Below, one piece after another: positions 1-64,000 of a stretch of 64,000 bases of DNA; the stretch's first letter is position 1; each line of letters begins with the position of its first letter. Below the pieces are notes generated by a model. It was not told where the DNA came from. It searched no databases and was given only the letters and a program-made list of their open reading frames with translations. The position numbers and the translations under genes are program-made. Source of the stretch: Thermodesulfobacteriota bacterium (GTDB taxonomy: Bacteria; Desulfobacterota; GWC2-55-46); contig CP129479.1 of the NCBI GenBank assembly GCA_030583865.1, positions 1,252,744-1,316,743 of the forward strand, in the 5' to 3' direction.

Positions 1-630
1 TGCCGGGTCGCCGCCTCCGGCGCCTATTGCCTTCCTGAAGCTTTCTTCAGCCGCCGGGTAGTCTTTCCTCTCAATGTGGATCTCCGCAGCCGCCATGAAA
101 AGGCCGGCGTCAGGAGGGCCGAGGGAGACTGCATCGTCGATTAAGGAGAGCGCCTTGCCGAATTCTTTTTTCCCGGCGCTCGCCAAGGCCATCAGGAGGA
201 GCGCTTCCCTGCTTTTTTGGCCGTCGTTATAAACGCTTTCGGCCAGCCTTAGCGCCTCGTCATGGTCACCCGAGGCGCGGTAGAGCTCGGAAAGCCCAAG
301 GCGCGCGCCAGCGTGCGCTGGGGACAGCTCTATTGCCCTTTTGAACTGCCGCATCGCTGACAGCGGGCTTGACGGGCCGTCTATCCCGAGATAGGAAAGG
401 CCGAGGCTGTAGTTGGCTTCGGCGCTTTCGGGCCTGAGCTGGACCGCTTTCCTGAACTCCCTGGACGCCTCCAGCAGTTCTCCGGATTCGAGCAGGATGC
501 GGCCCCTTTCCATGTGGCCGTTAAAGGCCTTCTCCGGGCCGCGGCCGCACCCTGCTGCGGCGATGATAAAAAAGAGTACGATTGCGACCGAGACTGACGC
601 CGTTTTTCCATTGCTTTTGATGGTTTTCAT
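1..630 (-). CDS. TPR-repeat lipoprotein, partial (3' end outside window)
   Basis: The reading frame is open from an ATG at 630 to the window edge, giving 210 codons. The N-terminus has a basic start, a hydrophobic stretch (VAIVLFFIIAAAGC) and a cysteine that fits a lipoprotein signal, so the protein is probably an outer- or inner-membrane lipoprotein facing the periplasm. The rest is helical with typical TPR spacing (for example 'EANYSLGLSYLG' and 'ARLGLSELYRASGD'). TPR proteins are scaffolds, so no catalytic role is implied. It begins one base after the stop of the upstream TPR gene and is therefore almost certainly co-transcribed with it. The partner is unknown; matrix assembly is an inference from context. 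Confidence 0.8.
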   Translation of the reverse strand, partial: MKTIKSNGKTASVSVAIVLFFIIAAAGCGRGPEKAFNGHMERGRILLESGELLEASREFRKAVQLRPESAEANYSLGLSYLGIDGPSSPLSAMRQFKRAIELSPAHAGARLGLSELYRASGDHDEALRLAESVYNDGQKSREALLLMALASAGKKEFGKALSLIDDAVSLGPPDAGLFMAAAEIHIERKDYPAAEESFRKAIGAGGGDPA

Positions 631-631
631 G

Positions 632-2446
632 TCAGCTTAGCCCGCTTATCCTTTTGAGTGTTTGTTTGGCCTCGTCCGAGCCGGGGAACTCGTCATTCAG
701 GTCCAGCGCCTTCTCGATGGCCGCCCCGGCCCTCTCGGGGTCTCCAAGCTTTATGTAAACGAGGCCGAGCCTGTACAGGGCTACCGGGTCGGCAGCCCCG
801 TTCCGCTCAAGCCTCGAATAAAGGGCGAGCGCGTCGCCGTGCCTGCCCATCCTGTAATATATCCACCCGAGCGTGTCGGCCATGGCCGCGTCCTCGGGGT
901 CGAGAGAGCTTCCTTTCCTGGCGTATTTGAGCGCGCCCTTGAGGTCGCCGCGTTGCTCCGCAAGGAGCGACGCGAGTTTTTGGTACGCCTCCACGGACCT
1001 GGCCGACGATATTATCTTCTTGTATTCCCGCGCCGCGTCTTCGACCTTGCCGGCTTTCGCATACGAGTCGGCGAGCCTGGTCATTATCCGGACCGACTCG
1101 GGAGCCCTGCGTGCGGCTTCCGAATAGAAGCCTGCCGCCCGCTCGAATTCGTTTCTCGACTCGAGGATCTCTCCGAGCCCGGCGTAGGCAGAGACCATCC
1201 CCGGGTGGTCTTCTATTATTCCCCTGTACACTTTTTCGGCCTCAGCCGGATCTCCCAGCCTCTCTATGGCGCTGGCGCGGAGTACCCTCAGGAGCGGGTT
1301 CCTTTCCGTTTTCGGTACGGAGGCAAGTGTTTCCCGGTAGAGCCCGGCCCTGTTATAGAGCAGGGCCAGGCTCACCCTGGCCGCTTCCGCCCCGCCCGGG
1401 CCGAAGAGGAGGTCGGATCCGCCTTCGAGCGCCTGGAGCTCGGGGAAAAGGTCGGCGGCCTTGCCGAGCTCCTCCCTTCCTTCTTCCAGCTCGCCGAGAG
1501 AAAGGAGCACGCCGCCGAGGGCTATCCTTGCGACAGGGTCGAGCGGGTCTTCTTCGACCGCCTTAAGCGCCATGTCCTTTGCCCGTGAGCGCTCCTCCTG
1601 TAGCTGCAGAGTCACAGCGGCGTTCAGAAAACCCTCCCTGAGCCCCGGCGAGGTGGCTATAAGCGACTGAAAGCTCCTCAGCGCCTCGTTATAGTCCTCC
1701 TCTATAAGGCCTATCACCCCGAGGAAATAGGAGGTGAGGGAAAACTCGGGGTTCGAGCGGCTGAGCGCCTGGAAGCTTGCCCTGGCCTCCTTTGCCTGGC
1801 TGTTAAGGAGGTAGGCGGTTCCGAGTACCAGGTGCGCCCCGGGAGAATCCGGCTCGGATTTCAGGACCTCGCCCGCGTACTCTATCGCCCTGCCAAATTC
1901 GGCCTCGGCCAGGTGGATCCGGCTCAGGTTAAGGTAGTCAGGCTCCGTCCCGATGAGCCGTTCATAGCACTCCCTCGCGTTCCTGAGGAGTCCCTGGGAA
2001 AGGTAGATGGAAGCCATGTGCCTCAACACGCCCGGGTCGTCCTTGATCTTGAGCGCCTCATGGAAGTAGACGAGGGACTTGTGATACCGTGCTTTCGTAA
2101 GGAAGAACCGGCCCATGGCCCCGTATATCTCGGCGGCGAACCCGGCATCCGCCTCACTTGCGCTCCGGGCCTGTTCGACTGCCTTCTGTTCCGCGTTCAT
2201 GGCGAGGTAGGCTATCGCGAGTATGAACCTTGCGGTCTGGTCCTGCGGGTCCCTGTCCAGGACATCTTCCTCGAGCTCGGCGGCCTTGCCGAACTCGTTC
2301 TTTTTCATGAACTCGATGGCCTCGTTGTGCGCGGCGCTGTTCGGAAGCGTATCCGGCGGTTCGATAAAGGCATGGGAGCTTCCGGCGGTAATCGCGACGG
2401 ACGCCGCCAGGATGACAGGCAAGAGCGCCTTCAGGGCTCGTCTCAT
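632..2446 (-). CDS. Secreted TPR-repeat protein (PrsT-like candidate)
   Basis: This 604-residue protein has a Sec signal peptide (about residues 1-26, ending 'SSHA') followed by tandem TPR motifs to the C-terminus, such as 'AHLVLGTAYLLNSQAKEA' and 'LGWIYYRMGRHGDALALY'. A clear GGAGG precedes the ATG at 2446. The gene lies in the same operon as prsK and prsR. PEP-CTERM/exosortase loci commonly carry a large TPR protein called PrsT, and that is the likeliest family here, although I cannot confirm the subfamily by eye. It probably acts as a periplasmic scaffold for polysaccharide or surface-protein assembly. The TPR lipoprotein gene follows after one base. Confidence 0.75.
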   Translation of the reverse strand: MRRALKALLPVILAASVAITAGSSHAFIEPPDTLPNSAAHNEAIEFMKKNEFGKAAELEEDVLDRDPQDQTARFILAIAYLAMNAEQKAVEQARSASEADAGFAAEIYGAMGRFFLTKARYHKSLVYFHEALKIKDDPGVLRHMASIYLSQGLLRNARECYERLIGTEPDYLNLSRIHLAEAEFGRAIEYAGEVLKSEPDSPGAHLVLGTAYLLNSQAKEARASFQALSRSNPEFSLTSYFLGVIGLIEEDYNEALRSFQSLIATSPGLREGFLNAAVTLQLQEERSRAKDMALKAVEEDPLDPVARIALGGVLLSLGELEEGREELGKAADLFPELQALEGGSDLLFGPGGAEAARVSLALLYNRAGLYRETLASVPKTERNPLLRVLRASAIERLGDPAEAEKVYRGIIEDHPGMVSAYAGLGEILESRNEFERAAGFYSEAARRAPESVRIMTRLADSYAKAGKVEDAAREYKKIISSARSVEAYQKLASLLAEQRGDLKGALKYARKGSSLDPEDAAMADTLGWIYYRMGRHGDALALYSRLERNGAADPVALYRLGLVYIKLGDPERAGAAIEKALDLNDEFPGSDEAKQTLKRISGLS

Positions 2447-2510
2447 CGGGTCCCCCTCCTTTTTTCATGCGGGCCATGCAAGCGGAACCGGCCTGTACCC
2501 GCCCGGACGC

Positions 2511-3860
2511 TCATGCGGGCCTGAGCCTGTATTTCACTATGAGCTTCGAGAGGTACTGGCGGCTTATGCCGAGTTCCGCCGCGGCCCTGCTCACGCTTCC
2601 GTCGTTCCTCGCAAGCGCGTCCCGTATCATCCTTTTTCTGAATGCCTCTCTCGCTTCCGCAAGGCCCATGGGGTTTGCCGTCAGGCTTTCGCCGGTTGTC
2701 CGGGACTGGAGTCCCAGGTCGGAAGACGCCAGCTCTTTTTTCGTCGAGAAGACGACGGCGCGCCTCACCCTGTTCTCAAGTTCCCTGACGTTCCCCGGCC
2801 ACCCGTAGCCTTTCATGTCGTCTATGGCGGCCCTATCGAAGCCGTCGGCGGGCCTGTCGTATTCCCTGGCGAATTTCTTGAGGAAGTAGAGGGCGAGTAG
2901 GTGGATGTCCTCGCCGCGCTCCCGGAGCGGCGGGACGACGAGGGTTATGACGCCGAGCCTCAAGGCGAGGTCTTCGATGAACTCGCCGCTGCGGGCCAGC
3001 GTTCTCAAGTCCCTGGCGCTCGAGGATATGACGCGCACGTTCACGCTCTCGCGCCTGCCGGTCGAAGGTATTTCAACCGAATGCTCCCTTAGTACGGAAA
3101 GGAGCCTTGCCTGGAGGTTAAGGCCGAGCGAGCCGACCTCCTTAAACAAGACAGTCCCGCCGTCAGCCTGCTCGAGAAGGCTTTTCCTCCGCTGGCCGGA
3201 AGGAGCGACGCACCCGAAGACTTCGGCCTCAAAAACGCGCTCGGGCGCGCCCTTGCAGTCCGCCGCAAGGAATGGGAGCGCGTGCCGCGACCCGAGCCTG
3301 TGCACCGCGCGCGCGACCGTCTCCTTTCCCGTGCCCGGCTCGCCCATGATGAGCGCCGGGATGTTCACCTCCGCTAGCTTCCTTACGGTATGGAAGACCT
3401 CCTGCATCCGGCGGCTGAGGCCGATAAGCTCGCCGGGCCAGCCCCCGCCGTCGACTGAGCCCGAGCGCCCCGACTGGCAGTCGTAGGAGTAATAGGCCCG
3501 CTTCAGGGTCATCCTGACCTCTTCGATCGATACGGGCTTCGTGAAGTAGTCGAACGCGCCGAGGTCGAGGGCCCTGAAGGCGTTGTCCCTCTCGTCGATA
3601 CCGGTGAGTATGACGGCCTTGAAGAGCGGGTTGGCCGAGAGGATCTCCCTTATGGCGCGCATCCCCTCGGAAGGGTCGAAAGGGGAGGGGGGCAGGCCGA
3701 GGTCCATCACCCCGACAGGGATCGAGCGCTCGGAGGCGGTCTTCAGCGCTTCATTCCTGGAGCCTGCCTCGAAGACCTCGTAGTCCCGGCAGAAGGCCCA
3801 TTTCATCTGCCCCCTGAACGTCTCGTCGTCGTCGAGTACCAGGAGCCCGGGTTTTACCAT
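2511..3860 (-). CDS. Degenerate PrsR-like response regulator lacking GAFTGA
   Basis: The 449-residue protein has a receiver domain (acidic residues D10-D12, phospho-acceptor D53, T86, K108), a AAA+ domain and a Fis-type helix-turn-helix at the C-terminus ('SRAAAELGISRQYLSKL'). Walker A is intact (GEPGTGKE, about 173-180). The sigma-54 contact loop GAFTGA is gone: the equivalent segment reads 'EVFGCVAPSGQRRKS' (213-227). The Walker B aspartate is replaced by lysine ('VLFKE', K240) and one of the two sensor arginines after the 'ED' motif is isoleucine. It therefore probably binds DNA but cannot remodel sigma-54 holoenzyme in the usual way. It is a paralogue of the intact prsR two genes upstream. 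The start lies one base after the dehydrogenase stop. Confidence 0.85.
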   Translation of the reverse strand: MVKPGLLVLDDDETFRGQMKWAFCRDYEVFEAGSRNEALKTASERSIPVGVMDLGLPPSPFDPSEGMRAIREILSANPLFKAVILTGIDERDNAFRALDLGAFDYFTKPVSIEEVRMTLKRAYYSYDCQSGRSGSVDGGGWPGELIGLSRRMQEVFHTVRKLAEVNIPALIMGEPGTGKETVARAVHRLGSRHALPFLAADCKGAPERVFEAEVFGCVAPSGQRRKSLLEQADGGTVLFKEVGSLGLNLQARLLSVLREHSVEIPSTGRRESVNVRVISSSARDLRTLARSGEFIEDLALRLGVITLVVPPLRERGEDIHLLALYFLKKFAREYDRPADGFDRAAIDDMKGYGWPGNVRELENRVRRAVVFSTKKELASSDLGLQSRTTGESLTANPMGLAEAREAFRKRMIRDALARNDGSVSRAAAELGISRQYLSKLIVKYRLRPA

Positions 3861-3861
3861 T

Positions 3862-5178
3862 TCATGCCTTGACCACCTGCCCGCCCCTTATGCCGGCAGT
3901 GGCGTTCCTGGTGTCCACGACGAGCCTGCTGTTCGAGACTATCCACCTGTAATCGTACGCGGAATGGTCCGTCGCTATGATCACGCAATCGTATTTCTTG
4001 ATGTTTTTCGCTGAAAGCGGCACGGAGCGGAGCCTCGTGGAGGTCCTGTGGTGGACGGCGATGGGCACGTGCGGGTCGTTGTAGGAGACGTTCGCGCCCT
4101 TTGACTTCAGTATCCTTATGAGTTCGAGCGATGGCGACTCCCTCAGGTCGTCCACGTTCTTCTTGTAGGCCACGCCGAGGAGGAGCAGGTTTGAGCCCTT
4201 GAGGCTTTTGCCCCTGGAATTCAGGGCCTCCATCACCTTGCCGACTACATAATAGGGCATGTTGGTGTTTATCTCTCCGGCAAGCTCTATGAACCTCGTC
4301 GAGAAATCGTATTCCCTTGCCTTCCAGGTAAGATAGAAGGGGTCTATTGGTATGCAGTGGCCGCCGAGTCCCGGCCCGGGATAGAAGGCCTGGAACCCGA
4401 ACGGCTTGGTGTTCGAGGCCTCTATGACCTCCCAGATGTCTATGCCCATGCGGTCCGAGAGCATCTTGAGCTCGTTAACGAGCGCGATGTTTACGGAACG
4501 GTAGATGTTCTCGAGGAGCTTGGACATCTCCGCGACCCTGGTCGAAGAGACGGAAACGACCTCCGAGACGATCTGCGAGTACAGGGCCGAGCCGATTTTC
4601 GTGCATTTTTCGGTGACGCCCCCGACTATCTTGGGCGTGTTCTTCGTGGTGTAGTCCATCCTGCCCGGGTCTTCCCGTTCCGGCGCGAAAACGAGATAGA
4701 AGTCCCTCCCGGCCTTGAAGCCGTTCTTCCCGAAGAGCGGCAGCAGTACCTCCTCGGTGGTTCCCGGGTAGGTCGTGGACTCAAGCGATATTATCTGCCC
4801 GCGCCTGAGGTATCTTGCCACCTGGGTCGCCGAGTTGTATACGTAGCTCAGGTCCGGCTCGCGCTTGTCCGAAAGCGGGGTGGGCACGCAGATTATGACC
4901 GCGTCCGTACGCGAGAGGGCGGAGGCGTCGGTCGTAGCGGACAGGAGGCCCGTACGGACGAACGAGCCTATCTTTTCGCGCTGTATGTGCTTTATGTACG
5001 AGTTCCCGGCGTTCAGCGCATCGACCTTCGACTTGTCGACGTCGATGCCGGTCACCTTGAACCCCTCTTCGCAGAACCGGAGCATTATGGGCAGGCCGAC
5101 GTAGCCGAGGCCGATGACTCCTATCCTGGCCTGCTTGCTTTCTATCTTCCTTAGGACGCCGTTATGGTTATCAGCCAT
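3862..5178 (-). CDS. wbpA: UDP-N-acetylglucosamine 6-dehydrogenase, WbpA type
   Basis: The 438-residue protein belongs to the UDP-glucose/GDP-mannose dehydrogenase family. It has an N-terminal Rossmann fingerprint (GVIGLGYVGLP), the substrate segment 'FAPEREDPGR' and the catalytic cysteine region 'GPGLGGHCIPIDPFY'. These are characteristic of enzymes that oxidise the C6 hydroxyl of UDP-HexNAc with two NAD+. The ATG at 5178 is preceded by AAAGGGG; the frame stays open upstream but that extension reads as an out-of-frame copy of prsR. With the WbpB, WbpD and WbpE homologues at 34.5-37.2 kb it would supply a UDP-diacetamido-uronic acid. Its place between two regulator genes, far from those partners, is unusual. 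Confidence 0.85.
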   Translation of the reverse strand: MADNHNGVLRKIESKQARIGVIGLGYVGLPIMLRFCEEGFKVTGIDVDKSKVDALNAGNSYIKHIQREKIGSFVRTGLLSATTDASALSRTDAVIICVPTPLSDKREPDLSYVYNSATQVARYLRRGQIISLESTTYPGTTEEVLLPLFGKNGFKAGRDFYLVFAPEREDPGRMDYTTKNTPKIVGGVTEKCTKIGSALYSQIVSEVVSVSSTRVAEMSKLLENIYRSVNIALVNELKMLSDRMGIDIWEVIEASNTKPFGFQAFYPGPGLGGHCIPIDPFYLTWKAREYDFSTRFIELAGEINTNMPYYVVGKVMEALNSRGKSLKGSNLLLLGVAYKKNVDDLRESPSLELIRILKSKGANVSYNDPHVPIAVHHRTSTRLRSVPLSAKNIKKYDCVIIATDHSAYDYRWIVSNSRLVVDTRNATAGIRGGQVVKA

Positions 5179-5180
5179 GT

Positions 5181-6554
5181 TTACCCCTTTCGCATGGATT
5201 CGAGCCTGTTGTATTTTTTGATGATATGGTGCACCGTCGGCCTGCTTAGGCCGAGCTCTTCCGCGGCCTTGCTTATGTTGCCGTTGTGCTTGAGTATAGC
5301 CTTCTGCACGAACCTGACCTCGAGCTCTTCCTTCGCCTTCTTGAGGTCGAGGTGCTGCGGGGCCTCTTCGTCCGGGCCGAAGCCGAGGTCCGAGGACCTT
5401 ATCATCGGGCCGTCCGAGAACGTCACGGCCCGCCTGATCCTGTTCTCGAGCTCCCGGACGTTGCCGGGCCACCCGTATGAGTTCATGGCTTCTACCGCCT
5501 CGGGGCTGAGCGCCTTGGGCCTCGCCCTGTCAGGTACGTATTTCTGGAGGAACGCCCTCGCGAGAAGGACTATGTCCTCTCCGCGCTCGCGAAGCGGAGG
5601 CAGGTCTATGTTGACGACAGCCAGCCTGTAGTAGAGGTCCTCCCTGAACCTTCCCTCGGCGGTCATCTTCCGCAGGCACTTGTTCGTGGCCGCGATCACC
5701 CTGACGTCTATGCCTATCGAGTCCCTCCCGCCGATGCGCTCGATCCTGTGGTCCTGGAGGAACCTCAAGACCTTTACCTGAAGAAGGAGCGGCAGTTCCG
5801 CTATCTCGTCGAGAAAAAGTGTGCCGCCCTGCGCGAGCTCTATCCTGCCGTTCCTCTGTATGTGGGCGCCGGTAAACGCGCCCTTTTCGTGGCCGAAGAG
5901 CTCGCTCTCGAGAAGGCTGTCCGGGATCGCGCCGCAGTTTATCGGGATGAAGGGCCGCTGCTTCCTGAGGCTTTGGGCGTGTATCGCCCTTGCGATAAGC
6001 TCTTTTCCGGTGCCGCTCTCGCCGCCGACCAGGACGGGCACGTCCGAGGCGGCTACTTTCCTGACCGTGGAGAACACTTCCTGCATCCTGGAGTTCATCC
6101 CGAGCACCTCTTCGAAGCCCTGGTTCTCGGCGGCCCCCCTCTGGAGCCTTGAATACTCGTACTCGAGCGAATGCACGTAGACCGCCCGCCTCAGTATTAT
6201 CTTGAGCTCCTCGATGGCTACGGGCTTCACGAGGAAATCGTGCGCACCGTGCGATATCGCCTTTATCGCCGAGCACCGCTCCTTGTTGCCGGTGATTACG
6301 ACCACCTTGGCCAGGGGATCGTGCTGGAGTATCCTCCCCAGGAGCTTGAAGCCCTCGCTAACGTCGTTTGTGTAGGGCGGGAGCCCAAGGTCGAGCGTTA
6401 CGAGCGCCGGGCGGCCGTCCCGAAGCACCTGCATGGCGCATTCCGGGTCGGGCGCAGTAAGGACGTCGAAATCGCCAGCCAGGGCCCAGCGCATCTGGCC
6501 CCTGATGGCCTCGTCGTCCTCTATGATAAGGAGTTTCTGTTTCAGCATTTCCAT
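5181..6554 (-). CDS. prsR: Sigma-54-dependent response regulator PrsR
   Basis: This 457-residue protein has an N-terminal receiver (E12-D13-D14, phospho-acceptor D55, K110), a complete sigma-54 activator AAA+ domain and a Fis-type HTH ('SKAAEELGLSRPTVHHII'). Walker A is GESGTGK (178-184), the sigma-54 loop is GAFTGA (225-230) and Walker B is LFLDE (246-250), all canonical. The unusual 'LGLPP' after the phospho-acceptor is shared with the PEP-CTERM-box response regulator family, and the partner kinase is encoded directly upstream with a TGATG stop/start overlap. The start at 6554 is chosen because of that overlap. It probably activates sigma-54 promoters of matrix or exosortase-target genes; none of those promoters was recognised here. 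Confidence 0.88.
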   Translation of the reverse strand: MEMLKQKLLIIEDDEAIRGQMRWALAGDFDVLTAPDPECAMQVLRDGRPALVTLDLGLPPYTNDVSEGFKLLGRILQHDPLAKVVVITGNKERCSAIKAISHGAHDFLVKPVAIEELKIILRRAVYVHSLEYEYSRLQRGAAENQGFEEVLGMNSRMQEVFSTVRKVAASDVPVLVGGESGTGKELIARAIHAQSLRKQRPFIPINCGAIPDSLLESELFGHEKGAFTGAHIQRNGRIELAQGGTLFLDEIAELPLLLQVKVLRFLQDHRIERIGGRDSIGIDVRVIAATNKCLRKMTAEGRFREDLYYRLAVVNIDLPPLRERGEDIVLLARAFLQKYVPDRARPKALSPEAVEAMNSYGWPGNVRELENRIRRAVTFSDGPMIRSSDLGFGPDEEAPQHLDLKKAKEELEVRFVQKAILKHNGNISKAAEELGLSRPTVHHIIKKYNRLESMRKG

Positions 6555-8620
6555 CAGCCCGCGCTTGAGGCAAGCCGCTCGTCGGCATGGAGCGGGAACC
6601 TGAGCGTGAAGACAGTGCCGGCCCCTTCCTCGCTTTCCACCTCGATAAGGCCCCCGTGCGCTTCCATGACCGCCTTGCAATGGTAGAGCCCGACCCCGAA
6701 ACCGTTTTTCTTGGTGGTAGTGAATGGCCTGAAAAGCCCCTTTTCCATGAGGCTTTTCGGTATGCCCGAGCCGGTGTCGGAGATCCTCACGGTGACGAAA
6801 TCCCGTACGGACTGGAATGACACGCCAATCTCGCCGCCGGCCTTGACCGCTTCGCACGCGTTCATGAGCATATTGAAAAAGACCGTCTCTACCGCGTCGG
6901 AGTCCATGCTGCAAAGGGTGCAGACGCCGTTAACGTCTATGCTGATCCGCTCGGCAGCTCCCGAGGGGAGCCTCCCTACGGCGCTTTCCAGGACCGATTT
7001 CAGGTCTCCCGGCCTTTTCTCGATGCTCATCTGCCCGCCGCCGCCCGCCATCTTTTCTATAAGCGCCTTCATCCTTGCGACAGTAAGGTCGATGGCCTTT
7101 ACGGCTTCCTTCTGGAACTCGGGGCTTGCCATGTTCGACCTGGCGTTATGGCTGAGGAGCGCAAGGGAGTTTGTGAAGTTCTTAAGGTCGTGCATCACGA
7201 AGGAAGACATTCTGCTGAAGGCGTCTGCCTCCTTGACCTCCAGGAGGTCCTGGCTGAGCCGGAGGTTCTTTATCTGCACCGCGGCCTGCGCCGCCACGGC
7301 GCGAAGGAGGTCGAGGTCGTTCCTTGAATAGGGCCGGCCCCCGGCACCCTCGCCGGCCGTGAGGAACCCTATCAGCTCCCTTCCAGCGGCGAGTGGCGCG
7401 CAGATTACGGCTCCGGACGAGAGCGACAGGCTTTCGGGCCCATCCGTGCCCATATCGTCGTCCGCAGGCTTGCAATCGGATAGATAGAACGGCGCCCCTG
7501 TTGCCAGCATGTGCTCGACGAGCCAGTGCGAATGGGGAATGCGCCTGAACCGCTGCTCGAGTTTCGAGGAGGTGGAAAAGAAGCAGCCCTGCCCCTGGTC
7601 ATAGAGCCACACGTATACGTTCGAGGCGCCGAGCGTTGCGGAGACCATCTCCGACAGGACCGCCTTTACTCCGGCCGGGTCTGTCCGTGAACTTATCTTC
7701 TCCGTCGCTTCGAGCCACCGTTCCTTGTAGTCGTGCCTATTCCTTCCGAGCGCCGCAATCAATCCCGAGTCTTTCGTCCGGCTCTGCACATGCGGGAGGA
7801 CGGCTGCGGAGAGGGCGGCCAGGACAATGAAGGAGGTAAAATAGTCGCCTGTACCGGCGCCGGCGATCCAGGATACGAGTAGAGAGACAGGTATGCAGAC
7901 CGCAACCAGAAGGAGGGCCAGGGATTTCCCGAGCCCCGGCCTTGATACCGATATCTCAAGCGTATAAAGCCCGCTGGACGATAACGAGACCGCGATGCGC
8001 GCCGCGGCTGCCGCGGCACACGCCGATGTCGCCGCTATTGAAAGCCTCCCGGCGGAGCCGAAGACCGCGAGCTGGAGCGAGAGCAGTGCATATAGCGCAC
8101 CGAACGCGCCCATGCCGATTGCGATCGAGCTTATCTCTTTCCTGACGCTCCCGCTGAAGGCCCTGAAGGTGCCCTCGATCTGGACAAGAGAGACTACGAG
8201 GGCCAGCGCCACGGCCGCCTGGAAGAGAACCCCGCCAGGTCCGGGCTCGAGCCTTCCGTCCGCTATGACCACGGGGCCTTCCGGGAGCGAGACAAGGACA
8301 GAGAAGAAGAGGGCCGAGGCGAGGAGCGCCAGGGCAGGGGAGCAGCGGACCAGGGCCCTGGTTTTTTCAACCCTCCCGAAGGCGGCGGCAAAGACGAGGA
8401 GCGTTGCCGCGAGGAGGCCCTGGCCGAACGCGAAGAGATGCGCGCCATAGCCCGACATCATCAGCGCCCCCCCGGCGTTAACGGACGCTATCGCAAGCAT
8501 TGTCGCGAGCAGGGCGGCGACCGCCGGGTTTGCCAGCCCCCTCCCTCTTATCATGAGGAGCCCCGGGACGAGGCTCAGGCCTGCTGCGAGGACCGGTATG
8601 ACGCGAAGCGGCTCAGCCAA
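6554..8620 (-). CDS. prsK: Membrane sensor histidine kinase PrsK
   Basis: The 688-residue protein starts with about eight to ten hydrophobic segments (residues 1-290), followed by a GAF-like domain (about 310-460), a dimerisation/phospho-acceptor helix with the sequence 'FVMHDLKNFTNSL', and an HATPase domain with N-box 'MNACEAV', G1 'SDTGSGIP' and G2 'GFGVGLYHCK'. This architecture matches the exosortase-associated kinase PrsK. The signal sensed by the membrane part is unknown. The start codon is probably TTG at 8620, with GGGAG about 12 bases upstream; no in-frame ATG lies nearby. It is the first gene of the regulatory operon and diverges from the riboswitch-controlled surface protein. Confidence 0.87.
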   Translation of the reverse strand: MAEPLRVIPVLAAGLSLVPGLLMIRGRGLANPAVAALLATMLAIASVNAGGALMMSGYGAHLFAFGQGLLAATLLVFAAAFGRVEKTRALVRCSPALALLASALFFSVLVSLPEGPVVIADGRLEPGPGGVLFQAAVALALVVSLVQIEGTFRAFSGSVRKEISSIAIGMGAFGALYALLSLQLAVFGSAGRLSIAATSACAAAAAARIAVSLSSSGLYTLEISVSRPGLGKSLALLLVAVCIPVSLLVSWIAGAGTGDYFTSFIVLAALSAAVLPHVQSRTKDSGLIAALGRNRHDYKERWLEATEKISSRTDPAGVKAVLSEMVSATLGASNVYVWLYDQGQGCFFSTSSKLEQRFRRIPHSHWLVEHMLATGAPFYLSDCKPADDDMGTDGPESLSLSSGAVICAPLAAGRELIGFLTAGEGAGGRPYSRNDLDLLRAVAAQAAVQIKNLRLSQDLLEVKEADAFSRMSSFVMHDLKNFTNSLALLSHNARSNMASPEFQKEAVKAIDLTVARMKALIEKMAGGGGQMSIEKRPGDLKSVLESAVGRLPSGAAERISIDVNGVCTLCSMDSDAVETVFFNMLMNACEAVKAGGEIGVSFQSVRDFVTVRISDTGSGIPKSLMEKGLFRPFTTTKKNGFGVGLYHCKAVMEAHGGLIEVESEEGAGTVFTLRFPLHADERLASSAG

Positions 8621-8679
8621 AATGCCATTCTCCCGTGCTCAGGGTGATAAAGGTCACATACCTTCGTTCAGCTCTTTAA

Positions 8680-8685
8680 TACAAT
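8680..8685 (+). promoter_or_regulatory. Candidate -10 element for the riboswitch transcript
   Basis: TACAAT matches the sigma-70 -10 consensus at five of six positions and is placed about 25 bases before the first conserved riboswitch bases. No good -35 is present. An inverted repeat AAGGT-N5-ACCTT (8650-8664) sits where a -35 or an operator would be and could serve an activator or repressor. The promoter of prsK on the other strand was not recognised in this 276-bp divergent region. Confidence 0.28.
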
Positions 8686-8705
8686 GTCGAGCGAAAAAAA
8701 TGTTT

Positions 8706-8802
8706 TTGGGAATCCTTTGCTCAGGGCAAACCCCGGGAAACCGGGGGACGCAGAGCAAACGGGACTAAAGAAGACTGGCAACACGCTTCCCGCTCCGTAA
8801 CT
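8706..8802 (+). promoter_or_regulatory. Cyclic di-GMP-I (GEMM) riboswitch aptamer
   Basis: The GEMM-I signature is read directly: AGGGCAAACC (8723-8732), a CCCCGG/CCGGGG stem closed by a GAAA tetraloop (8731-8746), then GACGCAGAGC (8747-8756). A second helix, CGGGA (8760-8764) with TCCCG (8788-8792), carries an ACTAA tetraloop-receptor-like segment. The AGGG before CAAACC keeps the guanine normally used to contact c-di-GMP, rather than the adenine reported for the cGAMP-binding Geobacter variants. This assignment to c-di-GMP is inference. An intrinsic terminator and a strong ribosome-binding site follow, so transcription attenuation of the downstream surface protein is the likely mechanism. 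Ends are approximate. Confidence 0.88.
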
Positions 8803-8842
8803 CGCTCACATCAGACCTCCCCAGCTTCCACGTCAGCCGAGC

Positions 8843-8874
8843 CGCCAAAGGAAAATCCCTTTGGCGTTTTTTTT
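8843..8874 (+). terminator. Intrinsic terminator, riboswitch expression platform
   Basis: A perfect 9-bp stem, CGCCAAAGG (8843-8851) with CCTTTGGCG (8858-8866) and a six-base loop, is followed directly by eight T residues. It lies between the GEMM aptamer and the GGGGAGG ribosome-binding site (8884-8890) of the next gene. It is therefore placed to stop transcription conditionally. Whether c-di-GMP turns the gene on or off cannot be told by eye. Confidence 0.85.
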
Positions 8875-8896
8875 CAAAAAAACGGGGAGGTAGCAA

Positions 8897-10708
8897 ATGC
8901 CTAAGTCAGTAAAGCTAATCTCGCTCTCGGCTGCCGCGGCAATCGCGGTCCTTTTGCTCATTGCGCCGCCTGCGCTGGCGGGCGAGGCAATACTCAAATG
9001 GACCGCGCCGAGCACGAACACGGACGGATCGGCTCTCACGGACCTGGCCGGCTTCAAGGTCCACTACGGCACGCAGTCCAAGTCCTACTCGAAGACGCTC
9101 GATATCGGCAATGCGGCGGCCTACACCGTCCAGGACCTCGCGGCCGGCAGCACCTATTATTTCAGCGTCACGGCCTACAACTCCGCGGGCAGGGAAAGCG
9201 CCTATTCGAACGAGGTCTCGAAGAACATACCGTCCGACACCACCGGCCCTGTACTGACCGGCATCTACTCGACCGACGTCACCCACACGGGCGCAGTCGT
9301 GAGCTGGATGACCGACGAGCCGGCCACGTCCCAGGTGGAGTACGGCACGACCTCCTCCTACGGCAGCTCGTCCTCCGTAGACCAGGCCCTTAAGACCGCG
9401 CACACCCTGTCGCTCGCTGGCCTCCAGCCCGGCACGGCCTACAATTACAGGGTGATAAGCTCGGACGGGTCCGGGAACAGGACCGCTTCCGGGAATTTCA
9501 AATTCACGACGGCGCCTGCGCCGGACACCGCGCCGCCGGTGGTCTCGAACCTCCTTGTAAAGGACGTGACCAGCTCTTCGGCGCTCGTCACATGGACGAC
9601 GAACGAGCCGGCGACCACGCAGGTCGATTTCGGCCTTTCCGGCGCGTTTACTTCATCGACACCCCTTGACAGCTCCCTCAAAACAGTGCATTCGGTCCTT
9701 CTCGAGGGGCTCCAGGGGTACACTGCCTACAGCTACAGGGCCGTCTCGACCGACGCAGCGGGTAATACTGCCGTGAGCGCGGCAAAGACCTTCACGACAT
9801 CCAACCAGGCCCCGGCCATCAACTCCCTGAGCTCGTCTCCGCTCTCAGGGTCGGCCCCTCTTCAGGTACAGCTCTCAGCCGAGGCTGTGGACGCCGACGG
9901 TTTCATCGTAAGCTATGAATGGGACTTCGACGGAGACGGCGTATACGACGCCGATACAGGCTCGGTGCCCTCGACGCCGCATACCTACCAGGCAGCTGGG
10001 ACCTATTCGCCAAAGGTCAGGGTCAGGGACAACGGCGGCGCCATAACGGTGTCCGAGCCGCTTACCATATCGGTCGCGTCGGCCTCGAACAAGCCGCCGG
10101 TAGTCGTCTCGCTCGTCGGTACCGTGTCACAGGAAGGCTCCACGGTCTCCATCAAGTTTGACGTGAAGGCGTCCGACCCCAACGGGGTCATAGTGAAGTT
10201 CGAGTGGGACTTCGACGGGAACGGCGTCATAGACGCGGTCACGACTACGGCCCCGGCCAAGTTCTCTTACAGCTCGCCGGGCACCTACAAGCCGGTAGTT
10301 AAGGTTACCGACGACCAGGGCGGCACCGCAACCGCGACCACGACAGTGGAGGTACCGTCGGCCTCCCTCTCGGGCGGGTCGTCATCGCCCGCCCCTGAAT
10401 CCAAGGGCGGCTGCTTCATCGCGACGGCTGCCTACGGAAGCTACCTGGAGCCCGAGGTCATGGTGCTCCGCGAGTTCAGGGACGGGGTGTTGCTGCCGAA
10501 CCCGATAGGCAGGGCGTTCGTGGACTTCTACTACAGGGTGTCCCCTCCTGTCGCGGACTTTATCGCCAGGCACGAGGTGCTCCGCACCGCGACCAGGACC
10601 GTACTGACGCCGATAGTATACGGGGTCAAGCACCCGCTACTTGCGGCCTCGTTCTCGGTATTTGCAGTCGGGGGCGCCTTCTTCGCCGTAAGGAGGAAGC
10701 GGGATTAA
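8897..10708 (+). CDS. Secreted FN3/PKD protein with CFI-box C-terminal domain
   Basis: The 603-residue protein has a signal peptide (residues 1-28, ending 'PALA'), one fibronectin type III domain (about 29-115), two related fibronectin/purple-acid-phosphatase-N-like beta domains (about 116-210 and 213-303), and two PKD domains (about 306-395 and 400-490). Each PKD domain carries an Asp/Gly-rich, possibly calcium-binding loop ([11 protein letters not shown] and [11 protein letters not shown]). From residue 504 a CFI-box domain begins ([18 protein letters not shown], Cys506), and the protein ends with a hydrophobic helix and RRKRD. It looks like a surface adhesin or matrix protein. GGGGAGG precedes the ATG. 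Expression is behind the riboswitch and terminator. The tail is built like a sorting signal but has no PEP motif. Confidence 0.85.
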
Positions 10709-10722
10709 GCAAGCAGCCACTC

Positions 10723-10763
10723 AGCCGCAAGGGGTGCCTAGCCGCCCCTTGCGGCTTTTTTTT
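10723..10763 (+). terminator. Intrinsic terminator of the FN3/PKD gene
   Basis: A perfect 12-bp stem, AGCCGCAAGGGG (10723-10734) with CCCCTTGCGGCT (10745-10756), is followed by a run of eight T from 10756. It starts 14 bases after the stop codon. The right arm also encodes the last residues (AARGG) of the convergent exosortase. On the minus strand no T-run follows the hairpin, so it should terminate only the plus-strand message. Confidence 0.88.
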
Positions 10764-11643
10764 CGATTTTCATGAGCGCCCACAGAACGACGCCCGCCAT
10801 GAGGAGCGCAAGCAGGAAGAAAGGGATTCCGCCCCTGGTGTGCAGCGTCCCGTAGAGCATGCGCTCGTCTATATGGTAGCCTGCCAGCGTCAATACGGTA
10901 ATCCTTATGCCGTTTTTAACGACGGCTATAGGGAAGACAGCAGCCACGAAGGCCAGCCTGCCCGGCCAGGTCCTGAGGAACATGTTCGAGGCCGTCACCC
11001 CGGCGATGAAGAGGACGAGGCTGGAGCGTATGCCGCTGCATTCCCTTGCGACCTCGACCGTAAGACCCGGGAGGTGGAAGAAAAGGCCCTCCCGCTCGAC
11101 CGGAGAGCCGGAGGCGCTCAGGAAGAACCACGCGGCCTCGGCAGAGCCCCTTTGAAGGAATTTTATGAGCGGGTCGAGCGCGGCTTCCGGCACGGGCACC
11201 GCGAAAAGGAGAAAAAGGAGCGGAAAGAGCGCCGTCCTTGACGCGTGGCCGCCGAAGACGGTCACGAAACCGCCGATCCAGAAGACGACGGCAGAGAGGA
11301 CCATAGTTGCCAGATGGAAGCTCCCGCCGTCGGTGAAGAGGCTCCTCCCTGCTATGAATACCGCTGCCCCGGCCAGGAGGACCGGGACGCCGTACAGCGG
11401 CCCGTAGGCGGCGGTCGACAGGATCTCCTTCCTTTTCAGGTACATGAGGTAGGCTGTGATAAATGGTATGAGCGTTATGTGCGAATACAGCTCGCTATCC
11501 ATCGCAAGGCCGTAGAGTCGCGCCAGGTGCTCGGAAAATGCCGCTGCGATGCCGCCGCTGAAGAATACGATGCCAGCCACCCTAGCCCTCGCGCCCGTGC
11601 CGGGAGTCTCTCCCGCCGTCCCGCTTTCCACTCTGATGGACAC
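10738..11643 (-). CDS. Exosortase/archaeosortase-family transpeptidase
   Basis: This 301-residue integral membrane protein has about eight hydrophobic segments and the three exosortase active-site motifs in order: Cys202 in 'ARECSGIRSS', Arg247 in 'KNGIRITVL' and His268 in 'LHTRGGIPFF'. Exosortases cut and transfer proteins bearing a C-terminal sorting signal, usually PEP-CTERM, in the periplasm. It is shorter than XrtA-type fusions and has no EpsI domain, so the subtype is uncertain. The start is taken as GTG at 11643, with GGAGAG upstream; a longer frame runs back into the glycosyltransferase gene. It is the last gene of the polysaccharide locus and is convergent with the CFI-box protein gene. 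Confidence 0.88.
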   Translation of the reverse strand: MSIRVESGTAGETPGTGARARVAGIVFFSGGIAAAFSEHLARLYGLAMDSELYSHITLIPFITAYLMYLKRKEILSTAAYGPLYGVPVLLAGAAVFIAGRSLFTDGGSFHLATMVLSAVVFWIGGFVTVFGGHASRTALFPLLFLLFAVPVPEAALDPLIKFLQRGSAEAAWFFLSASGSPVEREGLFFHLPGLTVEVARECSGIRSSLVLFIAGVTASNMFLRTWPGRLAFVAAVFPIAVVKNGIRITVLTLAGYHIDERMLYGTLHTRGGIPFFLLALLMAGVVLWALMKIEKKAARGG

Positions 11644-11645
11644 GC

Positions 11646-12548
11646 CTATCTCTCCGTTTGCGCGCCCGGAAGCTTCAGGCGCTGTTTGAGGTTTGCCTTG
11701 TACCTGCCGCCCTTGGCCTTGAACTGCCTCACGACCCACCTAGATATCTGCGCGAAGCAGAGCCCTTTCTCGTACCACCCGAGGCTTGCGCGGTCTATCG
11801 CGTGGAACTGCTCGGTAACGAGCTTGCTCTGGATGAACTTGTAGATGTTCTTCCGCGACGAGTCCCACCAGACCGCGATCTCCTTCCTCGGCAATCTCCG
11901 GGAGTTTTTCTCGTGGTCCCGTCTCAGAAAGAGGTGCTCTGGAAGCTCATGGAACCTGCCCCTCAGGATGATTTCCAGCAGGAGGACATAGTCGGCGCCG
12001 AAATACTTCCCCAGGAGCTGCGTTTCCCTGAGGACCGATGAGCGCATAAGGCCGAATACCGCGTTTGCGAGGTTCACTTTCGTAAGATAGTGGCGCAGGC
12101 GCTCGTGCGGCCTGTCGTAGGGTATGTGGAGCCTGTCGTCGTACTTCCCTATCTCCTTGCCGGTCTCGTCTATGAGGACGGTCTTCGGGTAGCAGAGCGC
12201 GACCCTGGGCTCGGCCTCCAGTAGTTCAAGGCATCTTTCCAGAAGGAGCGGCGAGCAGACGTCGTCGTACGCCGCCCACTTGAAGTACTCGGCGCGCGAG
12301 AGGCGGAAGACGCGGTTGAAGTTGTCGGCGGCCCCGAGGTTGCGCGCGTTCCTGTGCAGCCTTATCCTCCGGTCGCGGGCGGCGTACTCCGAGCATATGT
12401 CGAAGGTCGAGTCCGTCGATGCGTTGTCGGAGATGACGAACTCGAAATCATTGAAGGTCTGCCCGAGTATGGATTCGATCGAGTGCCTCAAATACCGCTC
12501 GGCGTTGTAGACGGGCAGCCCTATGCTTACCTTGGGGGTCTTTCCCAT
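11646..12548 (-). CDS. Family 2 glycosyltransferase
   Basis: The 300-residue protein has a GT-A fold N-terminus: 'VSIGLPVYNAERYLRHS', the nucleotide-binding 'DNASTD' and a metal-binding 'AAYDDV' in place of a strict DXD. It most likely adds a sugar to the lipid-linked repeat unit on the cytoplasmic face. The ATG at 12548 has AAGGG upstream; the earlier in-frame start overlaps the previous gene without support. It lies 14 bases after a C-methyltransferase gene, so donor or acceptor may be a branched deoxysugar. That is inference from position only. Confidence 0.85.
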   Translation of the reverse strand: MGKTPKVSIGLPVYNAERYLRHSIESILGQTFNDFEFVISDNASTDSTFDICSEYAARDRRIRLHRNARNLGAADNFNRVFRLSRAEYFKWAAYDDVCSPLLLERCLELLEAEPRVALCYPKTVLIDETGKEIGKYDDRLHIPYDRPHERLRHYLTKVNLANAVFGLMRSSVLRETQLLGKYFGADYVLLLEIILRGRFHELPEHLFLRRDHEKNSRRLPRKEIAVWWDSSRKNIYKFIQSKLVTEQFHAIDRASLGWYEKGLCFAQISRWVVRQFKAKGGRYKANLKQRLKLPGAQTER

Positions 12549-12561
12549 TCCATTCCCTTTT

Positions 12562-13746
12562 TCATGCGCAGAGGATGCTGCACGCAAGCCCCATCTCCTT
12601 TACCATCTGCCATATTTCGCTTATGTAGTTCGGGTTCATTACTATGATGATGTCGGGCGAGTACTCCCGGACGAACTCGGGCGGCTCGATCCCCTGCCCG
12701 GTGCCGGGTATGTACTTGCCGTGCTTGTGCGGGTTTATGTCTATAACGTGGCTTATCTGGCCGGTAACGCCTAGCGCGTTCAGGAACGACACCCCTTTGG
12801 AGCCGCCGCCCCAGAGGACGGCCTTTTGTCCCTTGACGCGTATCCTCTCGAGCTCGCTCTTCCACGCGAGTATCTTGCCCGTGTACCTCCTCGAAAAGGC
12901 GGCCACCGCGGTCTTCAATTCAGCCAGGCTGAAACCGGGCGCGGGAGACCCGGCCTCATCCGTCCCGAAGGACGGGAAGGCCTCGGCGCAGAGGAACTGG
13001 CCCTCGAACGACTCCTCGATGCTGACGGCCTTGAAGCCTGTAAGCGAAAGGAGCGCTGAAAGGGAGATGGCGCTGAAGTAGGAGCAGTGCTCGTAGATAA
13101 TGTCCCAGATGGCGAGCTCCCTGAAGGTGTAGAGTATGTTCGGGACCTCGAGGAAGACAACGGTCTCGCCCCTGCCGTTGACGACCTTTCTCATCTTCTC
13201 CAGAAACTCCCTCGGCGTCTCGATGTGCTCGAGCACCTGGCGGCTGCATATGAGGTCGCCCTTGTAATCTGAATACTGCTCGGAATAGAGGTCTTGTATG
13301 AAGACGACCCTGTTGTCCCTGTTCTCCATCCTTTCATGTATGTAGCTCGCATCGAAGCCGACTCCCCTGTTCCCGCCGAGCTCGCTAAGGAGCACCAGGA
13401 AGTCGCCCTTGCCGCAGCCTATCTCTATGATGTCCTTGCCGTAGAGGTTGAATTTTTCAATGAGCTTTACGGCGAGCGACCTCGCGTAGTCCTGGAAAAA
13501 GGGCGAGAAGTGGAGCGAGTTCTCGTATTCCTGCGTGTATTTTACCGCCTCGGGGTCGAAGGCCGTGTTGAAGATGTGCCCGCAGCCGCTGCAGAACCCG
13601 AGTTTTATATCGCCCCTCCGGGCCCTGAGCGCGCTTTCACGCGTGTGCCACAGGATGTTGCAGTGGACCGGCATGCCGGTCATCTCCGCGAAAACGGAGA
13701 CGCATCCCGACTTGCAGACCGGACATGTGTTTTTGCCGCCTTCCAT
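12562..13746 (-). CDS. SAM-dependent sugar C-methyltransferase, copy 1
   Basis: The 394-residue protein has an N-terminal zinc-binding region (CPVC and later CSGCG), a class I SAM-binding core ('DIIEIGCGKGDFLVLL') and a C-terminal domain with 'VLWGGGSKGVSFLN' and 'VIDINPHKHGKY'. This three-part layout is that of the nucleotide-sugar C-methyltransferases (TylC3/EvaC-like). The frame is open upstream to 13794, but the ATG at 13746 begins the family-like sequence and only seven bases separate it from the previous stop. It is clearly a paralogue of the next gene upstream, sharing 'YYEHCSYFS'-like segments and the same domain spacing. The exact sugar substrate is not known. Confidence 0.82.
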   Translation of the reverse strand: MEGGKNTCPVCKSGCVSVFAEMTGMPVHCNILWHTRESALRARRGDIKLGFCSGCGHIFNTAFDPEAVKYTQEYENSLHFSPFFQDYARSLAVKLIEKFNLYGKDIIEIGCGKGDFLVLLSELGGNRGVGFDASYIHERMENRDNRVVFIQDLYSEQYSDYKGDLICSRQVLEHIETPREFLEKMRKVVNGRGETVVFLEVPNILYTFRELAIWDIIYEHCSYFSAISLSALLSLTGFKAVSIEESFEGQFLCAEAFPSFGTDEAGSPAPGFSLAELKTAVAAFSRRYTGKILAWKSELERIRVKGQKAVLWGGGSKGVSFLNALGVTGQISHVIDINPHKHGKYIPGTGQGIEPPEFVREYSPDIIIVMNPNYISEIWQMVKEMGLACSILCA

Positions 13747-13753
13747 GTGCTGA

Positions 13754-14977
13754 TTACACCGTAAGGACCTCTGCGAAATGGCCGAGCCTCTCAAGTTCCA
13801 TTACTACCTCGCTTTTGTAGACGGGGTTCATGAGGATCACGGCATCGGGCCTGTACCTGGCGGCGAACCCGGGCGAGACTATCTCGTGGCCCGTTCCTGC
13901 CATGAAGGTGCCGCATCTCCTGGGGTTGACGTCGACCACGTACTTTATCTCGTCGGTTACGCCGAGTGTCGTGAGGAAGGCGACCCCCTTTGAGCCCGAG
14001 CCCCAGAGGACTGTCCTGTACCCGGATTTCCGGAATTCCCTGAGCTTGTGGCGCCAGAGCGCCGTCTTCTGGATGACGTTCTCCGAAAAAAAGTCCACTG
14101 CATTCCTGAGCTCATCCGGCTCTTCCTCTATGGGCAGGGCAGGGGGAGGTGGGGTGGCCTTTCCGGAGGACGGGACGGCCTCGAGGAAAAGGTACTGGCC
14201 GCCGTAGCCCCTTGTTATGCCGGTCACCTCGAAGCCGGAAGCCCTGAAGAGCCTTCCGAGCGACCCCGGGCTGAAATACGAGCAGTGCTCGTAGTAGACG
14301 TCCCAGAAGGCGAGCTCCCGGAGGACCCTCGTCACGTCCGGGACCTGGAAAAACACCCGGGTCTCCCTTTTCCCCAGCGCCTTCCGTATTACGGAGATGA
14401 ACTTGGCCGTCTCCCCGATGTGCTCGAGCGTCATCTTGCAGACCATGAAGTCGGCGGGCTCGTCCGAGTATTTCTCCGAGTAGAAGTCCTTTACGAACGA
14501 GACCCCCGGCGGGCGCCCGCCGCGCTCTTCCCTGAACGCGGGGTCGAAGCCCTTCCCGGTATTGCCGCCGAGCTCGCAGAGGAGATCGAGGAATTCGCCC
14601 TTGCCGCAGCCTATCTCGAGGATGTGCTTGCCCCTCAAGCCGTGCCTTTCGACAAGGTCCGAGGCCAGGCGGCGCGCGAAATCGTTATAAGTCTCGGAAA
14701 ACCCCTGGGTCTCCTCGCACCTTTCGGAGTACTCCTGCAGTTTGTGCTGATAGGAGCTGTTCCATATGAAGCCGCACCTTGCGCAGAACGCGAGCCGTAT
14801 CTCGCCTCTGGGGTATTCTGCAGCCGCCTCCCTGGTGGCAAAAAGAAGCACCGAGTGCACGGGGGCGCCGCTGAGCGAATAGAATTCGAGGGTCTCGGCG
14901 GACCCGCAGCCCGGGCATCCTGCCGTGCCGGGCGCTGGCAGGGCGGGCGCCATATGAGCGTTCAGGCTCTCCATCAT
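13754..14977 (-). CDS. SAM-dependent sugar C-methyltransferase, copy 2
   Basis: The 407-residue protein has the same architecture as its neighbour: CPGCG and CARCG zinc-ligand pairs, SAM motif 'HILEIGCGKGEFLDLL', the central 'YYEHCSYFSPGSLG' segment, and a C-terminal 'VLWGSGSKGVAFLT' plus 'VVDVNPRRCGTF'. Two ATGs in tandem (14977 and 14974) follow AAAAAGGAG; either could be used. The closeness of copies 1 and 2 points to tandem duplication followed by divergence. Substrate is inferred to be a CDP- or UDP-keto-sugar because a glucose-1-phosphate cytidylyltransferase lies two genes upstream. Confidence 0.82.
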   Translation of the reverse strand: MMESLNAHMAPALPAPGTAGCPGCGSAETLEFYSLSGAPVHSVLLFATREAAAEYPRGEIRLAFCARCGFIWNSSYQHKLQEYSERCEETQGFSETYNDFARRLASDLVERHGLRGKHILEIGCGKGEFLDLLCELGGNTGKGFDPAFREERGGRPPGVSFVKDFYSEKYSDEPADFMVCKMTLEHIGETAKFISVIRKALGKRETRVFFQVPDVTRVLRELAFWDVYYEHCSYFSPGSLGRLFRASGFEVTGITRGYGGQYLFLEAVPSSGKATPPPPALPIEEEPDELRNAVDFFSENVIQKTALWRHKLREFRKSGYRTVLWGSGSKGVAFLTTLGVTDEIKYVVDVNPRRCGTFMAGTGHEIVSPGFAARYRPDAVILMNPVYKSEVVMELERLGHFAEVLTV

Positions 14978-14987
14978 CTCTCCTTTT

Positions 14988-16217
14988 TCAGGTTACCTTC
15001 CATTCCGGTATCGGCACTATGAACTTGCCGCCGGCGGCCCTGTACTCATCCTGCTGGCTTATGATCTCCCGGGCGAAGTTCCATGCGAGTATGAGCACGT
15101 AATCTGGCCTCTCTTCCAGAAGTTTTTCAGGACGGAAGATGGGGATGCGCCTGCCGGGCATGTAAAGCCCCTGCTTGTGGACGTTCCTGTCCACCACGAA
15201 GTCTATGAAGTCCCTGCCTATCCCGGTATAGTTGAGGAGTGTCGCTCCTTTTGCAGCGGCCCCGTAGGCGGCGATGCGGTTTCCGCCGTCCTTGAGTATC
15301 TTGAGCATGAGCCTCAGGCCGTTTTTGATGTTTTCAGCCTTTATGGCGAAATCGTTATAATAGGAAAATCCGTCCACCCCGTCCTTTTTCTCCTCGTCGA
15401 GAAGGCCCCTTGCCGATGCGTCGGGCTCGTCCCTGAGGCCTATGTAGAGCCGGAGCGAGCCGCCGTGGATGGGTATCCTCCTTACGGAATTGAGAAAGAG
15501 CCCGCGGCTCCGGAGCAGACGGTCGACAGACGTTACGGAGAAATAACAGAGGTGCTCGTGGTAGATGGTGTCGAACTCGCTTTTATCTACGAGGTCCCTT
15601 ACGTAGGGGACCTCGATTACGGCGACCCCCCCGTCGTCAAGGAGTATCCTTACGCCGTCGAGGAAGCTCCCGGAGTCCGCGACATGGGCAAGCACGTTGT
15701 TGGCGATTATGACGTCCGCCCTTTTCCCCATGCTTCGGAGCTTGCCTGCGAGCTCGGCGTTGAAAAACCCGCAATGGGTGGGCACCCCGGCCCTCTCGGC
15801 AGCCTCTGCCGGGCCTTCGGCAGGGTCTATGCCGAGGCATGGTATGCCGTTTTGAACGAAGTTTTTGAGGAGATATCCGTCGTTCGAGGCTATCTCAACG
15901 ACAAGGCTTTCCGCGTCGAGCCGCCTCGTATTGATAAGCTCCAACGCGTTCTCTCTCGAGTGCCTGAGAAGCTCGTCCGAAAAAGACGAGTAGTAGGGGT
16001 ACCTCCTGCAGAAGAGCTCCTCGGGCGGCACCGTCTCGAGTATCTGCACGAGCGCGCAGTCGCGGCAGAAGACGGCTTTGAGCGGGTACTCGGGCTCCGG
16101 GCGTTCGAGCTCCTCTTCCGTGAGGAGCGCGTCCGCGAGCGGCGTTGTTCCGAGGTCAAGAACCGTCTCGAGCCTGACCCCGCCGCATGAGCGGCATGCT
16201 GAGGCCTTTTCGTTCAT
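14988..16217 (-). CDS. SAM-dependent sugar C-methyltransferase, copy 3
   Basis: The 409-residue protein has N-terminal cysteine pairs (CRSCG and CRDCA), the strongly conserved SAM loop 'VEIASNDGYLLKNF', 'YHEHLCYFSVTS' in the catalytic region and the C-terminal 'AYGAAAKGATLLN'. These motifs place it in the canonical TylC3/EvaC-type C-3-methyltransferase group, and it is the most typical of the three tandem copies. GGAGG precedes the ATG at 16217. It follows rfbF by 16 bases, which supports a branched-chain CDP-deoxysugar pathway. The expected CDP-glucose 4,6-dehydratase is not in the window. Confidence 0.85.
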   Translation of the reverse strand: MNEKASACRSCGGVRLETVLDLGTTPLADALLTEEELERPEPEYPLKAVFCRDCALVQILETVPPEELFCRRYPYYSSFSDELLRHSRENALELINTRRLDAESLVVEIASNDGYLLKNFVQNGIPCLGIDPAEGPAEAAERAGVPTHCGFFNAELAGKLRSMGKRADVIIANNVLAHVADSGSFLDGVRILLDDGGVAVIEVPYVRDLVDKSEFDTIYHEHLCYFSVTSVDRLLRSRGLFLNSVRRIPIHGGSLRLYIGLRDEPDASARGLLDEEKKDGVDGFSYYNDFAIKAENIKNGLRLMLKILKDGGNRIAAYGAAAKGATLLNYTGIGRDFIDFVVDRNVHKQGLYMPGRRIPIFRPEKLLEERPDYVLILAWNFAREIISQQDEYRAAGGKFIVPIPEWKVT

Positions 16218-16233
16218 TTGTTCCTCCGGTCGT

Positions 16234-17001
16234 TTACCATTTTTTCCAGGGCGCATTTCCGCACGTCCAGAGCTTCTCGAGATGCAGCTTGTCCCTCAGC
16301 GTGTCCATGCACTGCCAGAAGGAGGTATGGGTGTATGCCATTAGCTCTCCGTCCTTCGCGAGGTTCTCAAGGGGCTCCTTTTCGAACTGCGTCTCGTCGC
16401 CCTCGATATAGTCGAAAATGCCGGGCTCCAGCACGAAGAAAGCCCCGTTTATCCATCCCTCGGAGGTCTGCGGCTTCTCAGAGAACTCGGTCACCATGTT
16501 CCCGTCCATCTCAAGGTGCCCGAACCTGGCGGGCGGCCTGACGGCGGTCAGGGTGGCGAGCTTCCCGTGCGAACGGTGGAATTTAATGAGCGCATGGAGG
16601 TCGATGTCGGAAACGCCGTCGCCCCAGGTGAGCATGAAAGAGCCGTTCCCGGTCCAGGGGGCCAGCCTCTTTATCCTGCCTCCGGTCATGGTGTTGAGGC
16701 CCGTATCCACGAGGTCCACCGTCCAGTCAGGCACGTCCCCTCCGGTGATCTCCACCTTGCCGGTGCTGGTCCTTACGGTCATGTTGCTGTTGAGCGCGCA
16801 GTAGTCCTTCATCCACCTCTTGATGTACTCTCCCTTGTAGCCGAGGGCGATTGCGAAGTCCCTGAAGCCGTAAACCGAGTAATACATCATGATGTGCCAG
16901 AGCATGGGACGGCCGCCGACCTCGACCATGGGCTTCGGCTTAAGCTCCGTCTCTTCAGCGAGCCTCGAACCCAGCCCGCCTGCAAGTATGGCGACCTTCA
17001 T
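16234..17001 (-). CDS. rfbF: Glucose-1-phosphate cytidylyltransferase
   Basis: The 255-residue protein begins 'MKVAILAGGLGSRLAEET', the nucleotidyltransferase signature, followed by 'KPKPMVEVGGRPMLWHIM' and 'LTWGDGVSDID', which holds the metal-binding aspartate. Length and motifs match RfbF, which makes CDP-glucose from CTP and glucose-1-phosphate. This is the first step towards CDP-linked deoxysugars such as abequose, paratose, tyvelose and branched variants. The next genes are C-methyltransferases. No rfbG or rfbH homologue is visible nearby, so the pathway must be completed elsewhere in the genome. Confidence 0.9.
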   Translation of the reverse strand: MKVAILAGGLGSRLAEETELKPKPMVEVGGRPMLWHIMMYYSVYGFRDFAIALGYKGEYIKRWMKDYCALNSNMTVRTSTGKVEITGGDVPDWTVDLVDTGLNTMTGGRIKRLAPWTGNGSFMLTWGDGVSDIDLHALIKFHRSHGKLATLTAVRPPARFGHLEMDGNMVTEFSEKPQTSEGWINGAFFVLEPGIFDYIEGDETQFEKEPLENLAKDGELMAYTHTSFWQCMDTLRDKLHLEKLWTCGNAPWKKW

Positions 17002-17020
17002 GGGCGCGTTTCTCTCCGTT

Positions 17021-18175
17021 TCATGTCTTTTTTGCGTCTGCGATAACGGGCTGGAGGCCCTCGGAGACCGCTTCGCCGGTATCGACCGGCAGCCACTCGG
17101 GCGCGAACGCCTTGTCGTACTGCACGAAGCTCGACTTGAGGTTCCAGTTCGCGCAGGAGCTGTGGTAGCAGTTCATGCAGCTCGGCGGCATCCGTTCCTC
17201 CGAATTCACGGAGGCGCGCATCCTGATCATCCCGGCTGAGTTCCAGGCTTCGAGCGGAGAGGCGTAATCCTTGATGCCCAGCAGCTTTTCAGAGGAGGAC
17301 TGGCATGGACGGACAAAGCAGTCGCTCCCGATGTAGAAGTCCCTCCAGGCGAAGGCGCACGGCTTGTGTGGCATGCTGCCCGCATCGCCCTCGCCCTGTA
17401 TTTCGGGGAGCTTGAGCTTTATGCCCTCTGCGGCAGCGAGCTCAGAGGCTAACGCGAAGCTTTCCCTTACCGTCTCCTGCATGTCGAGAAGGGATTCGCC
17501 TGCGAGGCTTTCGTCGAAGACGGTAAGGTATACAACCTTCACCTCCGGGACTCCGGTCCTCTTTGCGAGAGCTACCATGCCCGGCAGCTCGCTTATGTTC
17601 CTTCTCATGGCGGTGAAGACGAAGTTGACGTACGGATAGAGCGCTCCGCGCCTATTCTTCTCTTCCATGAGCGCCGAAACCGAATCGACCTCCCGGAGGA
17701 AGTTGCCGCCTTTCCTTATCGAGTCGTTGGTGGCGGCCGTGGAGCCGTCGAGCGAGACCGCAATGAGGTCCACGTGGTGCTCGAAGACGAGGTCCTTTAT
17801 CCTCGGGATGGTGCTGCCGTTCGTGACGAAGTATTTCCGGAGCCTCTTGAAGCCGTTAAGGTATTCGAGTATCCGGGGGAGCTTCGGGTGGAGCGTTCCC
17901 TCGCCCCAGCCGTGGAGCGTGACCTCCTCGGTCTTCGAATAGAACGCCTCGAACGCCGTCACGACGTCCACCGGGAGGTCGTTCACCCTGAAGTTAACGG
18001 CCTCCCGGCCGCACATGATGCACTGGAAGTTGCACCTGTTCGTGAGCTCGAATACAATGCGCCTGGGGAAGGACTTGAGGACCGTAGAGCCTTCCCTGAA
18101 CTCCCTCTGGTTCAGAATGCTGTTAGCCTGCTGCTCTTCGGTAAGCGGCGTCTCGAAAAGCCTTTCAGTTTTCAT
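17021..18175 (-). CDS. Radical SAM protein with C-terminal SPASM-like cysteines
   Basis: The 384-residue protein carries the radical SAM cluster motif C-x3-C-x2-C in 'NRCNFQCIMCG' (about residues 48-56) and later cysteines ('CAFAW', 'CFVRPC', 'CMNCYHSSC') arranged like a SPASM domain that binds auxiliary iron-sulfur clusters. Such proteins do radical chemistry on peptides, sugars or alcohols; the substrate is unknown. The gene overlaps the FrhB-like gene upstream by 11 bases, so the two are translationally coupled. A redox partnership with that iron-sulfur flavoprotein-like protein is plausible but is inference. Confidence 0.85.
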   Translation of the reverse strand: MKTERLFETPLTEEQQANSILNQREFREGSTVLKSFPRRIVFELTNRCNFQCIMCGREAVNFRVNDLPVDVVTAFEAFYSKTEEVTLHGWGEGTLHPKLPRILEYLNGFKRLRKYFVTNGSTIPRIKDLVFEHHVDLIAVSLDGSTAATNDSIRKGGNFLREVDSVSALMEEKNRRGALYPYVNFVFTAMRRNISELPGMVALAKRTGVPEVKVVYLTVFDESLAGESLLDMQETVRESFALASELAAAEGIKLKLPEIQGEGDAGSMPHKPCAFAWRDFYIGSDCFVRPCQSSSEKLLGIKDYASPLEAWNSAGMIRMRASVNSEERMPPSCMNCYHSSCANWNLKSSFVQYDKAFAPEWLPVDTGEAVSEGLQPVIADAKKT

Positions 18176-19448
18176 GGGTGCCCTCGTTCAGGTGGTTGAT
18201 ATTTCCCCGCTTCCCCTCTATGTATGAAACGCGCCTTGCCCTGGCGTAATAGCCCCGCTTGACGACCCTCCTTGCCGTTCCGGCGAATGAACGGGCCTTC
18301 TCGCCGATCGACAGGCCGAGCCAGTTCCGGAAGAGGCTGAAACCCGATAGCCTCGGGACCGGTATGCCGAATAACCGCATGGCCGCGAGCCTGCCCCATA
18401 TTGCGCTCCTCTTGGCGAGGAGGTTTGCCTGAGACCTGGCGAGAAGCGCCGGGTCTATTCTCCTGAGCTTCAGATAGCCCGCGTCCATGGCCGAGCCTAT
18501 TATCTTTCTTCCGAGCCCTGTCCTCGCAACCACCATAGAAAGCCCCGGCTCCGATTCCACGGCCTCCCTGTACCAGGGGTCCCCGCAGGATACGTCCGCG
18601 AACTCGCCTGTGCCGTCCGGGCAGAGATAACACCTTAGCGGCCTGTACTTCTGGAGAAAGCCCCAGGCCTCCATGTAGGAAAGCTTCACCTCTTTTCCGT
18701 TTTTAAGCGCCGCATTCCACATGCCGGGCCATCCCATGCCCCTGTACCTGAGGTTCTTGAGCTCTTCCGCGGACACGTCCAGCCTCTTAAGCAGCTCGAG
18801 AGTGCCGAGCGTGGACGGCGTGCCCGCGCAGAATATCGAGAGCGCTAGTCCTGTTTTCGACTTAAGTGCCGGCCTCATTTCGCCGGCCTTCCTCAAAGCG
18901 GCCACGTCGCAGGGCTTGCCGATAAAGACGGAAGGCGAGGGGGCCGCTTCGATCGATGCAAGACCATCGCAGGGCGAAGCCGGAGAATACCTCGAACCCG
19001 AGCGTTTTATGAGCTCCTCTCTCGCCAGGCTAAAAACCGTTCTGTTCCTCCAGGGCTCGTCCACGGCTCCTCCGCTGTGAAGAGCGCCGTGCATCCCGAG
19101 CCTTTCAATGCAGTATAGCGCGAGGGCTGTAGCGGCCCCGCCAGACGACCCGGCAAACCTTATTTCGGGGTCGGAAGCATGCCCCTCCCAGACATCCAGA
19201 ACCGGCCCCCAGCCCCGGGTGAGTTCCCTGAGCGCGTCTTCAGGCCATTCATTGTGGGACGTTTCCAGGCCCGGGCATACCTTTACGCAGTCGCCGCATC
19301 CGTCGCACCCGCTCCCGACCGCCGGCCGAATCCCGTCCCGGGTTATATCTACGAGCCGGACGTTCCCCTGCCTGCACGCGTATGCGCACGCGCCGCACCC
19401 GAGGCACAGGCGCCACGCGGCTATCTCTTCGACATTTTTGAATTCCAT
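18165..19448 (-). CDS. Iron-sulfur FrhB-like (coenzyme F420 hydrogenase beta family) protein
   Basis: The 427-residue protein has two N-terminal 4Fe-4S motifs (CLGCGACAYAC, about 15-25, and CDGCGDCVKVCP, about 49-60), then the FrhB/FdhB N- and C-terminal domains ('GSSGGAATALALYC', 'FIGKPCDVAALRK', 'ADVSCGDPWY'). Family members include F420-reducing subunits, but relatives in polysaccharide clusters occur beside pyruvyl transferases and probably use flavin rather than F420. It likely feeds electrons to a sugar-modifying enzyme, possibly the radical SAM protein encoded next with an 11-bp overlap. Start ATG at 19448. Confidence 0.83.
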   Translation of the reverse strand: MEFKNVEEIAAWRLCLGCGACAYACRQGNVRLVDITRDGIRPAVGSGCDGCGDCVKVCPGLETSHNEWPEDALRELTRGWGPVLDVWEGHASDPEIRFAGSSGGAATALALYCIERLGMHGALHSGGAVDEPWRNRTVFSLAREELIKRSGSRYSPASPCDGLASIEAAPSPSVFIGKPCDVAALRKAGEMRPALKSKTGLALSIFCAGTPSTLGTLELLKRLDVSAEELKNLRYRGMGWPGMWNAALKNGKEVKLSYMEAWGFLQKYRPLRCYLCPDGTGEFADVSCGDPWYREAVESEPGLSMVVARTGLGRKIIGSAMDAGYLKLRRIDPALLARSQANLLAKRSAIWGRLAAMRLFGIPVPRLSGFSLFRNWLGLSIGEKARSFAGTARRVVKRGYYARARRVSYIEGKRGNINHLNEGTHEN

Positions 19449-19473
19449 CAGGGGCAGGGTCGCAATACCAGCG

Positions 19474-20310
19474 TCATTCCCTGGGGAAATAGGCGAGCCC
19501 GAGCATCCTGTAGAGCTTCCTTTTGAGCTTCGACCTGAGCCCGATGAAGTCGTAGGGGTCGAGCGAGTATTCCTGCAGCCTCTGGGCAGTGCCCTTGAGC
19601 CTTTTGACCCATTCCTCGCGCGTCCTCACGCCGTACTGCCGGGCCGAGAGGGGGAGGAGCCTTCTCAAGTCCTCGTCGGTCTTTATGCCGGAGTGCTCGG
19701 CCCTGGGGTCGTCCATGTGCTCCTGGTAGAGGAACGGATAGTACCAGCCGATGACATAGCCCCTTGCCGCGGCCCTCAAGCACCAGGTCGTGAACGTCTC
19801 CTTCGGCCTCAAGGTCCCTATCTCCTCTACCAGCTTCCTTTTCATGAGATACCCGGAGCCCTCTATCCAGCAGTTCCTGAGTATCATGTGGGGCCCGAAA
19901 GAATGTATTTTCCTCGTGGCCTTGGAGACGTTGAAGTCCTCCGGCAGGAACCTCCAGCAGCCGATGATGCCTGCATCGGGTATGTCCCTGTGCGCCTTCT
20001 CAAGCTTTTCGACCCACCTCGCGGGCATAAGGCAGTCGTCGTCAATTTTCCCCAGGAGGTCCGCGTCGGCATGGTTCCTCCAGAACCAGTTAGTCGGGCC
20101 CCTCAGCCTGTCGTTGGTCTTGTTGTATATGATCTTCTCTATGGCCGGATGCTCTTCGAAGCCCCGGAGCACCCTCAGGTTCTCCTCCGACGAGGCGTTG
20201 TCCCAGACCACTGCCTTTGCATGGGAGGGAAGTGTCTCGGTGAGCCGGGAGAGCGAAAGCTTCGTATAATCCGGCCTGTTGTGGGTTATCATCAGGACCC
20301 TGATTTTCAT
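19474..20310 (-). CDS. Family 2 glycosyltransferase
   Basis: The 278-residue protein starts 'MKIRVLMITHNRPDYTKLSL', has 'VWDNASSEENL' and a DXD-type 'LGKIDDDCLMP' metal site, all GT-A/GT2 features. It is soluble or membrane-associated and should act on the cytoplasmic face during repeat-unit assembly. The ATG at 20310 follows the flippase stop by one base (TGAGATG), so translation is coupled to wzx. Donor and acceptor sugars cannot be read from sequence. Confidence 0.84.
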   Translation of the reverse strand: MKIRVLMITHNRPDYTKLSLSRLTETLPSHAKAVVWDNASSEENLRVLRGFEEHPAIEKIIYNKTNDRLRGPTNWFWRNHADADLLGKIDDDCLMPARWVEKLEKAHRDIPDAGIIGCWRFLPEDFNVSKATRKIHSFGPHMILRNCWIEGSGYLMKRKLVEEIGTLRPKETFTTWCLRAAARGYVIGWYYPFLYQEHMDDPRAEHSGIKTDEDLRRLLPLSARQYGVRTREEWVKRLKGTAQRLQEYSLDPYDFIGLRSKLKRKLYRMLGLAYFPRE

Positions 20311-20311
20311 C

Positions 20312-21769
20312 TCAGGCCTTTCTCCTCACCATGCGCAGCGCCTCGTTCACCTCAGGCACCCTGAAGACCTTTGCCGCAAAGAGCAGATAAGTGGTTATCC
20401 CGATGAGCACGAGGACTATGAGCGCGTATTCCATCTCGAGGTGGAGAGAGCGCCCGTTCATGTACCGGAAGCCGAGGAGAAACGCGACCATGACGCCGGA
20501 GCACGCGGTCGAAGGCGCGAGCGCCTTTATGAACGAGAGCATGTTCACGCCGATGAGGCTGTTTGCTACGTACTGGCCCAGAAGGAAAACGGGGATCGAG
20601 GCAGATATGTACGCGATTATAAGCCCGAGGAGCCCCCATCTTATGCCGACCAGGAAGGCAACGACTATAAGAGCCGATGAAAAGACGCCGAGTTTCAGGG
20701 TAAGGTCGGGCCTGCCCTGCGAATTGAAGATTATGCCGCCGGTCGTGCCGATGGACTGCACGGCACCCACGACGCAGAGAAGCTTAAGAGGAAGTATGGC
20801 CGGCTCCCACGCCGCGCCGTAGACCGAGAGGATGAACTCCTCGGAGACCATGAAGAGACCGGTCATCATCGGGAAGGTTATGAGCGATATGGAGCGCACT
20901 ACCTTGAGGTAAACGCTCCTTGTCCGCTCCCTGTCGCCCTGTATGCTCGAGAAGACGGGGAAGAGCACCTTTCCCATGGACCAGGATATCAGCTGAAGGG
21001 GTTTGAGCATCAGGTTGTACGCCACAGAATAGTATCCGAGGGCCTGCGCGCCCAGGTATTTGCCTATTATGAGGTTGTCGAGGTTCCTTGCGAAGAAGTT
21101 CAGGATATTGAATCCCAGGAGGTTGGAACTGAACCCGAAGAGGTCGGTGAAGCACTTTTTGACGAGCCTCGGCTTCGGCCTCCATTTGACTATGGACCAG
21201 ACAATTGGTATGAGGAGCGGCTGCGAAAGGATCTTGCCGAGCACCATGCTCCAGACCCCGTAGCCTGAAAGGGCCAGCACAACGGAGATAACGCCTGAAA
21301 GCGCGTGGTTCCCGAGGTTTACGAAAGAGAGCTTTTTAAACTCCAGCCTCTTAGAGAGGATGGAGGTGTGTATGGACGTAAAAGGGCTGAGGACGAAGCC
21401 GAGCGATGATACCAGGAGTATGTCACGGAGGACCGGTTCACTGTAGAACGCTGCTATGAAGGGCGACGCTGCGGCAAGGAGGGCGGCGAGCGCGACTCCC
21501 GCCATTATGCTCACGTAGAATGATGTGGAGAGGTAGTCGTCATCTATGTTCTGCCGCTGTATTATCGCGGCGCCCATGCCGAGGTCCTGGAAGAGGATGA
21601 CGATGCCGATGAAGACCGAAGATATGGCGACCACGCCGAAATCGCCGGGCGTAAGCAGCCTCGCGAGGACTATCGTGACCGAGAACGTTACGACCTGGGA
21701 GCAGACGTTCGAGAATACGGTCCAGAAGCTCCCGCTTATGATCTTCTGCTTGATCTCGGTTCGTTTCAT
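20312..21769 (-). CDS. wzx: Polysaccharide flippase of the MOP superfamily (Wzx-like)
   Basis: The 485-residue protein has about 12-14 hydrophobic segments and the N-terminal MOP/PST signature ('SGSFWTVFSNVCSQVVTF', then 'LARLLTPGDFGVVA'). It is expected to flip undecaprenyl-linked repeat units across the inner membrane. The ATG at 21769 is preferred because an upstream in-frame start lies inside the preceding gene; no clear ribosome-binding site is seen, suggesting coupling. Neighbours are a GT4 glycosyltransferase before it and a GT2 glycosyltransferase after it. Confidence 0.87.
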   Translation of the reverse strand: MKRTEIKQKIISGSFWTVFSNVCSQVVTFSVTIVLARLLTPGDFGVVAISSVFIGIVILFQDLGMGAAIIQRQNIDDDYLSTSFYVSIMAGVALAALLAAASPFIAAFYSEPVLRDILLVSSLGFVLSPFTSIHTSILSKRLEFKKLSFVNLGNHALSGVISVVLALSGYGVWSMVLGKILSQPLLIPIVWSIVKWRPKPRLVKKCFTDLFGFSSNLLGFNILNFFARNLDNLIIGKYLGAQALGYYSVAYNLMLKPLQLISWSMGKVLFPVFSSIQGDRERTRSVYLKVVRSISLITFPMMTGLFMVSEEFILSVYGAAWEPAILPLKLLCVVGAVQSIGTTGGIIFNSQGRPDLTLKLGVFSSALIVVAFLVGIRWGLLGLIIAYISASIPVFLLGQYVANSLIGVNMLSFIKALAPSTACSGVMVAFLLGFRYMNGRSLHLEMEYALIVLVLIGITTYLLFAAKVFRVPEVNEALRMVRRKA

Positions 21770-21782
21770 CAGGGCCCGGGGG

Positions 21783-23009
21783 CTACTCGCCCGCAAGTTC
21801 CCTGTAATAACCGGCCATCGTCCCGGCTATACGGTCCCAGTTGAAGAGGTCTTTTACGCGCTCTTTCCCGGCGGCGGAGATGGCAGCCCTCAAGCCCCTG
21901 TCCCTGACAAGAAGCTCTATCGCCTTGCCGAGCCCTATCGGGTCTCCCGGCTGGACAAGGAGCCCGGATACGCCGTCCTGGACAATCTCGGGCACGCCGC
22001 CGACCCGCGTGGCGATGACCGGGAGGCCGCAGGCCATTGCCTCGGCTACCGGCATTCCGAAGGACTCGTAATAGGAGGCGTTGATGAATATGTGAGCCTC
22101 CGAGTATTTCGCCATCATCTCCGAGTGGCTTACGTGCCCCATAAAGAAGACCCTCTCCGAAAGGCCAGGTGCGAGCATGCCCGATATCCTCTTCTGGTAG
22201 CTCCCAGGGTAAAAGGCGGCAAGCGACCTCACCGTCTCGTCCCTGCTCAGGTCCACGAGGAACTCCCTCGGCGTAATACGCTCCTGGCCGATGAGGTGGA
22301 GCTCGAGCCCCGGGTGCCTGGGGGCTATTATGTTGAAGGCCTCCATGATCACGTGGAGCCCCTTTTCCGGGCTTATCCTGCCGACGCAGATGAGCCTCTG
22401 GTCGCCGTCCCGGGGGCGGACCTGGCTGAAGCGAGCGTAGTCGACGCCGTTATGGAGGGTCTTCACCTTTCCGCCGTGCGCCGGGAACGCATCGCGCGTC
22501 CTTGAGGTTATGTAGTCGCTGCAGCAGACGACGAGGTCGGTTCTGGCAAGCCTTTCCTCCATAGTCTTCTTGTCGAGCTGCGCCAGCCACTCGTTATGCG
22601 TGTGGAGCACGAGCTTCATGCCTGGATTCAGTGCCTTTACGACCGGCGCGAACTGGGAGAAGTTGTTGATGTGGACTATGTCCGGCCCTGTTCTCCTGAG
22701 ATCGAGGGCGAGCTGCACCGAGTAGGAAGGATAATAAAGGAACGAGCTGAAAAAGGGCTTTTTGAGGCTGTAGAAGGGGCGGAGCTTCCCCGTGAACCTC
22801 CGCATGAAGCTGTCCGGCCCGGCTGAAAGCCTTCTTACCACGAGGCCGGGCGGGTCGATTCTGGCCCCGCCCCTGCTCGTGTAGACGGTTATGTCGAACT
22901 CGTTTTTAAGCCTCTTGGCAAGCTCCAGGATGATGATGCTTATGGAGCTCCTGAACCCGGAGTCGAGCGGGTTCGTTACGAAGGCGATCCTCCGTCTCAT
23001 GCGCTTCAT
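21783..23009 (-). CDS. Family 4 glycosyltransferase
   Basis: The 408-residue GT-B protein has an N-terminal acceptor domain ('RIAFVTNPLDSGFRSSIS'), the hinge region 'LICVGRISPEKGLHVIMEAF', and the GT4 E-x7-E motif in 'YYESFGMPVAEAMACGLPV'. It is a retaining glycosyltransferase by family. The ATG at 23009 overlaps the preceding pyruvyl transferase stop (ATGA), which fixes the start; a longer open frame upstream is a shadow. It sits between pyruvyl transferase and flippase genes, so it likely builds the repeat unit. Confidence 0.86.
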   Translation of the reverse strand: MKRMRRRIAFVTNPLDSGFRSSISIIILELAKRLKNEFDITVYTSRGGARIDPPGLVVRRLSAGPDSFMRRFTGKLRPFYSLKKPFFSSFLYYPSYSVQLALDLRRTGPDIVHINNFSQFAPVVKALNPGMKLVLHTHNEWLAQLDKKTMEERLARTDLVVCCSDYITSRTRDAFPAHGGKVKTLHNGVDYARFSQVRPRDGDQRLICVGRISPEKGLHVIMEAFNIIAPRHPGLELHLIGQERITPREFLVDLSRDETVRSLAAFYPGSYQKRISGMLAPGLSERVFFMGHVSHSEMMAKYSEAHIFINASYYESFGMPVAEAMACGLPVIATRVGGVPEIVQDGVSGLLVQPGDPIGLGKAIELLVRDRGLRAAISAAGKERVKDLFNWDRIAGTMAGYYRELAGE

Positions 23010-24310
23010 GCGGTTTCCCGCCTCGGCTCCGGCGCCAGGGAGTAAAACAGGCTGAGCACGTTTTCCCGGACCCCGGGCATCACCGCCTTGAGGTCCGCGG
23101 ACATTGCGGCCCTCTCCTCGTAGGCCTTTTCTATGACGCCGAGAACGCCTTCCGAATCGAGCGAGCACGGGTCGGCCACCGACGAGCCTGCGCCGACCGT
23201 CTCCATGACCCCCTTGAACTTGTCGCTGTATGCTATGGCGACCGCCGGGACGCCCTGCGAAAGAGCGGCTATGCAGGAGTGCATCCTGGAGCCTATGAAG
23301 AAGCCGCACTGCCCTATGATTGATTTTATCTCGCCGGGGCCGTAGTCGCCGGTCACAAGCGAGAGGCTCGGGCCGTAGGCCGCCTTAAGCTCGTCATATA
23401 CCTTGCGGCACGCCTCGGCGTCGCTCTCCGGGTGCTCGCTTCCGCCGAAGACGTGCGGTATGAGGACTACATGGGCGCGTTTTTTCGTAACGAGGAAGTC
23501 TATAACCTCCCTTACCAGGAGCCTGTAGTCGAGCCTCAGGTTGAACATGTTGTCACCGGTGTATCCTCCCATGTATAGAAGCCCGCTTACGTTCAAGCCT
23601 ACGATCGAAGAGACTTCCCCGGCTACGTCAAAGGCGGCCCCTTCTATTTCCAGGTCCTCCGGCTTCACGGGGTCGAGGACGAAACCGACGTCATGGCAGA
23701 ACTGGACCTTTTCGCTCATCCCGAGTATCCCGAGGAGGCGCCGTACCTCGGCGATGCCTTCGTAGTCCCTCGAAAATACCATCGTGGAGTTGTCGAGCAG
23801 GAACCTTGTCACGGCCCTCGATAACCTGCTCCTGTACGGGCCGTAGGTCTGCGGGAGCTGGATGAGCTGCTTTCCCATGAGAATGACGAGGAGCTGTGGG
23901 AGCGCGACGTACATGAAGCGCCCAAGGCCGTAGATGTCGCTCAGGCTGTCGCCGCCTGCTATAGAGGCGGCCATGTCGGCAGAGTGAAGCTCGCTCAGGG
24001 TGGCGTTTCCGCCGATGATCTTTCTCCGGATGCTCCCGGGCATTATGCGCGCAAGCGCCGCGAGGAGGATGAGCAGGGCGATGTTGTTCGGCAGGTAGAA
24101 TCTTTTCGAAAACCTTATGTTAACGAGCCTTACGAGCACCTCGCGCCCCTTGTACGAGAAGTTGTGTAACCCTCCGGCCCTCGCGTAGTCGAGCATGCCT
24201 ATTTCGGCCTGCGGGCTCCAGTTGAGTATGCATTTGAGGGCCCCGGCCGTAAGCGCGCCGACGCCCATGTTCCTCGTGTTGAAGGACGCTCCCAGGAGAA
24301 ATACCTTCAA
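23006..24310 (-). CDS. Polysaccharide pyruvyl transferase family protein
   Basis: The 434-residue protein begins with a glycine-rich 'LLGASFNTRNMGVGALTAGAL' and contains 'GGDSLSDIYG', 'LPQTYGPYRS' and the C-terminal 'GSRMHSCIAALSQGVPAVAIAYSDKF' region typical of the pyruvyl transferase (CsaB/WcaK) family. It probably adds a pyruvate ketal from phosphoenolpyruvate to a sugar, giving the polymer negative charge. The start codon appears to be TTG at 24310. FrhB-like and pyruvyl transferase genes often occur together in such loci, as here. It is the first gene after a strong hairpin at 24420-24451. Confidence 0.85.
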   Translation of the reverse strand: MKVFLLGASFNTRNMGVGALTAGALKCILNWSPQAEIGMLDYARAGGLHNFSYKGREVLVRLVNIRFSKRFYLPNNIALLILLAALARIMPGSIRRKIIGGNATLSELHSADMAASIAGGDSLSDIYGLGRFMYVALPQLLVILMGKQLIQLPQTYGPYRSRLSRAVTRFLLDNSTMVFSRDYEGIAEVRRLLGILGMSEKVQFCHDVGFVLDPVKPEDLEIEGAAFDVAGEVSSIVGLNVSGLLYMGGYTGDNMFNLRLDYRLLVREVIDFLVTKKRAHVVLIPHVFGGSEHPESDAEACRKVYDELKAAYGPSLSLVTGDYGPGEIKSIIGQCGFFIGSRMHSCIAALSQGVPAVAIAYSDKFKGVMETVGAGSSVADPCSLDSEGVLGVIEKAYEERAAMSADLKAVMPGVRENVLSLFYSLAPEPRRETA

Positions 24311-24419
24311 CGCCCTGTTTTTGAGTTGGTCTTGAATGGTTTGAAAGCCTGTGCTTTTTTGACGAGATAGCGGTGCGGAAGAGGTCTTTACGTCGAAAAC
24401 GGCGGCTTTAATCGGAGGT

Positions 24420-24451
24420 ATTCAGGCCGGCCCTTCAGGGCCGGCCTGAAT
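24420..24451. repeat. Perfect 14-bp inverted repeat, terminator-like
   Basis: ATTCAGGCCGGCCC pairs perfectly with its complement across a TTCA loop. It lies seven bases after the stop of the beta-helix gene and before the pyruvyl transferase gene, both on the minus strand. No T-run follows on either strand, so it may be a pause, an RNA-stabilising hairpin or an unconventional terminator. The remaining 24311-24419 shows no gene and no convincing promoter. Confidence 0.7.
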
Positions 24452-24457
24452 ATGGAC

Positions 24458-25792
24458 TTACTGTACGGAAAGCGAAGCAGGGGGCTGGGGCGTGGTCGAT
24501 ACGTTCACCGTCCCGCCGAACTGGAACGCGCCCCTGTCCCAGATGCCGTTACTGCCGCGCACGATGCCGAGCATGTCGACATTGAAGGGCGAGGAGAGGC
24601 TCATGCCGGACTTCGTGGAGGCCTTAAGCCTGAAGTCCTTGCCCGAGTAGCTGACGAACGGGTCGCCGGAGCCGACCTGTATGTTGGATTCGCTTATCTT
24701 GCCCTCGTTCGAGCCCTTGAACCAGTTGTAGTCGTGCTTTACGCCGCCGCCGAATGCAACGGACGGGCTGTTGTACCAGAGGTTGTTATAGGCAACGACG
24801 CCGCTGATGGACCTGTATATCGGGAATATCTTGCCTGAGCCGCCGCTTTTGAGGTCCACGAAGGTGTTGTTGTATATCCTGATGTTGTTCGCGTAGTAGG
24901 TAGAGTCCGACGACCAGCTCCCTATGGCGCCGTTGTTGGAGGTGCCGCCGAAATCCACGGTCCACTGGAATATGTTGCCGTATATGTCCCAGTTTTTGGC
25001 GCGGCCCATTATGATTCCTCCGGTGCTCCTGTAGTCCCGTATGTAGTTGTGGCGGAGCGTCACGTCGTGCGTGTCCCTGGCAGACCATATCTCGGAGTGC
25101 TGGGAGGATGAGCCGTTGGTGCCGCTCCGCTCAAGGAGCGAATACTCGATCAGTATATTCGAGACGTTTATGGTGTAGAATACGACCCTGCTCGGGTGGT
25201 GGGCCCAGATGTGCTGGAACTTCCAGTTCTTGCCGCCGTATATGCCATAGATCGCGTCCTGCCCGGTGCATGACGAGCACGGGTTGAACGAAAGCTCCAT
25301 GTGCTTGAAAGTAAGATTGTTGACGGCCTTAGGCATGCTTATGAGTTTTACGGTATTGCTGGAACCGGCATGCTGGACCTTTATGCCGTGTCCCGAGGTC
25401 CACTTGCCCGGTCCGCCGCCCGTCTGGCCGTTAATCTCATAATAGCCGGTATTGAACTTGAGCGTGCTTGTGAATACCGCCGGCCCGTCGGCATAGGAGC
25501 TGTTCCAGCCGGTATTGGTCCCGTGGTCGGAGGCCGTGGCCTTCTTTATCGTTATCCACTGGCCGTTCTCCGCGTCGCCGAAGGTGCGGCCAGAATACGT
25601 GCCCTTGGCTATGTAATAGGTGTCGCCGCGCACAAGAGAGGATGGAAGGGCCGGATAGGCGTTCGTCCAGTCGGCCCCGCTGCCGTTGCCGCTTGCCCCT
25701 GCCCGCACGTAGCGGACTGCGGCGTCGGACATGTCGGGGAAGGCGCATATTACCAGGAAGAGAAGCGCCGATAAGATTCCGATTTTCTTCAT
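24458..25792 (-). CDS. Secreted right-handed beta-helix protein
   Basis: The 444-residue protein has a signal peptide (residues 1-24, ending 'DMSDA') and then beta-helix-type sequence: short asparagine-rich turns such as 'NVSNILIEYSLLERSG', 'VTLRHNYIRDYRSTGG' and 'NIRIYNNTFVD'. Such folds are common in polysaccharide lyases, epimerases and adhesins, so it may trim or bind the polymer in the periplasm or outside. AAAGGAGG precedes the ATG. It has its own AT-rich upstream region with a CRP-like palindrome and ends at a strong hairpin, so it may be an independently regulated unit within the locus. No PEP-CTERM tail is present. Confidence 0.8.
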   Translation of the reverse strand: MKKIGILSALLFLVICAFPDMSDAAVRYVRAGASGNGSGADWTNAYPALPSSLVRGDTYYIAKGTYSGRTFGDAENGQWITIKKATASDHGTNTGWNSSYADGPAVFTSTLKFNTGYYEINGQTGGGPGKWTSGHGIKVQHAGSSNTVKLISMPKAVNNLTFKHMELSFNPCSSCTGQDAIYGIYGGKNWKFQHIWAHHPSRVVFYTINVSNILIEYSLLERSGTNGSSSQHSEIWSARDTHDVTLRHNYIRDYRSTGGIIMGRAKNWDIYGNIFQWTVDFGGTSNNGAIGSWSSDSTYYANNIRIYNNTFVDLKSGGSGKIFPIYRSISGVVAYNNLWYNSPSVAFGGGVKHDYNWFKGSNEGKISESNIQVGSGDPFVSYSGKDFRLKASTKSGMSLSSPFNVDMLGIVRGSNGIWDRGAFQFGGTVNVSTTPQPPASLSVQ

Positions 25793-25875
25793 TACAACCT
25801 CCTTTAGCCTATTCTTTTCTACACCCCCCTGGGGCGTGTGTTTTCAGAAGGATACAGGAGATTGCATCTCAAAAA

Positions 25876-25891
25876 TGTGATTTAAATCACT
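25876..25891. promoter_or_regulatory. CRP-family-like palindrome
   Basis: TGTGATTTAAATCACT contains a perfect 14-bp palindrome (GTGATTTAAATCAC, 25877-25890). It fits the CRP consensus TGTGA-N6-TCACA at nine of ten defined positions; FNR-type proteins bind related sites. It is in the AT-rich stretch upstream of the beta-helix gene and just downstream of a candidate -10, where a bound protein could repress. Confidence 0.5.
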
Positions 25892-25899
25892 ATGTTAGA

Positions 25900-25929
25900 A
25901 TTATATTTTGAGAACATATCTAAACTAAA
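25900..25929 (-). promoter_or_regulatory. Candidate sigma-70 promoter of the beta-helix gene
   Basis: On the minus strand a perfect TATAAT (25905-25900) is preceded, after an 18-base spacer, by a weak -35 TTTAGT (25929-25924). Transcription would start near 25893 and run into the palindrome at 25876-25891, leaving about 100 bases of leader before the ATG at 25792. The call rests on the -10 and the AT-rich setting. Confidence 0.4.
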
Positions 25930-25946
25930 TCAGGAATTCGGTCATA

Positions 25947-27860
25947 TCATAAATAATTAAATCTTGCCGGTGCCTTATTGCCTAGGAAAAGCCTGTGCCA
26001 TATCTCGAAGTTTATGAGAGGGAAAAGCATCCTGTTATGGTCTTCCCTGCCGCTCAGATGTTCGTCGACCAGCCTCTTTACGACCCGCTTGTCAAGTAGC
26101 CCGTGCCCCAGCGCCCCTTCGGAGCAAAGGGTCTCAAGCATGAAACCCTTGAGCCCGGAGCGGAGCCATCCGGATATGGGCGTCGGGAAGCCCTCTTTTT
26201 TCCTGTAGATTATTTCGCTCGGAAGGAGGCGCTCCATTGACCTCTTGAGGATGTATTTGGTGACGAGCCTCCTTACCTTGAGGCTCACGGGTATCTGGAA
26301 GGCAAGCTCTACAAAGGTGTAATCTAGGAAGGGGACCCTGGCTTCAACCGACGCGGCCATGCCCATCTTGTCCTTTTTCATGAGGAGGTCGTCCGGTAGC
26401 CAGACGCTTAAATCGAGGAGCAATATCTTTTCCATCTCTTCGAGCCCGTCCGCCGCCGGCATGAGCCTCTCGAAGACGTCATTGAACGCGCTCTTCGTAT
26501 CCCGGTTGAGGAGCAGCTCCCGCTTGAGGTCGTCAGGGAATACGGTGTGCCATGACATGTACCTCTCCCGGAAGTCCCGTATGGACATGGACCTGTGCCC
26601 TTTTTTGAGGAGAGGGGACCTGGGGAGCATCCTTATGACCGGGCCGAATAACCTGTCCTTCAAGACGTCCGGCATAAGCATATAGTATCTCGACAGGACT
26701 TCGCCCCAGTGCCTGTTGTAGCCCGCGAAGAGCTCATCCGAGCCTTCTCCGGTGAGCAGCACTGTCACGCCGTTGTCCTTCGCGAGCCTTGAGACGAAGT
26801 AGAGCGGGATGGAGGCAGGCTCGCCTATCGGCTCGTCCTGGTGCCAAATGGCCCTGGGGAGATAGTCGAGGAACCTCTCGGCCGTGACCACCGTTTCGTG
26901 ATAGCTGCTTTTGAAGTGCGCCGCGACCTTCCGCGAATACCTGAACTCGGAGACGCTGTCGTCGCCTGATTCGCTGTAGCCGACCGTAAACGAATGGACC
27001 GGGCGGCCGGAGAGCCCGGTCATGAGCCCGAGTATGGCGCTCGAGTCGAGCCCGCCGCTCAGGAGCGCGCCCACCGGCACGTCGCTCTGCATGCGCTTCC
27101 TTACCGACTCCTTGAGCGCGGAGAAGACATGGCCCGCGATCTCCGCTTCCCCGGCCTTCTTCATGCAGTTTACGAGCTGCGGGTCTTTCTTGAGCTCCCA
27201 GTACCTTTTTATCCGCGCCACACCCCCGCTTACTGTCATCATGTGCCCGGGCTGGAGCTTCATTATGCCCCTGAACATGGTCTTCGGCCCCGGCACATAA
27301 TGGAGAGTCAGGAAATTCGAGAGCGCCTGGAGGTCTACCTCCCTCGGAACTCCCGGGTCTTCGAGAAGGGATTTTATTTCCGACGCGAAGGCTATGAAGC
27401 CGCCGTCCATGTAATAGTAGACGGGCTTTATGCCGAGCCTGTCCCTTACGAGGACGAGCTCGCGTTTCCTCCGGTCCCACACGGCTATGGCGAACATGCC
27501 GTTAAGGCGCGTGGCGAAATCAGCCCCGTATTCCTCGTATGCGTGCACGATGACCTCTGTATCCGTAAGCGACCTGAAGGCGTGTCCCGCCTTCTTGAGG
27601 TCGTCCCTTATGTCGAGGTAATTGTATATCTCGCCGTTAAAGACGACCGACACGGCGTCGTCTTCGTTCATCATGGGCTGGCGGCCGAGAGGGGAGAGGT
27701 CGATGATGCTGAGCCTCCTGTGCCCGAGGCCGAGCGGCCCGTCCATGTATATGCCCCTGTCGTCCGGGCCCCGGTGCTCCATGACGTCGGTCATGGCCTC
27801 GATGTTGCCCCTTTCTACGGGCCTTCCGTCAAAATTGAGTTTTCCGCAGATGCCGCACAT
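25947..27860 (-). CDS. Asparagine synthase-family amidotransferase, exosortase-locus type
   Basis: The 637-residue protein starts 'MCGICGKLNFDGRP', with Cys2 as the glutaminase nucleophile, and has the class II glutamine amidotransferase segment 'HRGPDDRGIYMDG'. Its synthetase domain carries the ATP pyrophosphatase loop 'LSGGLDSSAILGLM'. AsnB-like proteins of this length are a regular part of exosortase/polysaccharide loci, where they probably amidate uronic acid residues rather than make free asparagine. A uronic acid precursor is indeed predicted here (wbpA-B-D-E). The neighbouring glycosyltransferase gene ends four bases upstream. Confidence 0.88.
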   Translation of the reverse strand: MCGICGKLNFDGRPVERGNIEAMTDVMEHRGPDDRGIYMDGPLGLGHRRLSIIDLSPLGRQPMMNEDDAVSVVFNGEIYNYLDIRDDLKKAGHAFRSLTDTEVIVHAYEEYGADFATRLNGMFAIAVWDRRKRELVLVRDRLGIKPVYYYMDGGFIAFASEIKSLLEDPGVPREVDLQALSNFLTLHYVPGPKTMFRGIMKLQPGHMMTVSGGVARIKRYWELKKDPQLVNCMKKAGEAEIAGHVFSALKESVRKRMQSDVPVGALLSGGLDSSAILGLMTGLSGRPVHSFTVGYSESGDDSVSEFRYSRKVAAHFKSSYHETVVTAERFLDYLPRAIWHQDEPIGEPASIPLYFVSRLAKDNGVTVLLTGEGSDELFAGYNRHWGEVLSRYYMLMPDVLKDRLFGPVIRMLPRSPLLKKGHRSMSIRDFRERYMSWHTVFPDDLKRELLLNRDTKSAFNDVFERLMPAADGLEEMEKILLLDLSVWLPDDLLMKKDKMGMAASVEARVPFLDYTFVELAFQIPVSLKVRRLVTKYILKRSMERLLPSEIIYRKKEGFPTPISGWLRSGLKGFMLETLCSEGALGHGLLDKRVVKRLVDEHLSGREDHNRMLFPLINFEIWHRLFLGNKAPARFNYL

Positions 27861-27863
27861 GCA

Positions 27864-28721
27864 TTATGCCCTTTCCCTTTGAAAAAGCCTCTTCACCTGG
27901 CTTGCCCGGAGCTCCTTTATGAATTCAGCGTCGTCTATCCGCTCTTTTTTACCGAGTAGGGAGCCTGCATACCCCGCCGCCATGCCAAGCCCGTCAAGGG
28001 GCGACTTTAACAGGCACTTGAGCGCCCTGAGCGCGAAGAAGGCCGGGTGGTAGCCCATGAAGTAGGAGCCGCGCCCGCGCTCAATTCCTGACCTGAAGAG
28101 CCCCTTTGCGCGCCCCTCGGGCCTCAAGTGGATGACTTTAAGCCCGGGCACCGGCCATGCCTCCCAGCCCCGCATCCGGGCCTTTATCTCGTCTATGCCG
28201 TCCCAGCCCATCGCCTCCACAAGCCCCCCTATTCCTTCAAGGCACTTGACCCTGTATATCTTGCAGGCGCCGAGCGTGTGCCCTTCCGCGGACTTCTCCT
28301 CGACGAGCGTTTCGCCCTTGAGGATGTGGCTGATGCCGCTCGTTATGCCGAGCCCGGGGTTTTTCGTCATGCAACCCAGCGCCTTTTTGAAAAAATCCGG
28401 CCCGAAGGAGAGGTCGGCGTCGAGCTTGACTATGTAATCGAATTCGCGTGCCTTGAGCGCGGCGTATCCCTCGTAGAAAAGCCTCACTATGTGGCCGCCC
28501 CGTACCCTTTCCGAGCCCTGGAGCTTCACCAGCCTTATCCAGGGGTGTTTCGAGGAGTATCCCTCGACTATTTCCGGGGTCCTGTCCCTGGAGCCGTCGT
28601 CTACAATGACCCATTCGAGCGGCTTAAGCCTTTGCGAGAGCATGGACTCCGCGGTATGCCGGATATATGCCTCCTCGTCCTTGACCGGGCTTATGACGGA
28701 GTATCGAGCCTCATGGCCCAT
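27864..28721 (-). CDS. Family 2 glycosyltransferase
   Basis: The 285-residue protein has 'YSVISPVKDEEAYIRHTAES', 'WVIVDDGSRDRTPEIV' and the metal-binding 'KLDADLSFGPDFF', all GT2 signatures. The C-terminal part is basic and hydrophobic, suggesting peripheral membrane association. It overlaps the upstream GT4 gene by 11 bases, so the two are translationally coupled. Sugar specificity is not readable. Confidence 0.85.
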   Translation of the reverse strand: MGHEARYSVISPVKDEEAYIRHTAESMLSQRLKPLEWVIVDDGSRDRTPEIVEGYSSKHPWIRLVKLQGSERVRGGHIVRLFYEGYAALKAREFDYIVKLDADLSFGPDFFKKALGCMTKNPGLGITSGISHILKGETLVEEKSAEGHTLGACKIYRVKCLEGIGGLVEAMGWDGIDEIKARMRGWEAWPVPGLKVIHLRPEGRAKGLFRSGIERGRGSYFMGYHPAFFALRALKCLLKSPLDGLGMAAGYAGSLLGKKERIDDAEFIKELRASQVKRLFQRERA

Positions 28722-29916
28722 GTTTGGCTGCTCCTCCTATCAGGCCGTTCACGGCGCCCAGGTAGACCTCCGACATGACTGGCCAGGCGACGATGTCATA
28801 TGAGCGGGCCGCCTTCTCGGTTAAGCCCTTTCTCTCGAGCGGGTCTTTGCATGACTCCTCGATCCTCCTGGCAAGGTCCTCCGGGTCTCCGGGGTCGAAG
28901 TATTTTATGCCGTCCTCGCCGAAGACCGACATTATGGACTCAAGCCTCGAAGCCACTACTGGCATCCTCATGCATACATACTCGAATATCTTGGTCGAGA
29001 GGGCGAGCCTCATGAACGGGTCGTCGATGTACGGGACGACTCCCATGTCGGACGCGCCTATCGTCTCGCTTACCTTGTCGAGCGGCAGGTACCCGTAAAG
29101 CCGCACGTGCTCCGTGAGCGACCGCTCCCTTATGAGCTCTTCGAGCTCCTCCCTGTAGGACGGGTCGTACTTGCCGTAGATGGAAAGGCGCGTATTCGGC
29201 AGCCGTTTTCTCAGGATGGACACGGCTTCCACCGCGACGTGTAGGCCGAACCTCCGGGCTACCGTTCCGTGATAGAGAAGCGCAGGGCCGTCTTCTATCG
29301 TCCGCCACTCCCGCGGCGGGGGGGCGCTGAAGATGGCGTTGTCTGCGGAGTTGAAGACTAGCACGATCTTTCCCGGGTCGACACCCCTTTCTATAAGCCT
29401 CTGCCTGAAGCCGGGGCTCGTCGTAAGGACCTTGTCCGCGAAAGCGCATGAGAGCTTCTCCGCTGCCTTGACGAACGGCAGGAGCGCGGCCATGACAGAC
29501 CCCCGTGTCCTGGATTCGTAGAGCTCTACCGTAAGGTCGTGGAGGTCGAGTATCACCGGCACCCCGGCCATCCTGTGGGCCAGGCCCACGAACACCAGGT
29601 GGTCCGGCATGTTATGCACCTGGATGAGGCTGTACCGGTGCCTCATTGTAAGGCGGAGGAGCTTCAGAAACGAGAGCACCCCGAAGAGCGACGATGTCAT
29701 GAAGTACCTGAAGAGGCTTTCGGTCCGGTCGGGCCATCTCATTATCCTGTGCGCGGTTATGCCGCCGTATGCCTCAAGGGCCCGTTCGCCCTTGTTCCGG
29801 AGGCATATGACGTCGACCTCGATCCCGGCCTTCGCGAGGACCTCGGCCTCGCGCCTTACCCTCGGGTCAGCCGGGTAGCACGAGAATACGGCCATTCCCA
29901 CTCGAGCCATTTCCAT
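28711..29916 (-). CDS. Family 4 glycosyltransferase
   Basis: The 401-residue GT-B protein has the N-terminal 'VFSCYPADPRVRREAEVLAK', an acceptor-region 'IQVHNMPDHLVF', 'LYHGTVARRFGLHVAVEAV' at the domain junction and the C-terminal 'FEYVCMRMPVVAS' nucleotide-sugar-binding region. The leading strand pattern is typical of exosortase-associated GT4 enzymes. The start at 29916 lacks a clear ribosome-binding site; an ATG six bases further in is possible. It acts on the cytoplasmic face in repeat-unit assembly. Confidence 0.84.
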   Translation of the reverse strand: MEMARVGMAVFSCYPADPRVRREAEVLAKAGIEVDVICLRNKGERALEAYGGITAHRIMRWPDRTESLFRYFMTSSLFGVLSFLKLLRLTMRHRYSLIQVHNMPDHLVFVGLAHRMAGVPVILDLHDLTVELYESRTRGSVMAALLPFVKAAEKLSCAFADKVLTTSPGFRQRLIERGVDPGKIVLVFNSADNAIFSAPPPREWRTIEDGPALLYHGTVARRFGLHVAVEAVSILRKRLPNTRLSIYGKYDPSYREELEELIRERSLTEHVRLYGYLPLDKVSETIGASDMGVVPYIDDPFMRLALSTKIFEYVCMRMPVVASRLESIMSVFGEDGIKYFDPGDPEDLARRIEESCKDPLERKGLTEKAARSYDIVAWPVMSEVYLGAVNGLIGGAAKHGP

Positions 29917-29926
29917 TTTTATGGGG

Positions 29927-30832
29927 TCAGGCCGCGTTTTCGCCCGTGAGGAGCCATTTAATGCAGGCGGCGCTCCTCCTGGCCTTGTGCGCGGCCGTCC
30001 TCCTTTCCGCCGGCTTAAGGATATAGAGCGCGCCGGACCTCGCGAACCTGATGACCTGGTGCAGAAGGATTATCGCAAGATACGCGGCCCTGGCAACGGC
30101 CCCGCTGTGCTTTTTCCAGTATTCGAGGTTCGCCCTCTGCATCTCGATATAGAACCTAACCGGCGCTATGGCCGAGCTTCCGCCGCCGTGGTGGACTGCC
30201 TCGGCTTCCGCGCAGTACCAGTTCTCATATCCTGCGTCATGGAACCTCTTGCACCAGTCCTTGTCCTCGGCATAGAAAAAGAACCTCTCGTCGAGCATCC
30301 CTATTTCCTCGATGGCCTTTCTCCTGGCCATCAGGAGGCATCCGCTCAACGCCTCGACCCGTTCCGACTTGTCGTGGGGGAAGTAGTTCCGTCCGTCGAG
30401 GCCGATTGCCGAAAGAAGGCTTCCGCTGAGGCTCGGAAAGCGCCTGCACGTTCGCTGCAGGCTCCTGTCAGGGTTCAGGACCCTCGGTCCCGCCAGGGCG
30501 GCCCGGGGGAGGGAGTCCAGGAATTTTTGAAGCGCTTCAAGGCAGCCGTCGAGGAGGACGACGTCCGAATTGACAAGACAGACGTATTCCGCGCTGCTCT
30601 CCTTCATGCCTATGTTGTTCGCCGTGGCAAAGCCCAGGTTCTCGCTCTGCTCAAGCACTCTCGCTTCAGGGTACCTTTCTCTTACCGCCCCTGCCGAGCC
30701 GTCTGACGAGGCGTTGTCGACCACAATGACCTCGGCATCGAGGCTTCCGAGCCCCGACCGGAGCGAGCCCAGGCACTCGAGGAGATAGTCCCTTGCGTTC
30801 CAGTTTACGATAATTACCGATACGTCAGGCAT
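29927..30832 (-). CDS. Family 2 glycosyltransferase, rhamnosyltransferase (WbbL)-like
   Basis: The 301-residue protein starts 'MPDVSVIIVNWNARDYLLEC', then 'VIVVDNASSDGSAGAV' and 'LVNSDVVLLDGCL', and later 'MLDERFFFYAEDKDWCKRF'. This order is characteristic of the WbbL/RfbN group, which often transfers rhamnose, but donor identity is not certain. The start at 30832 is set by a TGATG overlap with the upstream polymerase gene; the open frame continuing to 31597 is a shadow of that gene. Confidence 0.86.
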   Translation of the reverse strand: MPDVSVIIVNWNARDYLLECLGSLRSGLGSLDAEVIVVDNASSDGSAGAVRERYPEARVLEQSENLGFATANNIGMKESSAEYVCLVNSDVVLLDGCLEALQKFLDSLPRAALAGPRVLNPDRSLQRTCRRFPSLSGSLLSAIGLDGRNYFPHDKSERVEALSGCLLMARRKAIEEIGMLDERFFFYAEDKDWCKRFHDAGYENWYCAEAEAVHHGGGSSAIAPVRFYIEMQRANLEYWKKHSGAVARAAYLAIILLHQVIRFARSGALYILKPAERRTAAHKARRSAACIKWLLTGENAA

Positions 30833-32136
30833 CAGGCCCTTGCCGCCCCCTCTGCGGCGGCAAGAGGTGCCGGCTCCCTTGAAGCCTCTTTTTCGGTCAA
30901 GCCCCTCACGGCGGCTATCATGGCGATGAGCATATAAAGTATCACCTTTATCTGGTCGAAATACGAGACCCCGAAGAAGGAGACGATGTGGACGAAGAGC
31001 GCTGCCCCGAGCGCCCACACGATCCTGTCCATGCCGGGCGCGAACTGTCCGGATTTGACAGCCCTTCCGACCGTCTGGAAACACGTCGCGAGTATCGCTA
31101 TGAAGAGGGCGAGTGTTAAGAGCCCGCCGTCGACAGCAATCCGTATGAAATGATTGGTGACGTCGAAGAGGTAGTAGCCCCAGCCGGCGGTCGACCTGAC
31201 GCCCAGGAGCCACCATTCCCCGACCCTGTTTACGAACTGGTCGATGAGATGATACCTGTGGTAGGCGGTAGAGGCGCCGAAGAGCTTGACCTTGAGGATG
31301 AGCGCCCAGACCGGCGCCTTCATTACTAGGTGGAGCCCTACGAGCGTTATTACGAGTAGCCACCTGAGCTGCCTCATACGGTCTCTGAAGTGCCACATGA
31401 AGATGCCCACGATGCCGGCCAGATAGGCGAGCGCCGGGCCGCTCGAAGAAGTGCTTATCGTTATGAGCGTAGTGGCCGCTATTCCTACGTACATGAGGAG
31501 GCTCCGGTATTTGATCTTCCTTGCAGCGAAAAAGAGCGGGAGGAGCGAGGCGCTGAAGGACCCCGCGGTGATGGGGTGTGCGAAGGCCCCCTGGCACCTG
31601 AGCTTTCCTTCCCTTATGGCCGTGTATTCCGGGACTCCGCCGAATACGGAAAAGATGTTTCTCTGTGTCGTCATCTCGTAGACCATCGCAGCGGCGACCG
31701 GGACGGCAGCGAGCGCGAGCGACTTTATGACCCAGAGTATGTCCTCGACGCTCCGGACGAGGAACCGCGTGAGGAAGTAGACGCCGATGATGTCGAAGGA
31801 TATGCCGAGCCTGTTCACGAAGGCCGCGGAGGTATGCCAGAGTATCGTGTATACGGTGATGCTGGAGAGGGCCCAGAGGAGCATGAGCTTGTCTATCCTG
31901 TTGAGCTTTATATTGAACTCGGATTTAATGAGCACCCTGGCCCAGCCGAAGAGGACGAGTATCCTCAATATGAAAAAATCGAGAGTGAATATTATGATCC
32001 TCTGCTGTATTGGGATGAAGACGACCGCGAGGATGAGCGGCACGAGGGCCGCCCTTCTCGGCAGTACGAGCATCAGGAAGCCCGAAGCGAGTGCGAACGC
32101 CAGGGCGAGCGGGTGTATGTCGCCGTACTGGTCCAT
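30832..32136 (-). CDS. O-antigen polymerase/ligase-family membrane protein (Wzy-like)
   Basis: The 434-residue protein has roughly ten to twelve hydrophobic segments and a large loop with 'GAFAHPITAGSFSASLLPLFF', resembling the Wzy_C/O-antigen ligase region with its conserved histidine. It would polymerise repeat units or ligate glycan to an acceptor in the periplasm; in exosortase loci a related putative O-glycosylation ligase also occurs, and the two cannot be separated here. The ATG at 32136 shares bases with the FemAB stop (TAATG), which settles the start against a longer frame. Confidence 0.82.
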   Translation of the reverse strand: MDQYGDIHPLALAFALASGFLMLVLPRRAALVPLILAVVFIPIQQRIIIFTLDFFILRILVLFGWARVLIKSEFNIKLNRIDKLMLLWALSSITVYTILWHTSAAFVNRLGISFDIIGVYFLTRFLVRSVEDILWVIKSLALAAVPVAAAMVYEMTTQRNIFSVFGGVPEYTAIREGKLRCQGAFAHPITAGSFSASLLPLFFAARKIKYRSLLMYVGIAATTLITISTSSSGPALAYLAGIVGIFMWHFRDRMRQLRWLLVITLVGLHLVMKAPVWALILKVKLFGASTAYHRYHLIDQFVNRVGEWWLLGVRSTAGWGYYLFDVTNHFIRIAVDGGLLTLALFIAILATCFQTVGRAVKSGQFAPGMDRIVWALGAALFVHIVSFFGVSYFDQIKVILYMLIAMIAAVRGLTEKEASREPAPLAAAEGAARA

Positions 32137-33191
32137 TAAGCGAGATACCTGTAAAAGAGCCTGCCGAGGAGCCGGTTGGAGAAGCCCGGGAGAATCCTGA
32201 ACAAAGCCACGGCGGCGCGCGCGGCCTTTCCGCCCTCGTCCTTTAAGCCGGCCTTGCTTTCCGGCGCGTACATGTAATACAGGGGCGAGGCTTGAGCCCC
32301 CCACCTTGACTTGAACTCCATGAGCCCACTGTTCCCGGTGAAGGTCCTACCGAAGTCGAAGACGCTCCGCCCCTCATGGGAGGCCTTCTTTATGGCCGTC
32401 CAGAGCGCCAGCTGGCTTGCCCCTGACCCGAAATGCCTTTCATCCGAAGCGCCGAATTTGTAATAAGCCGTATCCCCGAATTGAAGGAGCATAACGCCTG
32501 AAACCGCGGATGAGCCTTTGTCCACCATGATGAGCGAGGCAAGGCCAGAGGTGAATAGCTCCTTCCAGAGGTTCCTGAAGAAGCTGAATGGCTGGACCGG
32601 CGCGCCCTGCCTCTTTCTCGACCGGACGTGCAGCCCGTAAAAGTCGCGAAGGTCGGCGATCGTTTTACCCTCTCTTGCGCCCAGTCCGTTTTGGAAGGCT
32701 TTCTTTATCTTCCTCCTCACGCAGTCCCTGTGGAAGCCCTCCATTATGGCTTCTTCCTCCCTGTCGATCCTGAGCGAGAAACCGGAGTAGCCGTCGTACA
32801 TCGAATACCCGCCTGCCGTGAAAAGGACAGGGCTTCTGACCTCTGTCCGATACTCATGCGGTCCGGCCCCGGCAAGCCCGTCGATGAACGCGTCCGCGTC
32901 CTCCTTAGTCCTGTAAAGAGGCCCGCATACGTCCGAAAAGGGATAAGAGACGAGCCGGCTTTTACCGAGCTTCCGGTCGAGCCGCGCAGCCGGCATGGCC
33001 GCCGAAATCGCGCCGTCCGAGTCCCTTTTCAGGATGTAGACCGGCCTTATCCCGTAGGTGAGCTCGATCGCCCTGTGCCAGGCAGAATGGTGGTAGACGG
33101 TGCCGTTAAGCGAGGCCGCGAGGGTGTCCCAGTTTTTCTCGCCTACTTCATCGAGGGAGGCGAAGCTTATTGTGGAAGCCCGTGACCGCAT
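32136..33191 (-). CDS. FemAB/GNAT-type acyltransferase of the polysaccharide locus
   Basis: The 351-residue protein shows the FemAB pattern: 'YHHSAWHRAIELTYGIRPVYILK' in the N-terminal GNAT-like half, and 'SAVSGVMLLQFGDTAYYKFGASDE' with 'FDFGRTF' in the C-terminal half. FemAB-related proteins are a recurrent part of PEP-CTERM/exosortase loci. They probably transfer an acyl or aminoacyl group to a sugar; the substrate is unknown. A TGATG overlap with the deacetylase-like gene fixes the start at 33191. Confidence 0.83.
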   Translation of the reverse strand: MRSRASTISFASLDEVGEKNWDTLAASLNGTVYHHSAWHRAIELTYGIRPVYILKRDSDGAISAAMPAARLDRKLGKSRLVSYPFSDVCGPLYRTKEDADAFIDGLAGAGPHEYRTEVRSPVLFTAGGYSMYDGYSGFSLRIDREEEAIMEGFHRDCVRRKIKKAFQNGLGAREGKTIADLRDFYGLHVRSRKRQGAPVQPFSFFRNLWKELFTSGLASLIMVDKGSSAVSGVMLLQFGDTAYYKFGASDERHFGSGASQLALWTAIKKASHEGRSVFDFGRTFTGNSGLMEFKSRWGAQASPLYYMYAPESKAGLKDEGGKAARAAVALFRILPGFSNRLLGRLFYRYLA

Positions 33192-34507
33192 CAGAAGTAG
33201 ATGAACCTCTTGAAAAAATCCGAGACGTTTATCGAATCCACGTCCGAGGAGACGGTAAAGGCGGACTGGGCCCCGTGCGGCCACCTCCAGAGGCGAAGCA
33301 GCGGATAGCTCGAATTATCAATGACGTCTAGCAGCAGTCGCCTGTCCCTTGGCGCGAATTGCGCGTACCCGTCTATGAACAGCGCGTTCCTGTGCGGGTA
33401 CTCCACCACGCTCGTCAGGAAGCCTTCCTCTGCAAGGAACGACTCGACATCGCGCGAGCAGTTTCTGGATATCTGGATGGTGTGCTTGCGTATGTCGTTG
33501 GTTTCGATGTGAAAGCAGCCGTCCTTGTAGTGGGCTTTTGCCTGCGCGTAGGCGCCGCATATGAGGTCCCCGCCAACTTTCGCGTCGACGGCCTTTTGGA
33601 GGACAGTTCCTTCACGGGGGCACTTGAGCCGCACCCGCCAGCCGTCCCTGGCCTTATCGTATCTCCACGCGGATTTCCGCTTCCTCTCCCACCACGAGGT
33701 TATCTCGTTCAGGGTCGCAAACCAGACGCGGGGGCGCGCGGCCCTGGCCGCCCCCGCGACGTCCATTATCGATGCCTCGAAGTATTTGAACCTTTCAGGG
33801 TGGAAAAGAAGGTGGAAGAGCTCGCCCCGCGAGTGGATCTTCCTGAATATCGACTGCCATATGGATGATATGGCGGCGCGCTCCTTTATCCTGTACCTCT
33901 CGAAAAGCATCTCGTCGTCCGGCGCGGTGATCGGGATGTCGATGAGTTTTCCTTTGACGGCGGGGACGGAGATGGAGATCTCCGGGCTGGATGTGTTGTA
34001 GAGGAGCGTGAGCTTCCTGAGATGTTCTTCCGAGCGCCTGCAGGATTGGAGTGTCTCGTCCCAGAGGATGACGTTGTTGCTCGTCCAGGCGAACGGACTT
34101 TTGTAGAGGGCCGCGAGAGTGTCTTCATTGTAGCTCAGGTACGGGCACCTGAAGCCGTAGACCCTGAGCTTTGCCTTCTCGAATGCGTTGTAGCTCTTTC
34201 TGATGAGAGCCTTCTGCTCGGCGAGCGACCTCGTCTTCATGTTCGTGTGGAAGTACCCGTGAGCGGCGAACTCGTGCCCGAGGTCCCTGAATCTTTCGAA
34301 AAAGCCGTAATGGTTCTCGAGTAGGCTGGCCGTTATGCAGAAAGTCACCCTGACGCCCATCGTGCCGAGGTCCTGGTCAAGCTCGCGCATCATCTCCGAG
34401 AAGCGAGCCCTCCCGAAAGAGTACCTCATGAAGACCTGCGCGGATCGCTCGATGCCGTGCAGGAACCCCTTGGTCTCGATGATATGGTTAAGGAAGTCTA
34501 TCAGCAA
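33191..34507 (-). CDS. Polysaccharide deacetylase-like protein with rearranged NodB motifs
   Basis: The protein has NodB motif 2 (H-x3-H in 'EFAAHGYFHTN') and motif 3 ('YGFRCPYLSYNEDTL'), preceded by a typical strand ('GVRVTFCITASLLENHYGFF'). The N-terminal motif 1 with the catalytic Asp pair is missing. A motif-1-like strand (RWPHGAQSAFTVSSDVDS) is instead at the extreme C-terminus, about 18 residues before the stop. It may be a circularly permuted carbohydrate esterase or an inactive derivative. The start is unclear: TTG at 34507 has GGAGG nearby (438 residues), while an ATG at 34543 is possible. It overlaps the aminotransferase end. Confidence 0.68.
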   Translation of the reverse strand: MLIDFLNHIIETKGFLHGIERSAQVFMRYSFGRARFSEMMRELDQDLGTMGVRVTFCITASLLENHYGFFERFRDLGHEFAAHGYFHTNMKTRSLAEQKALIRKSYNAFEKAKLRVYGFRCPYLSYNEDTLAALYKSPFAWTSNNVILWDETLQSCRRSEEHLRKLTLLYNTSSPEISISVPAVKGKLIDIPITAPDDEMLFERYRIKERAAISSIWQSIFRKIHSRGELFHLLFHPERFKYFEASIMDVAGAARAARPRVWFATLNEITSWWERKRKSAWRYDKARDGWRVRLKCPREGTVLQKAVDAKVGGDLICGAYAQAKAHYKDGCFHIETNDIRKHTIQISRNCSRDVESFLAEEGFLTSVVEYPHRNALFIDGYAQFAPRDRRLLLDVIDNSSYPLLRLWRWPHGAQSAFTVSSDVDSINVSDFFKRFIYF

Positions 34508-35699
34508 TTCCGGAGGCCTCCGGGCCGAGCATGAGCGCGGCAATCCTTTCCTGGTCTGAGGGCCTGATGCCCGGATACATCGGCAGGGAGAGTATTTCGT
34601 CCGCGACCCTTTCGGTGACAGGCAGGTCGCCCTGGCAGTATCCGAGGCGCGCGCACGCCCTCTGGAGGTGGAGCGGCACGGGGTAGTGGAGGCCAGTGGA
34701 GATTCCCGCCTCCGAAAGGCGTCTCTGGTGGGCCTCGCGGTCGCGCACCCTCACCACGTAAAGATGGTAGACGTGCCTGGAGTCCGGGTGCTCGGCAGGG
34801 GTAATGACTTTTTCCGAGCCTCTGAAAAGCCTGTCATACACCCTTGCCGCGTCGCGCCTCATCTCATTCCATTCGGAGAGGCGCCTGAGCTTTACCCTGA
34901 GTACCATCGCCTGGATGGCGTCTAGCCTGGAGTTGCAGCCCTCGATCTCGTGTATGTATTTCCTGGACTGCCCGTGGTCGCGCGCCATTCTTATGTTTTC
35001 GATGATTTCCCGGTCGTTTGTGGTTACCGCGCCAGCGTCGCCGCAGGCCCCGAGGTTTTTTCCCGGATAGAAGCTGAAGGCCGCAGCCGCCCCCATGGAC
35101 CCGGCCTTCATCCATTGTCCGCTCCTTCTCGACAGGTACTTGGCCCCGTGGGCCTGGCAGGCGTCCTCGATAACCTTGAGCCCGAAGCCGCCGGCCATAT
35201 CGAGTATCGCGTCCATCTCGGCCGGCTGCCCGTAAAGGTGCACCGGCACTACCGCTGTAACCGGGGATTCAGTCCTTTTGTCAAAAAGCCTTTTGCCGCG
35301 CGCCTTGCAGCCTGTCTCGAGATAGCGCCTGAGGGCGGCGGGGTCCATGTTGTACGTCTTTTCGTCTATGTCCACAAACGCCGCGAGCGCCCCTGCCTGC
35401 GAGATGGCCTCGACGGTGGCTATGAACGTGTTCGCCACCGTAACGACCGTATCGCCGGGCTTTACGCCTGAGGCGGCGAGGGCGAGCCTCAGGGCGTCGG
35501 TGCCGTTTGCGACCCCCGCCGAAAAGCGCGTGCCGCAGAACCCGGCGAACCTGGACTCGAAGTCCTCGACTGCGGCGCCTCCGATAAAAGAGCTTTCCCT
35601 CAGCGCCTGCCTGAACGCGCCTACAAGCTCCTCCTCGAGCTCGATGTGAGGGGAGGCGAGGTCTACGAAAGGTGTTGCTCCGCCGGTAGCCTTATTCAT
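34488..35699 (-). CDS. wbpE: DegT/DnrJ/EryC1 sugar aminotransferase, WbpE-like
   Basis: The 403-residue PLP enzyme has 'NGTDALRLALAASGVKPGD', 'HLYGQPAEMD', 'VIEDACQAHGAKY' and the Schiff-base lysine in 'FYPGKNLGACGDAG'. Next to an oxidoreductase and a hexapeptide N-acetyltransferase, it most likely aminates C3 of UDP-3-keto-GlcNAcA using glutamate, as WbpE/WlbC do. The gene starts eight bases inside the acetyltransferase gene. Other DegT-family roles (ArnB, DesV) are possible but fit the neighbours less well. Confidence 0.85.
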   Translation of the reverse strand: MNKATGGATPFVDLASPHIELEEELVGAFRQALRESSFIGGAAVEDFESRFAGFCGTRFSAGVANGTDALRLALAASGVKPGDTVVTVANTFIATVEAISQAGALAAFVDIDEKTYNMDPAALRRYLETGCKARGKRLFDKRTESPVTAVVPVHLYGQPAEMDAILDMAGGFGLKVIEDACQAHGAKYLSRRSGQWMKAGSMGAAAAFSFYPGKNLGACGDAGAVTTNDREIIENIRMARDHGQSRKYIHEIEGCNSRLDAIQAMVLRVKLRRLSEWNEMRRDAARVYDRLFRGSEKVITPAEHPDSRHVYHLYVVRVRDREAHQRRLSEAGISTGLHYPVPLHLQRACARLGYCQGDLPVTERVADEILSLPMYPGIRPSDQERIAALMLGPEASGIADRLP

Positions 35700-36189
35700 T
35701 GGGTGCGCTCCTTAATATCCGTGCCGGGTTCCCGGCCACTATCGCATTCGGCGGGACGTTTTTGGTCACCGTCGATCCCGCGCCCACGATCGCGTTTTCG
35801 CCTATTGTCACCCTGCTCAGTATCGTGGCGCCGGAGCCAATGGACGCTCCCTTTTTCACTACAGTGCGCTCGACCGTCCAGTCCGAGTCGTTCTTGAGCG
35901 CCCCGGCCGGGGTGGTCGCGCGCGGGTAGGTGTCGTTTATGAAGGTCACGCCGTGGCCTATGAAAACGTTGTCCTCGATGGTCACGCCCTCGCAGACGAA
36001 AGAGTGGCTCGATATCTTGCAGTTCCTGCCGACCGTCGCGTTCTTTTGTATCTCCACGAAAGCGCCTATCTTGGTGCCGTCGCCCACGGAGCAGCCGTAA
36101 AGGTTTATGAAGCTGCCGAGCTTGACCCCGGCCCCGAGCCTCACGTCCCGGGCTATCCGATTGAAGTTCGGAGCGTCTCCCGCGCTCAT
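35692..36189 (-). CDS. wbpD: Hexapeptide-repeat N-acetyltransferase, WbpD-like
   Basis: The 165-residue protein is a left-handed beta-helix acyltransferase with repeated hexads ('GCSVGDGTKIGAFVEI', 'ATVGRNCKISSHSFV', 'ASIGSGATILSRVTIGENAIVGAGS'). Length and place match WbpD/WlbB, which acetylates the C3 amine to give UDP-GlcNAc3NAcA. The ATG at 36189 overlaps the stop of the oxidoreductase gene (ATGA). The frame is open further upstream but only as a shadow. Confidence 0.85.
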   Translation of the reverse strand: MSAGDAPNFNRIARDVRLGAGVKLGSFINLYGCSVGDGTKIGAFVEIQKNATVGRNCKISSHSFVCEGVTIEDNVFIGHGVTFINDTYPRATTPAGALKNDSDWTVERTVVKKGASIGSGATILSRVTIGENAIVGAGSTVTKNVPPNAIVAGNPARILRSAPNE

Positions 36190-37187
36190 ATTGTGACCAT
36201 CCTGCAGTTGTTCCGGAGCGACTCGTCGCATGCCTCGAGCATCCTCACGACGCGGAGCCCCGCCTCCCCGTCGTTGAACGGGCTCTCGTCGTTCCTTATG
36301 CAGTTGATGAAGTATTCGGTCTCGAGCCTCAGCGCCTCTCCCTGGTCGACCTTGGGGGCCCACATGTCTCCCGACCGGTAGCTCACCAGGAGGTCGTACA
36401 GACCTTCCCTCGTCGTTATGTCAACGCCCCTGTCGTATACCTTTATCTTCTCGTCGGCGTCCATGTCGTTCCATACGAGCATCTTCTTTTCGCCGCCGAT
36501 GAGGGTCGTCCTTAGCTTCACAGGCGAGAGCCAGTTCACGTTGAAGTGCGCGATTATGTTGTTCGGGAAATAGACCATTATGTACGCGATGTCCTCCTTC
36601 GCGTTTATGTGGGCCCTGCCGCTGGCCGATACGCCGACAGGCTTTTCCTCAATGAGGTAGTCCATTATCGAGAAGTCATGGGGGGAGAGGTCCCATATGA
36701 CGTTCACGTCGTGCTGGAAAAGCCCCAGGTTCACCCTGGTGGAATCGTAGTAATAGAGGTCCCCGAGCACGCCCTCGTCGATTATTTCCTTTATCTTCCT
36801 CACCGCGCTCGTAAAGAGAAAGGTGTGGTCGACCATTATCTTCAGTTTTTTTCTCGCGGCGATATCTATGAGCTCCTCGGCCTGGGCCGCGGTGGAGGTA
36901 AAAGGCTTCTCGACGAAGACGTGCTTACCGTTAAGGAGCGCCGACCTTGCGAGCTCGTAATGTGTGCTGACCGGGGTAATCACGGTCACGACGTCGATGT
37001 CAGGCGATGTGACGATGTCGCGGCTGTCGGTCGTCGCCGTTATGCCCGGACAGTTCCTCACCGCGCGCGCGAGCGCTGCCCGGTTCTTGTCGCAAACCGC
37101 CGCCACGCACGCGCCCTCGATGGAATTGAAGTTCCGTACTATGTTCGGGCCCCAGTAGCCGTACCCGATTACCCCGATTTTGAGCAT
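36186..37187 (-). CDS. wbpB: Gfo/Idh/MocA oxidoreductase, WbpB-like
   Basis: The 333-residue protein has the NAD(P)-binding start 'MLKIGVIGYGYWGPNIVRNF' and the EKP motif ('VFVEKPFTSTAAQAEEL') typical of Gfo/Idh/MocA enzymes. Beside the WbpE and WbpD homologues it should oxidise C3 of UDP-GlcNAcA. Together with the WbpA homologue at 3.9-5.2 kb this completes the route to a UDP-2,3-diacetamido-uronic acid. It is the second gene after the ops-like element, 22 bases after the phosphoglycosyl transferase. Confidence 0.86.
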   Translation of the reverse strand: MLKIGVIGYGYWGPNIVRNFNSIEGACVAAVCDKNRAALARAVRNCPGITATTDSRDIVTSPDIDVVTVITPVSTHYELARSALLNGKHVFVEKPFTSTAAQAEELIDIAARKKLKIMVDHTFLFTSAVRKIKEIIDEGVLGDLYYYDSTRVNLGLFQHDVNVIWDLSPHDFSIMDYLIEEKPVGVSASGRAHINAKEDIAYIMVYFPNNIIAHFNVNWLSPVKLRTTLIGGEKKMLVWNDMDADEKIKVYDRGVDITTREGLYDLLVSYRSGDMWAPKVDQGEALRLETEYFINCIRNDESPFNDGEAGLRVVRMLEACDESLRNNCRMVTI

Positions 37188-37209
37188 ACGCCCGCCTTTC
37201 CCTCTGTTG

Positions 37210-38361
37210 TCAATAAGCGCCCTTGCTGGAGACCATCGAGAAGGGCGTACGGAGTATTATTTTGATGTCCAGCCAGAGAGACCACTCTTCTATGTACCTC
37301 AAGTCCAGCCTGACCATGTCGTTATATGATTTCATGCTCCTGCCCATCACCTGCCAGAGTCCTGTAATCCCCGGCTTGGCCTCTATCACCCTCCGCCAGT
37401 GCCAGACGCCGTAGCTTTCGAGCTCGTACGGGATCGGCGGCCTCGGGCCGACAAGGGACATGTCGCCGCCGAGGACGTTCAGGAACTGCGGGAGCTCATC
37501 GAGGCTCGTTTTCCTGAGGAATTTCCCTATGGTCGTAACCCGCGGGTCGTCCTGTATCTTGTAAACGGCGCGCCCGGCGCCCTCGGAGTAGGCCCTGTCC
37601 TCTCGTATGAGCCTCTTTACGTATTCCGAGTGCGTCTTGTCGTCGACGCCCTCGTACATGGACCTGAACTTGAGGAAGGTGAACCTTTTTCCGAACTCGC
37701 CGACCCGCTCCTGCCTGAAAAAGACCGGCCCGCGCGAGGTGAGCTTGATGACGACCGGCAGCGCGATAAAAAAGGGCGAGAAGAGGAGCAGCCCGAATAT
37801 GCTCCCGGCGACGTCCAGGACCCGCTTTGCGGCTAGCGAGCTCTTCCTGATCTCCTTTTTCCGCTGAAGGTCGGGGTAGAGCTTGAAGTCCACAGGAAGG
37901 GCCTTTCCGCTCCCGGCCTCTTCGGGGAACGGGTGGAACGTTATCTTGATGTGCCCGGCGCGGCCCCCGAGGGAATCGTCCTCCGCAAGGCTCGCCATCA
38001 CCTTCTCGCGTATCGAGCCGATCGCGCCGGACGAGGTGTCGGTAAAGACCACCCCGAGCACATGGTTGTGCCTGTACCAGCCCTTTATGTCCACCTCGCG
38101 CGTCGTGGCCGCGAGCCTGCCCGAGACCGATCGCACCATTTCCTCCGAACCATCCCCGCCGAGGAGCCCCTCGAAATCGACGAGCATCATGACGAATGCC
38201 CTTCCCGTGCGCTCCGCCCTCCTCCGTTCGAGATAGACCACCTCGTGGAAGTAGTCCTCCACGTAGAGCCCGGACTCCTTTTCCTTGAGGAAGTCCGAGC
38301 ACCGGAAGTGGAAGATGCTCCTCCTGAGATACCGCCTTGTGCTGTTCAGAAGTTTTTTCAT
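37210..38361 (-). CDS. Phosphoglycosyl transferase with GGDEF-like N-terminal domain
   Basis: The C-terminal half of this 383-residue protein is a bacterial sugar transferase (WcaJ/PglC family): a membrane segment after 'KRVLDVAGSIFGL', 'FFRQERVGEFGKRFTFLKFRSM', the Asp-Glu pair in 'TSLDELPQFLNVLGGDMSLVGPRP' and 'PGITGLWQVMGRS'. It starts repeat-unit synthesis by moving a sugar phosphate to undecaprenyl phosphate. Residues about 30-145 resemble a degenerate diguanylate cyclase domain ('YLERRRAERTGRAFVMMLVDFEGL') without a GGDEF active site. It is probably the first structural gene of the long biosynthetic operon and follows the ops-like site. Confidence 0.86.
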   Translation of the reverse strand: MKKLLNSTRRYLRRSIFHFRCSDFLKEKESGLYVEDYFHEVVYLERRRAERTGRAFVMMLVDFEGLLGGDGSEEMVRSVSGRLAATTREVDIKGWYRHNHVLGVVFTDTSSGAIGSIREKVMASLAEDDSLGGRAGHIKITFHPFPEEAGSGKALPVDFKLYPDLQRKKEIRKSSLAAKRVLDVAGSIFGLLLFSPFFIALPVVIKLTSRGPVFFRQERVGEFGKRFTFLKFRSMYEGVDDKTHSEYVKRLIREDRAYSEGAGRAVYKIQDDPRVTTIGKFLRKTSLDELPQFLNVLGGDMSLVGPRPPIPYELESYGVWHWRRVIEAKPGITGLWQVMGRSMKSYNDMVRLDLRYIEEWSLWLDIKIILRTPFSMVSSKGAY

Positions 38362-38375
38362 TCGGACCGTCCGGA

Positions 38376-38387
38376 CGGGCTACCGCC
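38376..38387 (-). promoter_or_regulatory. ops-like element in the operon leader
   Basis: On the minus strand GGCGGTAGCCCG lies 14 bases before the phosphoglycosyl transferase ATG. Its first nine bases equal the core of the enterobacterial ops site (GGCGGTAGCGTG), where RfaH is recruited to paused RNA polymerase. A short hairpin, GCCGC-N3-GCGGC (38405-38393), lies just upstream. The gene immediately before is a NusG paralogue, and a biosynthetic run of more than 26 kb follows. Function is inferred. Confidence 0.5.
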
Positions 38388-38449
38388 GTTAAGCCGCAAG
38401 GCGGCCTCCCTGGAGCTGATTATTTTTGTTCAAAGGCATGCGGATGAGT

Positions 38450-38935
38450 TCAGCAGGGCGAAACCATGCACCTGTCTATTACAAGACGCATATTGATGGT
38501 CTTGAGCAGGATGCTTACCCGTTCCATCCCGCTCATTTCGTGCTCGAATATCGCGGTAAACCCCTCGAACGGCCCCCGCCGTATATAGACCGCCTGGCCC
38601 GGCGCAAAGGACGTTTTTACGGTAATGATCCCTTTTTCCATCCTCGAGATTATCGCTTCGACGACCTTGTCGGATATCTCGGCGGGCCCGTCCTCGTTGC
38701 AGAGCACCCGCTTGACGCCCCTCGTGTATTTCACCATGTGATAGTCCCTGAGCTTGTCAAACCTGGCAAAGACGTAGCACGGGAAGAGGGGCGAGACCGC
38801 CTCGACAGGCTTTCTTCTCAGGTACTTCCGCTCTTTTATCTTGGGGTTGAGGACCGCGATACCGGCGCCCGAGAGCATCGTCTCGACGTTGTCCTCGCAC
38901 CTGGGTTTCGTGTAGATGAGGTACCAGCAGGTCAT
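38450..38935 (-). CDS. NusG paralogue (RfaH/UpxY/LoaP-like antiterminator)
   Basis: The 161-residue protein has the NusG N-terminal domain ('WYLIYTKPRCEDNVETML', 'SPLFPCYVFARFD') and a C-terminal KOW-like segment ('FAPGQAVYIRRGPFEGF'). Its position directly ahead of a long polysaccharide operon matches specialised NusG paralogues that stop premature termination in such operons. GGAGG lies seven bases before the ATG at 38935; a TTG one codon earlier is also possible. The gene ends 88 bases before the phosphoglycosyl transferase and may be co-transcribed with it. Confidence 0.87.
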   Translation of the reverse strand: MTCWYLIYTKPRCEDNVETMLSGAGIAVLNPKIKERKYLRRKPVEAVSPLFPCYVFARFDKLRDYHMVKYTRGVKRVLCNEDGPAEISDKVVEAIISRMEKGIITVKTSFAPGQAVYIRRGPFEGFTAIFEHEMSGMERVSILLKTINMRLVIDRCMVSPC

Positions 38936-39001
38936 CAATCGCCTCCGGCTTGCGGTAATAGAATGCCCTTCTTCCGCCCGGCGCGTCTCGGCAGGGCGGG
39001 T

Positions 39002-39025
39002 AAAAACCGGGTATGGCAGTCCCGG
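39002..39025 (-). terminator. Candidate intrinsic terminator after the BY-kinase gene
   Basis: On the minus strand CCGGG (39025-39021) pairs with CCCGG (39011-39007) and five T follow (39006-39002). It separates the export/kinase operon from the NusG paralogue. The loop is nine bases, so the hairpin is modest. In the same 38936-39180 gap, two short overlapping frames start near 39149-39156 behind GGAGG; the 40-codon one ends just before this hairpin. Neither is convincing as a gene. Confidence 0.5.
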
Positions 39026-39180
39026 CTTATGTAGATTGGGTGTTTATGGAGGTGTTCCCCTCAGGTCTCCATAGCCGGGATGGTCCGCTTGAGCGAGCTC
39101 GAATGAGTGGTGAAGTTCCGCTTGTCCGGCAAAAGCCTGCCATGTCCATTGTCCATTCCTCCCCTGCGAAGCGCTTCCTG

Positions 39181-40179
39181 TCAGTAGTAGTACTTCTTCA
39201 TGTGGATCTCGTCGGCCCCGTTCAGGACGACACCCATAAGGTTCTTCACAGGCAGGGAGCCTACGGCTTTCTTGACCATGTCCTTCGGGGTGCTGCCGGC
39301 CTTGACTACGAGCACCAGCCCGTCCACCATCCGCGACAGGATGTTCATGTCCACGAGCGGCAGGATGGGCGGGGAGTCGACTATCACGTAGTCGAAATGC
39401 GCCTTTACGTTGTCGAGGACGCTCCTCATGCCCTGCGAGTCGATGAGGACCGAGGAGTTCCTGGCGCTCGCCCTCGCGGGCAGAAAATAGAGGCTGGTGT
39501 CCTCTAGCCTGTTTATGGCGCTACGGAGGTCCGCGTCGCCCTTGATCACGTCTATGAGGCCGGAGAGGCGCCCCATATTGAGGTAGCTCGACGAGATTGA
39601 CGGGTTCCTCAAGTCGTTCTCGATGACCAGCACCTTCTTGCCGAACTCGGTCGCCATGAGCCAGCTTAGATTGAGGGACGTGACGGTCTTTCCCTCTCCC
39701 TTGATCGCGCTCGTCACGGCGATGGTCTTGTACGAGTTCTTGAGGCTCAGCTGCTCGAGCCTGGTGAAGAGGATGCGGTATCTTTCGGCCACCATGGGAT
39801 CGCCGGTTTCCATTATAGCGAGCCGCTGCTTCAAGCCCAGCCTGTCCCTGAACATCCCTGTCTCGTTGTATTCCTCGAAGGCGTCCTTCTCCTCGGCTAT
39901 CGGCGCGCCCCGTTCGCCGGGGGGAGGGGAGGCGACCATGCCGCCTATGTGCTCGTCGTATGCCTTCCTCCTCGCCGGGTCCGCCAGCGTCTCGTATACG
40001 TCCTCGAGCATTCTGAGCTTGTCCTGGCGCTCTTCCGGCGAGTAGAGCGAGTAGAGGGCCATGGAGTCGCCGCTGAAGAGATCCTTGGTCCTCCTGTAAG
40101 CCGCCTCTATCTCGTCCATGCGGGCCGTGCTCGGTATGTCCAGGAACTCGTAATGCGTCTTTTCGCTCTTCTCCCTCAT
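39181..40179 (-). CDS. BY-kinase (CpsD/Wzc-like) with J-domain-like N-terminus
   Basis: The 332-residue protein has a P-loop kinase domain with Walker A 'SAIKGEGKT' (157-165), a variant A' motif 'VLVIENDL' (183-190; usually a first Asp) and Walker B 'YVIVDSPP'. It ends in three tyrosines (KKYYY) that are probable autophosphorylation sites. This matches exosortase-locus tyrosine autokinases that act with Wzz to control chain length. Residues about 8-78 ('HYEFLDIPSTARMDEIEAAY', then 'VYETLADPARRKAYDEHI') resemble a J-domain without the HPD triad, an unusual fusion. Start ATG at 40179. Confidence 0.85.
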   Translation of the reverse strand: MREKSEKTHYEFLDIPSTARMDEIEAAYRRTKDLFSGDSMALYSLYSPEERQDKLRMLEDVYETLADPARRKAYDEHIGGMVASPPPGERGAPIAEEKDAFEEYNETGMFRDRLGLKQRLAIMETGDPMVAERYRILFTRLEQLSLKNSYKTIAVTSAIKGEGKTVTSLNLSWLMATEFGKKVLVIENDLRNPSISSSYLNMGRLSGLIDVIKGDADLRSAINRLEDTSLYFLPARASARNSSVLIDSQGMRSVLDNVKAHFDYVIVDSPPILPLVDMNILSRMVDGLVLVVKAGSTPKDMVKKAVGSLPVKNLMGVVLNGADEIHMKKYYY

Positions 40180-40189
40180 GGGGCCACCC

Positions 40190-41230
40190 TTAGATTTGGA
40201 ATGTTACCTGCTGTGCAGCCCTGCTCTTGTCAAGGACGCGCGCGAGACAGCCTTCAAGTGACTTCGCGGCTGCGGAGTTCGTGAAATAGACCGAGAGCGG
40301 GCGCCGCGTCCTTATGGATTCCCCCACGGTCTCCTCGTATCCGACAGAGCCTATGTAGTCTATGTCCACGCCGAAATACTCGCTGCACGCGTTCTGTATG
40401 GCCTTTCCGATACTCGCGTCCTCGCCGCGCTTCGTCTGGTTGACTATCATCGAGAGGCTCGTGCTCTTCAGGTCCTCCTTGAGCATCCTGCCCTGCTCGA
40501 AATCGAGCCTCATGAGCTGGTCCGTTATGTCGGCTACCGTCTTGACCCGCTGGGACCACTTGTCGCTGAAAATCCTCTGGAGGAGGTCCTTAAGAACCCC
40601 GTCGGGCTGCGAGTCGGCGATGGTCTTTATCTTCCTTAGGAACAGGCATTTGAGGAACCTGTAGTTGTTCTCAATCGTAGTAGGCTCGGGCGTGGAAATG
40701 ATTATCCCCTCGTTCGACATGAGGAACATGTCCAGGAAGTTCGAAGACGTGCCGGGCCCGACGTCCAGGATGGCGTAGTCGTACTCGACCTTCTTCAGGG
40801 CGTCCCTCAGCTTCTTTATCTGCGAGCATTTAACCTCCGGCACGTCCAGGGCGTCCTTCGCGCCGCTCACCAGGTCGAGGTTTGGAAAAGGCGTCTTCTG
40901 TATCAGCGACTTGAAATCATGGGCTTCGTCCTTCAGGAAGCTCGACAGGGCAGTCCGCCCGCCGTCCACCCCGAGGAAGGTGTGGAGGTTGGCCGCGCCC
41001 AGGTCCGCGTCGACGAGCAGGACCTTTTTGCCCTGCTTCGAGAGCGCGATGCCCGCATTGGACGCGATGAGGCTTTTGCCCACGCCGCCCTTGCCGCCGC
41101 CCACGGCCCATATGCGCGTCCCGAAGGGTGAAGCCGCGCTTATCGGCCTCGAGAAGCCAAGCGGCTCCGGGTGGTCGCCCCGCTCCCTTTCGCCCGAGAG
41201 GAGCCTTCTGAACCAGTCGAATTTAAGCAC
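40190..41230 (-). CDS. MinD/FleN-like P-loop ATPase in the export operon
   Basis: The 346-residue protein has the deviant Walker A 'GGKGGVGKS' (45-53), A' 'VLLVDADLGAANLH' and Walker B 'YAILDVGPGTSSNFLDMF'. These place it in the SIMIBI/MinD group, closest by pattern to FleN/FlhG proteins, which position or count polar machines. It lacks the tyrosine tail of a BY-kinase. The start is GTG at 41230, inside the end of the wzz-like gene, with GGAAGG upstream. A role in localising the export complex is inference from position. Confidence 0.83.
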   Translation of the reverse strand: MLKFDWFRRLLSGERERGDHPEPLGFSRPISAASPFGTRIWAVGGGKGGVGKSLIASNAGIALSKQGKKVLLVDADLGAANLHTFLGVDGGRTALSSFLKDEAHDFKSLIQKTPFPNLDLVSGAKDALDVPEVKCSQIKKLRDALKKVEYDYAILDVGPGTSSNFLDMFLMSNEGIIISTPEPTTIENNYRFLKCLFLRKIKTIADSQPDGVLKDLLQRIFSDKWSQRVKTVADITDQLMRLDFEQGRMLKEDLKSTSLSMIVNQTKRGEDASIGKAIQNACSEYFGVDIDYIGSVGYEETVGESIRTRRPLSVYFTNSAAAKSLEGCLARVLDKSRAAQQVTFQI

Positions 41231-42761
41231 TCTTTTTCCTTCCCTTTATGACCTTGAATTTTTGCCCCTGTTTTCCGTCGTTCCCCTGAAAAAGAGGTAT
41301 GCTCGAAAGGACCGGCGAGTCTATTATGCCTTCGAAGTCCTCGGGCTTCCTGAACGCCGGGTTTATGAACTCGAAGAGGAATATGAGCCCGGTGCCGAAC
41401 GCGCCGCCCACGAGGAGCCCGATCGCCGCGACAAGGGGCTTGTTGGGGTAATCCGGTGCGTCGGGCAGGTTGGCCGTGTCCACGATCCTGAACCGCGCGC
41501 CCTTTTGCCTCTTCTCCAGGTTTTCGGCCAGGCTCGCGTTCATCTTCTTCTCGAGGAGCCCCTGGTAGTTCTGGAGCGAGATCTGATAGTCGCGCACCAG
41601 GTCGATCTGCTGCTGCTCGACCTGCGGGGTGAGCTCTATCCTCCTCTGGTATTCGTCGATCGAGGCGCGGAGCTCCGACTCCCGCTGCCTGAGCGTGGTT
41701 ATCTGGGACTTGATGGCCATGAGCTCGCCGTAGACCGGGTTCATGACCTCGGAAGGCCTGGCCTTTTTCTCGACCGGCTCCGGCTCGGGCGCGGGCTCGG
41801 CCGCAAGCCTGGTCTCTAGCTCCTGTATCCTCCTCTTGAGCATCAGTACGTCCGGGTATGTTTCCTTGAAGTTCGAGAGTAGCATCGAGAGCTCGGCCCT
41901 GGCGTTTTCGAGCTCCACCTCGAGGGTGCTCCTTACGGCAGGCGAGACTGCGTTTGGCGTCGGGGTGAACCTCAGCTGGTCTTCGAGCACCTGCCTTCTG
42001 TCAACGCTGTGCTTGAGGTTGACGGTCACGTTCTGGAGGTCGAGCTGTAATCTGTCCAGGGTGCGGAGGTTGGCTTCGAGCTGCTCGGGTAGCGTCCCCA
42101 TGTGCGCCTGCTTGAAATCCTTGATCTTCTGCTCTATCCTGGCGAGCTCTTCCTGTGATTTCTCGAGCTCGCTCGATATGAACTCGGTCGTGCCCTCGGC
42201 GTACTGCTCCCGCACTTTGAGGTTCTCCTCGATGAATAGCGAGGCGAGGGTGTTGGTTACCTGCATCGTGGTCTGGGGCTCCGACCCTATGTAGGTTATC
42301 GTGAAGGCGTTGCCGCCGGTCTGCGGCTTCTTCGTGTTCGTCTCCCCGATGACCATGAACTGGATGTCTTCGCGCATGCGGCTTATTATGTCGTCCGGCG
42401 TCCTGTCCTCGATGTCCTCTCCCGTGACGAAGGCCAGCGCCCTGGAAAAGATGCTGGGCTTATGGTCGTCGTAGAGCCTGAACTCCCTGATAATCTGGTC
42501 GAGCCGCGTCCTGCTGAGTATCTGCTGGCTTATCAGGTTGAGCCTCTGGCTGAAAGGCGTCCTGTCCGTCGGCGTTACGTACTCCTCGGGTATCTGCTGC
42601 TCCTCTACAACTATGAGGGTCGTAGAGCTGTATTTCTCAGGGAGCTCGAAGCTCACGACCAGTCCGGCGACCGCGCCAAGGACGAGGGGCGCTATGAAAA
42701 GCCACTTCCTGTGCACGAAGACCGTCAGGTGGTCGATTATGGTCTTATGTGGCTGCTCCAT
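41223..42761 (-). CDS. Polysaccharide chain-length determinant (Wzz/GumC-like)
   Basis: The 512-residue protein has a membrane segment near each end ('RKWLFIAPLVLGAVAGLVVSF' near residue 20-40 and one near 450), with a long coiled-coil periplasmic domain between. It matches the exosortase-locus chain-length protein family in length and layout. No kinase domain is fused; the kinase is separate, two genes on. The ATG at 42761 begins the conserved sequence, five bases after the previous stop; an earlier frame to 42893 is a shadow of that gene. Confidence 0.85.
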   Translation of the reverse strand: MEQPHKTIIDHLTVFVHRKWLFIAPLVLGAVAGLVVSFELPEKYSSTTLIVVEEQQIPEEYVTPTDRTPFSQRLNLISQQILSRTRLDQIIREFRLYDDHKPSIFSRALAFVTGEDIEDRTPDDIISRMREDIQFMVIGETNTKKPQTGGNAFTITYIGSEPQTTMQVTNTLASLFIEENLKVREQYAEGTTEFISSELEKSQEELARIEQKIKDFKQAHMGTLPEQLEANLRTLDRLQLDLQNVTVNLKHSVDRRQVLEDQLRFTPTPNAVSPAVRSTLEVELENARAELSMLLSNFKETYPDVLMLKRRIQELETRLAAEPAPEPEPVEKKARPSEVMNPVYGELMAIKSQITTLRQRESELRASIDEYQRRIELTPQVEQQQIDLVRDYQISLQNYQGLLEKKMNASLAENLEKRQKGARFRIVDTANLPDAPDYPNKPLVAAIGLLVGGAFGTGLIFLFEFINPAFRKPEDFEGIIDSPVLSSIPLFQGNDGKQGQKFKVIKGRKKSA

Positions 42762-42766
42762 GACTT

Positions 42767-43921
42767 TTAGAACCTCCACTCTCCGCCCGATAGGGTTATG
42801 TTGACGAAAACCTTGTTTCTCCTGAGCCCGGTCCCGAGCCCGTCCTCGGTCCATTGCCGGTAGTGCGAGACCCCCGCGCCGAGCCTTATCCACTTGTTCG
42901 CCTGCCAGTTCCCGGAGAGCTCGGCTATGTACGAGCGGATATCGACCTCGCCCTCGGGCTCGGATTTATGGCTGGCGACCCCTCCGTATATGGACGATGA
43001 TATGTTCCTCCTTACCGTGAAGTCCCAGATGAATATGACCGAGTCCCTGAGGCTTATCTCGTCCGTGAGCCCGGTCGGGGTGGATACGTCCCTTACGAAC
43101 GAGAGCGTAAGAACGGAGTCCTTGAGGTTCTTGACTATTCCGGCGTTCGCGGTAAGGAAGAGATCGTCTCCGTCGAGCCCCGTCGCGTACTCTGCGCCAC
43201 CGGAGAGGTTCACGCTCATCGTTGGCGAGACCGCCTCCTCGACTCCCGCCATGACCCCGTGCGTCCTGATGTGCTCCCGTTCCGTATCGAAACTGTAGAC
43301 CGAGTGCGCGTACGAGATGCTTGCCGTTCCGTTCGGTCCGTACCTGTAGCCTCCCGAGAGCGTCCCCGAGTCCGTCCGGCTGTCGACGAGGTCAGGGTTT
43401 TCGAACTTCTGCACATGGTTCCTCATGGTGAGCGATACGCTCGTGTTCCTGCTGGTTTCCCGGCCTATCGTCAGGTGAGCGTTATTCGTGAGTATGTCCG
43501 TCCTCGTCACAAGCACTCCCTCTTCGAAGCCCAGCGCCCGGAGCGAGTCCTCGGAATAGCTGAAGCTGTCGCCGGCCCCCAGATACCACCTGCTTGTTAG
43601 GTCGGTCGAGAAGGAGACCCCGGCCCTGTGCGATATGTTGTTAAGGTCGGAGTTTCTGGCATGAAAGTCGGCCGTAAGCCCGTAATGCAAGTCCAGCTCG
43701 TAAGTCCTTCCGGTCCTCCTCAGGTCGAAGCCCGGCACGACCGAGGCTATGTAGTCGCCTTCCTCGTCGCCTGCCTCGTCATCGACGAACCGGACGTTGG
43801 AATCGTACCTGAAGTCCAGCGTCACGGCTGGGACGAAGGTGTTGTTACGGGCTTCCGCGCGGCCCGGTAAGATGAGAAGCACCGCTGCCGCTACGCTTGC
43901 GATAGCCGCTTTAGCGTACAA
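42767..43921 (-). CDS. Outer-membrane beta-barrel protein of the export operon
   Basis: The 384-residue protein has a signal peptide (about 1-24, 'LLILPGRAEA') and alternating beta-strand sequence with many aromatic strand ends, finishing in Trp-Arg-Phe, a typical barrel C-terminus. It fits the uncharacterised PEP-CTERM-system-associated barrel family often found between Wza and Wzz. It may anchor or assist export across the outer membrane. The start appears to be TTG at 43921, overlapping the wza-like stop by 11 bases; no in-frame ATG would keep the signal peptide. Confidence 0.78.
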   Translation of the reverse strand: MYAKAAIASVAAAVLLILPGRAEARNNTFVPAVTLDFRYDSNVRFVDDEAGDEEGDYIASVVPGFDLRRTGRTYELDLHYGLTADFHARNSDLNNISHRAGVSFSTDLTSRWYLGAGDSFSYSEDSLRALGFEEGVLVTRTDILTNNAHLTIGRETSRNTSVSLTMRNHVQKFENPDLVDSRTDSGTLSGGYRYGPNGTASISYAHSVYSFDTEREHIRTHGVMAGVEEAVSPTMSVNLSGGAEYATGLDGDDLFLTANAGIVKNLKDSVLTLSFVRDVSTPTGLTDEISLRDSVIFIWDFTVRRNISSSIYGGVASHKSEPEGEVDIRSYIAELSGNWQANKWIRLGAGVSHYRQWTEDGLGTGLRRNKVFVNITLSGGEWRF

Positions 43922-44531
43922 AGATGGTGTCTCCCGGCCTGAGGACGAGGTTCTTGTCCTTCTTCGCGTCCTCGTCGATGATTTCGCTGAAGCGGATCCT
44001 CGTCTTCTCGGCCTCTCCGCCCCTGCCTTCCCTGACGAGTATTATATTGTTCGACGCGAACTGGCTCATTCCACCGGCCATGGCAATGGCCTGGAGCACG
44101 GTCGTCTTCCTCGACAGGTTGTAGGTGCCGGGGTTCAAGACCTCTCCGAGCACGAATATCCTGTAGCTCCTCACCTCCTGGACTATGACGGAGGTGACTA
44201 CCGTCTCCTGGTACTCCTTGAGCCTTTCGCTGATGTCGTCCCTGAGCTGGAGGGGCGTGAGCCCTGCCGCCCGTATGTCTCCTATGAGCGGAAGGGATAT
44301 CATGCCGTCGGGCCGTACGCCGACTATCTTAGAGAGGTCTGGGTTCTTCCATACGGCTATTTCGAGGATGTCCTCAATGCCGATTACATAGTCTGGGTCC
44401 TTCGCGAGCTCCGCGCCCTTTGCCTCGGGCGCCGCCTTGGTCCCGCCCTGGGGGGCGGCAAGCGCGCCGGTCGCAAAGAGCATTAAAGCGAGAACGGGGA
44501 TGATAAAGAGCCTGGAGATTTGAAATGTCAT
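43911..44531 (-). CDS. wza: Polysaccharide export protein (Wza-like)
   Basis: The 206-residue protein has a signal peptide (ending 'GALA'), a polysaccharide-export domain ('DYVIGIEDILEIAVWKNPDL') and SLBB-type segments ('FVLGEVLNPGTYNL', 'LQAIAMAGGMSQFA'). No lipobox cysteine is present, so unlike E. coli Wza it is not a lipoprotein. It is half the usual length and probably works together with the barrel encoded next. GGAGG precedes the ATG at 44531. The gene lies 92 bases after the PilZ gene and opens the export block. Confidence 0.87.
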   Translation of the reverse strand: MTFQISRLFIIPVLALMLFATGALAAPQGGTKAAPEAKGAELAKDPDYVIGIEDILEIAVWKNPDLSKIVGVRPDGMISLPLIGDIRAAGLTPLQLRDDISERLKEYQETVVTSVIVQEVRSYRIFVLGEVLNPGTYNLSRKTTVLQAIAMAGGMSQFASNNIILVREGRGGEAEKTRIRFSEIIDEDAKKDKNLVLRPGDTIFVR

Positions 44532-44623
44532 TTCGTGAGTCCTCCGGTTGAGGATGACGCCGGTTTGAGGCGGCTTGTAGACTGATTCTATGCTCAAACG
44601 GATAATGGCAGCGGCAATGGAAC

Positions 44624-44974
44624 TCAGAGGAGCTTCAGGCCGGCGGAGGTCGTGGACCTTGAAACCTTCCTCGCCCATACGGTCCTGGCCCGCCCCCTCA
44701 GGCTCAGTTCTTCTATGCACACGTCCAGCATGGAATCGGCCTCAAGGGATGTCGAGCCGTTGAGGAGTATTCCCGCGCCTGAGTCCGAAAAATCCGTCGT
44801 CAGCGCCTTGTAGACCGAGCCGTTGACCGACAGGATGAGGTCCATTTCCTTTTTCGTCCGTTCTGACGACCTTCGCTCCGCAAGGTATACCCCGCAATGA
44901 GGACACCGCGCCCGCTCGTTACCGAAGGACATGAAAAAGGCCTTATAGCATTCCGGGCAGATTCTGAGCCTCAT
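44624..44974 (-). CDS. PilZ-domain protein with N-terminal zinc ribbon
   Basis: The 116-residue protein has two cysteine pairs (CPEC at 6-9 and CPHC at about 24-27) forming a probable zinc ribbon, then a PilZ-type domain with arginines in 'RRSSERTKKEM' and the D-x-S-x-x-G motif in 'DFSDSGAGILL'. These are the two c-di-GMP contact motifs. Placed just ahead of wza, it probably makes polymer export or its operon respond to c-di-GMP. The ATG at 44974 lies only about five bases after the predicted transcription start. Function of the zinc ribbon is unknown. Confidence 0.8.
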   Translation of the reverse strand: MRLRICPECYKAFFMSFGNERARCPHCGVYLAERRSSERTKKEMDLILSVNGSVYKALTTDFSDSGAGILLNGSTSLEADSMLDVCIEELSLRGRARTVWARKVSRSTTSAGLKLL

Positions 44975-44985
44975 TTCACCGCGCT

Positions 44986-45014
44986 CTGTAAAAGGATTGT
45001 CGTGCTCGTGTCAA
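44986..45014 (-). promoter_or_regulatory. Candidate sigma-70 promoter of the export operon
   Basis: A perfect -35 TTGACA (45014-45009, minus strand) is followed after 17 bases by TTACAG (44991-44986), a poor -10. Transcription would begin near 44979, leaving almost no leader before the PilZ ATG. The -35 and spacing are good, the -10 is weak. It is the best promoter seen for the pilZ-wza export operon. Confidence 0.42.
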
Positions 45015-45060
45015 TAGTTTTTCCAAGCGCCACAAAACTAAGGATAGCCCACTGCCACGG

Positions 45061-45096
45061 TAATACAATCCATCCGACGGATGAAAAAGGGTATTA
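45061..45096. repeat. Nested inverted repeat upstream of the export promoter
   Basis: An outer pair, TAATAC (45061-45066) with GTATTA (45091-45096), encloses an inner pair, CATCCG (45071-45076) with CGGATG (45078-45083). It lies about 50 bases upstream of the candidate -35 and could be a regulator site. Apart from this and the promoter, the 45015-45241 stretch shows no gene and no clear terminator for gspF. Confidence 0.5.
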
Positions 45097-45241
45097 AAAA
45101 GGACTACAACCTGCGCCGCCCTGAAGGGGAGCTGCAGATCCGGGGCGGTCAAATGTAATCAGGAGATTGTTTGTCCCGGGCGGGTATTCGTGAGCTGTAT
45201 GAGGGCAGGGGAACCGCCTGAAAGGTAAAGTGCCTGGGATC

Positions 45242-46441
45242 CTAACGGATGACCTGGTTGAGCTCGAATATGGGGAGGAGCATGGCAAGGACTATGAAGC
45301 CAACGATTATCCCCATGACGAGTATGAGGACAGGCTCAAGCAGCGAGAGGCTCTTTTTTACGCCGTTTTGAAATTCAGCGTCGTATGCCTCGGCGGTCCG
45401 GATGAGCATCTCGTCGAGGTTCCCGCTCCTTTCGCCGACGCCTATCATGTGTACTACCACGGGCGGCAGGACGCCGGAGCTCTTGAGGCTCGATGACAGG
45501 GGCGCGCCGCCTGAACAGTCCCTTATGGCCGCCATCAGTATGTTCCTGTATACTTGGTTGCCGACCACCTCTGAGGTTATCTCGAGCGCCTTGAGGAGCT
45601 GGACCCCGCCTTTAAGGAGGCTCCCGAGAGTGCGGGCGAGGCTCGCGATCTGGAATGAGGCGGCAATCGGCCCGAACCACGGAAGCCGGAGGAGCATGCC
45701 GTCGATAAAGGCCTTGCCCCGGGGCCGCCTTGCCTGGCGCGCTATGAACCAGGCTGCCGCTCCTCCACCGGCTATCATCACGTGCCAATAGGCGGTGGCG
45801 AGGTCCGCCATGCCCAGAAGGAGCACCGTTATTAGCGGAAGCTCCGCGCCGGTGTCGGTGAATATGCGGGCTATCTTGGGTATGACGAATACGAAGAGAA
45901 AGAGGACAACCGATGCGCCCACGAGGGTCATGAGCGCAGGATAGGTGAGCGCGGCCCTGACTTCGGCGTTTATCCTGGCCCTTGTCTCAAGGTAGTCGGC
46001 GAGCCTCGGAAGTACGTCCTCGAGGGAGCCGCTCGCCTCTGCCGCGAGTACAAGGCCCCTGTAAAAAGGCGAGAAGACGTCCTTTTTTTCCTCGAGCGCC
46101 CTGGCAAGGGAGCTTCCCCCGGTGATGGACTCCTTGATGTCAAGTACCGTTGAGCGGAGCCTGGGCAATTCCGTGTTCTCGGCGAGGACCGCGAGCGCAT
46201 CGGTAAGGCTCGTGCCTGCGGCGACGAGCGTTGCGAGCTGCCGTGTAAACGCCGCGAGCGCCCCTGCCGGCACCCGGCCTGATGCGCGGCCACCTCTTCC
46301 TTCCGCCGGCCTACTGACCTCGATTGGGAAGAGTCCGCTCGTCTTGAGCGACTGGACGGCCTCTCGCTCGCCCGCTGCGTTTATCTGCCCTGCGACCGCG
46401 TTTCCGTTCCTGTCGTACGCCCTGTAGGTGAAGTTCGGCAT
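45242..46441 (-). CDS. gspF: Type II secretion inner-membrane platform protein GspF
   Basis: The 399-residue protein has two T2SSF repeats with membrane segments, an opening 'MPNFTYRAYDRNGNAVAGQI' and the signature 'FTRQLATLVAAGTSLTDALAVL' and its second copy. GspF is the polytopic platform that couples the GspE ATPase to pseudopilus assembly. Length is normal for the family. It starts six bases after gspE and is the last gene of the minus-strand secretion arm. Confidence 0.93.
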   Translation of the reverse strand: MPNFTYRAYDRNGNAVAGQINAAGEREAVQSLKTSGLFPIEVSRPAEGRGGRASGRVPAGALAAFTRQLATLVAAGTSLTDALAVLAENTELPRLRSTVLDIKESITGGSSLARALEEKKDVFSPFYRGLVLAAEASGSLEDVLPRLADYLETRARINAEVRAALTYPALMTLVGASVVLFLFVFVIPKIARIFTDTGAELPLITVLLLGMADLATAYWHVMIAGGGAAAWFIARQARRPRGKAFIDGMLLRLPWFGPIAASFQIASLARTLGSLLKGGVQLLKALEITSEVVGNQVYRNILMAAIRDCSGGAPLSSSLKSSGVLPPVVVHMIGVGERSGNLDEMLIRTAEAYDAEFQNGVKKSLSLLEPVLILVMGIIVGFIVLAMLLPIFELNQVIR

Positions 46442-46447
46442 CCTGCT

Positions 46448-47998
46448 TTAATTCCCGTCGTCCCTCGTTACCCTCAAGACCTCTTCGAGGCTCGTAATGC
46501 CCTGGGCCGCCTTTTCGAGGCCGTCCTCCATCATGGTCTTAAGCCCCTTTGAGAGGGCGTGCCGCCGGATGGTGTCCGCGTCCTGGTTCCTGAGTATCAG
46601 CGGCCTCAAGTCCGGGCCCGGCACGAGGAACTCGAATATGCCGCTCCTCCCGTAGTAGCCGGTCTGGAAGCACTTCTCGCAGCCTCCGGCGGCGTAGAGG
46701 AGCTTTGGCGGAGTCCTGAAGAGTTTAGTTTCGGAGTCCGACGGCGCGTACCCCTTTTTGCACGAAGGGCAGAGCATCCTTACAAGGCGCTGCGCCAGTA
46801 TGCCGGATATCGAGGAGGCCACCAGAAACGGCTCGATGCCCATGTCAACGAGCCTGGTTACGGCGCTCGACGTGTCGTTCGTGTGAAGGGTTGAGAGCAC
46901 AAGGTGCCCGGTAAGCGAGGCCTGTATGGCGATCTCTGCGGTCTCCCTGTCCCGTATCTCTCCCACCATGATGACGTCCGGGTCCTGCCTGAGGATCGAG
47001 CGGAGGCCGCTTGCGAAGGTTAGCCCTATCTTCGGGTTCACGTGCACCTGGCCTATGCCCTTCAGCTGGTACTCTACCGGGTCCTCGACCGTTATTATGT
47101 TACGCGTGGTCGAGTTTATGGCGCTTATCGCCGAATAGAGGGTCGTGGTCTTTCCGGAGCCGGTCGGGCCGGTTACCAATATGATGCCTGAATTCCGGGC
47201 CAGCAGCCCTTCGAGCGTGGAGACCTGCCCGGGGTTCAGGCCCAGCCTGTCGAGGCTTATTATCTCGGCTTTACGGTCGAGAAGCCGCAGTACCGTCCTC
47301 TCGCCGTAGGACGTGGGTATTACAGAGACCCTGACGTAAACGTCCTTCCCGGCCACGAGGAGCCTGATCTTCCCGTCCTGCGGAAGCCTTTTTTCAGCAA
47401 TGTCCAGGCCCGCCATGATCTTTACCCTGCTCGATAGCGCCTCCTGTATGGACTTGGGCGGGGTGAGGACCGGGTACAGGACGCCGTCTATCCTGAACCT
47501 TACCTCCACCTCCTTCTCGTACGGCTCTATGTGTATGTCGCTCGCCCTGTCCTTCACGGCCTTGAAGAGGAGCGAGTTGAGGAGCTTTATTATCGGGGCC
47601 TCGTCCGCGAGGTCTATAAGGTCCTTCGGCTCCTCCCACGACGTCGAGAGCGCGTCGAGGCTTTCAGCGCCGAGGCCGTCCATTACGTCCTTCGCCGAGC
47701 CGGAGAGCCTGTCGAAAAACCTGTTGATGGCGTCGTTAACGACCCCCTCGTCGGCGAAGACCGGCCTTACCGGGAAGCCGGTTATCCTCTCAAGCTCGGC
47801 TACCGTGAAGATGCCCCTCGGCCCCGTAAGGGCCACGAGCAGGTGGCCGTCGTTGACCTTGAGCGGCATGACCATGTTCTTCTTGACGTAATTAAGGGAA
47901 ACCTTCTCCAGAATGGCCGGGTCCACGTACTCGTCCCGTATCTCCTTTATGCGGTGGAACCTGCCCTTCGGCATTGCCTCGAATACGGCTTTATCCAT
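46448..47998 (-). CDS. gspE: Type II secretion ATPase GspE
   Basis: The 516-residue ATPase has an N-terminal N1E/GspE-type domain ('AVFEAMPKGRF', 'TGFPVRPVFADE'), Walker A 'GPTGSGKTT', Asp box 'ITVEDPVEYQ', Walker B 'DPDVIMVGEIRD' and His box 'LSTLHTND'. Four cysteines (CPSC, then CEKC) form the zinc-binding C-terminal module. It powers pseudopilus extension from the cytoplasm. It begins eight bases inside gspD, indicating coupling. Confidence 0.94.
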   Translation of the reverse strand: MDKAVFEAMPKGRFHRIKEIRDEYVDPAILEKVSLNYVKKNMVMPLKVNDGHLLVALTGPRGIFTVAELERITGFPVRPVFADEGVVNDAINRFFDRLSGSAKDVMDGLGAESLDALSTSWEEPKDLIDLADEAPIIKLLNSLLFKAVKDRASDIHIEPYEKEVEVRFRIDGVLYPVLTPPKSIQEALSSRVKIMAGLDIAEKRLPQDGKIRLLVAGKDVYVRVSVIPTSYGERTVLRLLDRKAEIISLDRLGLNPGQVSTLEGLLARNSGIILVTGPTGSGKTTTLYSAISAINSTTRNIITVEDPVEYQLKGIGQVHVNPKIGLTFASGLRSILRQDPDVIMVGEIRDRETAEIAIQASLTGHLVLSTLHTNDTSSAVTRLVDMGIEPFLVASSISGILAQRLVRMLCPSCKKGYAPSDSETKLFRTPPKLLYAAGGCEKCFQTGYYGRSGIFEFLVPGPDLRPLILRNQDADTIRRHALSKGLKTMMEDGLEKAAQGITSLEEVLRVTRDDGN

Positions 47999-49973
47999 CA
48001 GTTCCCATCCTCTCTTCGCTTACGGCTGGGCCGCCCGGCCCGTCCTTCTTTCCGGGGGCGTCCGGCCCGTTCATCTCGAACTCCATTCTCTTCCTATCCC
48101 TCAGGTCCTCGAGCCCCTTGAAGTCCTCTATGATGTACGGGGTTATGAAGACCAGGAGGTTGGTCTTCTGGGTCTGGTCCCTCTTGGACTTGAAAAGCCA
48201 TCCGATGAGCGGGATGTCGCCGAGCAGGGGTACCTTGGTGCTGTTGTTCGTGCTCCTGTTCTGTATCAGCCCGCCTATTACCACGGTCTGGTTGTTCTTT
48301 ACGACCACGCTCGTGGACGCGCTCCTCTTGGTCGTTATGATGTCGGATGCGCCTCCGGTCCTCGTTGGGGAGATGGCTGATATCTCCTGGTAGATGTCGA
48401 GTCGGACGAAGTCGCCCTCGCTTATCTTGGGCCTTATGCGGAGCCGTATGCCGACGTCGCGCCTCTCTATCGACTGAAGAACGGGCTGGCCCTCTGTCGC
48501 AGGCTGCCTTTCGAGGCTCGAAAGGAAGGGCACGTTCTCGCCGACCATTATCTCGGCCTCCGAGTTGTCGCTCGTGAGTATCTGGGGCGTGGAGAGGACG
48601 TTCACGATGTCCTTGAACTCGGAGAGCGAAAAAAGCACCGCGAACCCCGGGGCGGTGAGGTTGAATGTCGTGCCGTCGGTCCTCGTCACGGGTATCGTAA
48701 GGAGGTTCCCCAGCCCCCCGACCGTAAGACCGGCAAGGCCGTTAAGGATATTCTGGACGGCGGTCGCGTCAACGGCCCCCACGCCGCCTATGGCAACGGG
48801 CTCGTTGTCCTTCTTGGCCGTGAGCCTGAACCTTGTGCCGAGCTCTATCGCCTTGTCAACGGTGACCTCGGTTATCATGGCCTCGACGAAGACCTGCCTG
48901 GGCCTGCGGTCGAGCATTTCCACCACCTGTATTATGTTCCGGTAGTCGGCAGGGGAGGCCATGATTATGAGGGCGTTCGAGGCCCTGCTCGGGGTTATCC
49001 GTATGGAGCCCGTAAGTTCCTGCGTGATACGCTGGGCACCCGGCGCCTCTCCGGCTGCGGGCGCGGCCCCTGGCCGCAGAAGCGCGTCAAGGACCCTCGC
49101 GAGGTCCTCGGCGTCGGCGTTCTCGAGATAGTATACGTTTATGCGGCTGCTGGCCTCGGGCGGGGGCACGTCGAGGAGGGCGATAAATTCCTTGTAGAAC
49201 TCCCTGCCCTCGAGCGCGTCGGAGAGTATTATGGCGTTCAGCCGCTCGTCCGGGGTTATCGAGCTCTCGGTCTCCTCGCGCCTTATGCCGGTCCTCCTCT
49301 GCTCCTCGCGCCGGAGTATCTGGGCTATGACCTCGGCCTGCGCGTGCCTGAGATAGACGACCTCAGGCTCCGTAAGGCCCTGAGGCGCGTCCATCGCGGT
49401 GAGTATCGTGAGTATCTTCTCGATGTTGTTGGCCGTGTCTACGAGAAGGAGCGCGTTCCTGGCCCCGAAGACGGATATCTGGCCGTTCCTTGAAATGAGC
49501 GGCTGGACCGCGGAGAAGGCGTCCTGCACGGGGATGTAGCTCAAAGGCACGAGCCGCACTATGTACTCGTCGGGCCTTGCGGTATCCGGGTCGAGGACGA
49601 CCGGCGTGCCGCTCTGCCTAGCAGCTGACGCGGGAATTATCTTGTAGAAGCCGTCCGCCTCGATGAGGGTGAAATTCTTGAGCTCCAGCGCGGAGACGAA
49701 AATGTTCAGGGCCTCCTCGCTCGTGAGCCTTCCCGGGGCTATTATCGTGACCCTGCCCCGGAGAGTTTCGTCGTATATGAAGTTCCTCCCGGTTATCTCG
49801 CTCATTATCCTTACGAGCGACGAGATCTCAACGTCCACGAAGTTCAGGGTTATCTCTTCGGCCCCCCTCTGCTCCTGCCCATCGGCATTCCTGGACGCCG
49901 CGTGTGAGATTACAAGTATGACGAGGAGGAATAAAAGGTATTTATGGGCCGTTTTGCCTGTCATGTATCTCAT
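47991..49973 (-). CDS. gspD: Type II secretion secretin GspD
   Basis: The protein has a signal sequence ('KYLLFLLVILVISHAASRNADG'), N0-N3 domains ('ITLNFVDVEISSLVRIMSEI' and repeats) and a C-terminal secretin domain ('VVVIGGLIQNRSTNNSTKVP', 'LLGDIPLIGWLF'). It forms the outer-membrane channel. The start is taken as ATG 49973 (660 residues), with ATG 49964 as an alternative; the open frame to 50108 would spoil the signal peptide. No pilotin is seen nearby. The 156-base gap to gspC holds a possible internal promoter. Confidence 0.92.
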   Translation of the reverse strand: MRYMTGKTAHKYLLFLLVILVISHAASRNADGQEQRGAEEITLNFVDVEISSLVRIMSEITGRNFIYDETLRGRVTIIAPGRLTSEEALNIFVSALELKNFTLIEADGFYKIIPASAARQSGTPVVLDPDTARPDEYIVRLVPLSYIPVQDAFSAVQPLISRNGQISVFGARNALLLVDTANNIEKILTILTAMDAPQGLTEPEVVYLRHAQAEVIAQILRREEQRRTGIRREETESSITPDERLNAIILSDALEGREFYKEFIALLDVPPPEASSRINVYYLENADAEDLARVLDALLRPGAAPAAGEAPGAQRITQELTGSIRITPSRASNALIIMASPADYRNIIQVVEMLDRRPRQVFVEAMITEVTVDKAIELGTRFRLTAKKDNEPVAIGGVGAVDATAVQNILNGLAGLTVGGLGNLLTIPVTRTDGTTFNLTAPGFAVLFSLSEFKDIVNVLSTPQILTSDNSEAEIMVGENVPFLSSLERQPATEGQPVLQSIERRDVGIRLRIRPKISEGDFVRLDIYQEISAISPTRTGGASDIITTKRSASTSVVVKNNQTVVIGGLIQNRSTNNSTKVPLLGDIPLIGWLFKSKRDQTQKTNLLVFITPYIIEDFKGLEDLRDRKRMEFEMNGPDAPGKKDGPGGPAVSEERMGTDG

Positions 49974-50094
49974 GAGGATGCCATGTTCCGGCTCCGCCGG
50001 TCTGGGTTCGGGGCAGCACTGGATTTCCGAGAGCACGGCTATGTATCCGGCGGCAAAAACGGCTTGAAAGGTAAGCTCAAAAACACGGACTTTG

Positions 50095-50103
50095 ATTATA
50101 ACA
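50095..50103 (-). promoter_or_regulatory. Possible extended -10 promoter between gspC and gspD
   Basis: On the minus strand TGTTATAAT (50103-50095) gives an extended -10 (TGn plus TATAAT) with no recognisable -35. It could let gspD-E-F be transcribed separately from the regulator and gspC. The evidence is the motif alone. Confidence 0.3.
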
Positions 50104-50129
50104 CACAATTTTCTCTAAGGCCCTTCACC

Positions 50130-50999
50130 TTACTGGATGGAGTAGCGGAAGCTCGTGGGACGCCCCTTCCTTATGACGCCGAGGTCGAAGCTGGTCTCGC
50201 CCTTGAGGGCGGAGAGCACCTGCACGGCCTTTTCAGGCGAGTCTATCCTGTAGCCGTTGATGCTCGTAAGGACGTCCCCGTCCTTGAGGCCGATGGCGTC
50301 GAACACGCCCCTGGGCTTTATTTCGGACAGGGTGAAGCCCTGGACCGAGCCGTTCGAAACACTCGGGGTAAGCCTGGCGTCCGTCATTATCCTGCCCAAG
50401 TCGCCGAGCGCGCTCTCAACCGCCCCCCGTTCTATGACCCAGTCCTTGTCGGTAACCTGCCTTGAGTAGGCCGGGTCTTTTTTCGGAGGGGCTCCGGAGG
50501 CGCTCTTTTCACCCATGGCCGAGAGGGATTCCGGTATGTCCTCGATGAAGACCCTGTACGCGGCCTCACCGGAGCCGGTTGATACCACTGCCCGCCCGGG
50601 AGAGACCGACATGAGGACGCCAGAGCCGAAGACGCTGTCGCCGACCTTGAATACCGTTTCCCCTTCCGTGCCCTCTTTGCTGAAGACGGCAAAGCCCCTG
50701 GCCCCGGTATAGGTGCCGACGAGCTTCAGTTCCGGCAGGGGGGCCTCCTGGCCTGTCCCTGCCGGTCCCCTGTGCTCAATCCTCGCAAGCTTCCCGGCCT
50801 TCCCGGGGTAGACGCCTTTCTCTACGACCGGTGCGTAGTCCTCGAAGGCGGCTTCGGCCCTGGGTTCCACATGCGAGGCCGCGGCCTGGAGCCTGGGCTT
50901 CGGCTCGTATCCGAGCAGTATGTAATCCCTGGCGAGGAGCCCGAGGAGCGGAAACGCGGCAAGCGCCAGTACTATATTGACAATCCTTATCTTTGACAT
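50130..50999 (-). CDS. gspC: Type II secretion protein GspC with PDZ domain
   Basis: The 289-residue protein has one N-terminal membrane anchor ('IVNIVLALAAFPLLGLLA'), a homology-region segment ('LPELKLVGTYTGARGFAVFS', then 'FKVGDSVFGSGVLMSVS') and a C-terminal PDZ domain ('GFTLSEIKPRGVFDAIGLKDGDVLTSINGY' in parts). GspC links the inner-membrane platform to the secretin. It is the first secretion gene after the LuxR-type regulator, 30 bases downstream of it. Confidence 0.9.
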   Translation of the reverse strand: MSKIRIVNIVLALAAFPLLGLLARDYILLGYEPKPRLQAAASHVEPRAEAAFEDYAPVVEKGVYPGKAGKLARIEHRGPAGTGQEAPLPELKLVGTYTGARGFAVFSKEGTEGETVFKVGDSVFGSGVLMSVSPGRAVVSTGSGEAAYRVFIEDIPESLSAMGEKSASGAPPKKDPAYSRQVTDKDWVIERGAVESALGDLGRIMTDARLTPSVSNGSVQGFTLSEIKPRGVFDAIGLKDGDVLTSINGYRIDSPEKAVQVLSALKGETSFDLGVIRKGRPTSFRYSIQ

Positions 51000-51029
51000 C
51001 CTGATGCGGCTTTCTTCTCTAGACCCGGC

Positions 51030-51665
51030 TCATTTTCCCGTGAAGAGCGCTTCCCTGGCCGCCGGGTTTCTCATTGAATAGTTTATGAGCTGGGACCGGG
51101 TGGTGATGCCCAGCTTCTTGAATATCCTGTGGAGGTGCGTCTTGACCGTAAGCTCGCTTATCCGGAGCTTGTCGGCGATCTCCCTGTTCCTGAGGCCCCT
51201 CCCGGCAAGGGCCACTATTTCCTTCTCCTTGGGCGATAGGACCTCGCCCCTGTCCTTTTTGAGCCTGTTCACGCTCCAGAGAAGGTCCTTTACCGTAGCC
51301 TTGTCCATCCATATGTCGCCGGAGGCGACGGAACGGATGGCCTTTTTAAGGACCGCGGGCGAGGCTTCCGAAAGTAGCACGCCTTTCAGGTTCCTGGCTA
51401 TTATGGCGGAGATGATATTGTCTTTGCCGCAGTCGGTGTCGAGCAGTATGAACCCGTTCTTCGTGGAAGGGTCGAGCTTCAGGAAAGAGCTGTACAGCGT
51501 GGGGAAGTCGGTCAGTATGACATCGGCGGATTCGATGTCGCCGTCGAGAATTTCGCTTCCGGCGGAGATATAGTCGGCCTCAAAGTCGTCTTCGTCCTCC
51601 AGGAGCCTTGTCACGCCCTCGGAGAAAAGGTCGTTGCTGAATGCGACCATCACCCTGATGCTCAT
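51030..51665 (-). CDS. NarL/LuxR-family regulator with atypical receiver
   Basis: The 211-residue protein has a receiver-like N-terminal domain and a C-terminal LuxR HTH ('LSPKEKEIVALAGRGLRNREIADKL', then 'TVKTHLHRIFKKLGI'). The receiver keeps a possible phospho-acceptor in 'VILTDFPT' but lacks the acidic pair near the N-terminus ('VMVAFSNDLF') and the conserved lysine ('GVLLSEAS'). It may therefore work without phosphorylation. It heads the gspCDEF arm and diverges from gspG, so it probably controls the secretion system. No kinase gene is adjacent. Confidence 0.85.
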   Translation of the reverse strand: MSIRVMVAFSNDLFSEGVTRLLEDEDDFEADYISAGSEILDGDIESADVILTDFPTLYSSFLKLDPSTKNGFILLDTDCGKDNIISAIIARNLKGVLLSEASPAVLKKAIRSVASGDIWMDKATVKDLLWSVNRLKKDRGEVLSPKEKEIVALAGRGLRNREIADKLRISELTVKTHLHRIFKKLGITTRSQLINYSMRNPAAREALFTGK

Positions 51666-51851
51666 CGAGCCCCACCTCTCTGGTAACTTGTTGTTCGACG
51701 TCTTCTACGGAGACAAACGGCCGGGACAACATTCGGCAGGACTTCTCAGACCATGAATGGGAGGTCGAAGGCTGATTCTCTCTTGTAATCACCGTCCCTT
51801 CCGGCTCGGCGCCCGCTGGATTACGGAGGCGCGGAAACATGCAGCAGGTTA

Positions 51852-51879
51852 ATTGTAACAAAACCGGCGGGATTTTCAA
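51852..51879 (-). promoter_or_regulatory. Sigma-70 promoter of the regulator-gspCDEF operon
   Basis: On the minus strand TTGAAA (51879-51874) and TACAAT (51857-51852) are separated by 16 bases, five of six matches in each box. Transcription would start near 51845, leaving a leader of about 180 bases before the regulator ATG at 51665. No known riboswitch was recognised in that leader. Confidence 0.55.
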
Positions 51880-51900
51880 GTGCGGCGAGATAAAAATTAT

Positions 51901-51929
51901 TTGTTATCGCCGTTGAATTGATATATCAT
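51901..51929 (+). promoter_or_regulatory. Sigma-70 promoter of the gspG-M operon
   Basis: TTGTTA (51901-51906) and TATCAT (51924-51929) are separated by 17 bases. The predicted start, six to seven bases after the -10, coincides with the gspG ATG at 51936, and no Shine-Dalgarno sequence is present there. The mRNA may be leaderless. The two secretion promoters lie back to back within about 80 bases. Confidence 0.5.
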
Positions 51930-51935
51930 AACAGC

Positions 51936-52373
51936 ATGATGCTCAGGAACAGCAAGGGTTTTACGCTCATAGAGCTTCTTATCGTTATCGCTATACTCGG
52001 CACCCTCGCAGCGATAATCGCGCCGAGGATCGTCGGCAGGACCGACGAGGCGCGGGTAGTCGAGGCCAAGGTCCAGATGCAGAACCTCGAGACGGCCCTC
52101 AGGCTCTTCAGGCTCGACAACGGCTTTTACCCCTCGACCGAGCAGGGGCTCGAAGCCCTGGTCAGGAAGCCCGAGTCCGGCAGGATCCCGGCAAAGTGGC
52201 GCGACGGCGGGTATCTCGAGAAAAAGAAGGTGCCCAACGACCCCTGGGGCAGCCCCTTCATATACGCATCGCCCGGCCAGAGCGGAGATTACGACATAAT
52301 CTCCTGGGGCGCAGACGGCGCGCGGGACGGCGAGGGGTTCGACGCTGACATAAGAAGCTGGGAGCTCGACTGA
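51936..52373 (+). CDS. gspG: Major pseudopilin GspG
   Basis: The 145-residue protein has a prepilin peptidase site with leader 'MMLRNSKG' before 'FTLIELLIVIAILGTLAAI', including the conserved Glu5. The C-terminal 'PWGSPFIYASPGQSGDYDIISWGADG' region matches the calcium-binding loop of GspG. It forms the pseudopilus shaft. Two ATGs in tandem (51936, 51939) start the gene; an upstream in-frame start would lie in the promoter. Confidence 0.94.
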   Translation: MMLRNSKGFTLIELLIVIAILGTLAAIIAPRIVGRTDEARVVEAKVQMQNLETALRLFRLDNGFYPSTEQGLEALVRKPESGRIPAKWRDGGYLEKKKVPNDPWGSPFIYASPGQSGDYDIISWGADGARDGEGFDADIRSWELD

Positions 52374-52432
52374 AGCCCCAGGAACGTTACCCGATCAGAT
52401 TTGATTGTATGGCGAGAATGATAGATTGCGCC

Positions 52433-52558
52433 ATGCAGGGCGTCGGGACAAGGCTGGCCAAGGCGCGACGAAGGCTCGGAACGATGCGCGTGTATGTAGT
52501 GCGTCGCATTGACGAGCCGGGGAGCAACGCCGGTATGCGACGTCATGACGCCCTGTAT
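52433..52558. repeat. 126-bp imperfect palindrome, MITE-like, between gspG and gspH
   Basis: The ends ATGCAGGGCGTC (52433-52444) and GACGCCCTGTAT (52547-52558) are inverted copies differing at one base. Inside, further arms pair (GGCTCG with CGAGCC, GATGCG with CGCATT), so the element folds into one long imperfect hairpin. It carries no gene of its own. It interrupts the otherwise tightly packed gsp operon and the gspH frame is open through it. The flanking 52374-52432 shows nothing recognisable. Confidence 0.6.
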
Positions 52559-53161
52559 AGACGAAGACAGGCCAAAGGCCCCCCCAGGGCCGATGGCCTT
52601 GAGAGAGTATCCGCACATCCCCGCACGCCCGATACGCACCGTTCACGCTCTCCCGCGCTGCCCCTTTCACACGGATTCTCGCTTCTGGAACTCATCGCCG
52701 TAATCGCGATAATCGGCATTACGCTCGCCTTCGTTCTCCCGAGGTTTCCGTCCCTCGACGGCCGCCGGCTCGAATCCGACGCCGACAGGCTCGCCCTGCT
52801 TGCCTCGTTCATCGGGGAGAGGGCCGTTGCCACGAGGTCCCAGTACCGGCTCCATTTCGACATGGCGGGAGCGGCGGTGCGCGTCGAGGCCTCGGCGGAC
52901 GGCAAGGAATTCACGCGGGTCACCGAACCTGTCGCAAGGGGCGGAAAGTTGAGCCCCGGTGTGGAGATAGGCGAGGTCTTCAGCCCGGGGCTCGGGCGCA
53001 TAAGCCGCGGAGAGGCCTTCATTCATATTACGAGCAGGGGTTCCGACCCGTTCGAGGTGACCCTTTTATCAGACGGGAAAAGGGCCGTCGTCTCCTATAA
53101 CCCCTATACCGGGAAGGCGTCGGTATCGTATCCGGGGACAGGGGAGGGACAGGATGGATAA
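52535..53161 (+). CDS. gspH: Minor pseudopilin GspH (start uncertain)
   Basis: The core is a type IV pilin-like segment 'GFSLLELIAVIAIIGITLAFVLPRF' in parts, with the prepilin cleavage glycine and Glu5, followed by a GspH-type globular domain. No ATG, GTG or TTG lies between the palindromic element and the cleavage site. The nearest in-frame ATG (52535, with GGAG about ten bases upstream) is inside the element and gives an unusually long leader of about 46 residues. CTG at 52658 would give a normal leader. The 3' end overlaps gspI by eight bases. Confidence 0.75.
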   Translation: MRRHDALYRRRQAKGPPRADGLERVSAHPRTPDTHRSRSPALPLSHGFSLLELIAVIAIIGITLAFVLPRFPSLDGRRLESDADRLALLASFIGERAVATRSQYRLHFDMAGAAVRVEASADGKEFTRVTEPVARGGKLSPGVEIGEVFSPGLGRISRGEAFIHITSRGSDPFEVTLLSDGKRAVVSYNPYTGKASVSYPGTGEGQDG

Positions 53162-53492
53162 GAGGGGTTTCACCCTGATCGAGGCCATGATAGCGCTGGC
53201 AGTGCTTTCCGGCGCCGTCGCGATCCTGGTTACGAGCTTCAACTACCACCTGAACGTGGCCGCTCGGAGCAGCCGGGAGGCCGTATCGGTCGTACTCGGC
53301 CTCCAGAAGATTGAGGAGCTCAAGCTCGAGGGAAGGCTTTCAGCGCTTGAAGGCGGCTTCGGGGAAGGGTTCGCCGGCTATAACTGGGAGCTCGTAAGCG
53401 AGGATACGGAATTAAAGGGGGTAAAAAGGCTTGAGCTCAAGGTCGGCCATGAAGGGTCGTTTTTCTCGCTCGTCTCGTTCGTTAGGGAATAG
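53154..53492 (+). CDS. gspI: Minor pseudopilin GspI
   Basis: The 112-residue protein starts 'MDKRGFTLIEAMIALAVLSG', with a four-residue basic leader, cleavage glycine and Glu5, and the GspI-type 'GLQKIEELKLEG' segment after the helix. GspI helps build the pseudopilus tip with GspJ and GspK. It overlaps gspH by eight bases and gspJ by 44, in the usual gspHIJK order. Confidence 0.9.
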   Translation: MDKRGFTLIEAMIALAVLSGAVAILVTSFNYHLNVAARSSREAVSVVLGLQKIEELKLEGRLSALEGGFGEGFAGYNWELVSEDTELKGVKRLELKVGHEGSFFSLVSFVRE

Positions 53493-54060
53493 CCGAGGGT
53501 TCACTCTCATAGAAGTCCTTATCGCGGTCTCCCTAACGGCGATCCTCCTTGCGTCGCTCTATTCCGTCTTCTTCTCGGTAGCAGGGGCCGGGAGCAGGGC
53601 GAGAGAGGAGGCCGACAGGAACGTGGAGGCCGGAAGGGCGCTTGAAAGGCTGGCAAGCGAGGTCCGCTCCGCGTACACGAGGCGCGGCAGTCCCGCAACG
53701 TTCTTCAAGGCCGGGAAGGTGAGGAGCCATTCAACGGTCTCCTTCACATTCTTTTCCTATCCTGTCCAGGCCGGTGACGCCCCTAAAAGCGACCTTCTGG
53801 CAGTAAGCTATTCCGTCGAGCGGGACGGCGGCAGGAGGCACCTCGTGAAAGAGGTGTGGAGCCCTTACTTCGGAGAGAAGATGACTTTCAGGGCCGTTGA
53901 GGACATAAAAGGATTCGAGGTGAGCCTCTTTAACGGAAAGGACTGGTCAAAGGCGTGGGACTCCGAGCTTGAAGGCTCGGTCCCCAGGGCAATGACCGTG
54001 AAGATGACCCTCGCCTCCGGCGAGGAGCTCGCCATGACCGCCCCGGCAATGATAAGATGA
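53449..54060 (+). CDS. gspJ: Minor pseudopilin GspJ
   Basis: The 203-residue protein has a basic, serine-rich 17-residue leader before 'FTLIEVLIAVSLTAILLASLY', with Glu5 present, and a C-terminal beta domain typical of GspJ ('LLAVSYSVERDGGRRHLVKEV'). The ATG at 53449 is the nearest start to the cleavage site, though it lies 44 bases inside gspI. The stop overlaps the gspK ATG (ATGA). Confidence 0.88.
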   Translation: MKGRFSRSSRSLGNSRGFTLIEVLIAVSLTAILLASLYSVFFSVAGAGSRAREEADRNVEAGRALERLASEVRSAYTRRGSPATFFKAGKVRSHSTVSFTFFSYPVQAGDAPKSDLLAVSYSVERDGGRRHLVKEVWSPYFGEKMTFRAVEDIKGFEVSLFNGKDWSKAWDSELEGSVPRAMTVKMTLASGEELAMTAPAMIR

Positions 54061-55010
54061 TTTCTCAGGTTTTTGTCATAATAGAGCGTTTTAAAAGCGG
54101 AAAAGCTATAAAAGGAAAGAGCGGCCTTGCCCTTGTGACGGTCCTTCTGGTCGTGGCCGTCCTTACGGCCCTTGTTACTGATTTCATCTACAGGTCATAT
54201 GTGGCCTCGTCCAGGGTGGCGGCATTGAAAGACTCGGCCCGGGCCGGCGTGCTCGCCGCAGACGGTGTTTCGCTTGCCAGGGCCGGTATAGAGGAGTTCC
54301 TGAAGAAAGAGCCGAATATCGTGACGGACGAGTCAGGGCTGGTCTTTTCAAAGCCTCTGGAGGACGGCCTCGGCATATCGATACGGGCGACGGACGAGAG
54401 GTCGAGGGCATCGCTCCGCATAGCCTATCCCATGACAGGCGCCCTTGACCAGAAATTGCACGGGATAATGACAAGGCTCCTGAAGGAGAAGAGGGCCGGT
54501 GAGGAGCTGGCCGACGCCCTTGCCGACTGGATAGACAACGACTCGACGCCGAGGCCTCGCGGGGCCGAGGAGCAGTTCTACAAGGGACTGGCTCCGCCTT
54601 ACGCGCCGAGAAACGGGTTTCCTGAGAGCGTCGAGGAGCTGCTGCTCGTAAAAGGCTTTACGCCGGATGTCTTCCAGGCCGTCGGAGGGCACCTGACGCC
54701 ATACAGCCCCGACGGGCTCGTGAACGTCAATACCGCCCCGAGGCCGGTATTGGCCTCGCTTTCCGAGGAGATGACCAACGAGCTTGCGGACGAGATCATA
54801 AGGTACAGGAAAAACACCCCTTTCACCGACAGGTCACAGGTAATGAAGGTCCCTGGGTTCGAGAAGGCCGGTTTCACCATCCAGGACCGGATAACGACCA
54901 CGAGCAATATCTGGAGGATCCATTCGAGGGCCAGGGCAGGAGAGGTCATAAGGGAGGTCGAGGCCGTGGTCCAGATAGGTGGTGGGGTCCTTTACTGGAG
55001 GGAGATGTGA
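54057..55010 (+). CDS. gspK: Minor pseudopilin GspK
   Basis: The 317-residue protein has a long basic leader, cleavage glycine in 'KGKSGLALVTVLLVVAVLTALV' and no Glu5, which is normal for GspK. The SAM-like GspK domain follows ('ADALADWIDNDSTPRPRGAE', 'GLVNVNTAPRPVLASL'). GspK caps the pseudopilus. The ATG at 54057 overlaps the gspJ stop by four bases. Confidence 0.92.
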   Translation: MISQVFVIIERFKSGKAIKGKSGLALVTVLLVVAVLTALVTDFIYRSYVASSRVAALKDSARAGVLAADGVSLARAGIEEFLKKEPNIVTDESGLVFSKPLEDGLGISIRATDERSRASLRIAYPMTGALDQKLHGIMTRLLKEKRAGEELADALADWIDNDSTPRPRGAEEQFYKGLAPPYAPRNGFPESVEELLLVKGFTPDVFQAVGGHLTPYSPDGLVNVNTAPRPVLASLSEEMTNELADEIIRYRKNTPFTDRSQVMKVPGFEKAGFTIQDRITTTSNIWRIHSRARAGEVIREVEAVVQIGGGVLYWREM

Positions 55011-55014
55011 GCAT

Positions 55015-56319
55015 ATGAAGGTACTTGTATTGGATATAGGCAGTGAGCGGGTGCTGGCCGGAGCATTCGAGTCGGGCAGGCCGACCTCTTTTTTCGACGC
55101 CGCGATAGACGGGCCGGGAGACGAGGGCCTCAAGGAGGCGTTATCCGCGGTTATGGACCAGGCTGCCATGAAAAGGGGCAGAGCCTTTGGCCGGGTGCTG
55201 GTAAGCCTTCCTCCGAGCGAGCTCATCATCAGGGTGGTGGAGATGCCCTTCAGCGAAAGGAAGAAGGTGCTCGAAGCGCTGCCTTTCGAGCTCGCGGGGC
55301 TTCTTCACGTGGAGGTCGATGACGTTATAATGGACGCGGTGCCCCTCGGGGCCGGCAGGTTCCTGGCGGTCGCCGCCGAAAGGAGGCTCGTCCGCGGTCA
55401 TCTTGAAATCCTGAATTCATTGGACATAGACCCTTGCTGGATGGGCTCCGGCCTTTTCGCGGCGGACGCCCTCATATCCCAGCCAGCCGAGGGCACCAGG
55501 GCGGTCCTCGTGCCGGGCGCGTTCGCGGTCGTGGAGAACGGCGCGCCCAGGCTCTTTAAGCCCGTGAGGGGAATCGAGAACCTGCATCTCGCCGCCGAGT
55601 TCCTGGACGCCGAGGGCATGGCGGTTGACGAGGTCTGCAGCGTCGGATGGGACGATGTTGAGGTGGCGGAGATTTTCCGCGGCGCGAGGCAAACCCGCCT
55701 GGATCTCCCAGCCGGTTGCCCGCCCGGGGGGGCGCTTGCGTTCGCGCTGGCCGTCGTGGAGGACAGCGGCCGCCTTGCCGAGATGGTCAATTTCAGGCGC
55801 GGCGAATTCGAGTACACGCGCGAGAAGGCGGCGAAGATGAGGGGGCTCAAGACCGCAGCGGTCCTTGCTCTTGTCCTCGCGGTCCTCCTTGCCGGGGACC
55901 TTTACGCCAGGTACATGGGGCTCTCGGCCGAGCTCGACTCCTACGACGAGGCGCTCAGGTCCCAATACGCCGAGCTCTTTCCAGGGGAGCGGAGCGCCGC
56001 CGACCCCGTCTATCAGCTCGAGACAAGGCTCGGCGCAATGGATAAGGAGCTGGCCGCTATGGGCAAGGGCAAAAGCTCCCTTGACGCCCTCCTCAGGATA
56101 TCCGAAGCCGTGCCGGACGAGGCCGGGATAAGGATTACCGAAATAGTCCTGGGCCCGGAGGGCAGGGTGGTCGCGAGGGGCGAGGCCCCGACCTTCGAGG
56201 TCGCGGGGAGGCTCAAGGATGCGCTCGCAGGGGGCCCGCTCAAGGAAGTGAGCCTGGATGAGACAAGGGCGAGGCCCGGGGGCGGGACCTCTTTCAGCCT
56301 TAACGCTTACCTGAGGTGA
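55015..56319 (+). CDS. gspL: Type II secretion platform protein GspL
   Basis: The 434-residue protein begins with an actin-like cytoplasmic domain ('MKVLVLDIGSERVLAGAFES', 'VLVSLPPSELIIRVVEMPF'), then a single membrane segment ('GLKTAAVLALVLAVLLAGDL') and a periplasmic ferredoxin-like domain. GspL recruits GspE to the membrane. GGAGG lies about ten bases before the ATG at 55015, four bases after gspK; an upstream frame start is inside gspK. Confidence 0.88.
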   Translation: MKVLVLDIGSERVLAGAFESGRPTSFFDAAIDGPGDEGLKEALSAVMDQAAMKRGRAFGRVLVSLPPSELIIRVVEMPFSERKKVLEALPFELAGLLHVEVDDVIMDAVPLGAGRFLAVAAERRLVRGHLEILNSLDIDPCWMGSGLFAADALISQPAEGTRAVLVPGAFAVVENGAPRLFKPVRGIENLHLAAEFLDAEGMAVDEVCSVGWDDVEVAEIFRGARQTRLDLPAGCPPGGALAFALAVVEDSGRLAEMVNFRRGEFEYTREKAAKMRGLKTAAVLALVLAVLLAGDLYARYMGLSAELDSYDEALRSQYAELFPGERSAADPVYQLETRLGAMDKELAAMGKGKSSLDALLRISEAVPDEAGIRITEIVLGPEGRVVARGEAPTFEVAGRLKDALAGGPLKEVSLDETRARPGGGTSFSLNAYLR

Positions 56320-56324
56320 ATCGG

Positions 56325-56879
56325 ATGGAACTTAGAAGCGCTCTGCCGGCATTGTTGCACGGTGCAGCCGGGTTGAATATGGACAGGAAAAAAGCGTACC
56401 GCTACGCCGCTTATATCGCGGTCCCGATAGCCGTTGTCATGCTGGCCCTCTTTTTCTACGGAAGGTACGCAGACTTGAAGAGGTCGGCAGCGGCGGCCTC
56501 GCGCGACCTTGCGGCAATGGAGGCGCTCCGGGGAGAGTATCTTTCGAAAAAATCCCTCCTCGACTCGCTGGCGGCAAAGGCCGCGCCGTCCGGGGAGTCT
56601 GCCGTGGCCGCCATCGAGGGCATCGCAAAAAGGACCGGCATAAGCGGGAAGATAAAGTCGATAAAGCCCCTGGAGGAGAAGGCGGACGCCGGATACGCGG
56701 AAAGCCCGGTCGAGGCGAGGCTCGAAGGCGTGGACATGAACGAGCTCGTGAACTTCCTCTATCAGGCGGAACGCGGAGAGAAGCTCATCATCGTAAAGGA
56801 GATCTCCATAAAGGAGAGGTTCGAGGACAGGGACCTCGTTGACGTCGTGCTCCGGGCCTCGCTCATAACGAAGGAGTGA
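56325..56879 (+). CDS. gspM: Type II secretion platform protein GspM
   Basis: The 184-residue protein has one membrane segment ('RYAAYIAVPIAVVMLALFFYG'), a coiled-coil stretch and a small ferredoxin-like periplasmic domain ('EARLEGVDMNELVNFLYQAE'), as in GspM. It partners GspL. ATG 56325 with GAGG six bases upstream is preferred over an in-frame GTG at 56316 that overlaps the gspL stop. It ends the plus arm; neither gspN nor the prepilin peptidase gspO is in the window. Confidence 0.83.
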   Translation: MELRSALPALLHGAAGLNMDRKKAYRYAAYIAVPIAVVMLALFFYGRYADLKRSAAAASRDLAAMEALRGEYLSKKSLLDSLAAKAAPSGESAVAAIEGIAKRTGISGKIKSIKPLEEKADAGYAESPVEARLEGVDMNELVNFLYQAERGEKLIIVKEISIKERFEDRDLVDVVLRASLITKE

Positions 56880-56889
56880 CCTTTAAGCT

Positions 56890-56921
56890 CCGCTTTTTTC
56901 CCGGCCTTCCGGGAAAAGCGG
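56890..56921. terminator. Inverted repeat between convergent gspM and znuB
   Basis: CCGCTTTTTTCCCGG (56890-56904) pairs with CCGGGAAAAGCGG (56909-56921) across a CCTT loop, with two unpaired T in the left arm. It lies in the 70-base gap between convergent genes and is a candidate two-way terminator. A classic T-run after the stem is absent on both strands, so efficiency is uncertain. Confidence 0.45.
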
Positions 56922-56949
56922 GAAAAATCTCTAAAATTTTGAGGCTGCC

Positions 56950-57750
56950 TTATTCCGGCCTCTTGATGACAAAGGTCAGGAGGAAGATTACGAGCGCCAC
57001 GAGGACGATGGTGCCGCCGCTTGCGAGGTCGAGGTAATACGATAGAGTAAGCCCCGAGACGACTGAGACGAAGGAGAAGAACATCGATAGGAAGATGGTG
57101 TTCCTGAAGCTCAGGTTGAACTGCTTCGCGCTCACGACGGGTATGACCATGAGCGCGCCTATGAGGAGTATCCCGACGATCCTCATGGAAAGCGAGATTG
57201 TTACGGCAGCCAGGACCACTATGAGGAGGTTGAGATTCCTGGCCCTCACCCCGCCGGCCTCGGCGAACTCCTCGTCGAAAGATACGAGGAAGAATTCCTT
57301 ATAAAGAAGCGTTATGGCGAGTATGACGGCCACGAAGACGGCCGTGAGCATGTAGAGGTCCGTGGGGCTGATTGTGGAGATGCTGCCGAAGAGGTAGCTC
57401 AGGAGGTCCACGTTCAGGCCCCTTGCGAGGCTTATGATGACGACTGCCACGGCGAGGCTCCCTGAGAGGAAGATCGCCAGCACCGATTCCGCGAAAAGGG
57501 ACTTTACCCCCCGGAGCCTCTCGATGGCCACTGCCGCCAGGGTCGAGGCCGCGACAGCCGAGACCACCGGGTGTGAGTTTGTGAGTATGCCTGCAGCGAC
57601 ACCCACGAGAGAGACGTGCGCGAGCGTGTCCGCCATGAGCGAGTAGCGCCGCACCACGAGGAATACCCCGATAAGCGGGACGATAACGGATATGAGGATT
57701 CCCGCGGCAAACGCCCTCCGCATGAACTCAAGCTCGAAAATTTCCGGCAT
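56950..57750 (-). CDS. znuB: Zinc ABC transporter permease ZnuB
   Basis: The 266-residue protein has seven to eight hydrophobic segments and the ABC-3 permease signatures ('VVRRYSLMADTLAHVSLVGVA', 'VVSAKQFNLSF'). It forms the membrane channel for ZnuA-delivered zinc. It follows znuC by 29 bases and is the last gene of the operon. ABC-3 permeases also carry manganese; the Zur-type regulator and histidine-rich ZnuA favour zinc. Confidence 0.9.
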   Translation of the reverse strand: MPEIFELEFMRRAFAAGILISVIVPLIGVFLVVRRYSLMADTLAHVSLVGVAAGILTNSHPVVSAVAASTLAAVAIERLRGVKSLFAESVLAIFLSGSLAVAVVIISLARGLNVDLLSYLFGSISTISPTDLYMLTAVFVAVILAITLLYKEFFLVSFDEEFAEAGGVRARNLNLLIVVLAAVTISLSMRIVGILLIGALMVIPVVSAKQFNLSFRNTIFLSMFFSFVSVVSGLTLSYYLDLASGGTIVLVALVIFLLTFVIKRPE

Positions 57751-57779
57751 TATCCAGTCCTTTGCTTTTTGAGCAGCCG

Positions 57780-58529
57780 CTAATGGCCGTGCAGTATGAA
57801 CTTGACCTTCTTCCCGTAAAGCTCCTGCATGTATTGCTCGCTTATGAACTTCTTGGGCGAGCCGTGGCAGACGAGCCTCTTGTTCAGGCAGAGGACCGAT
57901 TTTACCTGGTGGGCCACCACGTCGATGTCGTGAGAGATGAGGAGCACCGTTATTCCCAGCTTCGAGTTCAGGTCTTCTATGAAGGAGTAGAACTTTTCCT
58001 GGGAGGTGACGTCCACGCCCACGTCAGGCTCGTCGAGTATGAGGATCCTGGGCTCGCTCGCGAGGGCCCGGGCGATGAAGACCCTCTGGCGCTCCCCGCC
58101 GGAGAGGTGCCCTATGAGCCTGCCCCTGAAGGCTGTAACGTCCGTTATCTCCATGGCCTTTTCCACGGCCTTCCTGTCATCCCGGGAGAGCCATTTAAGA
58201 AGACCCATGCGTGCGGTCCTGCCGCTACGGACTATCTCCTCGACGGTTGCCGGGAAGTATGTCTCGGATATTACCCTCTGGGGCACATATCCTATGAGAT
58301 GGCGGTTCGTGAACCTCTGGACCGGCTCGCCGTAGATGCGCACCTCCCCGTTGGTCGGCCTCAGGAGCCCCAGTATTATCTTGAAGAGGGTAGTCTTTCC
58401 GCCCCCGTTCGGCCCTATAATGCCCAGGTACTCGCCTTCCTCGACGCTGAATGTGACATTTTCGAGGACGTTCGTGCCGTTAAAGCTCATTGACACTTCC
58501 CTGACATCTATGCAGTTCTTTTTTGTCAT
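57780..58529 (-). CDS. znuC: Zinc ABC transporter ATPase ZnuC
   Basis: The 249-residue ATPase has Walker A 'GPNGGGKTT', the Q-loop region 'YVPQR', signature 'LSGGERQRV', Walker B 'ILILDEPD' and switch histidine 'LLISHDIDV'. It energises zinc import through ZnuB. The ATG at 58529 overlaps the znuA stop by four bases (ATGA), so the two are translationally coupled. Confidence 0.92.
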   Translation of the reverse strand: MTKKNCIDVREVSMSFNGTNVLENVTFSVEEGEYLGIIGPNGGGKTTLFKIILGLLRPTNGEVRIYGEPVQRFTNRHLIGYVPQRVISETYFPATVEEIVRSGRTARMGLLKWLSRDDRKAVEKAMEITDVTAFRGRLIGHLSGGERQRVFIARALASEPRILILDEPDVGVDVTSQEKFYSFIEDLNSKLGITVLLISHDIDVVAHQVKSVLCLNKRLVCHGSPKKFISEQYMQELYGKKVKFILHGH

Positions 58530-59509
58530 TTGCAGTCGAGGGCTTTCCTCAGGTTATTGAGGTTATCTCTCATTATGGACAGGTAATCCATCCCGGCCCC
58601 TTCCTCTTCCCTCGTAAGCCCCTCAACGGGGTTAAGGACGAGTATTTCAGCCCCGGTCTCCCTTGCTATGGCCTCGGCGATCCTCGGGCTTCCGAAGGGC
58701 TCGGTGAAGACGTGCCTGATGCCCCGTTCCTTCATTGCCTTCGATATCCGGGCTATGCGCCTAGGCGAGGGCTCCTCGCCTGAAAAGACCCCTGTGGCAG
58801 GGATGATTTCCAGATTGTACCTCTCCCCCAGATAGCCGTATGCGTCGTGCGATACCACTATCTCCCTGAGGGCGCAGTCATTGAGACCTGCCTTGAATTC
58901 CTCGTCGAGTTTCAGGAGCTCTTCCGTGTAGGCGGCGGCCCTTTCCCCGTAATACCGCCCGTTTCCCGGGTTGACCGACGTAAGGCTCTCCCTCATTATA
59001 TCCACGAGCCTTGTTGCGAGGACCGGGTCGAGCCAGACATGCGGGTCAAACGGGCCGTGGCCGTGCCCTTCGTGCTCTTCTTCGTCCTCGTGCGCCTCGG
59101 GTTCTCCGGCTTCGTGGCCGTTTTCGCTGCCGGCTTCATTTTTCATTTCAAAGCGCTCGGCAACTTCTACGGCCATGACCCCGGACTTTCTTACGGAGGG
59201 GGCGATCCTCTCCGCCCAGGTGTCGAATCCGCCGCCCATGTAGACGAAGAGGGCCGAGTCCATCGCCGTCTTTATGTCCCTGGGCGCGGGCTCGAAATCG
59301 TGGGCATCCACGCCAGCGGGTGTGATGGCGCGGACCGCCACCCTGTCCCCGCCGGTCTCCTCAAGGAAGTGGGCCAGGGGATAGATGCTCGCAACGGCCC
59401 TTATCCTCCCGTCTTCCCCGACGGGGGCCTCGCGCCTCAGGTGCATCAAGAAGGCCCCGATCGCCGCGATAACGAATATGACCGCGAAAAAGATCATGTT
59501 TCTTAGCAT
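58526..59509 (-). CDS. znuA: Zinc-binding periplasmic protein ZnuA
   Basis: The 327-residue cluster A-I binding protein has an N-terminal membrane segment without a lipobox, metal-ligand regions 'YPLAHFLEETGGD', 'VDAHDFEPAPRD' and 'VVSHDAYGYLGE', and a His/Asp/Glu-rich loop ('HEDEEEHEGHGHG') typical of zinc-specific members. It captures zinc in the periplasm. It starts four bases after zur in one operon. Confidence 0.9.
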   Translation of the reverse strand: MLRNMIFFAVIFVIAAIGAFLMHLRREAPVGEDGRIRAVASIYPLAHFLEETGGDRVAVRAITPAGVDAHDFEPAPRDIKTAMDSALFVYMGGGFDTWAERIAPSVRKSGVMAVEVAERFEMKNEAGSENGHEAGEPEAHEDEEEHEGHGHGPFDPHVWLDPVLATRLVDIMRESLTSVNPGNGRYYGERAAAYTEELLKLDEEFKAGLNDCALREIVVSHDAYGYLGERYNLEIIPATGVFSGEEPSPRRIARISKAMKERGIRHVFTEPFGSPRIAEAIARETGAEILVLNPVEGLTREEEGAGMDYLSIMRDNLNNLRKALDCK

Positions 59510-59513
59510 GCGT

Positions 59514-59942
59514 TCACCTGCACCCCTGGCATAAGCCGACGAATTCGAGAGAGTGGTTTAGGACCCTGAACCCGGTCGATTCGAGTATCCGCTGCTCCTC
59601 TTCTTCCAGGTCGCCCTCAAGTACTATGTCCTCCACCTTCCTGCACTTCACGCATATAAGGTGATGGTGGTGCTCGCCTCCGGCAAGCTCGTAACGCTTC
59701 ACCCTCTCGTGCAGGAAACGTATCTCCTTTATGATGCCGTGCTCCTCCAGGAAGGCGAGCTCCCTGTAGATGGTAGTCTTGTTTATGGACGAGTTCCCGG
59801 GCCGCAGGGCCGCGGTCACGTCGGCGGCGGAAAGGGGGAGGCCGCGCTCAAGGAACAGCTCGACGACGGCCCTCCTTACGCGGGTGAGCCTGAACCCCCG
59901 GCCGGTTATCTCCGAGAGTATGCGGTCCAGGTCCTTTTCCAT
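59514..59942 (-). CDS. zur: Fur-family zinc regulator Zur
   Basis: The 142-residue protein has the Fur winged helix ('FRLTRVRRAVVELFLERG', 'SSINKTTIYRELAFLEEHG'), a histidine-rich sensor ('GGEHHHHLICVKCRKVED') and a second C-x2-C pair near the end ('CQGC'). Adjacency to znuA-C-B identifies it as Zur. The ATG at 59942 lies about four bases after the predicted transcription start and has no Shine-Dalgarno. A palindrome in its promoter probably gives autoregulation by zinc. Confidence 0.88.
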   Translation of the reverse strand: MEKDLDRILSEITGRGFRLTRVRRAVVELFLERGLPLSAADVTAALRPGNSSINKTTIYRELAFLEEHGIIKEIRFLHERVKRYELAGGEHHHHLICVKCRKVEDIVLEGDLEEEEQRILESTGFRVLNHSLEFVGLCQGCR

Positions 59943-59952
59943 ATATTGAAGA

Positions 59953-59981
59953 GTGTAATGCAACTTAGTTGCAAGTGTCAA
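59953..59981 (-). promoter_or_regulatory. zur-znuACB promoter with Zur-box-like palindrome
   Basis: On the minus strand a perfect -35 TTGACA (59981-59976) and a weak -10 TTACAC (59958-59953) are 17 bases apart. The spacer is filled by TGCAAC-TAA-GTTGCA (59973-59959), a perfect inverted repeat of six-base arms. A repressor there would block RNA polymerase, consistent with Zur control. The palindrome is certain; its ligand is inferred. Confidence 0.6.
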
Positions 59982-60007
59982 CCGCCTTCTTGGCTTTTTT
60001 CGCGCCC

Positions 60008-60036
60008 TTGACAACCGGCGATACACGGAGTATAGT
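60008..60036 (+). promoter_or_regulatory. Sigma-70 promoter of the tetR efflux operon
   Basis: TTGACA (60008-60013), a 17-base spacer and TATAGT (60031-60036) make the best promoter in the window. Transcription should start near 60043, giving a short leader with GGAG before the tetR ATG at 60065. The operator at 60034-60051 overlaps the -10 and the start site. Confidence 0.75.
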
Positions 60037-60051
60037 AAGCACTCACTTACT
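60034..60051 (+). promoter_or_regulatory. Probable TetR autoregulatory operator
   Basis: AGTAAG-CACTCA-CTTACT has perfect six-base inverted arms with a six-base spacer and lies over the 3' edge of the -10 and the predicted start. TetR-family regulators commonly bind such repeats over their own promoter and leave when an inducer binds. Binding by this TetR is inferred from position. Confidence 0.65.
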
Positions 60052-60064
60052 TAGGAGCGTGAAG

Positions 60065-60715
60065 ATGAAGCATCTATCCGGCCGTCCCGCAAAAAAATCG
60101 CCTTTGCCCCGGAGGAAGAGGATGAGCGGGGAGGAGCGGAAGGCGCAGATCGTCCGCATTGCAACAGACCTCTTCGCAAAGGAAGGGTTCAAGGGGGCTA
60201 CCACCCGCGAGATAGCCGGAAAGGCCGGCATAAGCGAGGCGGTAATCTACAAGCACTTCTCGAGGAAAGAGGACCTCTACAAGGCTATAATCGACTCCAG
60301 GTGCTCCAACCCCGGGGGCGAGCCTCGCCTTCTTTCCATGCTCAAGGGCAAGGAGGGAAGGGACGTGTTCGTCATAATAGCCTCTTTTCTCCTTGAGGAG
60401 CACAGGCGCGACTCATCGTTCCTGCGGCTCCTCATGTACAGCGCGCTCGAGCGCCAGTCCCTTTCCGAGCTTTTCATAAACACGCGGGGGCTCGAGTTCC
60501 TGGGCTTTCTCGAATCGCACATACAGTCTCTCATAAAGGCCGGCCGTATGAGGAAGGTCGACCCGGGGCTCGCCGCAAGGGCCTTCATCGGCATGGTCGA
60601 GCATTACAGCATCGCGCAGGAGCTGTATGGGGCCAAAAGGTTTTTTTCAAGACCTGAGCGGAAGGTCGTGGAGGCCTTCGTGGACATATTCCTGAACGGC
60701 ATGAAGAGGAGGTAG
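60065..60715 (+). CDS. TetR/AcrR-family repressor of the efflux operon
   Basis: The 216-residue protein has the TetR HTH ('IVRIATDLFAKEGFKGATTREI', 'AGISEAVIYKHFSRKEDLYKAI') after a basic N-terminal tail and a helical ligand-binding C-terminal domain. It heads a tolC-MFP-RND operon, the usual layout for a local repressor sensing pump substrates. GGAG lies eight bases before the ATG at 60065. The frame remains open upstream to 59969 but crosses the promoter. Confidence 0.88.
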   Translation: MKHLSGRPAKKSPLPRRKRMSGEERKAQIVRIATDLFAKEGFKGATTREIAGKAGISEAVIYKHFSRKEDLYKAIIDSRCSNPGGEPRLLSMLKGKEGRDVFVIIASFLLEEHRRDSSFLRLLMYSALERQSLSELFINTRGLEFLGFLESHIQSLIKAGRMRKVDPGLAARAFIGMVEHYSIAQELYGAKRFFSRPERKVVEAFVDIFLNGMKRR

Positions 60716-60718
60716 CCA

Positions 60719-62044
60719 ATGGCTTGGAGCGACAGACCGGGGCATATGGGCCGCTTGTACCCGGCCTTTTTGGCCGCCCTGTTATTATTCCTTGTCCCTC
60801 TGGCTCCCGCAAAGGCAGAGGAAAGGACCTTGACCCTCGAGGAGGCCCGGAGGCTCGCAATAGAAAACCATGAGCGCGTGGGCATAGCCGGAGAGGGCGT
60901 GGAGCAGGCCAGGGCCGACCTCCGGAAGGCGACTTCCAGGATACTCCCCAATATTACAGCCGAGGGGAGCTATACGAGATACACCGAGGAGAAGGGCACC
61001 GACAGCTTCATCATACAGCCGAGGGAAAGCACCTCCGCCGAGCTCAGGCTTACGCAGCCCCTTTACTCCGGCGGCAGGGAATGGGCGACCCGGAGACAGG
61101 CAAGGCTCCAGATACGGAGCAGGGTCGAGGGGGTGGAGGGGGCAAGGGAGGACATAGCCCGCGAGACCTCATACCACTACTACGGCGTGCTCAAGGCCGA
61201 GAAGGACGTCGAGATAAAGTCCGCGGCATTGAGGCGGGCCGAAGAAAGGCTGGAGGTCGCGAAGGCAAGGCTCAGGGTCGGGGACGTTACGAGGTCCGCG
61301 GTGCTCAGGGCCGAGGCCGAGCGGGCTGGGGCAGAGGCCGAGCTCATAAGGTCGAGGAACGGCCTTCTTAACGCGATGGCGCTCCTCAAGCGGGTCACCG
61401 GCCTTGAAGGCGTTTCCTTGAAAGTGGTCGAGCCTGAGCGCCTTCCCGCGGAAGAGCGGAGCGCTTCCGCGCTCGTCGATATCGCTCTGAGCGAACGGAC
61501 CGACTACTCGCAGAGGCTCCTTGAGGAGAGGGCGGCGGGCGAGGGCATTACCATAGCCCGCGCGGGCTTCAAGCCGTCCTTGAGGCTCGAAGGGCTCCTC
61601 CTCTGGCGGGAGCAGGAGCCGGCGACGACCTTTTTCCAGGAGGATAGCGCGTCTGCGACCTTAAGGCTCACGTACCCGCTCTTCGAGGGCTTTCTCAGGA
61701 AGGCCGAGCTTTCAGAGGCGCGAAGCCGCCTCCGGGAGGCCGAGTTGAGGAGGCTCGGCCTCCGCCGCGATATCGAGGTCCAGATAGCCGAGTCGCTAAA
61801 TAACATAAAGGCCATCGAGGCACTTACGGAGTCGTTCAGGCGGCAGCTCGCCTTTGCCGAGGAGGACTACAAGATGGTCTTCGAGCAGTTCAGGTTCGGG
61901 GTCGCGACGACGCTCGACGTCATCGATTCCGAGAATACGCTCGTAACCGCACAGAGCTCCCTCGCTAACGCCGTCTACGACCTTGAGCTCGCGAAGACGG
62001 ACCTGCAATATCTGACCGGCACCCTTGTCGGGGAGCGCCACTAG
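60719..62044 (+). CDS. TolC-family outer-membrane efflux protein
   Basis: The 441-residue protein has a signal peptide (ending 'APAKA'), two TolC repeats with long coiled-coil segments ('LRLTQPLYSGGREWATRRQA', 'LRLTYPLFEGFLRKAELSEA') and strand motifs for a trimeric barrel. It forms the outer-membrane exit duct of the pump encoded next. GAGGAGG lies before the ATG at 60719, three bases after tetR. Confidence 0.9.
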   Translation: MAWSDRPGHMGRLYPAFLAALLLFLVPLAPAKAEERTLTLEEARRLAIENHERVGIAGEGVEQARADLRKATSRILPNITAEGSYTRYTEEKGTDSFIIQPRESTSAELRLTQPLYSGGREWATRRQARLQIRSRVEGVEGAREDIARETSYHYYGVLKAEKDVEIKSAALRRAEERLEVAKARLRVGDVTRSAVLRAEAERAGAEAELIRSRNGLLNAMALLKRVTGLEGVSLKVVEPERLPAEERSASALVDIALSERTDYSQRLLEERAAGEGITIARAGFKPSLRLEGLLLWREQEPATTFFQEDSASATLRLTYPLFEGFLRKAELSEARSRLREAELRRLGLRRDIEVQIAESLNNIKAIEALTESFRRQLAFAEEDYKMVFEQFRFGVATTLDVIDSENTLVTAQSSLANAVYDLELAKTDLQYLTGTLVGERH

Positions 62045-62046
62045 CA

Positions 62047-62064
62047 GGGTGTTGAAGAACACCC
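62047..62064 (+). repeat. Short perfect hairpin between tolC and the MFP gene
   Basis: GGGTGTT-GAAG-AACACCC starts three bases after the tolC stop. No T-run follows, so it is more likely an mRNA-processing or stabilising hairpin than a terminator. The rest of the 79-base gap is featureless apart from a T-rich stretch near 62105. Confidence 0.5.
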
Positions 62065-62123
62065 CTTAGACAATCCGGGGAGGCTGGGGCCCTGCCCATA
62101 AATTTTTTCCGGGGGTTTTCGTT

Positions 62124-63269
62124 ATGAGTTTCCGTTTAAGATTTTTCGTCATTACCGCGGCAATCGCGGTCTTTTCCCTGCAAGGCTGCTCAGGCAAGGA
62201 GGCCCCGAAAGGCCAGGCCCCGGACGGACCGCAAAAGAAGGCCGAGGCAGTAAAGATAAGCTCCGGCATGATAGAGGCCCGGACAATCGAAAGGACGGTC
62301 GAAGCCACCGGCACCCTCTCCGGGTGGGACGAAACAGTCGTATCGGCCGAGGCCCCGGGAAAGGTGGTAGAGATCAGGGCCGACCTGGGCGACCGCGTCA
62401 GGAAAGGCGATATACTCGCCATCCTCGACCGGACCGAGGCCGCCCTTATCCTCGACCAGGCCAGGGCTGCCCACGAGACGAGCCTGAAGGCCCTTCTGCG
62501 CGAGCAGGCAAGGCTCGAGGAGGCAAGGACCAATCACGGCAGGTACGAGGAGCTTTTCAAAAGGGAGATGGTCTCCGCCGCGCAGTACGACGATATGAGG
62601 ACGCGCCTTGACGTGGCTTCCGCCCAGTTCCATCAGGCCGGGGCCGCCTCGGAGGAAGCGTCGGCGAGGCTCAGGCTTGCCGAGAAGAGGCTTGCCGACA
62701 CCTCGATAAGGACGCCAATGGACGGGGAGGTCGCTAAACGCGCCATATCCGAGGGAGAGTACATAAACGACAAGGCCGAGGCATTTACGATAGTCTCCAC
62801 AGGAACCCTCAAATTCAGGGGCACGGTTTCTGAGACGAGCGCCCCGATGGTAAAACCGGGCCAGACGGTAAGGGTATCCGTCGAGGCGTACAGGGACAGG
62901 GCCTTTAACGGCAAGGTAACGCGAGTGAGCCCGTCGGTTGACGCGAAGACGCGCACGCTCGAGGTCGAGGCCTCTCTTCCGAACCCCGGCGGCGAGCTTA
63001 AGCCGGGCTTTTTCGCCAGGGCCATCATCTCGACCGGCAGGGAATCCGGCGTGGCTTTCGCCCCAGAGGGGGCGGTCTACTCCTTTATCGGGGTAAACAA
63101 GGTCTTCCTGGTCGAGGACGGGAAGGCTTTGGAACGGACGGTAACCATAGGAACGGAGGACAACGGGATGGTGGAGATAAAAGGGCAGGATATCGCCCCT
63201 GGCCGCAAGGTCGCCACATCGAACCTCCCGGGCCTCTTTGACGGCGCACAGGTCGAGGTAAAGGACTAG
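62124..63269 (+). CDS. RND efflux periplasmic adaptor (membrane fusion protein)
   Basis: The 381-residue protein has a lipoprotein signal (Cys in 'VFSLQGCSGKEAPK'), a biotinyl-lipoyl-like domain ('VVEIRADLGDRVRKGDILAIL'), an alpha-helical hairpin and a beta-barrel domain ('IRTPMDGEVAKRAISEGEYI'). It should bridge the RND pump and TolC. The ATG at 62124 has GGGGG about nine bases upstream. It is three bases before the pump gene. Confidence 0.9.
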   Translation: MSFRLRFFVITAAIAVFSLQGCSGKEAPKGQAPDGPQKKAEAVKISSGMIEARTIERTVEATGTLSGWDETVVSAEAPGKVVEIRADLGDRVRKGDILAILDRTEAALILDQARAAHETSLKALLREQARLEEARTNHGRYEELFKREMVSAAQYDDMRTRLDVASAQFHQAGAASEEASARLRLAEKRLADTSIRTPMDGEVAKRAISEGEYINDKAEAFTIVSTGTLKFRGTVSETSAPMVKPGQTVRVSVEAYRDRAFNGKVTRVSPSVDAKTRTLEVEASLPNPGGELKPGFFARAIISTGRESGVAFAPEGAVYSFIGVNKVFLVEDGKALERTVTIGTEDNGMVEIKGQDIAPGRKVATSNLPGLFDGAQVEVKD

Positions 63270-63272
63270 ACG

Positions 63273-64000
63273 ATGCGGATATACGAGATATGCATAAAAA
63301 GGCCGGTCTTCGCCACCATGCTCATATTGAGCCTGGTGGTCATGGGGCTCGCCTCTTACCGCGACCTCGGGCTCGACCTATTCCCCAAGGTCGAGCTCCC
63401 GACGGTTACTGTCACGACCAGGCTCGAAGGAGCTAGCCCCGAGGAGATAGAGAGCCAGATAACCAAGCCCATCGAGGAGGCCGTAAACACGATAAGCGGC
63501 ATGGACGAGCTCCGCTCGACGACCATAGAAGGGCAGTCTCAGGTCTTCGCGACGTTTATTCTGGAGAAGGACGTCGACACAGCGGCGAACGAGGTGAGGG
63601 ACAGGGTCTCAGGCATGCTGTCGCAGCTCCCGCCGGGGACCGAGCCGCCGGTAATAGAAAAGTTCGACCCGGATTCGGCCCCCATAATCTCGATCGTGGT
63701 ATCCGGGCAGCGTTCCGCCAGGGAGGTCACCGAGATAGCGGACAAGAGGATAAAGCGCCAGCTCGAGTCCGTAAAGAACGTCGGCGCCATAACCCTCGTA
63801 GGCGACAGGAGCCGCGAGATACAGATAGTAGTGGACCCGGACAGGCTCACGGCCTACGGCCTCTCCATATCCGAGGTGGGCGCGGCCATAAGGCGGCAGA
63901 ACGTGGAGGTGCCAGGCGGCAGGCTCACCTGGGAGTCCACCGAGCAGGGCCTCAGGACGATGGGGCGTATGGCATCGGTCGGCGATTTCGAGGACCTCAT
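63273..64000 (+). CDS. RND-superfamily efflux pump, partial (5' part)
   Basis: The frame begins 'MRIYEICIKRPVFATMLILS', the conserved first helix of AcrB/MexB-type pumps, followed by a periplasmic porter region ('EGASPEEIESQITKPIEEAV', 'INTISGMDELRS'-like segment). About 242 codons are present before the window ends. The RPVFATM start is typical of hydrophobe/amphiphile (HAE-1) drug or lipid pumps rather than heavy-metal pumps; the true substrate is unknown. Confidence 0.9.
   Translation, partial: MRIYEICIKRPVFATMLILSLVVMGLASYRDLGLDLFPKVELPTVTVTTRLEGASPEEIESQITKPIEEAVNTISGMDELRSTTIEGQSQVFATFILEKDVDTAANEVRDRVSGMLSQLPPGTEPPVIEKFDPDSAPIISIVVSGQRSAREVTEIADKRIKRQLESVKNVGAITLVGDRSREIQIVVDPDRLTAYGLSISEVGAAIRRQNVEVPGGRLTWESTEQGLRTMGRMASVGDFEDL

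Follow-up and report, generated by a model that had tools for sequence, protein, structure and literature searches.

The leader of the CFI-box protein gene that starts at position 8897 of the window (the whole 64-kb stretch of DNA analyzed here) carries a GEMM-I riboswitch, which we interpret as a c-di-GMP ON switch that arose from a cGAMP-type switch with A at position 20 (A20) through a single base change. We give this interpretation a probability of roughly 0.65. It is built on the aptamer, its terminator, the strands that the two cannot use simultaneously, their conservation, the identities of key bases and a tree of the downstream proteins. From these features we infer the ligand, the ON polarity, the promoter and the adhesin role of the product.

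A cmscan search matched RF01051 (GEMM-I) at 8715-8849 (+) with 56.1 bits (E=2.8e-8) over model positions 1-87, i.e., its full length, the gathering score being 35 bits. This was the sole Rfam match in the window, and a genome-wide search of the single contig (2,751,635 bases) found one GEMM-I copy, the window element itself. The element belongs to the known GEMM-I riboswitch family, as the original prediction had proposed with RF01051 as the model to score, and the predicted succession of GEMM-I core, GAAA-capped stem, receptor-like P3, terminator, ribosome-binding site (RBS) and ATG was found as well (Table 1). The RF01051 alignment showed all the ligand-pocket residues to be present, with G8725, A8752 and C8845 as the G20, A47 and C92 equivalents; C8845 corresponds to the Watson-Crick partner of the ligand guanine. 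The upper stem of P3 is capped by a long variable loop of approximately 40-50 nt, and P3 reads CCACGUC in the window, with ACG where most relatives have AUG. The minimum free energy fold of the whole leader was not unusual compared with shuffled sequences (z -1.1) and was dropped as uninformative, so that the evidence for a riboswitch is the covariance model match together with the conservation of 13 orthologous leaders. RNAalifold favored an alternative helix around P2, in which 8714-8722 pair with 8753-8762. This helix might correspond to a conformer without ligand, in which the terminator arm is released.

Table 1. Features of the riboswitch leader, its target gene and the neighboring genes (window coordinates)
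Feature	Position	Strand	Remarks
PEP-CTERM response regulator	5181-6914		TIGR02915 566.9, above 502.6; next to PrsK-like kinase
PrsK-like histidine kinase	6554..8620	-	Divergent; TIGR02916 270.9 bits, below 300 cut-off
CRP-type palindrome GTGA-N6-TCAC	8644..8657	+	Centre 8650.5, about -41.5 from inferred start near 8692
-10-like TACAAT	8680..8685	+	Nearly fixed spacing in 13 leaders
P1 5' strand CCUUUG	8714..8719	+	Perfect complement of 8846-8851; invariant 13/13
Selectivity base G (Vc2 G20 equivalent)	8725	+	Equivalence via RF01051 alignment
P2 with GAAA tetraloop (8737-8740); GAAA-capped stem 8731-8746	8726..8751	+	RF01051 alignment
A47 equivalent	8752	+	Just 3' of P2
G48 equivalent	8753	+	Just 3' of P2
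P3	8755..8842	+	Tetraloop-receptor-like internal loop
C92 equivalent	8845	+	Within invariant CCGCCAAAGG
P1 3' strand CAAAGG	8846..8851	+	Common to terminator 5' arm
Intrinsic terminator stem-loop	8843..8866	+	Perfect 9 bp; arms 8843-8851 / 8858-8866
U8 tract	8867..8874	+	
RBS GGGGAGG	8884..8890	+	Outside terminator hairpin; start ATG 8897
603-aa secreted protein	8897..10708	+	Signal peptide, FN3-type repeats, two PKD domains, CFI-box-CTERM
Terminator 3' of gene	10723..10756	+	14 bp
Exosortase	10738..11739	-	Convergent; PF09721; TIGR02602 above cut-off

The perfect terminator that had been predicted was confirmed: its 9-bp, U8-tailed hairpin reached -15.1 kcal/mol, whereas shuffled sequences averaged -4.8 (z -4.2), and none of 200 shuffles was as good. 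Nucleotides 8846-8851 serve both as the 3' strand of P1 and in the 5' arm of the terminator, and they are invariant in all 13 leaders. The ligand-pairing C (8845) and CAAAGG sit inside the invariant CCGCCAAAGG, which constitutes that arm. The hairpin forms in each of the 13 leaders despite their varying 3' arms, and it is followed by a U-run in 12, the G003 leader having the hairpin without U-run. As P1 and the terminator share a strand, aptamer and terminator are mutually exclusive, and the ligand should prevent termination. This layout, with the shared strand at 8846-8851 and the U8 tract 3' of the stem, predicts that the element works as a transcriptional ON switch.

We searched all 30 genomes of the family for the leader pattern. 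The leader was present in 13, where it invariably precedes the orthologous CFI-box gene; Rfam misses two of these leaders, in G002 and G019, which were recovered by alignment. Some CFI-box relatives lack the leader, namely those in G006, G014 and G035 and an additional copy in G021. Across the 13 aligned leaders, 96.1% of the cells of the named structure are paired, and P2 and upper P3 have more two-sided changes than any of the shuffles, with such changes in 3 of the 6 pairs of upper P2. The equivalents of A18, A47 and C92 are kept throughout, as is the GAAA loop. Both P1 strands and CCGCCAAAGG show zero variation in the 13 leaders, so that covariation cannot assess P1 and was discarded as evidence for it. 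The maximum-likelihood protein tree placed the riboswitch-bearing proteins in one clade (support 100/99), with the proteins of the G20 leaders grouped together (94/95) and an A20 sister beside them (98/97). This nesting indicates that A20 is ancestral and that one A-to-G change is enough to explain G20. The neighborhood is conserved as well, with a divergent PrsK-like kinase upstream in 10/10 riboswitch loci from named genomes and a convergent exosortase downstream in 8/10, some contigs ending too early.

Two further observations concern these relatives. The CFI-box frames break early in L043 (G001, 331 aa) and L038 (G027, 67 aa) while homology continues, which may reflect either errors in the metagenome-assembled genomes or pseudogenes. 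In a distant relative, bacterium BMS3Bbin05, a 47% identical CFI-box protein is preceded by a GEMM-I element of its own with its own terminator (L041, 2845-2925). That element is built differently (64.2 bits; c-di-GMP-I-GGC type, 58.9) and looks independent.

The base at position 20 (window 8725) is G in 6/6 members of the genus, source genome included, and A in 7/7 orthologous leaders of other genera. G20 is the base of the c-di-GMP type and A20 that of the cGAMP type. The A20 that marks cGAMP riboswitches (GEMM-Ib) was found neither in the window nor in any of the six genus members. Among GEMM-I matches of the class outside the genus, those with a CUCAGRGC core have A20 in 23/23 cases, the 7 orthologues included. 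In a table of PMC11352751, a G20A GEMM-I aptamer appears as a cGAMP sensor.

Position 48 distinguishes the source genus further. Outside it, the class matches comprise 27 A20/G48, 16 G20/A48, 1 A20/A48 and 0 G20/G48, whereas G20/G48 occurs in 6/6 genus members. A pattern search of 395 genomes of the phylum gave 118 sequences, i.e., 89 G20/A48, 16 A20/G48, 10 A20/A48 and 3 G20/G48, all 3 of the latter from the source genus; the sequences in both counts are related and do not represent independent events. The two positions appear coupled, G48 being found only with A20 outside the source genus. Tandem GEMM-I aptamers were also seen elsewhere in the phylum, three at G319:C2:145886-146424 and two at G045:C31:1484-1676. 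The pocket of the window element, having retained G48, differs from the standard G20/A48. As G48 is paired in the alternative helix as well, it may persist for reasons of folding rather than of ligand binding.

These data soften one part of the original prediction. Its claim of direct second-messenger control was right about the riboswitch class, the terminator and the target gene, and the base G20 agrees with the ligand that it named. However, the RF01051 score is blind to c-di-GMP versus cGAMP, so that the match does not settle the ligand, and the orthologues of other genera have A20. We therefore regard c-di-GMP as the likelier ligand of the window switch, not as an established one.

A pattern search gave five GGDEF motifs of the canonical GHxxGD form in the genome, which also encodes one protein with a GHLRGS...GGDEF signature, a GAF-GGDEF protein at L167:1061-2158:- (G000:C1:1020409 region). 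The best PDB match of the latter was the Hypr domain 6D9M (156 bits), followed by the GGDEF protein PleD (108). It has Ser at the selectivity position, which is the Hypr signature (PMC6456294, PMC9140294), and LYNSRF replaces LxNRR; the NSR/NRR position was taken as the putative Arg537 site, which favors c-di-GMP (PMC6456294). Motif and structural match indicate a GacA-like Hypr cyclase, as expected of a cGAMP-riboswitch host. Hypr enzymes represent 0.17% of GGDEFs overall (PMC9140294). Ser-GGDEFs with an AGY codon were found in 55/59 relatives and with TCN in 14; they are nearly universal in the class, where they come as GSKLL and GSRVL paralogues. The occurrence of one or more Ser-GGDEFs in 55/59 genomes suggests that Hypr/cGAMP signaling is widespread in this uncultured class. 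We rejected the idea that having or lacking a Hypr cyclase predicts which base stands at position 20, since nearly all genomes of the class have Ser-GGDEFs. Loss of the GSRVL-type paralogue does not track the base cleanly either, as it is absent from 4/6 G20 genomes and kept in G002 and G003. With both Hypr and canonical GGDEFs encoded, c-di-GMP and cGAMP may both be present in the source bacterium, and the inventory does not decide the ligand.

The main competing explanation keeps the ON switch and changes its ligand to cGAMP, or to cGAMP and c-di-GMP together, G20 having merely broadened a cGAMP-type pocket. According to PMC9262584, position 20 of Vc2 contributes to the selectivity between cyclic dinucleotides, without being described as an absolute filter. 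The A20 of the orthologues and of the class relatives with the same core, the retained G48, which marks the A20 type in the phylum sample, and the near universality of Hypr-type genes, source genome included, also speak for cGAMP. We nevertheless consider this explanation less likely, because G20 is fixed in the whole genus although A20 is ancestral, and because G20, the c-di-GMP-type base, belongs to by far the commonest pair of the phylum, G20/A48. On the c-di-GMP interpretation, we propose more tentatively, at somewhat less than even odds, that a single A-to-G change in the genus ancestor moved an orthologous switch from cGAMP to c-di-GMP, the G20/G48 pocket being its trace. If true, a second-messenger output would have been rewired in nature while the cGAMP-synthase gene was retained in the genome.

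Two other possibilities appear highly improbable. The element might be an OFF switch or act on translation, the terminator not being its output; some GEMM-I elements, such as Cd1, are OFF switches (PMC9262584), and the G003 hairpin has no U-run. This is difficult to reconcile with a P1 3' strand made of terminator 5' arm nucleotides in 13/13 leaders, with the U-run in 12/13 and with an RBS outside the hairpin. Least probable of all, the leader might be conserved for RNA stability or protein binding, cyclic dinucleotide sensing having been lost. The G20/G48 combination is indeed unusual, and G002 also alters conserved pocket neighbors (CAUGGCUAACC), but the full-length covariance model match above threshold and the pocket equivalents and GAAA loop kept in 13/13 leaders argue against such a loss.

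Upstream of the aptamer, GTGA-N5-GTCACATACC is invariant in 13/13 leaders, and GTGAN6TCACAT occurs twice in the window compared with 0.03 expected matches. A consensus promoter scan found no -35/-10 pair; a missing sigma-70 -35 is what a class II promoter, which depends on an activator, would be expected to show. Two proteins of the genome match HTH_Crp_2 above cut-off, and one is a class III cyclase gene product. The leader promoter is thus probably driven by a CRP-type activator. Comparable palindromes are visible in the riboswitch-less relatives L039, L040 and L116, and the CRP-type palindrome may be an older control layer than the riboswitch. A second GTGATTTAAATCACAT palindrome is located at 25875-25890 (-), beside an asparagine synthase gene and upstream of an open reading frame (24458-25792, -) with no Pfam match. 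The CRP-like site did not reveal a regulon, because the exact GTGAN6TCACATACC occurs just once in the genome.

The product of the regulated gene has a signal peptide, a C-terminal transmembrane segment and a basic tail. It matched fn3, PKD_4 and Pur_ac_phosph_N (FN3-like) in Pfam and NF041770 (CFI_box_CTERM) with 108.9 bits (cut-off, 40) at residues 506-574, consistent with the FN3/PKD CFI-box protein that the original prediction had announced. It is a predicted surface protein with a putative adhesin-like role, and the terminator that follows its gene indicates a monocistronic unit. The exosortase/exopolysaccharide (EPS) setting, also part of the prediction, is correct and conserved in relatives, but it does not extend to the protein being an exosortase substrate: no PEP-CTERM NCBIfam model matched the protein with E up to 1, CFI-box-CTERM serves as its sorting signal, and a nearby exosortase gene is no evidence that the enzyme processes it. 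Elsewhere in the EPS locus, a radical SAM/SPASM protein (17021-18175, -) with a weak match, below cut-off, to the tungsten-cofactor maturase TIGR04317 adjoins an F420-hydrogenase-beta-like protein (18165-19448, -; below cut-off).

In the mechanism that we propose, a CRP-type activator would drive the promoter and the leader would fold into the aptamer. c-di-GMP would bind at the three-way junction, with G8725 and C8845 reading its two guanines, and would hold P1 closed (8714-8719/8846-8851). The 5' arm of the terminator would then be unavailable, allowing readthrough into the CFI-box gene, whereas without ligand the terminator (8843-8874) would form and transcription would halt before the RBS. 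With the A-to-G change at the selectivity base in the genus ancestor, control of the same adhesin-like protein would have passed from cGAMP to c-di-GMP.

The window element resembles V. cholerae Vc2 of RF01051 in its full-model match, its GAAA-capped P2, its receptor-like P3 and its A47, G20 and C92 equivalents, and differs from it at the position-48 equivalent, where it has G and not A, by the long variable P3 loop and by being nested among A20 relatives. In the cGAMP switch of G. metallireducens pilM, the terminator sequesters the ligand-pairing C75 and the ligand turns transcription on (PMC9262584). As in that GEMM-Ib switch, the P1 3' strand and the ligand-pairing C lie inside the terminator, predicting ON behavior here too; the orthologues of other genera have the A20 signature of Geobacter GEMM-Ib (pilM/4YAZ type), whereas the source genus has G at the selectivity position. 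A c-di-GMP riboswitch upstream of the gene for the collagen-binding surface protein CbpA in Bacillus thuringiensis (PMC7423583) similarly places a cyclic dinucleotide riboswitch before a surface adhesin gene, the adhesin role being putative in our case. Unlike CbpA, which is Gram-positive and cell-wall-anchored, the window protein carries a CFI-box-CTERM and is encoded in an exosortase locus, in a lineage of Deltaproteobacteria type. It covers all 69 positions of the NF041770 CFI-box-CTERM model and differs from it in nothing tested. A CFI-box surface protein is thereby placed under predicted cyclic-dinucleotide control in an exosortase/EPS locus. Ligand gain or swap in cyclic-dinucleotide circuits is usually studied with engineered G20A mutants. 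Judging from the sequences, the novelty here lies in evolution: a G20 switch occurs in a lineage that otherwise has the A20 of the cGAMP type, and in which orthologous leaders of the same gene within one family differ at position 20, making the ancestral and derived forms directly comparable in vitro.
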